Shown in pieces: positions 1 through 64,000 of a stretch of DNA of 64,000 bases. Each line of letters begins with the position of its first letter. Position 1 is the stretch's first letter. The DNA is from Desmodus rotundus. Taxonomy: Eukaryota > Chordata > Mammalia > Chiroptera > Phyllostomidae. The stretch is taken from positions 15,219,082 through 15,283,081 of the forward strand of contig NC_071397.1 in NCBI RefSeq assembly GCF_022682495.2, in the 5' to 3' direction. The notes beneath the pieces are model-generated. The model made no database searches. It worked only from the letters and a program-made list of their open reading frames with translations, and had not been told where the DNA came from. Position numbers and translations under genes: made by a program.

Positions 1-418
1 TCTGGATGATCTGGCAACATGTTCCCTCTCCGATGAATCACCCTCCCATCACTCTGGTCCAGCCATCCTCGCCTCACCCACTTCCTCACAGACCTCAGTG
101 TGCTCCTACCACTTCTTTGCCTCTTTTATTACTTGCTCAGATGGCACCTTCTCAGTAAGGGCCCCCTGAAAAATTCTATTTGATTGCTGTAGTCCACCAT
201 CATTTTTGGGTCCTTTAACTCTGTTTGATTTATTATTTTCTGCCTTAACTTGCTTATTTATTATGTTTATGTTTGCATTTTTCTCTATATCTAGAATATG
301 AGCTCCACAAAGATAGAAAATATTGCCAGCTTTGTTTACTGATTTGTTCTGATCTTATAGTTTGGCAAACACGTGGTAAGTTCTCAATGAGTACTTGCTG
401 AATTCATGAATAAATGAG
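1..418 (+). mobile_element. L2 LINE 3' end
   Basis: Degenerate L2: 'atgagctccacaaagataga' and a terminal '(gaat)-like gaattcatgaataaatga'. The left end is cut by the window edge. Confidence 0.55.
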
Positions 419-1949
419 GGAGAGGGTGTGGAATGCAGTGTCTAACTCATATACTACCAGTGTAAAGAATTGACATCGATCTTCTTGGGGGCAGATCCTA
501 GGTCTTATTCATTTTTTAACTCTATCAAATAGGATAGTACTTAAAATTCAGTTTCTGAGGGATAACTATTAGTTCCTTAACACAGGAACTATAATGTTTT
601 AATCTCCAAATCCAAAACCCATGACATTATACCTGGGAAGAGGGAAGTCATTAATCAAATGTTGTCTGAATAAATAAATTCCTAATTGGAATTAGTTATT
701 GTCATTGCCCCCAAACATTAAGTTAAAATAAATCCTGAAATGGGTTGGGTTTGAATGTTGGAATCTGGTTGAATTCTAATTCTTTTCCTCCCAGCCCTGT
801 GCTGGGTTTGATGGTGATATACCTCATTTCAACATAATATTTTTAATGGATTCAAGTGTGTATTGTGTAAATAACAATAAAACACTGTGCCCAACACTGG
901 GTGGTATTAGTTCATCAAGGTCAATGCTAATCAAGACTTACAGAAAACTAAAAGTGAAAGGAAATACACAATGCCATAGAAATTTAGATTCTGGGCCAAA
1001 CGAAGGGAAAATGCAAAACTTCAGGTTTTTAGTTAATGAGTTTAATATTATCTAACTGTTTTGTCAATCAGTCCAATGAAAATTACAGTATATGAGAAAG
1101 AAGATTGCCAGAAATCTCCCTATTTATAAGTATTTGCCTTTTATTTTCTTAAAAAATTTTTTGTTAATCAATGCTGAAGGCAATATGAATAATTAGTGAC
1201 ACCGCTTGCTCTCTCTTTAAGGAACAGACTGCAGAATCTCATCAAAGGGCCATCTAGAGTTTTTAGTGGATATCATCACACACAGCCCGTAAAAGATTTC
1301 TCCAGAGAATGATATTAATTGCATAGTTGATGCTTATAGATTCACATTCTCTTTCAAGTTTGTCACATTTGTCCCTTGGACCGAAGGCAGAGGACTGTGG
1401 CTTGAACATACACTGGACTATACAAGAAGTCAGCACAGAACTTCAGATGGTTTTAGTTTTGTCTGTCAAACACTGAAGGATGGAGGGTCTGCCAGGACAG
1501 ACTAGTTCATGTGCAGAGATGTCTCGAGTGCCTTCCAGCACACCTCTCACCATTTACCAGTACTCAGGGACCACTGAAAAGGTCGATTCTTATTTGCCCC
1601 ACGTTAATAGTATATTAGGCTTCTCAATTCTATTTTGTAGGTCTTGATGTAATAATGGTCCGGAGTCTGCTTAGGTAGGATAAATAATAAGCAAACTTTT
1701 ATAACAAGCAATTAATTTTACTAATCTCCTTCTCAACATGGCTGGTGTATTTATTGTCCAAAGGTTAGGCTTTTTTTTTTTTTTCTGGAGTCACCAATAT
1801 ATCCTCTCTGGTTCATATATACTAACACATGATAATTTCAAATAGAAATTTATTCTCGCAAGAAACAGAAAATGTATTTACTACCTGACAACGTTTCTGT
1901 CCATTTTCACTTTTAAATTTCTGTGACAATAAGTGCCTAACTTATAAAC
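419..1949. other. Intergenic, nothing recognised
   Basis: AT-rich sequence without a credible gene or clear repeat. The 69-codon frame near 846 has no family features. Confidence 0.5.
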
Positions 1950-2160
1950 CAGGGGTTCTAACCCAGGCCCCTCAGAGAGGATGTTTGGCAATGTAGGCAG
2001 ACACTTTTACGGTCACAATCAGTGGAAGGAGTGTTACTCGCATTTTGTGGGTAAGGGCTAGGGATGCAGGGAAACATCCCGCAGCTAGAGACAGAATGCA
2101 CAACCACAACAAAACTGTCTGGGCCAAAATATCAACAGTGCCGAGGTTGGGAAACCCTGT
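1950..2160 (+). mobile_element. MER20 (hAT-Charlie)
   Basis: Starts 'caggggttctaacccaggcc', contains 'tttggcaatgtaggcagaca', ends 'gccgaggttgggaaaccctg'. Close to the MER20 consensus in the forward orientation. Confidence 0.75.
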
Positions 2161-2951
2161 TTAAACGAATATTGTAAAAGTGATTTTGGAGATATTTACA
2201 CTACAAGGGAACAGACCAGGTCTAGTTTTAGTTATTAAGAGGGGTGAAAGACCACGCATGGGGGGCTCCAAGGTGTGCTTAGCAAAGAGCTGCTTCCTAG
2301 TGGGAATTCCTGCACTTATTAAAATAAAACTAAAAATTAAATGGTCTCCTGTGACAGAAATAATCTAGAAACTTTATCAAAATGAAACATATTCTTTTTC
2401 TGTGCATGTCTCTGTAATTGATATGGTTCGTGTGAAATAGATCCTTAGATCTCATGCCTGTGTTTAGAAAATGGAATGTGATGTAAATATCAAGAGAGTA
2501 GGTGGGGCCTGGAAGTTCTTTGACTTCTTATCTGAGTCCAAGTCTGATCCACATGTATTCACTCAAAAAATATCCTTTTTCTTTAGTTAAGTTATCAATT
2601 TCTTTTTCAATTTTATTCTGGGGGGAAGGGAATTTTCTAACTGTTTCTATTACTATGTTGTAGTATTGATGATTTTTAAAAACCTGAATTAATACAAATT
2701 ACTAAATTGTATTTCTAAACTGATAAAAGAAGCAGATTTTGCATTTTTTGAACAGAAACTGTATGATACAGAGGTACAATTGAGAATATTGTGGAGATGA
2801 ACTCAGGAAGAAGAGTAGAGCTGAAGAGCAAAGATTACTCCCCCTTTCTTTTGCTGTCTGTACCCTCAGTCAGGGTCATTTCCCAGGACAGAGAGGTGAA
2901 TGCAGCTATTAGTCATAGTTCCTGGCTTCCTTTGTCAAAATATTCAATTAT

Positions 2952-3186
2952 GGCCCTGACCTGTGTGGCTCAGTTTGTTGAGCATCGCCCTGCAAACCAA
3001 AAGGTTGCCAGTTCGATTCCCTGTCAGAATACATGCCTGGGTTGCAGGCCAGGTCCCAGTTAAGGTGCATAGGAGAGGCAGTCAATTGAGTTTCTCTCTC
3101 CCATCAATGTTTCTCTCCCTCTCCTTTTTCCTCCCTTACCTGCTCTCTAAAAAAATAAATCAATAAATAAAATCTTTAGAAAAATT
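2952..3186 (+). mobile_element. Ves-type tRNA-derived SINE
   Basis: The head has tRNA-like A and B boxes (gtgtggctcag..., ggttgccagttcgattccct), the body the usual 'gcctgggttgcaggccaggt', and the tail (aataaa)-rich A repeats. Flanked by an imperfect repeat around aattatg. Confidence 0.85.
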
Positions 3187-3733
3187 GAATTATGTATATA
3201 GCCTCTTCATCTTTTTGAAATTTTTCTCCTCCTTTCTTACTCCCTCTTCTATTTCTTGATACACATATTTTTCTCCACTAAATAATAATAAATAATAATA
3301 ATAGAAATTGGAGTTTGCTGTGATTCCCCTCTGCTCTTCCAAGTCATTTTCTGACTTAAGATCTGTGTGTCTCATGAAAAGGAGCTGCATTCTCAGTGTC
3401 TACTGTTTCAAGCCCCATGGGTTCACATTTTTTCTTGGGATTATCTATTGAACAGTGTAAAGTATTTTATGTACTAAGAAAATAATAGCACTTTTCTACT
3501 GAAAGCTTCTATCAGAAATATGCTCCTCCCATTTCTTTGATTAGGGTTTCTCACATTATTTATGTCAACTCACACAAGGCACATAGAACTTTGAATAGTT
3601 GCTGAGGAGTGTCCATAAAAAAAACAAAAACATTCTGCTTACTCTGGTACCAAGCGATCAAGCGAACATGCAATGTAAAGGCACCAGATGCGTGTGTGAC
3701 ATAGAACCACTTCTGAATGGTTCAATATTGAAT

Positions 3734-3739
3734 TTTATT
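3734..3739 (-). terminator. DEFB110: Polyadenylation signal of DEFB110
   Basis: Minus-strand AATAAA about 115 bases after the DEFB110 stop codon, a normal distance for a short beta-defensin 3' UTR. No repeat lies between the stop and this site. Confidence 0.55.
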
Positions 3740-3853
3740 TAATTCCTTGTGTATTACAGAGATACACAGGCCTTGAAAGATGTGTTGGGAAGCCTTAATA
3801 ACATCGGTCCTCTCTTCATGGACCATGTGTCTCTTTCGTTTCTTCTGCCATCT

Positions 3854-4002
3854 TTACTTCTGCAAGCAGCAATGAGTTGCAGGTCGCATGCAGTAAGCAA
3901 TTCTAATTTCATTTTCGTGGCACTCATGTTTACACCGACCATTACCCTTTTTGCACTCTCTCCTCAAATCCAAGCTACCATACTGGGGATATTTCTTTCT
4001 GG
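3854..4002 (-). CDS. DEFB110: DEFB110 exon 2 (six-cysteine beta-defensin domain)
   Basis: Second coding exon of DEFB110. The acceptor is CTTACAG after a pyrimidine-rich run, and its first two bases (CC) complete the phase-1 codon from exon 1 to give Ala19. The frame then runs 48 codons to TAA at 3856-3854. The mature part starts with a basic stretch ([14 protein letters not shown]) followed by the canonical pattern C35-X6-C42-X3-C46-X9-C56-X6-C63-C64, ending LQK. Known family chemistry pairs C1-C5, C2-C4 and C3-C6. Segments such as [10 protein letters not shown] and THCCLQ match human DEFB110 as remembered. I count 12 Lys/Arg against 5 Asp/Glu after the signal peptide, so a strongly cationic secreted peptide is expected. 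No lesion is visible. Expression and killing activity cannot be judged from sequence; human DEFB110 belongs to a cluster usually linked to the male reproductive tract. Confidence 0.92.
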
Positions 4003-4339
4003 CTGTAAGAAGGAAAGAAGGACTGAAATTAGCAACCTAGCTATGATACACCCATGTTTTAAAAGGAGAAAGTTCAGGAGGCAAAAGTTGATAGAACAGA
4101 GCAAAAGGCCGCACTTCTAATTGATGGCTCATCCATTGGTGCAAGGTCGATCATGGAAGTCAGACAGTATCTTGGACCTAAGTGAGGTGTGTCATCTTGC
4201 TGCCTTACAAGTTAACCAGATAGTAATTGAAAGATAGCTCCCAAAGTCAACAGGAAGAAGGTGTCCATAATTTATCTTCTGTCAGGTTTAGCCTTTACAA
4301 TCCTCTAATTGTATTTGGAATCCCCTTTTCTGCTTTCAC

Positions 4340-4708
4340 AAACATTATTTAGATGGAATGGACAATTAGATGATTGTCCTAAAATAGTGACAGACTCACG
4401 GATAGAGAGCAGGCTGACAGATGTTGGGGGTTGGGCTAGGTGGGGTCTGTGGAGGGATTGAGCCAAAAAGGAAAAAAAGAAAAAACTCATGGGCAGGGAC
4501 AACAGTGCGGAGATTGCTGGGAGGAAGTGGAGTGGAGGGAGGTGGAGGTGGGAATAGGGGTGAAAATGGTGACAGATGGAGACTTGACTTGGGGTCATGA
4601 ACACAGAATACGATGTACAGATGCTGTGTAGTGGAATTGTCCTCCTGAAATTTATATAATTTTGATAACCAGTGTCACCCTAATACATTCGATAAAAAAT
4701 AAAGTAGA
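4340..4708 (+). mobile_element. LINE-1-type 3' UTR fragment
   Basis: A purine-rich block beginning around 'gacagactcacggatagaga' and ending 'ccagtgtcaccctaatacat' before an A-rich tail. The same family recurs at 16.6 and 26.8 kb. It lies within the DEFB110 intron. The family name is a recognition call. Confidence 0.55.
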
Positions 4709-4795
4709 AAGTTGAGAGAGGGGCAACGTTAGGCAATTTGACTTTCTACAACTCTCGTGGGTATTTTAGGGTTTACTTCCCCAGAGAATGATCTA

Positions 4796-4967
4796 GCTAG
4801 CTCAGCTGGTTACAGTATCAACCCTACATGACAAGGTTGTGGGTTCTAGCCTCTGGGCACGTGTGAGAATCAATCAATGAATGCACGAATAAGTGAAACA
4901 AGGGAGAGATGCCTTCCCCTCTCTCTCCCTTCCTCCAGCCTCTAAAATCAATTAAGAAAGAAAAAGA
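4796..4967 (+). mobile_element. Ves-type SINE (diverged subfamily)
   Basis: tRNA-derived head 'gctagctcagctggtta', B-box-like 'aaggttgtgggttctagcct', CT-rich tail and A-rich end. Perfect 9-base target duplication aatgatcta at 4787-4795 and 4968-4976. Lies in the DEFB110 intron. Confidence 0.8.
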
Positions 4968-6049
4968 AATGATCTAACTTAGACACATGTCTGATGACAA
5001 CATAGATTTAAAAAAACGGGAATGTCTAGAAGGTGTGGTCAATGTTCACCATAACCTGATTTCTGAAATTACCGGGGCTCCAGGCTACGTGTTTTTTCCT
5101 GCAGCTTGGAGATTAACAGAATACAAGTTCATTATTTAGGATAGTTGAAGATACTTGGGGAGTTGGGGGATGGGTCTGAAAGGCTACAAGATTTATTCCA
5201 AGACAAATATGTTTTAATTTTATATTTCTCATTATAGGCTGGCTCATGCGTTTTCAGAATCCCTTTGTTTTGGCATCTTTTTTTTTTCTGTATACACATC
5301 ACTTTTGATAAGTAATGGCCTTACTCATACAGTGAGATTAAGGGCAACTGGTATGGGAGAATTCTAAATTCTGCAGGTGTCTGACCGAACAGTAGACTCA
5401 AGTATTTTTGTATATTTGTGGTATGAAATCAAATACATTTTTCCATTAGTTTCTACCATTAATTACAGTTTTATATCCCAATCAGTCCCTTTAAAGGCCA
5501 GGCCTTTCTTCCTAGACATTCTGTCTGCATTTCCAACAGTTGGTGGTGAGTAATCATACTTATTAGTAACCCAGACTCAAGCCACATTATCTGTATGGTT
5601 GGTATAAATAGCTGATATAAAACCTGGCTTTTCCATTAAAAGGAGCTCTCTTCTCACTATAACTGTAGAGGTTCAGAATATGGCATATAGCAGAAAAAAA
5701 ATTATTATTCTACACAGATTAAATGTTCACTTGTAAGTATTATTATTTAGTGTACAATTTCTTAGGAATTATTATTATCAAACTATATATCATTTGTTAG
5801 TGACAGAAATCTGAATTTTACTCACTTTAGACAGAGCTCTGTCATATTTGACATTATTGTTCAATATTCACTATAGTCCAATTGACCTCACACCTCTCTT
5901 GTTAACTCTTTGTCTTATTTCACCTTTCTAAAACTGTGGTCTCTTTTCTTCTCTCTCTGACCTCTAAGTGTAAGTATTCCCCAATATAAGTGTCTTTGGA
6001 TCACTAATATTCATCTTCGCAAGCATGCATCCACTCATTCAACAATTAA

Positions 6050-6373
6050 GTACAGCTGACCCTGGAACACGATAGGGTTTAAGGTCACCAACCCCCTACA
6101 AAATCAGAAATCCAAATACAACTTTTGACTCTCCCAAAACATAACTACTAATAGCCTGCTGTTGACTGGAAGCCTTATCAGTAACATAAACAGTCAATTA
6201 ACACGTATTTGGAATAGTACATGTATGATATTCTGTATTCTTATAATAATGTAAGCTAGAGAAAAAGTGCTATTGAGAAAATCATAGGATGAAAAAGTGC
6301 ATTGTTTTTATTTTAAAAAATCTATTTGTAATTGGACTCACACAAGTCAACCCTGTGTTGTTCAGGGTGCAAA
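6050..6373. mobile_element. Tigger/MER2-like DNA transposon
   Basis: Inverted ends 'gctgaccctggaacacgata' and 'aaccctgtgttgttcagggt', with the internal block 'actactaatagcctgctgtt' typical of this family. Lies in the DEFB110 intron. Confidence 0.65.
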
Positions 6374-6411
6374 TGTATACTCCACATTAAGTTCCCTGCC
6401 CATCTCTAGAG

Positions 6412-6632
6412 CAGGGCTTCTCACCCTAAGCATATTGACCTTTGGGTTGGACAATTCTTTGCTGTCGGATACTATCCTTCCTGTTCACTGAAGGATGTTT
6501 AACAGCATCCCTGACCTCTACCCACCAAATACCAATAGTACCAGTTGTGACAACCTAAAAGGTTGCCTAATGTTGCCAGACATTGCCTAATATTTCCTCG
6601 GGGGCAAAGCTGACTCTCATTTAAAACCACTG
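6412..6632 (-). mobile_element. MER20 (hAT-Charlie), antisense
   Basis: 'acagcatccctgacctctac' and 'ttgccagacattgcctaat' are the reverse complement of MER20. Ends 'aaaccactg'. Confidence 0.7.
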
Positions 6633-8784
6633 TTCTTGTGATGCTGTGATTAAGCCAAACATATATTGTCTCTCCCCTCAGATATGTTGTTCAAATACAA
6701 TATCTTCTCTCTGGAATCTGCTGATCACTTTCAAGAGAGTAATTTCTCTTTTCATTATTCTCATCTGTAACATTCATATTGCATACTTAGAGGACTTCTT
6801 TAAAACGATATATAAAGTCCTAGTTAATACATAAACTAGAAATGAGCTAGATAATTCCTAAAATATTTTCAACCCATAATTTCTTATTTTTACTCATCTG
6901 CTATTTTATTCTTTAGTCTACCATTCACCTCCTTGGAAACGGGGACAATGGTGTTCACCCTTTTAGCACAAAACTATACGATCTGCCCTATAATCAGAGT
7001 ACATACCAAATATAAAGAAAAGTGATTATTGGCAAAAGCACACTTTTCAATTTGACAGATAAAATGAGACAATAGGTGATAATAAAATAATACCTCATTT
7101 CTAGACATTGAGTGTATTCATAAACTCTAGCAAATGAAGAAGAAAACTAAGTGACTTCACTGGAAATTTCCCTGATTAGAAAATTTAAGGACTTTTATCT
7201 AGACATTTTTTCATCTGTAAAGCACTTGAGTGGGAATAAGTTTACTTATCTCAGTTTTGAGTAAGAATTTTTGCCCTTTGGAGGTGAGATTTTAAAAACA
7301 ACTGAGGAATGCTAAAAGATTGACATACAAATGACATGTAATCGCATGCAATTCAGTTCAACCACCACATGCTGGTGAACTAACTATAAGATGAAAGGCA
7401 AGATTTTTATTATTTCCTAAAATGTCTATATTCTATATTACACATCTTATAATTTTGTGGGGAAAATATACTCATATATCTTGATATACTTCTTTTGCTT
7501 TGGGATTTTTTTGGTTGATAATGATGAAAGTTACCGAAAACTTTTGCACACTGCAATTAACAAGGACAATGACGTCATTTTGTAAATATAATAAAAATAT
7601 ACATATAGTTAACCTTGATGCTGTAATCTATGTCACTATATCCCCAAGAAGTTTGTAATTTATAAGACTACAAGACACACAAATTTTTAAGTTTGTTGAT
7701 AAGTGCATGAATAAATTTAGTTATCATAGGGACATATGATGGGGCTGTTATAAGGAAAAATAAGCTAATAAAGCATAAAAACACTTGTCATAGTGATATT
7801 ATTAATGTTAGTTAGCTATTGATGAAATTAAAAAGATAAAATTTATCCCATGTTATTAGAATTTTATCTTGGCTCTTTCTAGAACTGAAAAAAACTAAAG
7901 ATCTTTTTCTAACAATTTTTAAATGAAGGAAGAGGAAGTTATTCTTAGCTAAATTAACAACAGCATTACTTTGTTAACTTTGTTGATGCTTGGGCCCTAT
8001 TTAGAATTTATCCACTTGCAATCTTCAAGTGATAATTGATCAGTTATTTATGTGTAAACATTTAGATTGTTATAATGGACTCTCTAATATTCATAATGAA
8101 AGATAAATTAATTTAGTCTCCTAGACCTCAGTTATGACTTCTATTAGGTCTAAAAAAAGTCATCCAGGTACTAAAAACAAATATTTTCCAGTGAGTTAGG
8201 GAATTTGAGTCTGGTTTCAGTGCCAGCATCATAAACTGGGTAGACTCGAACCCATCCTCTCACCTTATGCTCTTTAAGAGGAAGGGAATAGACTCAATGG
8301 TTGCTCCACCTCCAAAACTTATTATTCTACTTACGTGCACTTAATACTTACACGTTAATTCAGAGAAGAGAATCTTGTTACGTACCTGATGTGAAGAAAC
8401 AGTCCTTGAGGGGGAAAAGTTCTCATGAAAAGTAGAGCTCATACACTAGGTATTATACTCAATATTCGTGTGGTCTGTAGCACTCAAATATACAAGAGTA
8501 GTGACTAGAAATATTTAAAGAAAGGCCAAGAAGGGACATGATTTGCTTGTAATACCAAGAACAGAATATTAAGAAAGGCTTTCTAGTCATTGGAAGTAGT
8601 ATGCTTAGCATAGGTTTTAAAAAAGGAAACGGTAAATAGATTATTCCCGAACACTGTTTGCTACTCCTTACCAGTTGATTTTGCTAAAGAATATTTTTTT
8701 TTCCAGCAAGAATAGATTGTAACCTACTGTTGCTGCACGATGAAGTTGATGAGACTGATGTATTGATCTTATAAGTTTCTTTTT

Positions 8785-9045
8785 AACTTTTCATCTTGAA
8801 ATTATTTTAGATTTATAGGAGAGTTGCAAAAATAATAAAGGCCAACTTCCCCTCTGCTAATATTCCACTTAACCACAACACATTTATCAAAATTGAGAAG
8901 TTGTCATTGATGTAATACTATTAACTAAACTATAGACTTCACTTATGTTTCACCTGTTTTCAAACTATTGTCCCCCTTTATTTTTCTGTTCTAGAGTATC
9001 ACAATGCTTTTGGTATAAAAAATGCTTTAATCCCTATGTTTTTAC
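8785..9045 (-). mobile_element. Old LINE-1 3' UTR (L1M), antisense
   Basis: Plus-strand 'tattttagatttataggaga' and 'actattaactaaactataga' are the complement of a common L1M 3' UTR. It ends about 75 bases from the DEFB110 leader donor, inside the intron. Confidence 0.6.
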
Positions 9046-9123
9046 CATGCTTTTAACAAGAAATAACTGATTGTCTCCTCAAATTCATTAGTACAAATAT
9101 ACCCATAAATGTTTCTAAGTTAC

Positions 9124-9178
9124 CTGGTAAAATTGTGACCCAAAGGAGCAGAATAAAGAAAAAGAGATGAATCTTCAT
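9124..9178 (-). CDS. DEFB110: DEFB110 exon 1 (beta-defensin leader exon)
   Basis: This exon encodes the secretion signal of a beta-defensin, a small cationic antimicrobial peptide released from epithelia. Read on the minus strand, the ATG at 9178-9176 (G at -3, a good initiation context) opens 18 codons reading MKIHLFFFILLLWVTILP, then one extra base before a GTAAC donor, so the intron is phase 1. That is the usual beta-defensin leader: basic N-terminus, hydrophobic core, exon end right after the signal peptide. It matches the human DEFB110 leader as I remember it at nearly every residue. The spliced product is 67 residues (18, plus one split-codon Ala, plus 48), the same length as the human protein. 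The intron to the cysteine exon is about 5.1 kb. Too short for ordinary ORF finding. Orthology is from memory, but reading frame, splice phase and length all agree. Confidence 0.9.
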
Positions 9179-9261
9179 GGCAGAGAGTTTCTTAGGAAAA
9201 AAGTGTCCACAGATCTTCTTTTTTAAGTCAGGATTTTCACATAAGGAAACAGAGAACCCTT

Positions 9262-9273
9262 TTTTATTTATAG
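9262..9273 (-). promoter_or_regulatory. DEFB110: TATA box of DEFB110
   Basis: On the minus strand this reads TATAAATAAA, about 85-95 bases upstream of the DEFB110 ATG. Transcription would start about 30 bases downstream, leaving a 5' UTR of roughly 55-60 bases, typical of a beta-defensin. The paralogous leader at 23.9 kb has the related sequence CATAAATGAAA at the same aligned place, beyond a retroelement insertion. Confidence 0.6.
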
Positions 9274-10023
9274 ATTCTCCTGGGAAGTGGTTTTAACTAC
9301 TAAGGCTTATCAATAGCAAGAACATTTGTATGCTTGATTGAGTTGTGCCAATGTTCAAAGAACACGGTCACAAAAATTAGTGTGAAATTTCCTCATGAAA
9401 GTAATGACTGATTATGTTACCTTAGATACACTGTCATGGAAACACAATCTTTAAGGGACTTTTAAAAGATATGAGTTTGGGTTGCCAAAACATCACAGTG
9501 AAAAATATTACAGACACAGAATCCTTTCTTATACGTTACATATAATTACAAATATTTGAATGCTTTTTATATTAAATTAATACATGTCTGAATCAATAAT
9601 ATAGAATTTTATAGCTAGAAGTTTTCTTTGAGATTACTTCTGTTAACAGTTGAAAACAATGAGAACCAGGAAGGTTAAATGTTTTATTTCAATTCATATA
9701 ATATGTAATCATTTAAATGTGACATAACCATGAAATTCTGGATTCACTAATGAATATGGGAAGTACTTTACACAACAGGTTTTCCAGTATGAAATAAATT
9801 CTTATAATAAGTTACCTGATTTCACAATTCTAGGTCCGGTGTTTTTAATTCTGTTTATGGACCTGGAAGTGATTTCTGATCCAATTTGCATGCCAGCAAA
9901 GTTTATTATTTCAGATACATGCAGAAGAGCTGCAAGTTTCACAGTATATCCAGAAGCTGATGCTGTAGTCAGAGGACCCCTCATCAATTATCTCCTACCA
10001 CTGAGTCAAGAGAATTCCTAGGA

Positions 10024-10210
10024 CAGTGGTTCTTAAACATGAGCTGCATCACCATCCCCTAGAGGGCTTGTTAAAAAAAGATCACACAACTCCTCCCACA
10101 GCATGTCTGATTCAGTAGGTTTAGAATAGGGTCTAAGATTTTGCATTTCTAACAAAATCCTGAAATGCTAATACTGCCAACAGGGCCACGTATTCCAAGA
10201 AACCTGATTC
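10024..10210 (+). mobile_element. MER5A (hAT-Charlie)
   Basis: 'cagtggttcttaaacatgag', then 'ctgattcagtaggtttagaa', ending 'attccaagaaacctgattc'. The order matches MER5A. Confidence 0.65.
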
Positions 10211-10647
10211 ATTTGTGCTATAAAACATCAGAAAAATAAATTACATACTGATAGAATCTATGTCATAGGTTAGTAAAGAATGTGGGACTTCTTAAGAGAT
10301 TTTAATCAAGTCCACTGATGTTAAGTGAAATTGAGAGAAATTAACTTGCTTGCCTAACAATTGTTGTCTTTTACAAAAAATAAATTTCAAATTACAAAAT
10401 ACAAATAGAAACTTTTCACTTTAAATAAAATGTGAGAGCCCTGATTTAGCTAAGTGTTCTTTCTGGAAAAGGAACAAAATGAGAATTTAGCATCAGCAGA
10501 TAGGAAGAAGACCACTTTGGTGTATCACTATGTAGCATTTATTCACCAAATATTTATTGAGCACTGAAATTTGCCAAGTTGGAATTTGCTACAAGCTGAT
10601 GGCATTTTCAAGGAAAAAAAAAAAACAGTGTAAATGTATAAACCTGG

Positions 10648-10840
10648 GGACCCTGGCTGGGTAGCTCAGTTGGTTAGAGCATCGTCCTGATATACCAAGT
10701 TTGGGGATTCAATCTCTGGTCAGGGCACACACAAGAATCAACCAATGAATGTATAAATAAGTGGAAAAACAAATTGATATTTCTCTCTTTCCCTCTCTGT
10801 CTCTGTCTTTCTCTCTCAAAAAAATTAATAATTAAAAAAT
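10648..10840 (+). mobile_element. Ves-type SINE
   Basis: Head 'gctgggtagctcagttggtt', 'gtcagggcacacacaagaat', CT-rich segment and A-rich end. Near-perfect target repeat (taaacctgg / ttaacctgg) on both sides. Confidence 0.85.
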
Positions 10841-13800
10841 ATTAACCTGGTGGGTGACATCAACCAAAACGATAGGGTAAGGACCTCTGAGAATCTGTCC
10901 ATCCCCCCACCCCCAAAATAAAACTGTGGAAAACTACTGAAAACTGTCAGAACTCTGGAAATAAAGCAAAGGCTTACAACAGCTCAGAGAGTACTAATTC
11001 TAGAAAAGTTGACCAATCCCTCAAGAAGAGTGAGCTTTGTGACATTTTATCATATTCTAGCCCCATTCCCTAGGCCTCAGCTCAGCAGAAACCTTGAAAA
11101 ATAATGGTCCACATTCATGGTACCTGGTGGAACGGGACATGGTTGGGGTTCTTCAAATTCTCATTCCCGAAGAACTGTCTGAATTTATTGGGTATGGTAG
11201 TTTCCTGGGAGACCCCATTTAAAGGCTTATCCTTATTTTTCCTGACCCAGAACATGTGCTGTACTAAAGGCACTCCCAAGGAGAATTTTTCAGAAACATT
11301 TACAGGCCAGTGTTTCAGTTACTGTTTTCCAGGCTGTGGAAACACTTCGGGCAAACAATAGGCTAACTAAAATGTTTGGAAGGAAAGGATGAGGAAGAAG
11401 ATATGTATAGAGACTTTGAAAAATTCTGACATATTCCTGAGAACCTAGAAGGCCATTTGCATAGGAGACATTTGGCTGCTCCTGTGTTATGAGCTTAAAG
11501 TGATTGAAATTAAACACAATTGCCTGTCCAAGCTTTTCCTGGAGGTTGCAGCCTTCAGTTGATTATTTCAAGTTCCAAACAGGTGTATCAGACAGATTCT
11601 GCCAGTGCAATTATGATCCAGGTGGGGAGAAAGATTTCTGGTGTTTCTACTTCTCCATTATCACAGAATTCTCTATTTGGTCTTGAATGCTAATTTTAAT
11701 GTAATATTTTCCACATATGTTCATGTGAATATTATGCTTTCTTTTACAATATGGTTTCTCTGTGGTTTTTGTTTTTGTACTTGTTTTGCTATTCTGGGAG
11801 ATTTATATACTTATTCAAATGGTTAATATTTGATTTCAGTTTTTGTTTTTCTTTTTGGAAAAATCCAATTACATATATATTAAATGCCTATTGCTTATGT
11901 TTATATATATTATTTTATTTTGAATATTTAAAATAGTTTTCTTTATATATGTATAATTTTCCTTTATTCATATGTATCATTTCTATGTGCTATATTTTTG
12001 TTATAATTTTGACTTTATTTCTGAATTTAAAACATTTATTTCTGAAATAAATAAGGTCAGTTTACACTTATACCTACTTGTATTTAAGCACTCTAATTTT
12101 TGAGTTTTTAAACTTCTGATTTGTTCTTTTTAAATCAAAATATTAATCACTTTATTAAATCACTTCAACTTTATGCTGAAATATTGGTTATAATATTTTG
12201 TACTTTTTGATAATATTTTTCTATTGTCTACTAATATAAGCTTATATTTATGTCATTTGTTGGGTGGATTTAGATCACATTTGATTATAAGTTTTGATCC
12301 AAAATGTTTGACTATTTTTTTCAGTTCTGCAATCCCTTTGCACTGAAATTATAAGTAATACCATATCTACTGCAAGTAAGACATATTCATGTATGCTCTT
12401 AATTTCTGTTTATTGCCATGAAGGCATAATGAATATTGGCATGTCAGAATGCATCATTAGCTGTGCATTACCTGTTATTTTTAGGTATGTAATTAAAAAT
12501 GTTTCTTAACTGTTTTTGCAATATTGCAAATGAAGATAGTAAATGACCTTTAAATTGTTTATTTAAAGTAGTAAAATATGTGCAGTCCATGTGTGCAAGA
12601 AATACTCCCGTATAGAGTTAAATGTGCTAGGAGTTTGTGAGTGGAGATGCCTGTGAGAGAAAAGAAGGGAGAGAGTCAGTTAGGAGAGCCATGGGTCTGT
12701 GATTCCAGGCTGATCTCCACTGAAGCAAAGAGAAAAGATGTAGGTGGATGTGCGGTTTAAAATAGGTTCAGCAAAGTCATGGCAGAGTACTCCCCACCCA
12801 ATCAGCCAGCCGAGCAATCCTGTGTCTCTCAGGAGAAGGTCAGCCTTACTCGATCCAGCCAGCCACTGACTGGGAGCAGTGTGTGGAGAGTGGCCTCAGC
12901 ACAAATGCAGGGATGGGTCTCAGAGCCCACCAGCTGGGGCCCTTAATTACTTATAGTTACTTCCTCATGGCCCTTTAAACCTGCCACATGTGTCATGTAA
13001 ACTTCCTTCCTCTAGGTTTAAAGAGTTGCTCCTCCTTGATTCTCATGGATCCTTCTTTCTAAAGGCAAACTCGGGAAAGGATAATAGTGGGATAAACCTC
13101 AGTCTCCATCGCTGTTATTCATTGCTGGGTCTCAACCGGCACTCATCCTCACCCTCCTCCACTGCCCCTTCTGAATACCCTTCATGCTCAGCTATCACAT
13201 CAGCACATTAGTGACTTTTCTGGAGATATAACCCAAGCGTTGTCCTCGTCAGTTTGAACCCTTAATAGCAATACCTTTCTCAACTGAGTGTTCCTGCACA
13301 TATCTATGCGCAGTTATAATGGACAGGGAAATACCGCAAGTGTTTTACATTTGTTCAGTTTTCTTGCATGTGTTCGGGGTCACTCATGAGGTCATCTGCT
13401 TTTACCATGTGAACTGTCAGAAACTTCCTAAATCTAGAGTCATTTCTTAATCTCAGAGATGTTTCTGAAGAGATCTGACAGAGTAGAACTACTGAAAGCT
13501 TGCTCTTAAATATTATGCTTCCTCCAAATTTTGGGCTTGTTTTAGGGATCACCGTGATCTACTTGGAGCCACTGAAGCCATGGCAAATACAACTGGTTCT
13601 TGGAAATATGCTGCCATAGAATCACCTCTCTGTGAGCAAGCACATGAAATCCCGGAAGGAGGACTGCAATGCTAACTCACCATGTCACTTCCTGACGATT
13701 CTTTCTGAATTGTTCATGCTTTAACATTAAATTTCCTTTCTTTACTCATCACAAAGATACGTGAGCAGATGTCCTCACCTCTGAATGATGCTATGAAATG

Positions 13801-13894
13801 ACCCTATCCTAGCTTCACATATCTCTTTGTTTCATTCTGTTTATATTACTCATATAACGGCCTACAAAAGAGGCCACAGATCCAACACAGAAAG
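10841..13894. other. Intergenic, AT-rich then unassigned repeat-like
   Basis: 11.65-12.55 kb is very AT-rich. 12.58-13.27 kb is more GC-rich and looks like old repeat or LTR material that I cannot name. No gene seen. Confidence 0.4.
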
Positions 13895-13992
13895 AGATCT
13901 TTTCTATTTGCAGATCATATCACTCTCACCATGAAAAGTTCCGTAATTCATATTCGTGACCATGTTGCTGTGACATTGCTTTCTACTTCTGG
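13895..13992 (-). pseudogene. Relic beta-defensin cysteine exon (DEFB110/112 family)
   Basis: This is a decayed copy of a beta-defensin second exon. The minus-strand acceptor GCAG then CCAGAA lines up with the DEFB110 acceptor ACAG then CCAGAA. The intron side also aligns: plus-strand 'ctggaaggaaaaagtagatggaa' and 'atctagccatg' correspond to 'aagaaggaaagaaggactgaaa' and 'acctagctatg' near 4003-4050. Inside the exon, CACGAATATGAATTACGGAA matches the DEFB110 stretch encoding HENEIRI. About 50 bases covering the first cysteine are missing, the frame is shifted, and the phase-1 frame ends early at TAG. No matching leader exon was found nearby; it may have been lost or replaced by the L1 insertions at 18-21 kb. 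It could correspond to the DEFB111-type exon of other mammals, which I cannot confirm. Confidence 0.6.
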
Positions 13993-14068
13993 CTGCTGGA
14001 AGGAAAAAGTAGATGGAACTGTAATCTAGCCATGCCATTGACGTGTCCTAAACCATGTGATTTTAAAT

Positions 14069-14279
14069 CAGGGGTCCGGAAATGGCTCTCAGGCCAAATC
14101 AGACCATTAAGGGTTTTTGTAAATAAAGTGGTACTGGAACACAGCCACATCCAGCTGTCTATGTGTTGTCTATGGCTGCTTCTGTCTGTAGCACAGCTAA
14201 CTGCAGCAGAGATAGCAGTGGCCTGTAACACCCCAAATACTTACTATTCAACACCTTACAGAAAGTTTCCCAACCACTG
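14069..14279 (+). mobile_element. hAT-type non-autonomous DNA transposon
   Basis: 'caggggtccggaaatggctc' to 'aaagtttcccaaccactg', containing 'actggaacacagccacatcc' and 'gttgtctatggctgcttctg'. A recognisable short hAT family; the exact name is uncertain. It abuts the relic defensin exon. Confidence 0.6.
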
Positions 14280-14885
14280 ATTTAGGCTTTTGCATTAATA
14301 AGATAGAGTATTTTCAGGAGAGAAAATGAAAGCACATCCCAAGATTACAATTTTGGTTCTTCAGTCTTCATTTTTCCTTACTAAATTCCCCTTTCAATTA
14401 TTAATTCAGCAATTTCTTATTAAGAATCTACCAGAGGTCAAGGTGGGCTTCAGATGCCACGGGAGACATAAACAACAGTGTTGCTCCAGTATTCTGTCTT
14501 CTGGGAAAATTTCCCCAGGGCCTTCTCACCAGCATGGCTACTCCTGCCTTTGTCTCTCCTTAGGTCTTTGTCTCATTGTCCCTGTCATCCTATCTTGGTT
14601 GGGGATTCTGTGAGGCAATAGACTAACTCTTGATTGAAAACAGGATCTACTATGGGCACAATTATCACAACCTCCAATTTTGACTTTGTCATTCATCTAT
14701 TCTTCTCCTTCAGGTTTAAAAAATGGATCAGAAAAAATTTTAAATACATAACTTAAAAAATGAGAAACAGAGAGGATTATTTGGTTTCTGACCAAAAATT
14801 ATTTAGAATTTTTAAAGGTGATGATTGTGTGTAGGAAGGGAAGAGTATAGATATTACCAAATATCCTTTTCCATATTCATCCTAT

Positions 14886-15290
14886 TAGGTCGGGGTCACT
14901 TAAGAAACCAGACAGAGGCAGCGAGCTAAGGAGAGCAGGGTTTATTAGCAGGAATAAGAGGGAAAGTGGAGCCAACCAAGGGAGGGTAAGAGGAAAGTGG
15001 GGTCAACCAAGGAAGGTTGGAACTTGTTCAGTTGTTATAGGTCAGTGTTTTTAAGGGAAGGGTATCAGAGTTTAATTGGCTAGAGCTGGTTGCTGGGCGC
15101 AGGCTCAAGTTAAAAATGCATCCTGTTATGCCGGATAGGCCAACCCCAGACTCTAATCTTCATCTGTTTTTCCTGGGTAGGGTCTGCAGGCTTCCCACGG
15201 TGCCATTTTCCAGCCTGGTGACTTTCCATTCCTCCTAGGCCTGCCTAGGTCTGTCATATCCCAACTTGACTCATACTATTAAAAACATTA
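14886..15290 (-). mobile_element. Solo LTR (endogenous retrovirus, unclassified)
   Basis: On the minus strand the block has an AATAAA-type signal followed by CCCTGCTCTCC and a short downstream segment ending near GACCCCGACCTA, an R/U5-like arrangement. No internal gag/pol/env is present. Boundaries approximate. Confidence 0.5.
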
Positions 15291-15419
15291 TCTCCAAGGA
15301 TTATAAATCTCCTATATTTGGTGTTTATTTAATTTACTTAACTCAAGTAGATAAGCATCATTTTGCTATTTAACCACACTGAAAGTATCATACGGTTTGT
15401 GATTTCAAATTAAGACCAG

Positions 15420-15655
15420 CTTACACTAATACTATCACTACCATTACCACCACTAAAATGATATGTATGTTGTGCTTTTCTAAGACTTAATACTTGTAAG
15501 TATATACTATAATTGTCTCCATTTTATGGAAGATAAAGATAAGGGTCTAAAAGCTTAGGGTCACCTTGCTAGTAAATGGCAGAGCCACCATTTGGAATCT
15601 AGAAATCTAAGGCATAGTCATCTACCTCATTAACATACTACACTGCCCACTCCTG
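15420..15655 (+). mobile_element. MIR SINE
   Basis: 'tctccattttatggaagata' and 'ggtcaccttgctagtaaatg' followed by 'gcagagccaccatttggaat' are MIR core and tail. Confidence 0.65.
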
Positions 15656-16597
15656 AGTGCTGGACCAACTGAACATCGCGTCTTGGCGCTCGCTCAGTAA
15701 CCGAAGTCCCACTTAATGGAGAAACTTACAAGGAGAATTCTGGGAGTGTTATTTACAACGTTGAAGAATTATAAACAAAGGAAGCATTCCTAAGGCATCA
15801 TGGAATTATTAAACCAGGTCTAACATTTATCTCTGATCCTTCAACTGATAACCCAGGGTGACCTGAATATAAAAGCTACATGTATTCAGATTTGAATAAT
15901 TATTAATAGGTGAAGAAACAGTCCATTATGAAAATTTTCTGTCCAGTGAACTGTGCTTCCCTGCAGTGGTAGGTCAGTATGGTCATTGTAATGCAAAGGT
16001 TTTTCAAAATTCATTTATCTGATTTTAAGGACTAAGCAACTTGTAATAAACAGGATGCATTATCCATGCTTGACTAAGTATGTCAGTAAACACAGCCTTG
16101 TCTTGGACTTCTCTGGGTTTTAGGACTTGAGGTTTACGTCAGCTCTTATATTTCATGAGGCGGAAGGTTGTAATGACAGCATGTTAAACTATGAATTTGA
16201 ATATCCTTGAATTATTTTGGTGTCTGGATTCTTTATCTCCTCAATCCTCAAGATCTTCATTTTTAGAAGGAGGATTTTGTGAAACAAATACTTCTAAAGC
16301 TTTTCCCTTCCCTTATCTCACATTCTCTGAGGCTTTTCTCTGAAGAAAGTGCATGGCATATGTTTAATTTATTTTCATTAGAGAAAACATTTTGAATTTG
16401 ATGGAAGGACTGTCTAAGTGTAACTTTTCATGAAATATAAAGTCTAACAAAATATCTTGTGTGAGTAGGAATATAAGTATGTCTGTGCACACATATTAAA
16501 AGCTAGAGAACTTTGAAATGTAATTATATCTATTTAATCATCTTTTTTTAATTGTTACTTTTAAAGTTGTTTTTAGTATAATTTATCTATTTCTAAT

Positions 16598-16870
16598 CAG
16601 AGACATAAAACTAAATAATGCAAATAGAGACAGACTTATAGTTAGAGAGAAGACTGACATCTAGGTGGGGGGGCTGGGAGGAGTGGAGAGAATTGAGCAA
16701 AAAAGAAAAACAGAGAAAGAACTCAGGAACAAGGACAACAGTGTGGTGATTACAGGGGGAAGAGAGTGGGTGGAGGTGGACGAGGGTATGAGGGACATAA
16801 ATGGTGATGGAAAAAAATTTAAAAAAATAAATTAAGAACACATGAAAATAAAAATAGTTAAAATAAATAA
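16598..16870 (+). mobile_element. LINE-1-type 3' UTR fragment
   Basis: Same family as the 4.3-4.7 kb element (agacagacttatagttagag, then gaggtgg and tggtgatgg blocks, A-rich end) but truncated before the final conserved 'caatgtcacccc' part. Confidence 0.5.
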
Positions 16871-17284
16871 CCTAAATAATCAACTGGAAATTTAAAATAC
16901 ATAATTTTTTTTTACACTGGGGATGGAGAAGTTGAGAAGCCAAGCAGAATGGTAATACAATTCAAAACTTCGCAATAGCAGGTGCCGGGTACTGTGCCTG
17001 AGGCTGGGGACAGAGGCAGAAGTTTTATTTCCATAATCCAAAAGCTATAGTTGGTTATTCACTGGGATCTAGAACTATGTTGGAAATTACTTAAAAAGAG
17101 GTGAGACCATAGTGGTAGGGGGAACTGTAACCAAAGCGAAAATTAGCCAGCAGTGCCAGGAAATCCTGCCCTGAAACAGGGAAGAAGGAACGATATCCAG
17201 GCTTTTCTCACCCAGCATGCACTCTTCCTGTGGTGCCTTCAGTTGGCTGAATTTACTTAGAAAACAGTAAGTAAAGGGGCTTGA

Positions 17285-17893
17285 AAAATAAGAATGTTAG
17301 CTTATTTCTCAAAAGAAACTTTGCAGGCTAGAAGAGATTGGAAAGAAATATTCAAAGTCATGAAAAGCAGAGACCTACAGCCAAGATTGCTCTACCAAGA
17401 AAAGCTGTCATTTAGAATCAAAAGGCAGATAAAGAGTTTCCCAGACAAGAAAAAACTAAAGGAGTTCATCACCACCAAGCCATTATTATATGAAATATTA
17501 AAGGTACTTATTTAAGAAAAATAAGATCAAACTATGAACAATAAAAAATACGTATCTATCAACAGGTGAATCTAAAAAACAAACTAAGCAAACAAGAACA
17601 GAGACAGGATCATGGATATGGAGAGCGTTTTGATGGTTGTCAGATGGGAAAAGTATGTAGGAGAATGGGTGAAGAGGTGAGGGGATTAAGAAATACAAAT
17701 AAGTAGTTACAGAATAGCCATGGGTTATAAAGTACAGTATAGGAAATAGAGTAGCCAAAGAACTTATGCACATGACCCATGGACATGAACACTGGTGGGG
17801 GAATTGCCTGAGGGAGTGGGGGGTGCTGGGTGGAGGGCAAAGAGAGAAAATCAGTACAACTATAATAGTATAATCAATAAAGTATAATTGTAA
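17285..17893 (+). mobile_element. HAL1-like fragment (ORF1 C-terminus plus 3' UTR)
   Basis: An uninterrupted 73-codon stretch at 17294-17515 encodes the ORF1 C-terminal region (SKETLQARRDWKEIFKVMK, AKLSF-like and PLLYEI motifs). The 3' UTR seen in the 24.0-25.9 kb copy follows directly (tatgacccatggacatgaac, then ending ataatcaataaagtataa). It has the same ORF1-to-3'UTR junction as the larger copy, with no ORF2 between. 5' truncated. Confidence 0.7.
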
Positions 17894-17964
17894 AAAAGGA
17901 AGAAAATTGATTAGGAGGAAAATAGGTAATTAATACACAGTTCTATTATTTTTTCAGAGTTTTT

Positions 17965-18955
17965 AAATAATATATTTGGTATTCCAGGTCATCAAAATGC
18001 TCTTTGCTTACTGTTTTGCCATTCACATTTATATACATACTCTATCTGGAACCACTTCCTAGGTATATGTTATGAATTGGGAGTTAATATACAATTTTTC
18101 CCACATGATATTCAAGTAAAAGTTATATTTATTAAAAGTTCATTTTTCCTCTATCCTTCGTAATCTCACCTATGTTATAAATCAAGTGATTCTAAATTTA
18201 TGGGTCTACTTCTAGACTTCTATGTTGTTCTAACTCTTAATAAATCCTTGCATCAATATCATTCTCTTTTAATTACCATGGCTATATTAGGGCTGAGTAT
18301 TGAGTAGAATATGTTCTTCAACTTTGTCCTTTTCAAAGATATCTTGTCTTTTTCTGGCTTTTTACATTTTCCATACATGTTTCAGGCTTAAATTGTCATT
18401 TTGAGGAGTGAGGGGAAGTCTGCTGAAATTTTAACTGTAATTTCTTTGAATCTATAGATCAATTTGCAGAAAATAAAAAAAATTCTCCCAATACATTAAC
18501 AAGTAATATTGCTTAGATTACATTTAAAAGTTCTATTTGTAATATTTTATAGTTTTTATTATAGATGGGATGCATTTTATTAGAAATATTCTTAGCTATG
18601 TAATGTCACTCTAAAGAGCATAATTTAAAGTTTTTATTTTTAATTTGTTTCTGATCGACAATAATATAGTTTACTTTTTAGTATTAAATTTGTCTAGTAA
18701 CTTTGTTAAAGTGATATATTTATTCTAGTAATTTATAGATTTTTTTAAAAAATTGCTAGATATGTATTCATATTTTTCTTTTCAGTTTTTATACTACTTG
18801 TTATTCTTCTTACATTATAACACTAGAGAAGTATAATATATGGAAGTGTTGTTAAAGTGACATTTAAATTTTTTTCTGAACTTGGAGAAAAATTTTTAAT
18901 ATTCCACTGTAAAATATAATGTTTGAGGTAAGCTTTGATATAAAAAACATTATCA
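17965..18955 (-). mobile_element. LINE-1 ORF2 fragment, - strand
   Basis: Antisense L1 ORF2: plus-strand pieces such as 'aatctatagatcaatttgca', 'gatatcttgtctttttctgg' and the region ending at 18955 resemble reverse complements of the RT and post-RT part of ORF2. It covers a part of ORF2 also present in the + strand fragment beginning at 18956, so the two form a diverged inverted pair rather than one continuous element. Confidence 0.6.
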
Positions 18956-19958
18956 GTTCAAAAATGGGTATTAATACCAAAACCAGACAAAGGCATTGAA
19001 AGAAAACTATAGACTAATATTGCTCATAAACGCAGATGCAAAATTCAACAAAATATTAACAAATCAAATCCAACACTGTATAAAATATCATGCACTATGA
19101 CCAAATGAGATTTTTCCCAGGTATGCAAGACTGGCTCAACATTCAAAAATCAATTAATGTAATCTATCACATCAATAACTAAAAAAAGAAAAACTATTTG
19201 ATTATCTCAACATATGCAGAAAAATATCTGACAAAATCTGACACTCATTCATGATAAAAATTCTCAGTAAACTAGGAGTAGAGGATAACATTCTCAAGTT
19301 GATTTTAAAAATCTAAAAAAATTCTACAGCTAATGTCATAATGGTAAAAATCTTGAATCTTTCCCACTAAGATGAACTAGAAGGCAAGGATGTCCCTCTT
19401 ACCACCTCTTTTCAACATCATACTGGAAACTCTAGCTAATGCAACAAGACAAGAAAAGGAAATTAAAGGTATTCAGGTTAGAAAGGAAGACATAAAATTG
19501 TCACTGTTCACAGACGACATAATCAACTATGTAGAAAATCTGAAAGGAAGTTTCTGCATACTCTCACCTCCAACCCCCAAAAAACCTTCTTGGAACTAAT
19601 AGGCAATTATAGCAAGGCTGTATGATACAGGATTAATATATAAAAGCCAACCACTTTCTATACACCAATAATAAATAAGTGAAATTTGAAAGTAAAAGCA
19701 TAATACTGTTTACCCCAAACATGAACCACTTAGCTATAAATCTAAAAAAAAGTAAAACATCTATGTTCAGAAAAGTATAAAACTCTGGTGAATGAAATTA
19801 AATAACTAAATAAATTCCATGTGCATGGATAGGAAGACCCAAAATTGTCAAGATGTAACCTTTTCCCAATGTGTTCTATAGATTCAATATAATTCCTATC
19901 AAAATCCCAGGAAGTTGTTTTGTAGATATTTGCAAACTGTTTCTAAAATTTATTTGGA

Positions 19959-20176
19959 GCCCTGGCTGGTATAGCTCAGTGGATTGAGCATGGGCTAAGG
20001 ACCAAAAGATTGTCAGTTCAATTCCCAGTCAGGGCACATGCCTGGGTTGTTGAACAGGTCCCCAGTGGGGGTCACATGAGAGGCAACTACACATTGAGCT
20101 TTCTCTCCTTCTCTTTCTCTGTCCCTTCACTTCTCTCTAAATAAATAAGTAAAATCTTTTAAAAATGCTTTAAAAA
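19959..20176 (+). mobile_element. Ves-type SINE nested in LINE-1
   Basis: 'gccctggctggtatagctca' to '(aaat)n aaaatcttttaaaaa', inserted into the + strand L1 ORF2 fragment. Flanks atttatttggag and atttacttggag are the target duplication, so it is younger than that L1. Confidence 0.87.
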
Positions 20177-20467
20177 CATTTACTTGGAGAAGGGAAAGAC
20201 CCTGAACAATCAACTCACTATTAAAGGAGAAGAATAACAGTAGAGGATTGCCTCAACCTCACATCAAGACATACTATAAAACCATACTGTTGAAACCAAG
20301 ACAATGGGGATGTTGGCAAAAGAATAGACAAATAGATCAATGGAACAGAATAGAGAACATATAAACAGATCCACATAAATATAGCCAAGAAAACTTTGAC
20401 AAAGGAGCAAAGGCAATATAATGGAGTAAAGATAGTTTTTTCAACAAATGGTACTAGAACATCCACA

Positions 20468-20516
20468 TGCAAAAAACCAAAACCAAAACCAAAACCAAAA
20501 ACGAAAACCAAAAAAA
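20468..20516. repeat. (AAAACC)n microsatellite inside LINE-1
   Basis: Repeats of AAAACC, partly AAAACG, within the + strand L1 ORF2 fragment. Confidence 0.85.
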
Positions 20517-21578
20517 CGAATCTAGAGGCAGAGCTTGTACTCTTCACAAAAATGAACTTAAATTGGATTACAGACCTAAATGTAAAACACAAAAACTCCT
20601 AGAAGATAACATAAAACTCCTAGAACATAAGAGAAAACATAGATGACTTTGGGTACGGTGATGAGAATTTAGATATCTAAACATCAAAGGCATAACCCAT
20701 TGAAGAAATAATTAATAAATTGGACTTCATTAAAATAAAATAAAATTTAAAAACTTTTTCTCTGTGAAAGGAAATGTGAAGAGAATGAAAAAAGAGCCAG
20801 AGTGGGAGAAAATATTTGCAAAAGAGACATTTCATAAAAGACTATTATTCAACATATACAAAGAACTCTTAAAACTCAACAATATGCAAATAAATAATCT
20901 GATAAAATAGTGGGCAAAAGACCTCTATAGACCCCTCACCAAGGAAGACATATAGATGGAAAATGAGCATACAAAAATATTTTCTAAATTACATGCCATA
21001 CAAATTAAAACAACCATCAGATACCATCCCACACTTAGTAGAAGGGCCAAAAACTGAACCCTGACAAAACCAAATGCTGAAGACATGAAGTGGATCAACA
21101 GGAACTTTCATTAATTGCTGGTGAGAATGCAAAATGGAGTGGCTGTGTTCAAGGCAGTTTGGTAGTGTCTCACAAAACTAAACATGATGTTATCATACAA
21201 CTCAGGAATCACAGTCTGTGGTATTTGCCCAAAGGAGTTGAAAACCTATGTCCACACCAAACACCTGCACAGAGGTCTTTATAGCAGCATACCAAAAGTA
21301 GAATTTGCCCCACAATCTCATTTAACACAGTTGCATTACAGACTCTTCTTCACCTGCTTCTGCCCCTGAGTTCAAAACTCCACTCTGTATTCTGAGTCTG
21401 TCTTCCAAGAAGACACAATGTTTATAAGTTATTTGGCTGAGATACGTTGTATTTAATTCTTCATTCATCAGAGACATGTATGAACAGGAATATTAGGCCA
21501 TGAATGAAGGAAGAGAAGTAATAAAGTAATGAAAGGCAGTTAATATTAGTCCTCTTTTTTGTGAATGGGGATCTCCAG

Positions 21579-21725
21579 TTACTCCACAGGGTCACCTTCT
21601 TTTATGCAGCAATGAACTGCAGATATTACACAGTATGTCATCCTGAATTTTTTTTCACCACATTGCTTCTTACATTGACCACAGCTTTTTATATGCATCT
21701 AAATGATTAAAGATAGCATGATGAT
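21579..21725 (-). pseudogene. DEFB112: DEFB112-like cysteine exon, broken
   Basis: Last exon of the DEFB112-like locus. On the minus strand one frame reads KSCGQCKKQCGEKKFRMTYC and then VISAVHCCIKEGDPVE before TAA, giving C-X2-C-X3-C-X9-C-X6-CC. The spacing after the second cysteine is perfect beta-defensin, but the first loop has 2 residues instead of 6. The human-like N-terminal part (DHHAIFNHLDAY, compare GHHITF in human DEFB112) is in a different frame, and there the C1 codon looks like TAT (Tyr). Remembered human DEFB112 therefore aligns best with a 2-base deletion before C2 plus loss of C1. The tail stops about 20 residues early, and LEIPIHKKED beyond the stop still resembles the human tail. 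The exon opens after GTAAAG, which matches phase 1. Most likely a pseudogene; a short-loop variant read from another acceptor is less likely because TAG precedes the cysteine frame. Confidence 0.75.
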
Positions 21726-21871
21726 CTTTACTTGAAGTTGAAAGAAGGCAAGAGTGGATGGAATTAATAATCCGAGATGCCAAGATTTAATAGAAGACAC
21801 AAAGAAACACAGATCACAGAAGAAAAGGAAAAAAACTTAGTGACTTCATGATTGAGATAAAGACTAAAACA

Positions 21872-22095
21872 GCTCTGACGGGTGTGACTGACTGGGTTGG
21901 GCATCATCCTGCAAAGCAAAAGATTGCAGATTCCACTTCTGATCAGGGCACATCCCTAGCTTGTGGGTTTGGTCCCCGGTTGTGGTGTTTAGGAGAGGTA
22001 ACTGTTGTGTTTAGGAGAGAATGTTTAATGTTTCTCAGCCTGGACTTTTGTTGCTCAAATGTCTCTTCAAGTTACTTCAAGTTATTTTAATTATA
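21872..22095 (+). mobile_element. Degenerate Ves-type SINE in DEFB112-like intron
   Basis: 'gctctgacgggtgtgactga', 'gcaaagcaaaagattgcaga' and 'gatcagggcacatccctagc' are diverged Ves blocks. The right end is unclear. It lies between the cysteine and middle exons of the DEFB112-like locus. Confidence 0.65.
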
Positions 22096-22554
22096 AAATC
22101 CTTGGAATTAATAAGAACACCTTAATTACTTTTTCTATGTAACAATATATTTTTATGTATCCAAAGATATCAGGATTATGGACAATGGTGACTGGCAAAA
22201 AAAAAAAATTAAGAAGAAAAGTGAGACAGCAATTTGACTCCTAAGCATAACAGCACTAACAACATTAAAAAAAAAAATGCTGAGAGCAATGGCTACAGAA
22301 TTTTCCCTCCCAGAAATAGTAAAGACATTTGTCTAGACAGAGTTTCATCAAAAGTGAGACCTAAGACTTTAAAATAAGAATTCTTTCTCATTTTGAACAT
22401 AAAATTCAGCATTTATTAAATGGGAAGGTGAAAGACGAGAAGAGCTAAATACATAGGGACTGGCACAGAGAACATATTTAAGCTATTTTCTTCGTTGCAC
22501 TTGACAGATAGTAATTAAAATGCACAATATATAATTCTACTTGTTTTATTTTAC

Positions 22555-22698
22555 CTGTGTTGTTTTGCTCTGTACCATTTTGTGCCTTTTCAAATATTGT
22601 GACAGAATTATGTGTCTTTAAGTTTAGTTTCTCGAGCTTCTGTCTGTATATGATTGTTGATAATGGCATAGGATTGTTAACAGGTTGGCCAGAGCCCA
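22555..22698 (-). pseudogene. DEFB112: DEFB112-like middle exon (open)
   Basis: A 144-base block read on the minus strand between a TTTTGCAG acceptor and a CAG/GTAAAA donor. It is open in one frame and encodes ...RQKLEKLNLKTHNSVTIFEK and then AQNGTEQNNT, which closely resembles the N-terminal region of human DEFB112 as remembered (RLKLEK..., STIFEKARHGTEK). Both borders are phase 1, so it fits exactly behind the leader at 23.9 kb (G+TG gives Val) and in front of the cysteine exon. Human annotation starts translation at a Met equivalent to the ATG at 22669-22667; the acceptor here suggests the real gene structure has a separate signal-peptide exon. This exon has no visible lesion, unlike its neighbours. 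It is typed as pseudogene because the locus as a whole looks broken. Confidence 0.7.
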
Positions 22699-23841
22699 CT
22701 GCAAAATAAAAAAAGTTACTTCAAAAGTATAAGAAAAAAGATATTTTGAAATAAGGACACTAATATATTTGTTTTCATATCATGATATTATATACAATAA
22801 GAGGTTTTAGAAAATGATACATATGTGGTACATATTTCTCTAAAATTGGGCTGAATATATAAATGAAAGTCTTGGTGACTAATATGATTCATTCACATGG
22901 CTATTGTAAGGAGTAATTAATTAATGTTGACAAAAGGCAGAAGAGATTCTGGCTATTAAAGTCATTATTAAGAAAAAAAGCATAGGCCCATATTGAAATC
23001 TAGATAAATCTAGATAATATCTCAGAAAATTTCTAGAAATGCATGGAATTTTAATGAGCATGTTCTAATGAAATTTTAATAAAGATGATGAAGAAAATAA
23101 TTATTCTTATTTAAGTTATTTCCAACTTCTTGAATTACATGAGTTACAATATTAATTAAAGTTTAGCTACTTGTCCTCTTTTGGTGAGAAATTTTCAGCT
23201 AAAAGCTAGTTATGTTGGCATATTATTAGAGCAGGGTAGAAATGAAAGAATAGGATATAGTAGATTTATTTTATGTTGACCTCATTTGAACTCAATAATA
23301 ACAGATATCTTGGTAATCCGGGGAAAGTAGTAAGATAAAGAAGAAGAATTTAACTGAAAGTGAGTAAATGCACAGCTAGTCTCAGTTTTAAACATAATAA
23401 AACTTGTACTTTTAGATAACAATTTAACCTCACATAACCTCTGCTATCAATATTACAGTGTGGTATAAATAATTTCCAAGCATAAATTTATTCTATTCCC
23501 ATTAAAATTTTATTAGTATATTAAATTTAGTAGAACTTGAATATTGAATAAATGCACATTTCAGGGATTGATTCAATGTAGCACTAATCCAACTTATGTA
23601 TATAGATATACTCATACATATAATGTCATGCAAAGAAAGTGCATTATGACCTTTACTAGTGTATTGCCCCTGAAAATGTATTCACATGTTTTCTCCATGT
23701 AGAAGCTGTAAATAAATATAATGTGGTCTTGCTGATGGTATTATTGGAATGTTTCTATAATGTTAATAATATTCGCTTAAAAAATTCTGAACCCATTTTC
23801 CCCTTCTGGGCTGACCTCACTTACAATAATATTCATGTTAT

Positions 23842-23899
23842 CTGGTAGAATGAAGATGGCAACAAGGAATAAAATAAAGAAAAAGAGAAAAATCTTCAT
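23842..23899 (-). pseudogene. DEFB112: Beta-defensin leader exon, donor site lost
   Basis: Minus-strand ATG at 23899-23897 opens MKIFLFFFILFLVAIFILP, a signal peptide clearly paralogous to the DEFB110 leader; the DNA is near-identical codon by codon with one extra codon. In DEFB110 the exon ends CCAG/GTAAC. Here the same place reads CCAG/ATAAC, a single change (plus-strand T at 23841 where DEFB110 has C) that destroys the donor. Without splicing the frame runs on to a TAA near 23777. A cryptic GTAAGT lies 17 bases downstream but would give phase 0, which does not fit the phase-1 middle exon. Assignment to the DEFB112-like locus rests on position, strand and splice phase. A standalone duplicate leader is the alternative. 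Confidence 0.7.
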
Positions 23900-23987
23900 T
23901 ATTAACTGTTTCTTAGGAGAAAACAGTTCACGGGTTTTCTGTTTTAACTTGGGTGTTGTTGAAATAGGAAGGAAAAGAATCATTTCA

Positions 23988-25888
23988 ACAAGCATCCAGC
24001 CAAGATGGAGCCGTAGGTAAATACACTTTGCCTCCTCACAACCAAAGGAAGGACAACAGCAAATTTAAAAACAAAAAAAATAACCAGAACTGCCAGAAAA
24101 TTGAACTGTATGGAAGCCTGACAACCAAGGAGTTAAGGAAGAAACATGCATCCAGAGCAGTGGGAGGGGTGGAGACTGGCAGCCAGGGAGGAGAGGACCG
24201 GTGGCAAGGCAGTGGATGGCAAACCAGGTGGTTCCACATTGGAGTGCAGATAAACCAGGAGGAACAACTGGGAAGTGAGACAGACCATACAACCCAGGGT
24301 TCCAGTGGGGGGAAAGAAAGCCTCAAAACCTCTGTCTGTAAAACCTGTGGGGATTGCTACAGGGAGAGAAAATCCCAGCCTCACAGGAGAGTTCATTGGA
24401 GAGACCCACAGGGTCCTAGAACATACACAAACCCACCCACCTAGCAATCAGCATCAAAAGAGCCCAATTGGCTTGTGGGTAGCAGAGAAAGTGAACAAAA
24501 GCTGGCCGAGAGCTAAGCAAAGGGCATTGCTCCCTCTGGGACAATACTTCCCTGACATACTGCACCAAAACAAAGCAAAGGGGGTTGCCTGGCCCTGGAG
24601 AATACCTAAGACTCCACCACTTACTACGTAACAGGCACATGAAGACAAAAAAATATGGCCCGAATGAAAGAATAGATCAAAACTCCAGGAAAAATAAAAC
24701 TAAGCAATGAAAAGATAGCCAACCAATCAGATGCAGAGTTCAAAACACTAGTAAACAGGATGTTCACAGGATTGGTTGAGTATGAACGCAAAATAGAGGA
24801 AAAAGTGAAGGCTATGCTAAGTGAAATATAGGAAATATACAGGGAACCAACACTGATGGGAAGGAAACTGGGACTCAAATCAATGGTTTGGACCAGAAGG
24901 AAGAAATAAACATTCAAGCAGAACAAAATGAAGAAAAATAATTTCAAAAAATGAGGAGAGGCTTAGGAACCTCTAGGACAACTTGAAACTTTCCAAAATC
25001 TGAATCATAGGGGTGCCAGAAGGAGAAGAGGAATAGCAAGAAATAGAAAAATTATTTGAAAAAATAATGAAGGAGAACTTCCCCAATCTGGCAAAGGAAA
25101 TAGACTTCCAGGAAGTCCAGGAAGCCCAGAGAGTCTCAAAGAATTTGGACGCAAGGAAGCACACACCAAGGCACATCATAATTACATTACCCAAGATTAA
25201 ACAGAAGGAGAAAACCTTAGAAGCAGCAAAAGAAAAGGACAGTTACCTACAAAGGAGTTCCCATAAGACTGTCAGCTGATTTCTCAAAAGAGACCTTACA
25301 GGCAAGAAGGGGCTGGAAAGAACTACTCAAAGTCCTAAAAGGCAAGGACCTATATCCAAGATCACTCTGTCCAGCAAAGCTATCATTTAGAATGGAAGGG
25401 CAGATAAAGTGCTTCCCAGATAAGGTCAAGTTAAATGAGTTCATCATCACCCAGCCCTTATTATGTGAAATGTGAAAAGAACTTATCTAAGAAAAAGAAG
25501 ATCAAAACTATGAACAGTAAAATGACAACAAACTCAGCACTATCAACAACCTAACCTAAAAAAACAAGAACAAAAATGAACTAAGCAAACAACTAGAACA
25601 GAATCACAGAAATGGAGATTAGAAGAGGGTTATCAGTGGGGAGGGGGTGGGAGAAGAATGGGGAAAAGGTACAGGGAATAGGAAGCATAAATGGCATGTA
25701 CACAATAGACAGGGGCAGGTTAAGAATTGTATGGGGAATGGAGAAGCCAAAGAACTTATATGTATGACCCATGGACATGAACTAAGGAGTGGGGAGAATG
25801 TTGGTGGGAGAGGGGTGCAGGGCATCAAGGAATAAAGGGAAGAAAAAAATGAGACAACTGTAATAGCATACTCAATACAATATTTTTT
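23988..25888 (+). mobile_element. HAL1-like (ORF1-only LINE-1 derivative), near full length
   Basis: A 1.9-kb retroelement flanked by a 15-base target-site duplication, aaaagaatcatttca, at 23973-23987 and 25889-25903. It begins with an L1-type 5' leader (CCAAGATGGAGCCGTAGGTA), continues with a degenerate ORF1 whose C-terminal part is recognisable (HIIITLPKIKQKEK; then, in another frame, ETLQARRGWKELLKVLKGKD and AKLSFRMEGQIKCF), and passes straight into a purine-rich 3' UTR with a short A-rich end. There is no reverse-transcriptase ORF2. ORF1 followed directly by a 3' UTR is the hallmark of half-L1 (HAL1) elements, which depend on L1 for mobilisation. Frameshifts and stops mean no intact protein. 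It sits 74 bases upstream of the 23.9-kb defensin ATG. Confidence 0.75.
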
Positions 25889-26839
25889 AAAAGAATCATT
25901 TCATTTATGGAACTCTTTTGCACAGCCTTGATTACTGAGGTTTATTAAGAGTAAGAACATTTCTTGCTTGTTTGAATAGTGCTATATTCATAGAGATGGT
26001 GGTTAGAAAAAGCTGGTACATTGTAACAAAAAATGTCACTAGAAAAATGTCATCTGCTGATTCTTCTTGAAGTCAGTATCTCTAAGAAACTTTAACAGTT
26101 ACAGTATTGTGGGTATAAACTGCTGAGTGACCTAGGTTGAAATTAATTTTTCAGCAATTCACATGATATTCCAAAAGTATGTGTTTTATATAATCACACT
26201 TAATATGTTAATGTCCCTAATATAAGGAAATGCATCTCAAAGTAACGAGAAATTCAAAATGGAATTTTAAACTGAAATTACCATTGAGAATATATCATTT
26301 TACACACAAAGTGTTGAGATTCAGAGTGGTCTGATGATCCCATACTCCATATCATTTTTATTTAAAATATGTATATGACGACAAGTAATGACAGCATAGT
26401 GATGTGTTTGGAAATTACCTTATATAGTGTAGTTGTACCTGACGAAGAGTCTGTGGCCTCAGGTATGATTCATAAATGTCGGTGCATGAATATTCCATGT
26501 TCTAATGCCAGATTACACTTCTTTTATTTTTATCTGTGTAATTTGGACTTATTTTTTACTCCATTTGCAAGTTTTCTGCAGTCTATTACAGTCGATAGTA
26601 GAGAGAAGCAGGTGAAAATGTTCTCCAGCCCTCACAAGCGGATGTTAGGAGGAACAGTCTATTGCTTCTCTCTCACCACACCCAGAGAGGGCACTAAGAA
26701 TCTGGGCATCAAAGAGTCCCAGTGAACATTAATCATCCCTATTCTACAGTAACAGAGGTGTTGGCTATTACAACATGTTATCAATATTCTGAATCTTGGC
26801 AAGTCTTCCTGAAAAAAGTAATAAAGAGATATGTCACCT

Positions 26840-27112
26840 GTCAGAAGGAAAGGGGTTGTGGGGCTGGTTGAAAAAGGTGAAGGTATTGAAAAACTCATGG
26901 ACAGACAACAGTGTGATGATTACCAGAAGGAAAAGGAGGTGGGGGAGGTAAAGGAGGTAAGGGGGAGAAAGGGTAGTTGAAGGATACTTGACTTGGGGTG
27001 GTGAACACACATACAATGTATGGAGGATATATTATAGAACTGTGCATCTGAAACCTACATCGTCTTATTAACCAATGTCACCCCAATAAATTCGATAAAA
27101 AGGAAAATAAAA
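26840..27112 (+). mobile_element. LINE-1-type 3' UTR fragment
   Basis: Ends 'cattaaccaatgtcaccccaataaattc'-like (seen as attaaccaatgtcacccc then aataaattcgataaaaa), clearly the 3' end shared with the 4.7-kb copy. 5' truncated. Confidence 0.55.
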
Positions 27113-29337
27113 GAGATTTGTCCAAGAATTATTTCTTTCTACAACCAATTTCTTCACCCGACAAAAGATGAATTTAAAATCAAGTACTTCTATTGAAAAC
27201 TTAGAACATGATTGAGAATTTCACCACCATTGGACAGAGTAAAGATCATTTAGGTCAGTCTTCACTTAGGATGAATTAAACAGAAATTAATCGGACACCT
27301 GCCACATGCCTACTGTTGCTCTAGTTGCTGTATTATAACTGTGAAGAAGGTAGGGTATTTGATTGTTGTGGATAAAAAGAGGTACTTGTTGAGTCACTGA
27401 AATTAAACTTCAAGTTCTATTAAAATAATTTATTGGTACCTTTTCCATTATCAGAACTCCTGTTTGATTTTCTATTCTATTTCTTTCCAAAGCTATGACA
27501 AAACTGAAACATTGTTGCTTTCCTCCAAGGACTGAAACCAATTAGAACTGTATTCTGGAAAAATGCCTTTATTAAATCTGAAAGGAAAAAAAACCCAGCA
27601 AAATAAAAACCTTACTGCTGATTCACTTAGGATACTCTGTGACCCAGGTCTCATGGAGACCTGGAAACCCACTGTCTTTCTCGAACAGGTTAACATCATC
27701 TCAGTCTTTTGCTCTGGATATCCAACATGATAAAATTCTGTAGAATCTATATCACTAAGCAGAACTTGACTATTCCTCTCAACATTTATTTTTTGTATGT
27801 GAGAATATACATTATTTAAATATTTTGTTCACAGATCTGAAGAATTCTAAATCCTAGACAACTGGATAGTTTAGGAATTTAGGAATGGATCACCTTTCTC
27901 TGATGAGCCCATGGTCATTTCAGATACAGGCGGTAGGAGTCAAACAGATAAAAAGATTTTGTCAATGTCCTGAGAAACAAATTACATTTGAAAAGACATG
28001 CAAATAAGTGTATGACAAGTCAATAGGTTCAATGCTATATATATTGTATAAAAATAGTTTCTGATGTGTCTTCTGAGTATAATCTTTTCCCTCCTATAGC
28101 ACAAAAGTCCAACATTGAAGACTGAATATTAATTATTTCCAGATTAGGAATTTTGTGGATCTAATAAGAAAAGCATAGACTGAGGAAATTAAAGCAAAAA
28201 ATAATATATTGAATACATTAAGTATTTTGTCCTGCTTCATTTTCTCTTCACTTCCTAATTCTCCTTATTAAATTATAGAGAAGCAAGTTATTATCTCAAT
28301 TAGTGGTTTGGGGTCTACAGTATTTAGATTTATCAAAAAACACATGATCTTGGGTAGTTAAAATGCACCAAAAGTATCCGCCCCCTGCTTGTCAAGAAAA
28401 GGAGAATAATTCCCCTTTGGACTACTGACAACATTCTCTTCAGGAGCAAAATCTCCCCAAGTAAGTATCCCCTTATTCCTAAGAAATTACTTTGTTATTT
28501 TTAATCATCATTAAAAGTAATTTTTAATTTTTAAAACACTTTAGGAGAAAGAAGTAAAGAAAATAGAAAATTCAAACCAAGAAATTAACTTTTAAAAAAT
28601 AGTTCTGAAAAGAGAGATGGAGAATTACAAATTTAACAAGTTGTTCCTTGTTGAATTGAAGGGCCCAAACCATTCCATTACCCATCTTCAAAATCAAGGG
28701 GCACCATCAATGAGAAATCCCTCGCCACCCCATATGGATTTATTATTGGCAGAAGAAACGAAAAGCGTAAACTATCCTCGTCAATCTTTCCATCACATTT
28801 TCCCCGGCAGCCATCAACTGTAGCTGTTTTTTTCACAGTACCAAGGGTCTGATATCCATTTCTGATTCTGAGTTTGTATTTAACATGTTCAAAGACACAT
28901 AAAAATATTACAAAAATTGAAGAAGCAGTGTTTATAGGCAATGAAGATAAATATTACTATATTATTTTTTCAGGCTTTTTATCTTAAAGTGTAAAAACAG
29001 ATTTTGTTCACTCCTCATTTGTTTCTTTATATAGTAACTATTTGTATATAATAAGTACTCATTACCTAAAAGATTTAAAATACAATATATCGACTTTGGT
29101 TATCTACCAAACTAAACTCTTATAATATTATTATTTACTTATATATTTTTCTGCAAAATAAGAACTCAAGTATGATCTCTGATTCCTTGTATTTCTCTGA
29201 GCATCAAGAATTTACAAAAAAAAAAAAGACTCTCAACAAGTCTGTGTAAAGTAAACAAATGAAAGAATGTTTAAAGGTAGAGCAGAAGTTAACTGTTATA
29301 ACCCCTGATCTTACAGGAAGCCAATGTTCTTTGTAAA

Positions 29338-29372
29338 TGTGTGTGAGAGAGAGAGAGAAAGAGAGAGAGATT
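29338..29372. repeat. (GA)n microsatellite
   Basis: Short GA run with a single AAAG interruption. Confidence 0.85.
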
Positions 29373-29744
29373 GAGTGCATTCATTTGCATGCTCATTTTC
29401 AATTGTCTTTTTTATTAAACACATGGCAATTTTTTCCCATTGTCATTTATCATCTAAACTTCAGTGTTCTAATTCTGTATGACGTGAAAGAGCCAGACAA
29501 CCATCAGGTGCTCTTTAAAACTATTTAACGTAGTTTTACTTATCACTGTGAAGAACCTCAGTTCCATGGGACATAAAATCTTGAGTCTCCAGATCCCCTT
29601 CTCTGTCTGATTGACTCATGCACTGACTGAAACCAGGGTGAGAGTGGATTTAGTAGTCCTACACATTACTTAAGGCTCAGTAACTGCATAGCAGCAGCTG
29701 CCCTGCCATCTGTACGTCTGAAGACATCATAGACATTTATGACT

Positions 29745-29962
29745 TCAAGTGTAGACCTGCTCTAATAGTAACCTCAATGGAGCACTTACCATGTACTATT
29801 AGGCACTGTTTAAAACACCTCATATTGTATTTCATGGGATAAATACTGTAACTCTTTCTAAAACTCAGGTAGGAGCACTGACCCAAACTAGTAAATTAAT
29901 ATTCTTAAGGTTACCTAGACAGTAAACATGTCAATTTTTAAAATGGGACTTTGAACCAATAG
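29745..29962 (+). mobile_element. MIR SINE
   Basis: 'ggagcacttaccatgtacta', 'aaggttacctagacagtaaa' and 'gggactttgaacc' follow MIR order. Confidence 0.6.
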
Positions 29963-32949
29963 CCCGTTTCCTTAAGCGCTGTACATGAATATGCACTCGT
30001 GTTGTGTGGAGAGCCCAACCAGTGGTGTGTACGCAGTAATGCATGGGCCATCATGGCCTTCAAGATACAAAGTCAAACTAAAGTCATTTGATTTTGCCTT
30101 AAAATATAAGACCTAGGAGTTCATAAAAGCTATACCACCACTATTTAAAAAATATTCCTGATATTACTCTGTCAATGTCAACTATTAGCTTTGACTCTTC
30201 AAGTTATCTTTCCACTAAAATATTCTTTGAAGGAATAGGCCACAATAAAAACAGATTGGACCAGAAATGAGATATTCCTGTTTTAGACTCAGTTCAGTTT
30301 CTTTAAATTTGGACAAAGTTAACCTCACTGCTTCAAGATTCATCACTTGTAGAATGAAGATATGGCACCAGAACTTCACTAGCATAGTTTTCAGTGTTAG
30401 CATTTTCTGAGCTTTTGTTTAAAGTGGGTTTTATGAGTGAGTTTGTTTGCACCTATTTGTGTTAGAGAATATATACCTATTCTAATGACAAGTCTCTTAT
30501 CTGCTTGTGATTTGGCCTGAAATGCACACTGAGCCAAAATGAACCATAACATTTTTTAAAATATGTCAAATTGTGCTGGAATTTTGTTATTTTTATAAAT
30601 ATATATGTGAGATACCAATTAGAATAAGATAAACCACTTCAGGAATTTCAAACAAAGGGAATGTAACATAGAGATTGGTTATACAGTTGAAATAAGAGGT
30701 AAGTTAACTAGGAGATGAGGAGACAGCACAGAGATTAGCAACAGTAAGAATTTCCATCACCTGTAGGGCTGAAAGGGAGGTGGTATTGTCAGAGCTCAGA
30801 AGTATGGCTCTCTAATGGAACCCTTAACAATGGAGGGGGTGCCCAAAGGGAGAAATTTATTGTAATTGCACCCAATCTACAGATAAATTTAAGGAAAATT
30901 GATATAAGAATACTATGTCTTCTAATACATAAATATGGTATATAACTCCATTAATTTTAGAGTTCTTTAATCTCAGCAATATTTTGTATATTTTATTTAT
31001 AAAGACTGTGTAACTTTATTTCTGATAAATTCAGATATTTGTGTCATTGTAAGTAGGATTTCAAAATTTCATTTTTTTAATTTATGTTGAAAATATCCAG
31101 AAGCACAAAGAAATTTATAAATCTAATAAAAGATTTTATAGTAAATAATTTTACAAATAAAAACACAAGGCAGTTGAAGAGAAACTATGGGTTAAGAGTC
31201 CTTTCTATTCTTTTTATTTTCTATTTCTCTCCAGATAGTCCAGAGACTGTAAACATGCCTTATCTGAAGAGCTCATTTAGACCACCAGAGACACAGAGCA
31301 TATCAACTCCGATGGTCTTCTGTCCTGGCAAACAGGGAGGACACGTTCTTCCTGCACAAAGACCCCTGATCGACATGACATGAATGTCCCCTCACCACGA
31401 CTACATTTCAGATCGCGTTTTTTTTGACATCCCTTTTCCTAAAACATTTACTTTAGAAAATTTGCAATTATAAATTCTATCTCTACCCTTTTGAAATGTA
31501 AATATTCTCCCTGTCTAGCTAGTTTTACAACCCAAGGACGTCTTTCTCAAAGAACAGATGATAGCCTCTTAGGTCTATGGCAGGAAAATAGTGGGAAAGT
31601 ACTACAAACCGAGACTTTAAGATTTGAATGGAGATGAGTATGTTTTCAAGGAATAGATGATAAAGAATGTGATGTGTGCATTTCAAATAAGAAGATGCCC
31701 ATGACTCCCACAGAGTTTCACAGAATCTGCAGATGGGGGAGAAAGAACTTTCCTTAAATAAAGGCTAGCGCAGATAGGGTGTCAAATGGAGTAAAGACGG
31801 GAGGTTTTGCAACAGTAAGGTAATGAGGGGAAAAGTAATCAAATGAGAAATAAGCTCATGGTGAAGGAAACTTTGCCCAGAATTGATGTAGCAGGAAGGA
31901 GTATAATTCAGGCGACTATGAAATGATAATGCTTTCTTGTGATCTCCAAGTTGGAAACAATATTCATTGCGACCACAAAGTGAAATCACTAAGGATGAAG
32001 ACCTAGGAACACTCTGTAATATCAAGCACAGATAACAAAATAAATTGGAGATTGAAAGTTCTTACTGAACATCTTGTAACATTTCGGCCTGATCACATGG
32101 CTATTTCAAAATAAACAGTTCATTAAAATGCTGCACTCCCTCTGATCCAATTTATGCTCCACTGATATTCTAAGCAGTGGTAGTCATTAGATCAGTGATA
32201 GAATTTTATTACTTGGTAGGAATAATAAAAGTTATGTCTTTGCATGAGACAAAAAGAAAAAAAAAAGAAAACCAAAGCAATCAGGTCACAAAGGCTTGGA
32301 GAAAATATAAAATATGAAACTCGTGGTTATTAAACATTTCCTGACTTACAGATTCCATGAATACTCATGCTGGGAGTGAAAGGAACTGGACTGTAGAATA
32401 AGGCATGAAACAGTGTTAGGGCTTTTCTGTGTGCAGCTAGTATTTATCCGAGAACCCTCCTTGCTTCTTCAGTTACTGCAGCAACTTCTCTCGGCTTATG
32501 GTCACAGAACCATAGGGGAGTAGAGTCATACACCAGCGAAAGGCCCAGAATGTTCAGGGTGGAAGCAAAAGAGCCACAGTACGGTCGCCTTCTTCCCACT
32601 TCCCTTTAACAATGTTACTTAAGATTAAGGAAATGGCCTCCTTGTACTTGAAAAGGATGATGTCCATCAAGCCTTATTTTTTTCTTTTCTTTTTTTTTTT
32701 TTTGCATAATATAGACGCTTTCGGGGGATTAATAAAAAGCCTTGGTGAAAATTAATTTCTTTTTCTTAATTATGACACAATTTTATGTTCACAACTTTAG
32801 TGAAACACTAACTTCTGGTCCCCAGAACACAAAAATGTGTGTGTGTACATAAAATAGTCCTGCATGCATCTCAGTGCCCTCCTTGAGAGTGGAGGAATCA
32901 GCTAGTAAGGGGTATATAATGCCGCTTTTATTCCTAAAATAGAAAGAAA

Positions 32950-33085
32950 AACAATTGGTTGTGCATCACTATGCTGAGTACCATGCTAAACACTTTCCGT
33001 TTGGTCCATTTCTCATAACAACCTTGCTGATGGTTATTGCTATCTCCATTTAGAGAGAAGGGAAACTTAGATTCCGAGAAGATGT
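32950..33085 (+). mobile_element. MIR SINE fragment
   Basis: 'atgctaaacactttccgttt', 'tctccatttagagagaaggg' and 'aaacttagattccgagaaga' resemble the MIR core. Confidence 0.5.
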
Positions 33086-34700
33086 ATCATTTAGGTTATG
33101 CTAAATGCTATTACAAAGCAACCCAGATATGAATAATGTCTTAAACTTGATAGAAATTCATTCTTGTCTCTCTAATGTCAAAATGGGTGATACTGATTTG
33201 TAAGCTCTGATTGTTTACTTTCTTTTTGCTGAGGCATCCACTTTAAAGATGGTTATCTTGAAAAAACACATTGCCAGCCACACATTACATAAACAGCCGG
33301 GCTTCCTCCCCACGATGAGGCTCTTTAGTTTTAGAGATTTTCATTGATTTCAACAACCGACCACTTGTTTTTTTCCCCCTTCCCACACTTTAAATTCCTA
33401 CTCTTATGTTCAAGTTTATCAATAAGGAGTGAGCCCATGAAATCGTAGTCCTCCACATTCAACCTCAGTAATAGGAGAAGCCCAGGCCTGCTCTCTCTCT
33501 CTTCTTTCCCTCCCTCCTATCCTCCAACCTCTCAGTCTGTGGTTGCCAGGTGTATCCTGTAAGAAATAAATCTTTTTTTTCCAAATGTTTCTGATGGTTA
33601 TTGGTAATGGGTATTTGCAATCATAGTAGCCACAAGGGCTGGTTCATCCACAACACTGGTTGCCGATAGGCTAAGACCAGCACACAAAAACTAGGATCTC
33701 TTCCAACAACTTATTCAGGGATCCAGGTCACTTTCCATCTTAGGATTCTGTCACCTTCAACATGTGGGTTTCAAGGTGACCAAGGACAAGACAAACAGAA
33801 TCCATATGGGAGTATTTTATGGACCATTCCTAAAAAGGGTGCCTACCACTTCCTTTGACCAGAAACCGGTCATGCGGCTGCTTTTAACTCTAAACTAGAC
33901 TGAAAAATGCATTTTAGCGTGATCTCAGAAGTAAGAGAAAATGCATTTGGGAGCAGCTAGCCAGTCTCAAGCACACTCAACTTTTCTAGTCATCAAAACA
34001 CATTGAAATCTTTGTGCCACATGTAGAACAACCTCATCCCTCCCCAAAGGAGACAGCTCAAAATGTCATTCCAACAAAGCCTCCATCTAAGAATCCAGGG
34101 GATTCTCTCTGGCTCCAGAAAAATGTAAAACAAAATCATACCAGCAAAGAGCAGTTAGGGGAGAGGTCTCTGTTGCACGAACTTCCCCTCAGAGCCTCCA
34201 ATGCGGCCAGATGGAGCCACGAGATAACCAAGAGCACAGAGGTGTTACTGCCACTTCAACACCTAAGGAAGAGATTCCACTAAGGCAACTGTGGGGGCTA
34301 AAAACATAGTAATGCTTTCCTTGCCACAGTCTAAGTTCTTCTAGCTGGGCTAATAATTAAATTAGCAGAGACAGATTAGCAGGAGAAAATCAAATATTTA
34401 TATGCATGTGCACAGAAACTCACATAGGCATAAAGATTCCAAAGACAATGAGGCAACACTGAGTATATAAGATATTTTTGGTCAAAGGAGAAAGGGGAGG
34501 GGGGATTGGTTTCAGAAGTGAGAATAAGCAGTTTACAGGTGGTTGAGGCAGAGCAGAACACAGCAGGAAAAGTTTGCGAGGCTACTCAGAAATAATTGGG
34601 TACAGGAGGCATCTAGCCAATAGGCCTGGAGTCTTGCTAACGAATGCTAGGGTGAACATTCAAATTGATTAAAATATATAATAGCTTGCATTTGAAGTGA
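33086..34700. other. Degenerate old repeat material
   Basis: Blocks such as 'tccaggtcactttccatctt' and 'gaccagaaaccggtcatgcg' look like remnants of ancient LTR/MaLR-type repeats. 34.3-34.65 kb is also LTR-like. No gene. Confidence 0.35.
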
Positions 34701-36733
34701 AAAACTCTAGCTAGAGAGAATATCGTTTCCTACTGAGGTTTTTGTAAAACCATTTCACACCGTATTTACTGTGTCATGGGAATGCACGATGCTTGAATTC
34801 TTTCATTTTACAGTTAACATTACTGTTCATTTCGTGTTTTAACCCATGTTCTTTACTGTTTTCAATAATGGCCATCGGAGTGTGGCTTCACAGTTCACCT
34901 CCTCTCTTCTATCTTCAATGTCAGTTTCTCCTTTAAGTGTACCCTATTTTCTTCAAAGTAAGAGAAAGAGAAAAGTCTTTATTCAGTGACTATTAGAAGA
35001 TTCTTTGTGTTTGAAATCATACAAACCTAGGCCAAACTTTAAGTCAGATATACTGCTGATGTTAAGAGAGATTTGTTAATAAATGGTATAATCATTCAGA
35101 AAACTTCAACAATATTGACAAGGAAACCTCTGATCTGAAACCCGGGATTCAATCACCGATTGCATGCAGATATTACTTATTTTCCATGTTTAAGAAACTG
35201 GACAGGAAGCCTTTGCAGAATGTCTACTTCATCATTTAAAACAGGGCACTTTACGCTGGGAGACCTGGAAATATGTTTTATACAAAGTATACGATGGTTT
35301 TATGAAGAGATTAGAAACAAAACGGAGCAAGATCTCCTGAACTGCTTGTCCGGAGTCAAACATGGATGGACTGACTACGGCGCACTCTCAGTTTTTTGCA
35401 TCAAAGACATCCATTCAATGAGACGTTATTTTCTTTTTATAATAGTGGCATTGTGTTAAGAATGGCTTATGAACTAAAAACAATCTGCTCAAGACAATTT
35501 TAAATATCTAGAGACATACAATTGTGACATGAAATGAGAGCAAATCTTTGTCTGCCCTTCATTCGTTAGAAAGGTCAAGTGTCTCAGAGCATTTAAATTA
35601 GAAAGAAAAAAGTGCACGAGACACAACACTGTTTCGCCAGTTGAAATGACTGTAAAGTCTTCTATCAACTTCAGGAATTAGTTTCAAAGTGTTGTCTGAT
35701 TTTATTCGGTCTGCAACCAGCATGGAGCAGACCACCTGCTGGGAAATAAGGGTGTAGCGACCAACAGTTATTATAGCAGTAGCCATAAGTTTATTGCTTA
35801 TTGGTAATAAACTTAAATCTTAGTAATTTTGAATTACTGAGTTAGCTTAGATTTATGGAGATGCACAATCATTTAGAATGGCATTCATTCCAGAAGGGTA
35901 TATTATATAAACCAATTTGCTTAGAGTGATGCGATTGCAATACAATAGTTACGGTTGTATCAGCATTTCCATTACAAAGTCCTATTTGCAGGGTTTTGTA
36001 ATTTGACCATAAAAATTCTCTCCTTGTTGATACTTGGCAAACAAGGTCTGAGGCATAGAACTCGAGTTTTTTTTTTTCTTAAATGAAATTAAAAACACAC
36101 ATACACATGTTTGATCTACTCAGCCATTTTAGGCTTTAACTCTGCAGACAACAAAACTATACCAACTATAACCAGATGGATAGAAAAAAATGAAGAAAAG
36201 AGCAACTACCCCAAATGCCACGGGGGATAGCAATGGTCAGTTTATATCGGTTACACTTTAATCTCCTGTGTGGGGAAGAAGAGCAATGTTTTGAATGAAG
36301 GCTACAAAATGCAAATGAAATTTTCAGCAGTTCTAATAGCAAACCAACGATTGGGTAAGTTCCCCATCTGTGAGGTGGAGAGAATTCTACTTCCCACATA
36401 AGGATGTCAGAATCAAGTAAGCAGGAACGAAACTTTGCAATGTTAAAAATCTGTAAGCATTCCATAGTAGTTCTTTGGCTCACAATATCTTCTTCTAAAC
36501 TTACAGATTTTATTGTCCCCATTACTTATTTAGTTTTATTATACATGCATAGCTCTCCCCAAATATGAACTTCGGGAGTAGAGTGCTTCTGGCTTTGTCT
36601 CCAATGTGGTACATAAAAATACTTGTTAAATTGGTTTTGTATTTTCCTTTTCAGAACTGGAAGTGGTGGCTTGACTTTAATTTGCATGGAGTCAGCACTT
36701 CTGGTTGGAATGAACCCACCCTAAATCCATGAC
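34701..36733. other. Intergenic, unique
   Basis: Repeat-poor sequence with no recognisable gene, ending at the CTCF-like motif. Confidence 0.4.
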
Positions 36734-36752
36734 GGTCGCCCTCTAGTGATCA
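36734..36752 (-). promoter_or_regulatory. CTCF-like motif
   Basis: Minus strand reads ATCACTAGAGGGCGACCG, close to the CTCF core (CCACTAGGGGGCGC type). Only one site was seen, in unique-looking sequence. Occupancy unknown. Confidence 0.4.
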
Positions 36753-36934
36753 ACAAGGAATATGCACCTAGGAAAGGCCAGAATCTGTCTGAATGAAACA
36801 GATCCATGGGACTTTACTCTGTATAAAATTTATAGAGGATATGAAACAAATGGTGGGTCTTTAACAATCTAAATTATTTAACACAAAAGAGGAGGACATT
36901 CCTCCGTGTTGTATTATAGCGTGTGATGAAGAGA

Positions 36935-37110
36935 GCCGGCAATTTGAACAGGCTGCTTAAATTCTATCCTAGCCCTGCTACTTGCTAGCTTTGCAAACTA
37001 GCAAGCTACCTAGTAACTCCGAGGACCAGTTCATGACCAGTGAAACTAGAGATCGCGATAGCATTTGCATTTGAGGATCATTGTAATAACACGGGATAAT
37101 CCGTGACAAT
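36935..37110 (+). mobile_element. MIR SINE
   Basis: 'attctatcctagccctgcta' then 'cttgctagctttgcaaacta' is the MIR 5' and core region. The copy contains a local perfect inverted repeat (see findings). Confidence 0.5.
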
Positions 37111-37504
37111 CTTGGCTCGTATCATTTTGTTCCTTCTGCTGTCCCATTCTGAGCATAATATTCTTTCCAAAATTGTCATTAATGAAGAGTATATCCTTTA
37201 AAGTGCTTTTCCTAAATACTTTGTTTCAGTAAGCTTAAAGAAATCTAAAATTGAAGAAAAAGTTCAGTGTTACTTGTATCATGTGAGCTATAGAATATGG
37301 GGCAGCTCTTTCATTTAATATACTTCCAATATTTTTTTTTTGCTTATGATATAAAAATGTAATTAAGAATCATACGGTCCTGGGCTGAGCACTGCATGGG
37401 GAAAGGGGAGCAAAGATGCGGCCTTTGGTATTCAGAAACTGACATTCACTGGCAGAAAGTGCTGTACCGTGTGGGTACCTTACAGTTGGAGGCCGAGAAG
37501 GCGA

Positions 37505-37665
37505 GCTCTGGAATATATATAAGTTTCATCCTGGTTTGTGTCATTCACTTGCTGTGTGAGCTTCCGAAAGTTTCTCAACATTTCTGTGCCTCAGTTCCTT
37601 ATTTACATCTTGCTGAGGAATACGCTAAAGTATGGAGTGAACATTCTAAATGCTCAATGTATGAT
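37505..37665 (+). mobile_element. MIR SINE
   Basis: 'cacttgctgtgtgagcttcc' and 'tttctgtgcctcagttcctt' are MIR core; 'aaatgctcaatgtatgat' is the tail. Confidence 0.6.
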
Positions 37666-40659
37666 AAACAATATTCCTTTAACCATTGTTTTTTGTACTA
37701 TTTTGGATTTTATTGTTCAACTAATATAGATAAGTGTTGTCTACCTGTACTTTGCTAGAGTTTTCAAATTGGATAATGATACATATATAGCTAAGAACCC
37801 CACCCCTAACCATGATAGCCAGTCAGTGATGAATTCTGTTTTCTCATTTTCTGGGGAAGGGAAATTTAGATTCATATAACTTTATAACCTCTAACATGTA
37901 CAGGAGACCATAAAAGTTTTCACTCCTCAAGGTATCTCAGAGCAGAAAGGACCCCATGTGAGACTGAGCACTGAGTTATGTAAAAGTTCTAAGAAGAAAT
38001 ATTCTATGGCTCAGGGGGAAGGAGAATTATTTTCTATAAATTGTGAAGAAATGCTGACTTCTTGTGAACTATTTTCCAAGGAGTAAATTTTGAGATCAAA
38101 AATTCAGAGTGCATTCTCTGTGAGACTGTGTTGTTAGAAAGAAAGTAAGAGATGCTATAATTTAGGTGGGTTGCCATTCTACAAGATGTAATGGAAAAGA
38201 ATAATAAAACAATACATGGTCTCCCCTGCATCAAAAACATCAGTCAAAGATACAGGGTCTCTCACAAGAAATAGAAATATTATCTAGAACATGACAATGC
38301 TTTTGGGATGTTGCTTATCTCTCACTTTGCAAGAATCATCTGCCTCAGACACAAGTCCTCAGAGACCAAGTCCCACAGAGTTACCTGTTATGAAATAGGA
38401 ACGAATGGCAGGGGTTACGCAAACCGAAAAAGTTATCGAGAGAGGGGTTGCCTTAAGAAAGGTATCACAGTAGTCGAAAAGGGATGGCTTGAGGACAGTC
38501 CACCTAATAGTCCAGTGTTTACCTCCAAGGTTCACTCCAATCAACATTATATGTGGACAGTCTTCAGTTCTGCTTTGTAAAATTCAACAGGTATTTTTTT
38601 ATATTTGTTATGGACAGGTGCTAAATTAGGATATTGGAATTCATAAATACATTAACAATAGGCCCATAATCTTAAAAAGATTATGGTTTGGTGGAAGAAA
38701 CTGGAATAAAAAAGATTTTAATAAAGTATGACGTGTTTACACAAAAAGTCAGCAAATAATATTTTGAGAATACTCAAAAGAGGCAAGGAATGTTGAGGGC
38801 AAGCCTGGAAATATATTCTGAAGGAAAAGACAGTTTCCCTGAAGCTTGCAGTGTGAGTAATTTTTCATCAGTTAAGGAAAAGAGAGAACACGTTACTGAC
38901 TGAGTAGGGAACAGGAACAAGCATCTTTTGTTAGCATGGCCCTTCCCCACCCCTAGTTTCTCTCTCTGCAGACACAGGGCTGCTGATTAGTATTTGCCCG
39001 TGATGATCCATTCTCATGTTGTGTGGCCCAGTCACAAAAGGCGGGCACAATAGAACCTGAGTAGGCTTTTCTGAACCAGAGAATTTGAAAGGTAGATCCT
39101 GACACAGTGTTGGAGTGAAAGTAGCAAATCAGCCCATACTTGTTAGGGCTACTTTTTGACTGAGCAGTGGAGAGGAAATTCATTAACTTAACTACTTAGT
39201 GACTGACTACTTCTGGAACGGAGAGTAGTCCCTGCCTTCACAGAGTCTCTAGTGTACTATAAAAGATACACTAGCAAACTGACCACTAAAAAGTGGCAGG
39301 GTGATCTGTCACATAACTACAGCATATTCCAGGCACTGGGAGTTTATAACATCAGGCTTCTAACTTAGTATAACCCAAGGAGTCTAGTCTACTGAAAACT
39401 CCCGCACGAAGTAAGGACAGGAAGGATTAGTGGAAGTTAGCTATTGTAGAAATAAACTTAAAATTAGTTAGGCAAGAGACAAAAGCAGGAAGGGAGCTAT
39501 TAATTGGGAGTAGCAATAGAGCAATAGAATGTCAGGGCCACGTCAGTGGGCGTGGTTTGAAGGGTGCAGGCAGTAGAGGGGTGCAGGGAGTGCAGATTGT
39601 TTAAAAGCAACAGTAAACAAAAGCCAATCTGCTTGTTATTATCACTATGTGCCAGTGATTCTAAACAATATCAGTGATAAAATACCCTCACCCCCCAAAA
39701 TGTTACTGCGGATTCCATTTAGTTAGGAAACCAGTGTTAGAAGACATCTAGATTATATTACCAGATTTAGTTTTTAGCTCATTATTGATTCCTCCATAAA
39801 GTTCAAAAAGGCTATTGGGTCAACAATAAATGAATTTAAAATGTGGTTAATTTCTGGACTCAGGAAGGAAAAAAAAAGTCCTTAAGGATGTAGGGACGCC
39901 GCAGCTCAGAATCAGGCAAGGTCACTTCTCAATCACTGCATCCCAACAAAAGAATGTAAACTTCCCATTCAACAACCTGGAATCCAGACACACGGTTGAA
40001 GTTAGGGTGAGTCAGACATCTCAACTTACCCTATTGTGCGGCATTCATTAAGTTTGTCTATGGCTGATGTGCCTTTTTAAACATAGAAATAACACTTACA
40101 ACAAACTTCAAAACAATGTCAAAGACACTCCTGGATACAGTAATTCTCGCTAAGCTCCATATGTGCTTCTCCACTCCCAGCAGTTTACAATAAAAAAATA
40201 ATAAATTGCCATGAAGTACAGCATCAGAAACATGAATTACAGTCATATCCAGGTAGCATTTTCTTTTTCCAGGTTCATCATTATTTTTAGTCACAGCCTT
40301 GCCTGAGAAACCACTCAATATGAACCACCAAAATAAGAGAGACACAACAACAAAGTAAAAGATGCCTAGAGTGATAAAGAAATTTTAATTCTTTTAGAAA
40401 AATCATCCATCTTTCTAGTGTCTGTTTGTGATGGATATTTGAGGGAAGAGAAGACCCCATCAAATGCAGCAACATAAAAATATAACACTCAGCACACGAA
40501 CACATTGCCCGTTGTTTGGGAGGGCCTGTCCTCAGTGAGAGCTAAGGAATATGCCGACGGGGCCCTTGGATTGAGTGGGCCCTGTGGTGTCTCACTGCAT
40601 ATTTATTTGTTTTCCCCTTTAATTTATGCAAAGCACAAATAATGTTTATTTTTTATTTT
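37666..40659. other. Intergenic, unique
   Basis: No gene or clear repeat recognised. Minus-strand frames at 40058-40505 are hydrophobic in places but match nothing I know. Confidence 0.4.
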
Positions 40660-41070
40660 TTGGTTGTACTACTCTGTTTATTTACTTTTAAAAAAATAGA
40701 CTATATTTTCTAGAGCAGTTATAGGTTTACAGCAAAATTGAGCAGAAAGTACAGAGATTTCCCATAGGCAGTCCCCATCTCCGCACTGCAGCCACCATGC
40801 ACAGAGCCTCCCCACTGGCAACACCTGGCACTGCAGTGGTGCATTTGTTGTAACCAAGGAACCTACACTGACACATCATCCTCACCAACAGCCCGTCGTT
40901 CACATTCGGGGTCACGCTTGGCGTTGCACATTCTATGGGCTTGGACAAACATATAATGACAGGTACCTACCACTCCGTATCACACAGACTGATTTCTGGA
41001 GTATGAATAGCCAAATGTACGCTTATTTTTGCCATGACTGTTATACATTTTCTGCAGCACTTTACAGTTT
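40660..41070 (-). mobile_element. Old LINE-1 3' UTR (L1M), antisense
   Basis: Contains 'gcagttataggtttacagca', 'cacatcatcctcaccaacag' and 'attctatgggcttggacaaa', diagnostic of an antisense L1M 3' UTR. Confidence 0.65.
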
Positions 41071-42599
41071 CCATAGTCAATTATATTTACTACCTTATGC
41101 AATGACAGCTTTATGACATGGTTGACTTATCTACAATGACGATTGCACACAAACCCAAAATGAGAGAAAAATAGATGAATATTGCATATCACTAGCAGGA
41201 AGTGAAACACTTTTAGGTTCTAAACAAAGTTCTAGCTAAATCCTATTCAGCCAACAATTATTCACTGCTCTGTGTACTGCTTCTCACCCTTCCTCTCACT
41301 ACCCCTTGACTTAAGCTATCCCTCCCAACTCCCCATCATCCCCCCACTTCCTGCTCTAATGATGTTCCTCTGTTCAGACTTACAGATAGAATTACTAATG
41401 ATTTAGTTACATTTATTCCTCCTTCAGTCAACTGCTCAAAAAATACCTATGTTAGCCTTTCCTACCCTTTCACTTCTTTCAAACTTTTCCTTCAGTTTTG
41501 ACCAAATCAAACTGATCAGTCTGTTCTTGTGCAACGTTTCCCACTTTAGGAATCTCTTCCTGACCGACTATGTTCCCTTGTGAACTCTTTATCCAGATAT
41601 TCATAGAATTCCTCTCAGTTTCTTTGGTTGATCATGCAGTCTCGTGTCAACCTAACTTTCTGTCAGGGAATTTGAAAAGCTGTGAGCCTGCTGAGACCCG
41701 CATTTAAAATATTATGTAACACAGATGACTTTACCAGTGTACCTCAGAGCCTGCGTCAGGCTATAATGTTGGCAAAGTGACCACATCAAAAGAAATACCG
41801 GGCCCTGGAGAAGGAAGGCATTAGAATCAATATTATCTATTCTTGAGACCTATTCAGTCACTCGTTCATTCATTCATTTCTAACTTACATTGCTTATGTT
41901 GATTTTTACAATCTAAGTATCGATATGCACAATTTTTTTAGTCCTATTTGTATCTCTGTTTGATCTACTAGAGTCTTAGAGTTAATGCTTTTTAAAGCAT
42001 GCCTTCCAAGCTGGAGCAAAATTATTTAGTAAGGTTCTTTGTCCAAAGAATGAACAAAATTCAGTTTATGCTAAATTTTTCTATGTGAGAGCTTGAAGTG
42101 CATGATATAAAAGGAAATAGCCTGATGAAATCCAAGTACAGAGAATCCGACGCCAACTATGTAATACAGTCGTTCATGCAGATGCCATTTTTCAGGTGAC
42201 CCGAGAACACTGAGTTAAATCAAGAGTCTGGAAGAAAGCAAGTACAAGCAAACAAGTGCCATCATTCAGAAGGGATGCCACAAAAGCCATCTACTAAAAG
42301 TCAAATTTAATTACAAGGGATTCTTTCAAAGACGTGTAAAAGATATTTTTTGTTTTATAAAATATATAATTACAACAAAGCCGGTTATGTTACATATTAA
42401 ACATATAATTTAAAAATGTGGGAAAGTGTTGGCTTCTAGAGAGAGCCTACAACCTCATATCAACTTCTGCAAAAAGACAAAGAAAATAAAATCTGCAGAA
42501 TACTGTCACAAGAATTAAAATTAGTGTGAAGTTCTTGCCCCTATTTGATTGAGATAAATGACCAAAACATCATAGTAAGCTTACAGAATATTATTGTAT

Positions 42600-43130
42600 G
42601 TAAGCTTATCTATTTGTGTGTGTAACAAACCACCCTAAAACAGAGTGGCTTTAAATCAACCAGTACTTATTTAGCTCATGATTCCGCTAGGCAGTTCTGA
42701 TCTGGCCTACTCTAACTGATTTTGACCAGGTAATTCATGCATCTATAGGCAGCTGGCACATTCTCTAGGGCTGGTCAGTCCCAGAAGTCCTCTCTCACAT
42801 AACTGGTAGTTGACTGGCCATTAGTGGGGACAACGAGAGTGACTGGGCCATGGGTCTTTCATCATCTGGTAGGTTTACACGAGTTATTAGCATGGTGGCA
42901 TTGGTTTCCCCAGAGGTATCTGGAAAACAAGCTGCAAGGCCTCTTATGGTCTGGGCTTGGAACTGGCACAATCTCACTGTTGTCAGTTTCTGTCGCTTAA
43001 TACAAATCTTAACACCCCTACCTCTCCTTCCCAGATACAAGTGGTGAGGAAACAGATTCCACCTTTTTTTTTTTTGCACGAACTGTAAAAGTACTGTGGA
43101 GGCCATTTTGTTTCACAACCTACCACATAG
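42600..43130 (-). mobile_element. Ancient LTR, MLT1-like, degenerate
   Basis: 'aacaaaccaccctaaaacag', 'ctcatgattccgctaggcag' and 'aactggcacaatctcactgt' resemble antisense MLT1-type sequence. Classification uncertain. Confidence 0.45.
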
Positions 43131-43904
43131 ATAATAGTAAAATTATAGATGCTAAAAATGGTATCATCTAGTCAAAAACAAAGAAAGAAAAAATGCCTGT
43201 AGCTCTTTACACATTTAAAAAAATTTACAACAAACGATTGTTTTCAAACTTAAAAAATAGCTTAGTTATCACTGTGGCTATTATGAAGCTAATGAGTGTA
43301 ACAATTCTTTATAAGTGATATAGTTTTCACTAACAATAGAACAAATAATAAACCGATAATAAAACAAAGAAATAAATACATATCTACCATCAACGAAGAC
43401 TGGAATGATGGATAAAATGATACCTGCTTTATATAAAGTGTTAGATGCATCTCTGAGAAAATTGCTTGTTAGCCGAGACCTAGGAAAGGATTAAGATTCT
43501 TATACTTCACTTTACTATAAAATATTATGTTTATATGAATATTAGATTTACAGGTGACCATAAAAATAATCTAGTCAGTCTCTTTTATGTATAGATGAAG
43601 AAAAATTGGATTCCAGATGGGAGAAATAATTTTGTTCAAGTCCCTTCAGTAACTGGGGGTGTTATGGGACAAGTTCAGTAGGTTCAGTATGAGTATTGTG
43701 GCCCCCTTCCCCTTACTATCAACACAACTCTGCAAAAGTCCCATTCACTCACCTATTAGTTCAATACATCCTTCTATAACAGTAAAGAACATTGATTTTA
43801 GGGACTTTGCAGCTGGTATTCCTCTTGGGGCAAGTGCAGACTAATAAGGGAGTTACACAAAAGCATAAGAGTTAAAAGACTTCAGTCAAGGAGACAATTT
43901 GACC

Positions 43905-44090
43905 TTGTTAAGTACAGTTCAGCAACTTACATTGCTATGTGCTTTGGTCTCCCTATCTGTAAATGGTGATAAAATTATCAATGCTTAATTTATAGGATCA
44001 GTGTTAGGGTTAAATGAGTCAGAAACTGCAAAGTATTTAGAAAGGTATATTGCACTAAATACACTTCTAATAAATGCCATTGATTATTAG
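43905..44090 (+). mobile_element. MIR SINE
   Basis: 'ggtctccctatctgtaaatg' and 'gttagggttaaatgagtcag' match MIR. Confidence 0.55.
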
Positions 44091-44283
44091 TCTAATATTT
44101 ATTCATGAGGCCTGAGGTTGGACCCCAGAAACCTTTTTATAGCAATCTAACTGGAAGAAAAGAATTGAATGAACTAATGGAGGAATTAGAATTGAGAAAG
44201 TTCTGACATCTCAAATAATAGCATGGAAGCAAATCAGCGAACACCACATTTTCTCTTTCATTTTCAGGGAAAGTGGAGATTTT

Positions 44284-44337
44284 ATACACACACACACACA
44301 TATGTATGTATGTGTGCACATGTGTATATATATATGC
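44284..44337. repeat. Compound (CA)n/(TATG)n microsatellite
   Basis: A pure CA run followed by TATG and TGTGCA variants and a short TATATA run. Confidence 0.9.
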
Positions 44338-44499
44338 CTTTGCTTCATGAGTTCCCAGTTGAAATTCCAGGAGTTGGAGGCAAGACTTATGCTAATGAAG
44401 ATGCTGCACTTCTTTTCATTTCCCCACTGTCTTAGCCCATTGACTCTTCTGAACGCTGCAGGACATTCAGTGTGGGGAGAATAATCTCACACAGAAAAC

Positions 44500-45150
44500 T
44501 AGCAACAAACCACTCTTGTCAAAGTGCTGTAAGAACTGCATGATTGATGCCTGCCATTATTCATATCCTGATGACAATGAGGAGGTTTGGCAGCCCTCGG
44601 GAGCGTGTGCGGGGTTCAGCTACCCTCCTTCCCACCTCTTGCACACTTAGGAGCTGCAAATGCACTTCTGCACGTGGATGTTTGGGAGCTGTCAGAAGGA
44701 CATTATTCAGGCGTTATAATATTTCAGATGTATGTTAACATGTCACAGGGGTAACGTGAGAAGTCAGGAAGTGTCATTCATACATGACTCTGGTAACTAC
44801 TTCTATCATCCCAGCGCATGTCTTGTCTTGTCACATTCCAGGCTGTTCTGGAAGTGGTTTGTGTTGCCACCTAATCTTAGCACTCCAAATTATCATCGGA
44901 TCCTTCTTTAAGAGCCCCTGACACTCCTTAATTTCTGAGTTGTGCAGTCCATGTCTTGTTAATCATAACACACATCCTCAAAAGCCTCCAGTCAATTTTG
45001 ATTACCATCTGCTGCACATTTGAAAGTCACTTCTGTAACGGAGTGGCCAGACTGGCATGTGTTAAACCAAAAGCATCCTATCAAAGGGGAGAAGCTACTT
45101 TTGATAAACTTGAAGGAAAGGCACTCTGTTAAAAGGACATTACCCTTTGC
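44500..45150. promoter_or_regulatory. Candidate conserved non-coding element
   Basis: Repeat-free, balanced-composition stretch with homeodomain-like AATTA/TAATC sites and two TCF/LEF-like ATCAAAGG or TTTGAT sites near 45075-45110. Purely a composition-based suspicion. Confidence 0.25.
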
Positions 45151-45674
45151 TACATATATGCGTAAATTTAATTAGTTTCTCTCTTTGTTCTTTTTATTAG
45201 TTTTTCTTTCTTTTTGGAAATCTTAATCCAATCATGTTTTCTTTATAAAATTTCTAGACAAGAAAGAGAAGATCTCAGTGGCAAAAAAAAAAAAATGAGG
45301 CTCTTACCACTGGAAAGTTGTTGAAACATTATAGCAATGTAGAGAGCTTGAAAGGGTTAGAATCTGGATGTTTGGAGTAGATACTGAGACTTTCTGGATT
45401 CACCTAAAGAAAATAAAGGCCATTATTTAGTTAGTAGTTAAGTCGATATTGTACTCGGGGTGGGAGGGCATCCATTTTCCTTTCAAGTTATTCTCATCTT
45501 AAATATAACATTTCTCACAGCTTAAATGTGTTAGCATATCTATAAAAATGAGTTATTATCACAGTTATTTATGCACTTGGCCTCAGTCTCAGTCATCCTT
45601 GGCGTTATTATCCCCATGAACATCAACCTAGCAAACAGAAAACACTCCGACATTAGCTCTTGTCATCGTTGATT

Positions 45675-46008
45675 TAGTGCAATCAGGCTGCTATAACAAA
45701 ATACCACGGACCAGATATTTATAAACAACAGAAATTGATTTCTCGGTTTGGAAAGTTTGAAGCTTGAAATTCAGGATGTCAGCATGGGCATGTGAGGCCT
45801 CTCTTCAGGGTCATAGACACTTCTTGTTGCGTCCTCACATGACAGAAGGGGCTAGACTTCTGTGGGGTTCCTCTTATACGAACACCAATTCTATTCATGA
45901 GCTCCCTAACCCCCACATCCTAGTGACCTCACACTGGGCATCAGCACTGCAACATATGAATTGTGAGGGACACAAACATTCGAACCATATCAATTAACCT
46001 CCCCTAGG
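45675..46008 (-). mobile_element. MaLR LTR (MST/MLT1-like)
   Basis: 'caggctgctataacaaaata' to 'gggacacaaacattcgaacc', the same group as the 49.5-kb LTR. A Ves SINE lies at its right edge. Confidence 0.68.
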
Positions 46009-46196
46009 TTTTTTTAGATGTTATTTATTTATTTTTAGAGAGGGGGAAAGGGAGAGAGAAAAATACCAATATATGAGAGATTGGTTGCCTCTCACATGTG
46101 CCTCGACCAGCCTGCAACCCAGGCATGTGCCCTGACCAGGAATGGAACCAACAACCTTTCGCTTTGCGGGACAATGCCCAACCACCTGAGCTCCTC
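46009..46196 (-). mobile_element. Ves-type SINE, - strand
   Basis: Plus strand shows the reverse complement: T-rich tail 'ttatttatttatttttagag', 'gcctgcaacccaggcatgtg', 'ccctgaccaggaatggaacc'. Sits at the edge of a MaLR LTR. Confidence 0.83.
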
Positions 46197-47062
46197 CTCT
46201 AAGCTTTTTGGAGATACTGCTATTTATAATCCAACTCAATGGGATCGTATAGAAAGTGTATACAACAATTTCTGTTCTCAATGAATTTCTAATTCTAATT
46301 TAAAGGAGGAAATCGGTTCAAATAAATCAATACCAACAATAACCAAAGCTGCCTAATGAGCATTCGAACAGAAAACACCTGTATGCAACCCATTATAATG
46401 GACTTTGAAGATGTCCTTGTGGGTCTTTCATGCTGTCCATAATTCACATATACTTATTTAACATCTATTACACTCCAGACTCTGTGCAGAGTTCAAACTC
46501 TTCCAACCTTCTGAATGATACTTTCTTGGGACTGGGGTCATCAGATTCTTTGGGAGGCTGGGTTCAGAAAGAAAGAATGAGAGAAAATTATCATAAATTC
46601 ACCCACTAATGGAGAGGCTGCTCTACATATTTATACAATGATCAGGGTGGAGAAGAAGCCTATGGAGCCTGTCAAGATCTCTCGTGTTCCATGAAATCCG
46701 AGTCCCAAGATTAGTTTACCTCAAACAATAACTCCTCCTAATCCCAGCAGATATCCACAGTATATAAAGTTGTAGAATTTAGTGGCAGTAGTGACTGAAT
46801 GCAATACTTAATTTTACAAGCCTCTTCAATTGGTAGGATTTCCAGTTTCCCCTCTTGTGTCTCTCCAAATGTGGCTCCTGTAAGCCTTAAAAGCAGGAGC
46901 TGTGTGTTCAAAGGCGGAACTTCCATTGTTATGTACAAACGATAATGTTGATTTGCTTCTTGAACTCAGACTTGAAAGGAAGGTGAGAAGTAGATTGTCG
47001 GCCTATGGGTAAGCTCTATGGCCTTGCACATGTTGATAAGATTGTGTTAAAACCTTTCCAAC

Positions 47063-47360
47063 AACTAGAACAGGAACAGAACCATAGAGATGGAGATCAC
47101 ATGGAGGGTTGTCAATAGGGGAGTAGGAGGGGGGGGGAAAGGTACAGAGAATAAGTAGCATAGATGATAGGTGGAAAATAGACAGGGGGAGGGTAAGAAT
47201 AGTGTAGGAAATATAGAAGCCAAAGAACTTATAAGTATGACCCACATGAACTATAGGGGGGAAATTTGGGAGGGAGGGGGTGGGCAGGATGGAGTGGAGT
47301 GAAGGGGGGGAAATGGGACAACTGTAATAGCATAATCAATAAATATATTAAAAAAAAAAA
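47063..47360 (+). mobile_element. HAL1-like 3' UTR fragment
   Basis: Third copy of the same 3' UTR (tagaacaggaacagaaccat, cagggggagggtaagaat, gacaactgtaatagcataat) with a poly-A tail. It is bounded by a direct repeat aaaacctttccaac at 47049-47062 and after the tail at 47359-47372. 5' truncated insertion. Confidence 0.7.
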
Positions 47361-47372
47361 AACCTTTCCAAC

Positions 47373-49544
47373 TGGCCTTCTCTACCAGCATAGAGAGCTG
47401 AGGTCCAATTCAGTAAAACAAAACAAAACAACTTAGCTTAATTTAGATAAAAGTAAGAGGATTCATTAAATCAGTATTCAAAGATTCAGTATGATGACCT
47501 ATATTTAATAATTTATAAATTTTCATATCTTTTTGGGAAGGGGGTAGATAACCCAAGAGTTAGAATTTTTATAATACATTTAAATATGTATGTAGCCATT
47601 AACAAAATACTAAAATAAAGTTCATGCAATCACTATTATTAGTTAAAGAGATCACTTAAAGTAGCACGATAAAGAAGCCAAAATAAATGCTTTTTGGAAT
47701 AAAGATTGTTGCATATTAGAAACCAATACAAAATAATATTGAATGTAAACTGTACTTGAAAATAAAATTTAAAAAGAATTAAAAAATAAACAAGTTAGCA
47801 TCTAAAATTTTTACCAAGTGTACATTAGAAGGGCAAAAAAGGAAGTAGAGCTTTCAAAGAAATGCGATGTTTTGCCAAGGGTGCCTAACCACGAACCACA
47901 AATTGGTAGGTTTATTTAAAATAAGCCCTAATAAGGGAGGCTTGGCTTCAAAAGTGTTGTCTTGAATTTATTATACTTAATCTCATTGTGTCATTTGTGT
48001 GACACATTTTCCTAAAGGATAGCAAGATAGTTAACAAAACTAGGAGTAATGGCAAACTAGCATGATAATTGGTGTTAAGTGGGTCATTTGTTAAAGTGTT
48101 CTAGCACAGTAGTTCACCTCTTCCCAGGTTCAGTCTTTTTCTCCTGCTCCCAAGTGATGCCAATTATCTAAAAACCTGAATAATAATTTATTAACCTTCA
48201 CTCGTCACCTCATTAACTCAGTCCTTCCATTCTTTTTCCAAACTCTGCCTCACACAGTTATCTTATATACAGCAATACTTTTAACTGGAAAATAATTAGA
48301 GCCTGTAAAAGTATCTATTAGTGTCCATTACTGAAGTGGAATGTAAACCCAGTTTTGACTTTAGCAGATCCTTTAAACATAATTGTGTTTTCTGTCCTCT
48401 TTTTGGCCCCTCAGAGGGAGTAGTTTTTCTCCTTTCTGCTTCGCACTAACATCATTTGAATTTATAGATTCGAGTGGCTTTTCTAAGAGGTTTGGGAGAA
48501 AGTCCAGGGTCCTCCTCTCCTTGGGAACTTCCTGGCCTTATTTCTACCACTTTCCTTCCAGTTGGACTTTGTCTTTATAAAATTATATTCTGTGTTTATG
48601 AAGCCTCTTCCTTTCAGAGTGAATTATTTTTAAAAAGTGATTAATCCTCTCTATAGAACTATTGTAGGCAGGTATCCCAGGTAGATATATTAAAATAATG
48701 ATTAGTTGAGGCACGTTTTGAACATAAGTGGTTTTCTATTTAGCATAGTATATAGTACCTGAAAAGTGGGAGACCGATTAAAGTCATTGACCAATGAAGA
48801 TATGAATGTATGGCGGTTCTCCTGTCTCTGCAGCTGGCCTATGGAAGCATAACCTCACTGATCTGCAGTAAGCCTCCGAAGCCTACACAGAGTGTGCTCT
48901 TTTGGAATCTCAACATTGATAGCCTGTACAGACAACGAATGTTTTTCCTGAGTTCCTGGGTGATTACTGAAGTCCAGGTCACAGGTCCATTTATGTAGTG
49001 CCATGAACTCCCAAAGTACCTATCAGTTCTGATTCCAGATATCAGCTGCATTGTTACCATAGGTTCACTCATACTCCATAAACATGCGTCCTTGTTCTGG
49101 ATTTGGAAAATGATATACAGTCACAATGTAAGTGACTCCCAACTTTCAGTCTTCACAGGCAGAAAACTTGTATGCCTCATCGTCTTGGAAAACAATAGGT
49201 AAATTGAAAACATGCTTATTTCCACCTTTGCTTTGGCCACTGTACTTTTGGGATACTCAGGGACCAACTCTGAAGGAGGTCGGAATTCTGTTAAATCCCC
49301 ACAGTAGCCTTGACTGTCAATCTAGGTTTAGTCAATGCATCAGGGTATCTTGGAGCACATTCGCATTGGCTGTGTGTTGGCACTAAACTCCATATTAATT
49401 CTGAGGGAACTTCTCATTGGGAGGAATTTTTATTAGGCAGATGAGGAAATAAACATAAGGGACATGATGAAGCTGAGCTTTTAATCCAGATTAATGGGGC
49501 TTTAAAATTAGGCCTATCACTCCTATATCTTACCGTCCCCTGTA
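47373..49544. other. Intergenic, nothing recognised
   Basis: AT-rich and then more balanced sequence after 48.1 kb. Short frames only. Confidence 0.4.
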
Positions 49545-49985
49545 TTTATTTCCTAGGGCTGCTATAACAAAGTACTAAAACCTGTGTAGCTTCATACAAC
49601 AAAAAATTGTCTCATGATCATGGAAGCCACAAGTATGAAATCAAGGTGTCAGGTGGGCCGTGTTTCCACTAAAACCTGTAGGAGAGAATTGTTCCTTGAC
49701 TCCTTTAGCTTCTGATTTTAATCAACAACCCTTCCATCTCCTTGGCTTGCAGATACATCACTCCAATCTCTGCCTCCATTGGAGCAGGGCTGTCCTTCCC
49801 TGATGTCTCTTAAGGGCACCAGTCACACTGGACTAAGGGTTCACTTCACTCCAAAATGACCTCACCTTAACTAGTTATATCTACAATGATACTGTATCCA
49901 AAGAGGTCACATTCAGAGGTCCTAGAGGTTAGGACTTCAATATGTCTTTATGGAACACACACTTCAACCTATAGCTCCTCTCATG
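49545..49985 (-). mobile_element. MaLR LTR (MST/MLT1-like)
   Basis: 'agggctgctataacaaagta' and 'aggtcacattcagaggtcct' are the reverse complement of a common MaLR LTR. No internal region. Confidence 0.7.
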
Positions 49986-50624
49986 TCCTAACACAACATC
50001 TTCAAAACTCACTTTGAGTCTGTTAAAAGCCCTTTTTGGCTCCAGAGAGTTCCCGTTTGAGGCACAGAAAGAGATTTGAGAGAGATATGTCACTTCTCTT
50101 TGCCTAGCTCATGACTGTATCTAGAGAACTTGCAGTATTTCATAAATACTAAAAATGTGCTTATCTAATGCTAAACAAAATGTTTCTTGATTTTAAACAT
50201 GTTATCACACTATTCCTATGTTGTTTACAAATTGTGTTATCATGGTCTCCTTGTTGACAGTGATTAGGATTTATATTTTTTTGAATCCTCTGTGCCACTC
50301 AACCTAAAACAAAACAGATGCTCTATTCATACCTAGGGATTCAAATTGAATTGAATTGTATTGAATTGTCCAAGAGGGACAGGTAGAGCAGCAGCACATT
50401 ACCTGAGGACACCGCTTCTACTTCTGCAGATGAATCTTTGGCTGGAAGACGCAACACTTGCAGTCTGCCTAAGTCTGTGCTCTAAAGGGAGTGATTCTAC
50501 ACCTTCCACACTGATCCAGAGAAGGATGCTGGGTATATAGTTCCATGAGATTAAGACAGTCCATGTGGCCCAGTCTGGAGGAAACTTTAGTCATGATTTA
50601 CTTAGAAAGAAGGTTTACATAATG

Positions 50625-51112
50625 CTATATTAGTCAGGTTCCTTTTGACAAACAGAACCAATAAATTTTGTTTATGTTGTTATTATTAATTATTATTATT
50701 TCTATATAGATTTTTAATAAGAAATTGGCTCACATGATTATGGAGCCTGAGAAGTACCATAATCTTCTGTCTGTAAGCTGGAGAGCTTGTGATATAGTTT
50801 CAGTTCAGAGTCTTTAGAACCAGGAAAGCCAGTAATATAAGATCTAGTCCAAATGCAAGAGACCTGTAGCTCAGCTCAGAAGTAGGCAGGTGGAAAGAGA
50901 GCAAATTCTCCTTTCCTTCTTTTTGTTCTGTTCAGGCCTTCAACACCTTAGATGACACCTACCCGTACTAGAAAGTACATTCTGTTTTACTCAGTCTTCT
51001 GATTCAAGTGTTAATTTCATCCAGAAAACACCCTGACAGACACGTGAGAAATAATATAACCAAATATTGGGGCATCTTAGGGCCTAGTCAAATTGACACT
51101 TAAAAGTAACCA
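50625..51112 (-). mobile_element. MaLR LTR (MLT1A/B-like)
   Basis: 'attagtcaggttccttttga', 'gaaattggctcacatgatta' and 'gtcaaattgacacttaaaag' are diagnostic blocks of an antisense MLT1 LTR. Confidence 0.7.
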
Positions 51113-51114
51113 TC

Positions 51115-52312
51115 ATTGTAGATAAAAGATTAAAATATAAGTTGTGACACCATAAAAGTCCTAGAGGACAACATAGGCAGGAAAATTTCAGATATTCCAT
51201 TCAGCAATATTTTCACTGATATGTCCCCTAGAGCAAGGGATATAAAGGAAAGGATAAACAAATGGGACTCCATCAATTGATAAGCTTCGGCACAGCTAAA
51301 GAAAACATCAACAAAATGAAAGGGGAACCAACCATATGGGAAAATACATTTGCCAGGGATACCTGAGAGAAGGGTTTGATTTTGAAAATATACAAAGAAC
51401 TCACACAACTCCACACCAGGAAGACAAACAATCCAATTAAAAAATGGGCAAAAGACCTGAATAGACACGTCTCGAAGAAGAACATACAGAGAGCCCAGAG
51501 ACATATAAAAGGATGCTCAGAATCACTATCCATCTGAGCGATGCAAGTTAAAACCAAAATGAGATACCACTTCACATCAGTCAGAATGGCCATCATTAAC
51601 AAATCAACAAACATCAAGAACTGGTGAGGCTGTGGAGAAAAGGGAACCTTAGCACACTGTTGGTGGGAATGCAGCCACTGTGGAAAACAGTATGGAATTT
51701 CCTCAAAAATTAAAACTGGAACTGCCTTTTGACCCAGTGATTCCACTGCTGAGATTATACCCCAAGAATCCTGTCACCAATTCCAAAGAACCTATGCACC
51801 CCAATGTTCATAGCAGGGTTATTTACAATAGCCAAGTGCTGGAAACAGCCTAAGTGCCCATCAGTAAATGAGTGAATCAATAAACTATGGTACATTTGCA
51901 CAATAGAATACTGTGCAGCAGAAAGAAAAAAGGAACTTCCACCTTTCATGACAGCATGGATGGAACTGAAGAGCATTATGCTAAGTGAAATAAGCCAGGA
52001 AGTGAGGGACAAATACCTTATGATCTCACCTATAAGTGGAACCTAATCAACAAAAAAAGCAGACAAAATAAAACCCAAGACATGGAAATAAAGAACAAAC
52101 TGACAACAATCAGAGGGGGTGAGGGGGATAATAGGAAAGAAGGGAAAGGGTCAAGTCAAGGAACATGTGTAAAGGACATATGGACAAAGACAACAGGGCA
52201 TGGGAGCAAGGATGGAATGTGGGAGGTGGGGGGGTTGGGCAGGGGAGAGTAATGGGGAGAAATGGGGACAACTGTAGTGGAACAACAATAAAAAAATTAA
52301 AAAGCACTACAA
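51115..52312 (+). mobile_element. LINE-1, 5'-truncated (ORF2 C-terminus and 3' UTR)
   Basis: The last 0.9 kb of L1 ORF2 is well preserved at nucleotide level (aaatgggcaaaagacctgaa, ccactgtggaaaacagtatg, aatactgtgcagcagaaaga) and is followed by a G-rich 3' UTR and an A-rich tail at 52290-52310. Long open frames on the opposite strand here are only the antisense of ORF2. It inserted beside the MaLR LTR ending at about 51112. Confidence 0.85.
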
Positions 52313-52913
52313 ATTAACTATCATTGAATTTTTGAGAGAACCATTCTTAAAATTTAACAATTATTTAGGAGGCACATTTCCTCTTCCCTTTTTGTACCCT
52401 GTCCTTGATTTCCCAGGCTAATTGTAGGAGGCGATCACTGTTAGTGGAGGTGAGAACCCTGTGTTTTCAACAGAAGAAGCAATTTTGATGGTAAAGTGCA
52501 CATTTTCCCCTGAATCATAAATATTGCTCTGACCCATGTTTTTTTTTTCTTACTGCCCTCTAAGATTGTAAATTTGACCTAGAATTTTATTCCAAAAATA
52601 TATGAGAATTATAGACAAAACACCATATTTGAGAAAAACAGAAAGCGAAGGATTCAAAAAGACTTACATTAGACTTCCAGATTTGTTCCTCAATACCTGG
52701 AAGCTCTGGGGGCATGGCTTGACCTCTATGAGCTATCAATTCTCACTTGTGCTACCAGGAGATTAAGACATTTCTAGAGGTTATTTGGAGGACTAAGGGA
52801 GATAACAAAACGACACACTGGAAACATGCTCCGCATGCATCACACAGCTAGTGTGCAGGAGAGCTGAAATTGGAAATCAGGACCTGTCTAGGGACTTAGT
52901 TCACATTCTAAAG

Positions 52914-53114
52914 CAGGAGTAAACGAACTACAACTTGTATGTCAAGTCCAGCCCACTTAATTTTTAAATCAAGTTTTACTGGAACAGAGCTATGCCCACA
53001 TTTTAAAAGGCATGCTTATCCTGCTTTTGCAATGGCAGGATTGAATAGTTATGATACAGAAAAACACTTAAAATATTTACTATTTGTTTCATTGTGAACA
53101 AGTTTGTCAACTTT
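52914..53114 (+). mobile_element. hAT-type non-autonomous DNA transposon (diverged)
   Basis: Same family as the 14.07-kb element ('caggagtaaacgaactacaa', 'ttttactggaacagagctat', ending 'acaagtttgtcaactttt'). Confidence 0.5.
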
Positions 53115-53187
53115 TTGCCTAACACTTCACGTGTGCTGTTGAAGTACTTATGTGGTTTGAACTTTAAACAAAATAAAAATAATATAA

Positions 53188-53370
53188 TAATATTGGGTCG
53201 GTGTAGGTTCATCAATTGTAATAAGTGTGCCACTCTCTTGTGTGGTATTGCTAGTGGACTATTTATTGACTGTGTCTGGGTGGGGATACAGGGTATATGA
53301 AAACTCTCTGTATTTTCTGGGCAATGTTGTTATAAACCTAAAATTGCTTTAAAAATATAGTTAATTTAAT
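53188..53370 (+). mobile_element. Old LINE-1 3' end (L1MA/L1MB-like)
   Basis: The stretch from 'ggttcatcaattgtaataag' to 'aacctaaaattgctttaaaa' matches the familiar 3' terminus of old mammalian L1M elements. Confidence 0.6.
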
Positions 53371-54479
53371 TAATATGTATAGCTCTGACAACAAACAAAA
53401 TTTGAAACTAAAAAGTATATTAAGAAGTGTACTTATTTCAGCAAATGAAACAATGCCTGGTCCATTCTCTGTCTATAGAGGATCTAGAAATTATATTTGG
53501 CAGCAACTCAGGTAAATACTACCTCTAAATGCATTCCATTTTTCTAGGAGATTGTTATTCTAACAACAAATTATGGAAATATGTTCTTACTGGTATAAAT
53601 ATATACCATATTTGTGTGTTATAAAATACTACCTAATAATATAATTAATCATATTTATGTCATTATATTAACAAGTTGCCATTCTTAGTTTGATAAGGAT
53701 TATTCTGTCAGGGACAGATGGACATGATATTCAATTCAGCTCGCCAATTACTCCTTTCTACACCATGTCTATAAAATGGAGCATCCTATAGGTGACTGGG
53801 TATTTCTAGTACAGTCAAATAGTGTTTAACTCCCGTCCAGCAATCTGAGCATTGCGTCTCACCAAAAATATTTTTTAAAGCAGCCACCTGTGGATTTTAA
53901 AAAGGATGTTCCTTTTAAAACAAAACTAATATTTTTATAGTCCTCACATAAATACTTCCCAACAGATTTATCAGAATTAGAAAATTCAGGCTTTCCTTAT
54001 AGTCCATATTTGACAAAATTACACATAAAAAAAGAACTTCCAAGCAAATCCTTGCAGATTTCCTACAAAAGATACTATTTAACCTGTCAGATTAATATTT
54101 TAAATCAAAGTTAAAAGTAATAAAATAAAAGGCTTTAAATTAAAGTTAAAAAGTTACTTAATGCATATCCGCCAATTTGCAACTGATTTTCATATAAGTT
54201 AAAAATCTTCACGCTTTGATTTTATACATTGTATACTAAGGAATAATAGTTTGTACCTCCTGAGTAATTCACAAGTTTGATATAGATGCCTAATTATTCT
54301 GATAGTAAAGGTCAAAAGGACAAGGTGGATACAAGTTAGCAATGGATTGGAGGATGTGGAGAGAATGTGGACTTCAATTACTATGTTATATTACTTCCTT
54401 GAAATATTATTGCTAAAATTTTGCACCACTAGGCAGTAAACTAGAAAAAAAAAGAAATTGAGAAAGTGTTAATTTTTAA

Positions 54480-55025
54480 GCAAGTTTGACAAAGATTGAG
54501 TTTCATATGACAAATATTGTCAGCAAGACAGGATTCTGTCAGTGGAAGAAGTTTAAACATTAACAATTTCTGTCAGGCTGTTGACACAATCATGGCAGAC
54601 ATTTCCCAAGATGCCGAGATGACTGCTGGCATTTGTCAACAATCCTGTCATAGTGACAGCAATAAGACCATGTCTGGAAATGTGACAGTTTTGGCTTTGT
54701 GCTCCCCTGAGCAATGGCCCAGGTGTTCAGAGAAAGTGTGGGAAAACCCATATTTCTGCATTGTCATTCGAACACAGAAAACACAGGAGGAAAATGAGCT
54801 GTCACTCCAATTCCCATGATGCCTTGCTGCTTAGCATAACTCTACAGTGCGGCCCTGGGTCCACTGGTCCATACTCTGACAGATAATTAAGAAAGCAGCA
54901 GCTTTTTCTAGACGGCTCTTCCTCATGATTTGCATTTTAGCCAGAGGCGACCAGTTATAAAAAAAACATGATGGAAAGATGGTAAGAAGCCAATTAGATG
55001 GATGGATGGCTGACTGACAGCTCTC
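54480..55025. promoter_or_regulatory. Candidate regulatory element rich in TGACA/TGTCA cores
   Basis: Unique, high-complexity block with 14 TGACA/TGTCA pentamers in about 530 bases, where about one is expected. TGACAG is the core bound by TALE homeodomain proteins (MEIS, PKNOX, TGIF). ATTTGCAT, an octamer-like POU site, is also present near 54931. A modest open frame at 54517-54819 is judged to be chance. No conservation data were available. Confidence 0.35.
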
Positions 55026-57737
55026 TGGTATTACAACTCCAGATTTCAGACTACATAGCCTGGCAGTTTTCTACAAGAGCCAACTTTTTTGCAGGTTGGT
55101 AAAGCTGTTAAATGTGGGACCATATATAGCACAATATAATTTTTGCAAAGTTGTACATTTTCCTTAAATAACCATGTATTCTTTTCAATCAGGGTTTGCA
55201 TTAAACAAGTTTTCACAATTTAATCACAACTTGTGTCACTAAATTTAGCAATATTAAAATTCTAGACAACTTGTAGGCACATTAGCTGTGCCAGTAGAGA
55301 AGTGATTAAAAAACTGAGAACTACGTTGAGCCAGCAGAGATAAAGTGAACTAATAATTAGAATGTCTGTGCAAATATGCCCTTGGAACTTTGAAATGTAC
55401 ATTGTTTGGTTCTAAGCAACTGGAAACATAAACCCTAAACTTCCTCTCCATCTTTCAATGGCACACACATATATTCTCTTATTATCCTTCTTCAAGGCCT
55501 AATATATGCCTATGTCTGCTACTTCAGCTAATTTTGAAATAAAAAAAATAAACTGTTAGACTCTAGCTTCCAGTTTGGCCGTGATATTCTACAGTTTCTA
55601 GCCAATAGGAGTCAGCTCTTCATAATATTGTGCAATTTGGAACCTTAACCGGGGCTTCCTGTGTGCGGCATGCTGCGTATGTGTACGTGTGTATATGTAC
55701 ACACACACACACACTCACATGCACATGCCTTCTGAGAAACAAACCACTTGCTATTAGAATGACATGTTTCCATCTGCAGTTTAAAACAAGAGAATATTTT
55801 TCAAATTGTAAAGATACCTCAGATAATTTTTTAAAGATTTTGAAATACTAAGGGAAGGCTATTATTTCACTATAAATTGAGGTTTTAGTAAGACACTTTA
55901 ACCCAAACCAAAACTGCAAAGTGTCAAAGTGTCTTTTCTCACTGTGGGTAATGGATCTTCTACAAACTGAGGATGAATATTAAACCAATAGTGGGTCTGA
56001 ATACTTTCAGCTGTTTACATCTAAAATGCAAGCATTGTACATTTCAAAGTCCCGTGTTTATCAGTCAACCTCGATTTGATGTCAAAACTCACGTACACAT
56101 AAAGCATGACTGGAAATGTTTTAGCAAATGTATTAACCCTACCTTTCTCTTTTCTTTTTTAACTGTACTGTTGTTTGTCTTTTGGCTATTGCTTTATATC
56201 ACATTGTTGGAATAAGATAAGCCTATTATACTCATAACCATTTAAAAAAATATTCTACCTGTACATACTTGGAGTGTTTAAACAGAAGTTCAGAGGAATA
56301 ATAACAGTTACATAAACCATACCCCAGGCTGGGAGGAATAAATGCATGTTTGTTTTCATTAGAAATATTCTGATTTTTCCTATAGACATAGTACAATACC
56401 ACAATACATTAAAAAAAGAAAAAGAAAGCTTCTTCTTGAAGGAAAATTTTGAAAGAAATGTTGTCTCTCAAAAATGGAAATACTTATGTAATCAAAATAC
56501 ACATTCATTATTCAATACTTTAGTTTCTTCCTAATTCACTATTAAAGAGAAAAACGATCAATATAAAGTGGACTGAAAAAATAATTCTTCAAATAATAAA
56601 AGTGAAAAGCTTTGAAACATTTGTGTATTTGGTTGGTCTGGCTGATGTTTTTTCCCATGTCCTCAGCTGGCACCAGCCACTCATACTTTTTGCTGAAATC
56701 TGTTTTACTTTTGGATTCTCTTACTTATGGCATAATGTTAATGCATTGCATTTTCTGAAGCTCTAGAGGAAATTATGTATCTTTTTAAAAATAATTGGAA
56801 TTGAAATTTGAGTAATAACATACTATAGGCAAATTTTAAAATAATGACTTCCCTTACAATGCAAATAGGTTTTGTCTCTAAACCATTTATTATGAAAGAA
56901 CTTTTGTTCAAGTGAAAACCTGAAGAATGGTATTTCTTAAATTGAAATGAGTTCTGAAAATACTATTTTTACAGAAGACCTATTGTGTTAGGGCAAAGAG
57001 ATACATTTCTAAATAAAAGATAAAATGTGTTATCATCAAAACAAAAAGACACCTCACTGGAAGATTTCTAGGGGTGTTCCTGGATAATATAGTAAAATTC
57101 AGTGGAGCTTATTGCTATCATCATGTTCATATTAAACTCATTTGCACTTTGAGTGGCTACGACTTGAACATAAAACAGCAAAGAAAGGCATACAGGCAAG
57201 TTTCTGAAAAATTGTTTTTCTTCAGTGTTATCTGTATTTCTAATCGACTATTTGGTTATACATGTGCTTTGTCAGATTTAAAACAGAATATTTTCCTAGC
57301 ATGTAACTACTGCAGGTCTGCCTCTCAGGTAAATATATGCAAATAATGATTTCAGACACATTTTGAAAATAGCCAATTTTCTTTGCAGTGTGTTTTATTC
57401 TAACTGAAAAGTAGAGGAAAGAAAAACTTAGGTAAAAACTACTTAAGATGTGAATGTTAAAGTTATTTTCTTTTTTTTCCAGATGGTTATAGAAATATAG
57501 CCTCATGGATGTCTTCAGAATTCATTTTTTATAATCCTATATAAAACTGTATTTTCCAATGTTTAACTTTTATCGGTAATTTCTAAAAGTAAAATAACAA
57601 TTGACTTTGAACATCTTTTCAACTATGTCATCAAGGGGCCATATTATGTAGGGAATGCCATGAAAAACCATGCCATTATGGAATATTGTTATTTATGTTG
57701 AACTGCTCTTCAGTACCTCATATACCTACATGTATAA
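55026..57737. other. Intergenic, nothing recognised
   Basis: AT-rich unique sequence with one (CA)n tract. No gene. Confidence 0.45.
55686..55726. repeat. (CA)n microsatellite
   Basis: TACACACACACACACACAC followed by degenerate CATGCA units. Confidence 0.85.
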
Positions 57738-57745
57738 CTGAGAGG

Positions 57746-57797
<52 letters not shown>
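57738..57797. repeat. (GA)n microsatellite
   Basis: About 55 bases of almost pure GA, starting with GGGA-type variants and ending AGCGAGCGC. Longest simple repeat in the window. Confidence 0.95.
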
Positions 57798-57798
<1 letters not shown>

Positions 57799-58029
57799 CA
57801 CACTGAAGGAGCAGAGATATTGAGAGAGAAATAAACCAGTGACAATTCTTTGTCATTCATGTTTATGAATTGTTCAGAATCTCATTAAAATAAATGGCTT
57901 TAATTATATAAAAAGGTCCACAAATTAAGAGATATATAGAAAAACCAGAGCCTTCCTAAAGACCAGAGAGGTATGAAGATCCCAGTAGTAAAACAAAATT
58001 TCCCCTCTTTCTGCTAAATTTCTTCTCAA

Positions 58030-58165
58030 GCACATCACTGCCTGTGTTGTGGAACAGCTAACTGTAAGCTCTTAAAAGGCAGGGGCTGCATCTCACGTGT
58101 CTTTTTGTTCCTGCGTCAACAACACCTGCTCAGAGTTGAGACTCAATTATTAGCGATTGAATTTA
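58030..58165 (+). mobile_element. L2 LINE 3' end
   Basis: 'ctgtaagctcttaaaaggca' and 'gactcaattattagcgattg' match the L2 terminal region. Confidence 0.5.
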
Positions 58166-58360
58166 AGGCAAATCTTTGTCTGGCTTTGCAGCCTTTCGTT
58201 CTCCTACATATCAAAAGTTAACGGCTTAATTGGCTATTTCCGTGTACCCAGGTTGTGACTTAGGCTGGGTAGTTTTACTATATTTTTCAAGCACAGCGGA
58301 ACCAAGTTAAAGTATGAGCCTTGGCTATGTGAAGACTGGATGAGAACTGATGGGGCCTCA

Positions 58361-58411
58361 TCAACATCATCATCATCATCATCATCACATCATCATCATC
58401 ATCCCATGATA
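58361..58411. repeat. (ATC)n microsatellite
   Basis: CATCAACATCATCAT... with one interruption (CACATC), about 50 bases. Confidence 0.95.
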
Positions 58412-61400
58412 ACAATCATAATAATATGATAATAATTATCAGTGTAATCTTACCATCATGTTCTTAAGATGTGGCCATGGACTAATCCTCTATTCTATAG
58501 AGAACTATGTGCCTTCCATAGCAAAAGTTTTCTGTGTCTATAAGTAAAGATGGTAGATATTGGCAAGTTCTTATCACTCAACCTAATTTTACCCATTCAC
58601 CCATTCAAAACATCCTTGAAAGGTAGATATTTTAGTGCTCATTTTGCATATGTGACATCCAAGATGTGGCAAAATAAAATTTAAACTGAGATCTTCCCGA
58701 TTTCAAATCCTCTGCTCTCTCTACTAGACCTGACTTTTTAGTCAGTCAATCAATCCATCTTAGTATAACATATGTTCTAATTTTAATGCAAACATCTGTA
58801 GAGAAAAACCTATGAATGAAGAAAGAATTAGTAGTGTTGTGTACATTTGTGTATGGGCACCAACATTATTTATTTTAACTGCGTGACTCCCCATGTCATC
58901 AATACACAACAGAAATTTTCTTATGATCTGTAGATGCTCAAGTTACTAGATGAGGAAAAAAATTGGACACTAATTCTGTATAAGTTAAGCTTGGGGAGAC
59001 AAAGGGGAAATATAAGGGAAAACTATGCAGTTTTTTGTCTCCTTGGATCACAAATCTGTTGGAAATAGCTGCAGTAGCTCTATACAATACACACAGTGTG
59101 GGAATCTGAGGAAATGAGGACAGAGATGGCCCTGAGGACTTAGAAGGAGGTTTTATTTGGGTGAGGCCTTGTTAAGTGATTATACATTAACGCTGACCGA
59201 AATACAAAAGAGAACACTTAAGGTAGGAGGAATCGTGTGAGCCTGGACATGTAAGAATGGGAGTACCCAAAGATCACATCTACTTAGAGCACAGAAAGGA
59301 TCCTGCAAGAGCAAGACTGCGGGAGGGATGAGTCCTTGGGAAAAAGGCTTGAAAAATCACTACAGGACCAAATAAAGGAGATGCTTCTCTGCTAGGCTAA
59401 GAAGTTTACACTTTCTCCTGTAGATAATGGAAAGTCATCTATGAACCCCAATAGGATGTGATTGGATTTGTGAATTCGGATAACTCAGAAAAATGGAGCA
59501 GGACTGCAAAGTACAAAGTTTGCCAACAGAGAGACTGCTTTAGTGACAAGGATGTGTGGGAACTGCTTTAGTGACAAGGATGTTGAATAACTGAGATAAG
59601 ATTTTGTCTGTGGATTATAGAGATAAAGGTATAGTTGCAGCCGGCTCTGGTTGGTAGCATACAAGAAACACCGCACTTTTTTGCAATTTCCTCTAGTTTC
59701 CTAACAATGTAATGGCTTTACTCTTACTAGATTTAAGCCCTAAATTTTCTCATAATTGCCCACTTTGATTGTTAAGCATGCTTCTCTGTCACCAGGGAAG
59801 AGTTGGAGCCTAGAGGAAAATGTTTGGTATTTACTTCTCCTTGGGAAGGAAAATACTGTATTAATATTAATTTTTCTAGTTTTCTTTTTTCAACAGAAGG
59901 TCATACATATGCTATTTCAGAGTCCACAACTAGCCCCTCACTACTCAGATTGTGGGTGTTATTGCCAGACTGCAGAGATGCACGAGAATTGACTTGAGAA
60001 GCAAGGAGATTATTCATGCACCCGCACACGCTGTTATCTCTGGGAACTCTTAATCAATGCAGGGTGAGAGCCAGTGAGAGCGAGTGAGGTTAGGGCACAC
60101 AGGCTGTTCAATGGAAGGTGAGGAATTAAAATGTGGTTATTCAAATTGGGATATAAAATAAAAAGCACACTCCAGGAAAGAAGAGGAAGATGATAAGAGA
60201 AATATTTACCTTCTGAATCACTTGCTATATTGTGTCTTGTCTTTGAAATAGTAAAGATATAATTAGCTTTGAGGGGAGGGAATGGTGTGAAGGATTTGTA
60301 TTCCACTTCTATTTCACTTTTGCAGATATGCTGAAATAGAAATTCTACTAAGTATACCTAGACATATAGATTAAATCCCTTTACAGGACAATGCACTAAA
60401 ATAAAAAACAAAATATACGTGCCAGCCAAAAAACAACTGATAAGTGACAATTAAAGGTACAGTGATTACAAAGTTCATAGATGATGGCCCAAAAATTCTA
60501 GTTATGAAACCTAGAATTTAGATCGCAGTTTTGGACATAATGCAAGTATGGGACATAACAATAATGTATTTACTTAAATTTTAAAAATTCTTATAATATT
60601 TAAAAGCATAATCATTATTTAAAATTATTTGACAAGCTTGAATATATTTTGGTTATAAATATAGGCTTGTTCTTATTTCCTGATGATATTGTTTATATAA
60701 AAATAGTGATTTAAACATATATACATCCCAGTTATCTGAACCATTTACTTTATTTCTTTTAGCTGTGTCTACAAATTCATATTTCTTGATTTTCTTCCAT
60801 TTTGTGTGTGTGTGTTCTACCTTGTGTTTTTATTCCATATTTTTATTATACAGTTTGACTGCTTTTCCCCCACAATCTAATTAGTTCCTGCAGTTTTTTT
60901 TCACTACTGAGATTTCAGTTGTCACTGGTGTGTGGTCTCAACGTTCAATAACTTACTATCAACAATTACTAGAAAGAATAATATATCATGGAAATTCAGA
61001 TAAACCTTGGAGAATTCTTTTTAAATTACCTGGACATTCCCTCTCCAGATACATGCACCCCCATACAGTGCTTTAGCTCCTTTTCATTTCCAGAAGTCTG
61101 TGCTGTGCTTCTGGGCAAAACCTCCAAACCCCTTTATTCAAAACAGCCGGGTAGCCATTGTCTGGGCTCAATACCCATTGGTTGTCTTTCTGCTCTTATC
61201 TAGAAAACTTTTCCAGGTTTTGTAGGGGAAGTTAGACCACCACGCCAATGCTTCAATTTCAGGGAAACTGAAAGCTGGGAAGTAGTATCAGCATCTTTCT
61301 CTTCTGTTGTCTTATCTCCCAATTTTATGCCCTCCCTTATTGTCATTTGCCTGCAAATGTGCATCTTAATGAGGAAACTTAAGAAATATTTTCATTGATA

Positions 61401-63089
61401 GAAGGCTGGTAAAATAGTTTCTATCTTCCATATTTACTAGAAAGAAACAAAATACACTTTTATACCTTTAAATCAAAGTGAAATTATTGGATATGCTTAA
61501 TTTCAAAGTGAATAAACTACATAGAAAAAGCTTACACTACAAAAGGAGCATGGGATACTTTATTCATTTTCTACAATGCTCTAATTTGAAAGTCTGAGCA
61601 CTTGCCCCAAATATGTAATGTATTAGAGTGATTAATTCACTTGACATTTGTAGTGTATGAAATTACTTACAGGTGACTATGCAATGTTAATTGCTATATT
61701 AACATAAGAGACTTCAAACTTATTTTTCTGATACCTGCCAAAGTCATTTCTGTTCAGGATGACTAAAATACATTTTTTTCTTACAAATCACTTATTTTTC
61801 TATATGAGTATATTACAATACTATAGTATTTATCAAACCTGAATAAAATCTTTACCCATTTTAAAAATAATTCCCATAGACATCCAATTTTAGTACAAAC
61901 CATTTTATTTATTAAGTGTGTATAAACATAAAACTACAATGAATTATTTATGATCAAAACTTTATGTTACAACTCTAAAAGCTAAATGCATTATAGGTGA
62001 AATGTAAGTGAAATGCGAAATTAAAAAATAGAAATAAGATTATTTATTTCACAGGGCTGGACAATTCGTTTTACTGTAAATAAATTGCTGCCAGCTACGC
62101 GAGTATAACCCAGCTCTCACCCTGCATTATACACTGAGCTCCGTGGGATGATGAAATTCTTTCACCATTTTTTAAATTTCAATGACTTCAAAAAAGTTTT
62201 TATTTGGCGCCATTTCACCTTCAACTTATCATAACGACATTGTTTTCTCGTCAAGCACATCTCATTCTGTCCTTCTGTCTTTCACACAAGGTCACTGAAA
62301 AGTACCCCTTCCCTCTGCGTGATCCGAAACACAAATGCAAATGCAGACACTGAAATCTGCGTGGCAGCAACAAATGACGAAGGGGCCATTTTATGAAATG
62401 ACCCAGAACATGCTTATACAAACATTTTTCAGATCATCATTAAAAAACTCACAAAATTTGAAGATTTCTATATTTACATATATTTACCTGTAACTTCTAA
62501 GACACATCTGTTGGGCCACTGAGATATATTTACTCTTATTTGAGAATGCTGAAGTAGGCTGGGTGGACTGGTAGCGGGAAGCTAGTTATATAATGTAATC
62601 TTTTTTAATATTCATATTTGTCATTAAAACACCTATGAGGTAAAATAATAATTTGATAAATGATAAAACACAAAATCAGAAACTTAACCAAAGTTTTAAT
62701 TTAGGAATCAAAATACTAAATGCCAAAACCCAGGATTTGCCCTCGATACTGGTAATTCTGCAAGTCAAAGGCAACTAAATAATTAATTAAAATATTTTGT
62801 AAACTAAATTATTACACTCAATAAAGAAATTGGACTCAGTAACAAAAGAGGCACTTATTGACAATATAATCTTTTAGAATGCCCAGAGGAAATATGAGTT
62901 TAGTTGTAATTTTTAAACTTACTCTGCCAATGTCTCAGGGCAAGAGACTGAGAATTCATCTCTGAAATGCACTCCAGAGCACATTCACCTCCAGCACCAG
63001 GCGAGCTTCCCTTGAGTTAATGTTGTGATGCAGTCGATAAAAGGGCTAATGTGAGCTCATAGTGCTTTGCTAAATAGAGCATATTCCCA
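58412..63089. other. Intergenic, nothing recognised
   Basis: AT-rich, mostly unique. 62.05-62.40 kb is a more complex, CpG-containing stretch that could be a conserved element. No gene. Confidence 0.4.
59534..59583. repeat. Short tandem duplication, period 28
   Basis: The 22-base string beginning ACTGCTTTAGTGACAAGG occurs at 59534 and again at 59562, identical, separated by 6 bases. Confidence 0.9.
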
Positions 63090-63300
63090 TTCTGACCAAA
63101 CAGGACTCCTTGCTGTTCTTACTTAGAGTTCTTTGCACTATCTCTTCCTTTGGCCTGGAATGCTCTTCTTCCAACTGTTCACATAGCTCATTGCCTACAG
63201 TGTTCTTTTCTCAGTTAGTGGCTCCTTGAATTCACTATTAAAATAACATCGCCTTTCTTACTTGTTCTCTTCATTTCCTCTGTCAGAGTTTGAAGCTACA
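63090..63300 (+). mobile_element. L2 LINE fragment
   Basis: 'ttcctttggcctggaatgct' with downstream T/C-rich sequence is typical of the L2 internal 3' region. Confidence 0.5.
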
Positions 63301-63377
63301 ACAAGAAAAGCATTCTCACAGAGTCTGTTGGAAAAACAATGTCAAGTATGTAAAGTCAGTATAATGGCAGTTATATA

Positions 63378-63500
63378 GGGTGGAGCAAAAGTAGGTTTCC
63401 TGTTGTGAGTATGTGAAACACAGAGTTTATTCTTGTACTATTTATTAATATTGTATTATTTTCCATAAAAACAACTTTAAACCTACTTTTGCTTCACGCA
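63378..63500. mobile_element. Mariner-type MITE
   Basis: Short element with terminal inverted repeats of about 21 bases: GGGTGGAGCAAAAGTAGGTTT on the left and, reading inward from the right, GCGTGAAGCAAAAGTAGGTTT (19 of 21 match). A TA dinucleotide flanks the left end. It has no coding capacity, as expected of a non-autonomous Tc1/mariner derivative. Confidence 0.75.
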
Positions 63501-64000
63501 CATATTGATACAATAAAGACACGTTTAAGAACTCAAAGCAAGTCCATTTTGAATATTTGGACGGATTTTCAGTCTTAAGCACCTCATACAACCAAAGTGT
63601 GTTGATGTTGAAGAGAACAACTTTTGTTTAAAACAATTACCACTATACTGGGAGGTATCTCTTTTGATGGATTATGGATAGGGCGTACCTCCTCCTTACC
63701 TCAAGTTTAGTGAAAAGAGCTTTAAGGCCCTTCCCAAAGCAGCTTGATCTGCATCCTTCTGGAGTCTGATGAATACAGCTGACTTGTGTCAGAGTTGTGT
63801 CGGAAAATTCTAGTGGAGCTAACTTCCAGTTAATGAATAAAGAGGGTTCGACCAGCAAGTAGCTGTTGTCCTTTCCAAGGTGGACAATGAACATGTCTTC
63901 CAGGGCCCAGTGTGGAAACTATGCTGCGGTATGAGCCTCAGATATGGGGGTAGGGTCACTTAAAAAGAGACCCAGCCCAAGAAGCCTATCTGACATGATG

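What the first reader, a model, noticed from the sequence alone, without database searches (positions are those of the whole stretch)
3734..9273. Intact split DEFB110 gene invisible to plain ORF calling
Both coding exons are under 150 bases and 5.1 kb apart, yet leader, phase-1 splice sites, six-cysteine spacing, stop, TATA box and AATAAA all fit a 67-residue beta-defensin. Relative to human as remembered, changes are concentrated in the mature part and add Lys/Arg (KKGNGR, KHE), suggesting a more cationic peptide.
Basis: partly seen in the sequence, partly recalled or inferred. Interest (0 to 1): 0.75.

Follow-up and report, generated by a model that had tools for sequence, protein, structure and literature searches.

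The report
Ordinary fruit-bat beta-defensin 110 gene
This is the intact, two-part fruit-bat copy of beta-defensin 110, a small secreted peptide gene that many mammals share and that other species switch on in the epididymis; it is real but ordinary, and it has a second, alternative ending just outside the window.

Summary
On the minus strand, exon 1 (9178-9124) and exon 2 (4002-3854) join at phase-1 GT/AG sites into a 67-residue beta-defensin: Pfam PF13841 E=2.6e-9, 97% identical to NCBI's Pteropus vampyrus beta-defensin 110. The predicted fold resembles solved beta-defensins.

The reading needs two corrections. (1) "More cationic" fails: net charge +7 is mid-range among 26 orthologues (median 6.5, range 1-11); a basic residue 37 is common (21 of 27), and gorilla and Nasalis (+5), not the bat, depart from it. 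(2) The gene is not just two exons. A second 3' exon lies 9.3 kb downstream, outside the window (C11:15213597-15213464), intact and in phase, encoding a near-neutral (+1) defensin domain. It matches the alternative product of other mammals (P0030-P0037) and fits the alternative DEFB110 transcripts of cattle (PMC11521603 passages).

The neighbour DEFB112 (21.6-23.9 kb) is broken. In passing, the same assembly shows seven tandem copies of a block with two other beta-defensins. No RNA or dN/dS was available. Verdict: known gene, low interest.

The parts
9124..9178 (-). DEFB110 coding exon 1: leader MKIHLFFFILLLWVTILP plus first base of codon 19; donor CCAG|GTAAC
   Evidence: tblastn hits of DEFB110 proteins at this place
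3854..4002 (-). DEFB110 coding exon 2 (here called 2a), stop TAA at 3856-3854; acceptor TTACAG|CC
   Evidence: tblastn E down to 1e-33
3866..3958 (-). beta-defensin domain, residues 34-64, six cysteines C-x6-C-x3-C-x9-C-x6-CC
   Evidence: Pfam PF13841 E=2.6e-9, 37.8 bits against cut-off 22.2; same place found in the whole-genome search
4003..9123 (-). phase-1 intron, 5121 bases
9267..9272 (-). TATAAA, 94 bases before the ATG; candidate promoter element
   Evidence: sequence only; function not tested
3734..3739 (-). AATAAA, candidate polyadenylation signal of exon 2a; overlaps ATTAAA at 3743-3738
   Evidence: sequence only

Best explanation
The feature is the intact orthologue of mammalian DEFB110 in a pteropodid (fruit) bat. 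One leader exon serves two alternative terminal exons: exon 2a (in the window) gives a basic 67-residue precursor, exon 2b (14.6 kb from exon 1, just outside the window) gives a 62-residue precursor with a near-neutral defensin domain. The leader sends the peptide into the secretory pathway and is cleaved near Pro18/Ala19; the mature peptide folds into the helix-plus-three-strand beta-defensin fold held by three disulphides. By analogy with cattle, goat, sheep and human, it is most likely made by epididymal epithelium and secreted into the lumen, where it acts on maturing sperm and possibly on microbes. Shown here: reading frames and splice sites, similarity to DEFB110, gene order, open second terminal exon, predicted fold. 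Inferred: both transcripts, expression, cleavage, disulphides, function.
Confidence: 0.88

Rival explanations
1. An intact but unexpressed gene or young pseudogene: the reading frame survives only because too little time has passed.
For: No expression data for this bat; the neighbour DEFB112 is broken in the same genome.
Against: Frame, splice sites, all six cysteines and stop are intact, orthologues from elephant to rodents keep the same design, and the second terminal exon is intact too.
Confidence: 0.06
2. The bat peptide has been driven to be more cationic, as a stronger antimicrobial than in other mammals.
For: +7 against +5 in gorilla and Nasalis; Lys37 and Lys67 where these two have Met and Gln.
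Against: +7 is near the median of 26 orthologues (6.5; range 1-11): 11 higher, 2 equal, 13 lower. Residue 37 is K/R in 21 of 27 and residue 41 R in 22 of 27.
Confidence: 0.04
3. A different beta-defensin (for example DEFB112) rather than DEFB110.
For: DEFB112 proteins also hit exon 2a, at E about 4e-11 to 4e-7.
Against: The 27 exon-2a-type DEFB110 proteins hit it at 2e-19 to 1e-33, and a separate DEFB112 remnant lies 12.4 kb further on, at the expected place.
Confidence: 0.01

Closest known systems
Beta-defensin 110 of Pteropus vampyrus (P0001, NCBI name)
   Same: 65 of 67 residues; the two align without gaps from the first Met to Lys67
   Different: Residues 12 (L here, F there) and 44 (H here, L there); the P. 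vampyrus entry carries two more residues where this gene has its stop
DEFB110-1 / DEFB110-2 of cattle (PMC11521603, passages)
   Same: One locus, two alternative transcripts sharing one end, same order of neighbours; the shorter spans 5.2 kb, here 5.3 kb from ATG to stop
   Different: Cattle DEFB112 is listed as a gene and appears in the paper's testis expression table; here DEFB112 is broken
DEFB112 (P0038-P0049)
   Same: Same cluster, paralogous defensin exon and, in some entries, leader
   Different: Separate gene, with an extended tail in the primate entries read; in this genome a broken copy

Membership tests
Beta-defensin | Six cysteines in the beta-defensin spacing | tested here: met
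   C-x6-C-x3-C-x9-C-x6-CC; PF13841 above its cut-off; PF00711 below its cut-off (13 of 21 bits)
Beta-defensin | N-terminal helix and three-stranded sheet | tested here: met
Beta-defensin | Two-exon design with signal peptide on the first exon | tested here: met
   signal peptide judged by its hydrophobic run and conservation, no signal-peptide program was run
Beta-defensin | C1-C5, C2-C4, C3-C6 disulphides | not testable with these tools
   pattern recalled; cysteine distances in the model were not measured
DEFB110 orthologue | Best match to DEFB110 rather than to other defensins | tested here: met
   30 of 37 hits bear a 110 name in the listing; the other 7 are two 'Beta-defensin' without number, one hamster '17', one wood-mouse '41-like' and three uncharacterised or hypothetical. 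DEFB112 proteins score far lower. No tree was built.
DEFB110 orthologue | Position between DEFB113 and DEFB112 | tested here: met
   against the cattle table; 113 and 114 were named from recalled sequence
DEFB110 orthologue | Second terminal exon of the isoform-X2 type downstream | tested here: met
DEFB110 orthologue | Epididymal expression | not tested
   no RNA data for this bat in the tools

The most novel reading that the evidence does not exclude
With DEFB112 dead in this fruit bat, the two alternative DEFB110 peptides, one basic (+7) and one near-neutral (+1) behind a single leader, have divided the former work of the pair, so that a choice of terminal exon sets the charge of the luminal defensin.
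Probability: 0.07. Interest if true: 0.35.

Novelty: already known. Interest (0 to 1): 0.12.

Why it matters
Mostly as annotation: it confirms a conserved defensin gene in a fruit bat, adds the alternative exon outside the window, and shows that its neighbour DEFB112 is broken there, which fits the report (PMC10562630, passages) that DEFB112 was found in fewer than three of the bat species examined.

Tried and rejected
Rejected: "more cationic in bats". Rejected: absence of the alternative exon. It is absent from the window (10 proteins by tblastn), but the buffalo protein P0028, which joins part of exon 2a to exon 2b, implied that it lies downstream, and it was found there. A weak match (E=0.002) of the first part of the Propithecus prediction P0025 at 6761-6687 was not taken as an exon: no GT follows where a donor would be needed. 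Led nowhere: Rfam on the window, NCBIfam and plasmid records, no match; a paper search for DEFB110 with isoform and alternative splicing, 0 papers. No dN/dS could be made. A whole-genome search for further DEFB110 copies with P0001 did not complete, so single copy is not shown: of the 27 defensin places, 8 became loci; L005 is this gene and the other 7 are different defensins by their translations; the C13 and C11 places were read in part, the other C6 places not. In the charge table 26 of 37 homologues were used: dropped were P0010 (a second sheep) and P0028-P0037 (alternative, chimeric or aberrant products); the column counts use 27, with P0010. P. vampyrus scores +8 only through the extra Arg at its end. 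The alignment for the fold left out P0028 and P0029, and used 4 of the 12 DEFB112 proteins.

Full report
What is there. On the minus strand the window holds a 55-base coding exon (9178-9124), a 5121-base intron and a second coding exon (4002-3854 including the stop). Donor CCAG|GTAAC and acceptor TTCTTACAG|CC are canonical and phase 1. The joined product is 67 residues with one beta-defensin domain (PF13841, E=2.6e-9). A six-cysteine pattern with a first gap of 3-9 residues occurs only here in the window; 40 simulated first-order Markov sequences gave one such hit in all. A looser pattern (first gap from 2) adds the frameshifted DEFB112 remnant.

What it is. A search of 5.8 billion proteins returned 37 homologues among 37 candidates. 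The best is the beta-defensin 110 of Pteropus vampyrus at 97% identity; the next five are 79-84%. The host is therefore most likely a pteropodid bat close to Pteropus (inference from one protein); the window's own assembly is 2.12 Gb in 574 contigs, with the window at C11:15219082-15283081. Gene order on that contig, all on the minus strand, is a 114-like exon (15178321), a 113-like exon (15191945), DEFB110, then a DEFB112 remnant. The names 113 and 114 rest on recalled sequence. The cattle table in PMC11521603 has the same order on chromosome 23 (passage seen).

The second terminal exon. Eight of the 37 homologues (P0030-P0037) share the leader but end in a different defensin domain; three bear the name isoform X2. 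That domain is absent from the window. In the 10 kb before the window (L009) it is present and intact: L009:4516-4383 minus strand, C11:15213597-15213464, that is window -5484 to -5617, 9.3 kb beyond the stop of exon 2a. It begins after TTGCAG in the same phase, stops at TAA, and AATAAA follows; joined to exon 1 it gives a 62-residue precursor. PF13841 E=2.1e-5. Net charge from residue 20 is +1 against +7 for exon 2a. So the locus has the make-up of an alternative-last-exon gene, as in cattle, where DEFB110-1 and DEFB110-2 are called alternative transcripts (passages).

Charge. Counting K, R, D and E from residue 20 on, the window's peptide is +7. The 26 orthologues range from 1 to 11 with median 6.5; 11 are higher (Rhynchocyon, Camelus, Pipistrellus, Rhinolophus, P. 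vampyrus, hippopotamus and five ruminants), Lutra and Carlito are equal, 13 are lower. At residue 36, 14 of 27 have K or R; at 37, 21 of 27; at 41, 22 of 27 have R; at 67, 15 of 27 have K or R and 4 lack the position. His44 is found in none of the 27. The gain of charge against gorilla (Met37, Gln67) is thus mainly a matter of the yardstick.

Function. In cattle DEFB110 is among the 50 most epididymis-specific or -enriched transcripts (PMC11521603 passage). It is reported in goat and sheep epididymis (PMC7833257 passage) and in a human caput cell cluster (PMC7471510 passage). One wood-mouse hit is named beta-defensin 41-like; loss of Defb41 in mice altered sperm motility and binding to the oocyte (review passages PMC11117649, and PMC9982321). 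Whether mouse Defb41 is the DEFB110 orthologue was not tested. The likely role is a secreted epididymal peptide acting on sperm, with antimicrobial activity possible; for this bat that is inference.

Neighbour. The DEFB112 remnant has a leader-like exon at 23899-23843 whose donor position reads CCAG|AT where DEFB110 has CCAG|GT. Its defensin exon (about 21750-21582) reads in one frame past the place of the first cysteine, which is Tyr, and then continues in another frame; a net loss of two bases between the places of the first and second cysteine explains the shift, judged by eye against the beaver and primate proteins. Neither piece reaches PF13841. The first part of human DEFB112 has an open counterpart at 22669-22550 with a GT near its end.

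In passing: a tandem array. The whole-genome search showed repeated defensin exons at C13:2.81-3.14 Mb. Eight fetched 10-kb stretches sample seven copies, spaced 51-53 kb with one interval of 67 kb. The second exon type is intact in 7 of 7; the first in 5 of 7, and in the other two it changes frame and meets stops. Matching pieces over 1.5 kb are 95-100% identical, mostly 97-100%. From recalled sequence the two look like DEFB105 and DEFB107; in human a block of six beta-defensin genes varies in copy number (abstract start of PMC3263423 in the listing). PMC10562630 reports single-copy beta-defensins in its bats apart from DEFB119 and DEFB121 in three species (passage). Two stretches are 100% identical over 9.4 kb, so assembly duplication must be excluded. 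One paper search (57 papers hold the terms, 20 titles and abstract starts seen) listed no paper on a bat array; that is no proof that it is unreported. A search for the other Pfam model, PF00711, in this genome did not complete.

Limits. No RNA, no coding DNA of relatives, no tree, and no answered search for further DEFB110 copies. Identity of the gene is close to certain; its use in this animal is inferred.

Noticed in passing
window 21582-23899, minus strand: Broken DEFB112: exon-1 donor position reads AT instead of GT, first cysteine replaced by Tyr, reading frame shifted by a net two-base loss in the defensin exon; neither piece reaches Pfam's beta-defensin model.
   Followed up: yes
L009:4383-4516 minus strand (C11:15213464-15213597), 5.5 kb before the window: Intact alternative terminal exon of DEFB110 encoding a near-neutral defensin domain.
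   Followed up: yes
own genome C13:2805000-3146000 (L014-L021): Seven tandem copies, 51-53 kb apart (one interval 67 kb) and 95-100% identical where sampled, of a block with two beta-defensin exons (DEFB105- and DEFB107-like by recalled sequence); one exon intact in 7 of 7, the other in 5 of 7. Assembly duplication not excluded.
   Followed up: partly
window 22550-22669, minus strand: Open counterpart of the unusual first part of human DEFB112 (55% identity over 40 residues), with a GT near its end.
   Followed up: partly
window 6687-6761, minus strand: Weak match (E=0.002) to the first part of a predicted Propithecus beta-defensin 110; no donor follows.
   Followed up: partly
P0001 against window 3851-3856: The P. 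vampyrus DEFB110 entry runs two residues past the stop used here, so the stop differs between close relatives or one sequence is in error.
   Followed up: no
P0003: The gorilla DEFB110 entry has Phe in place of the fourth cysteine.
   Followed up: no
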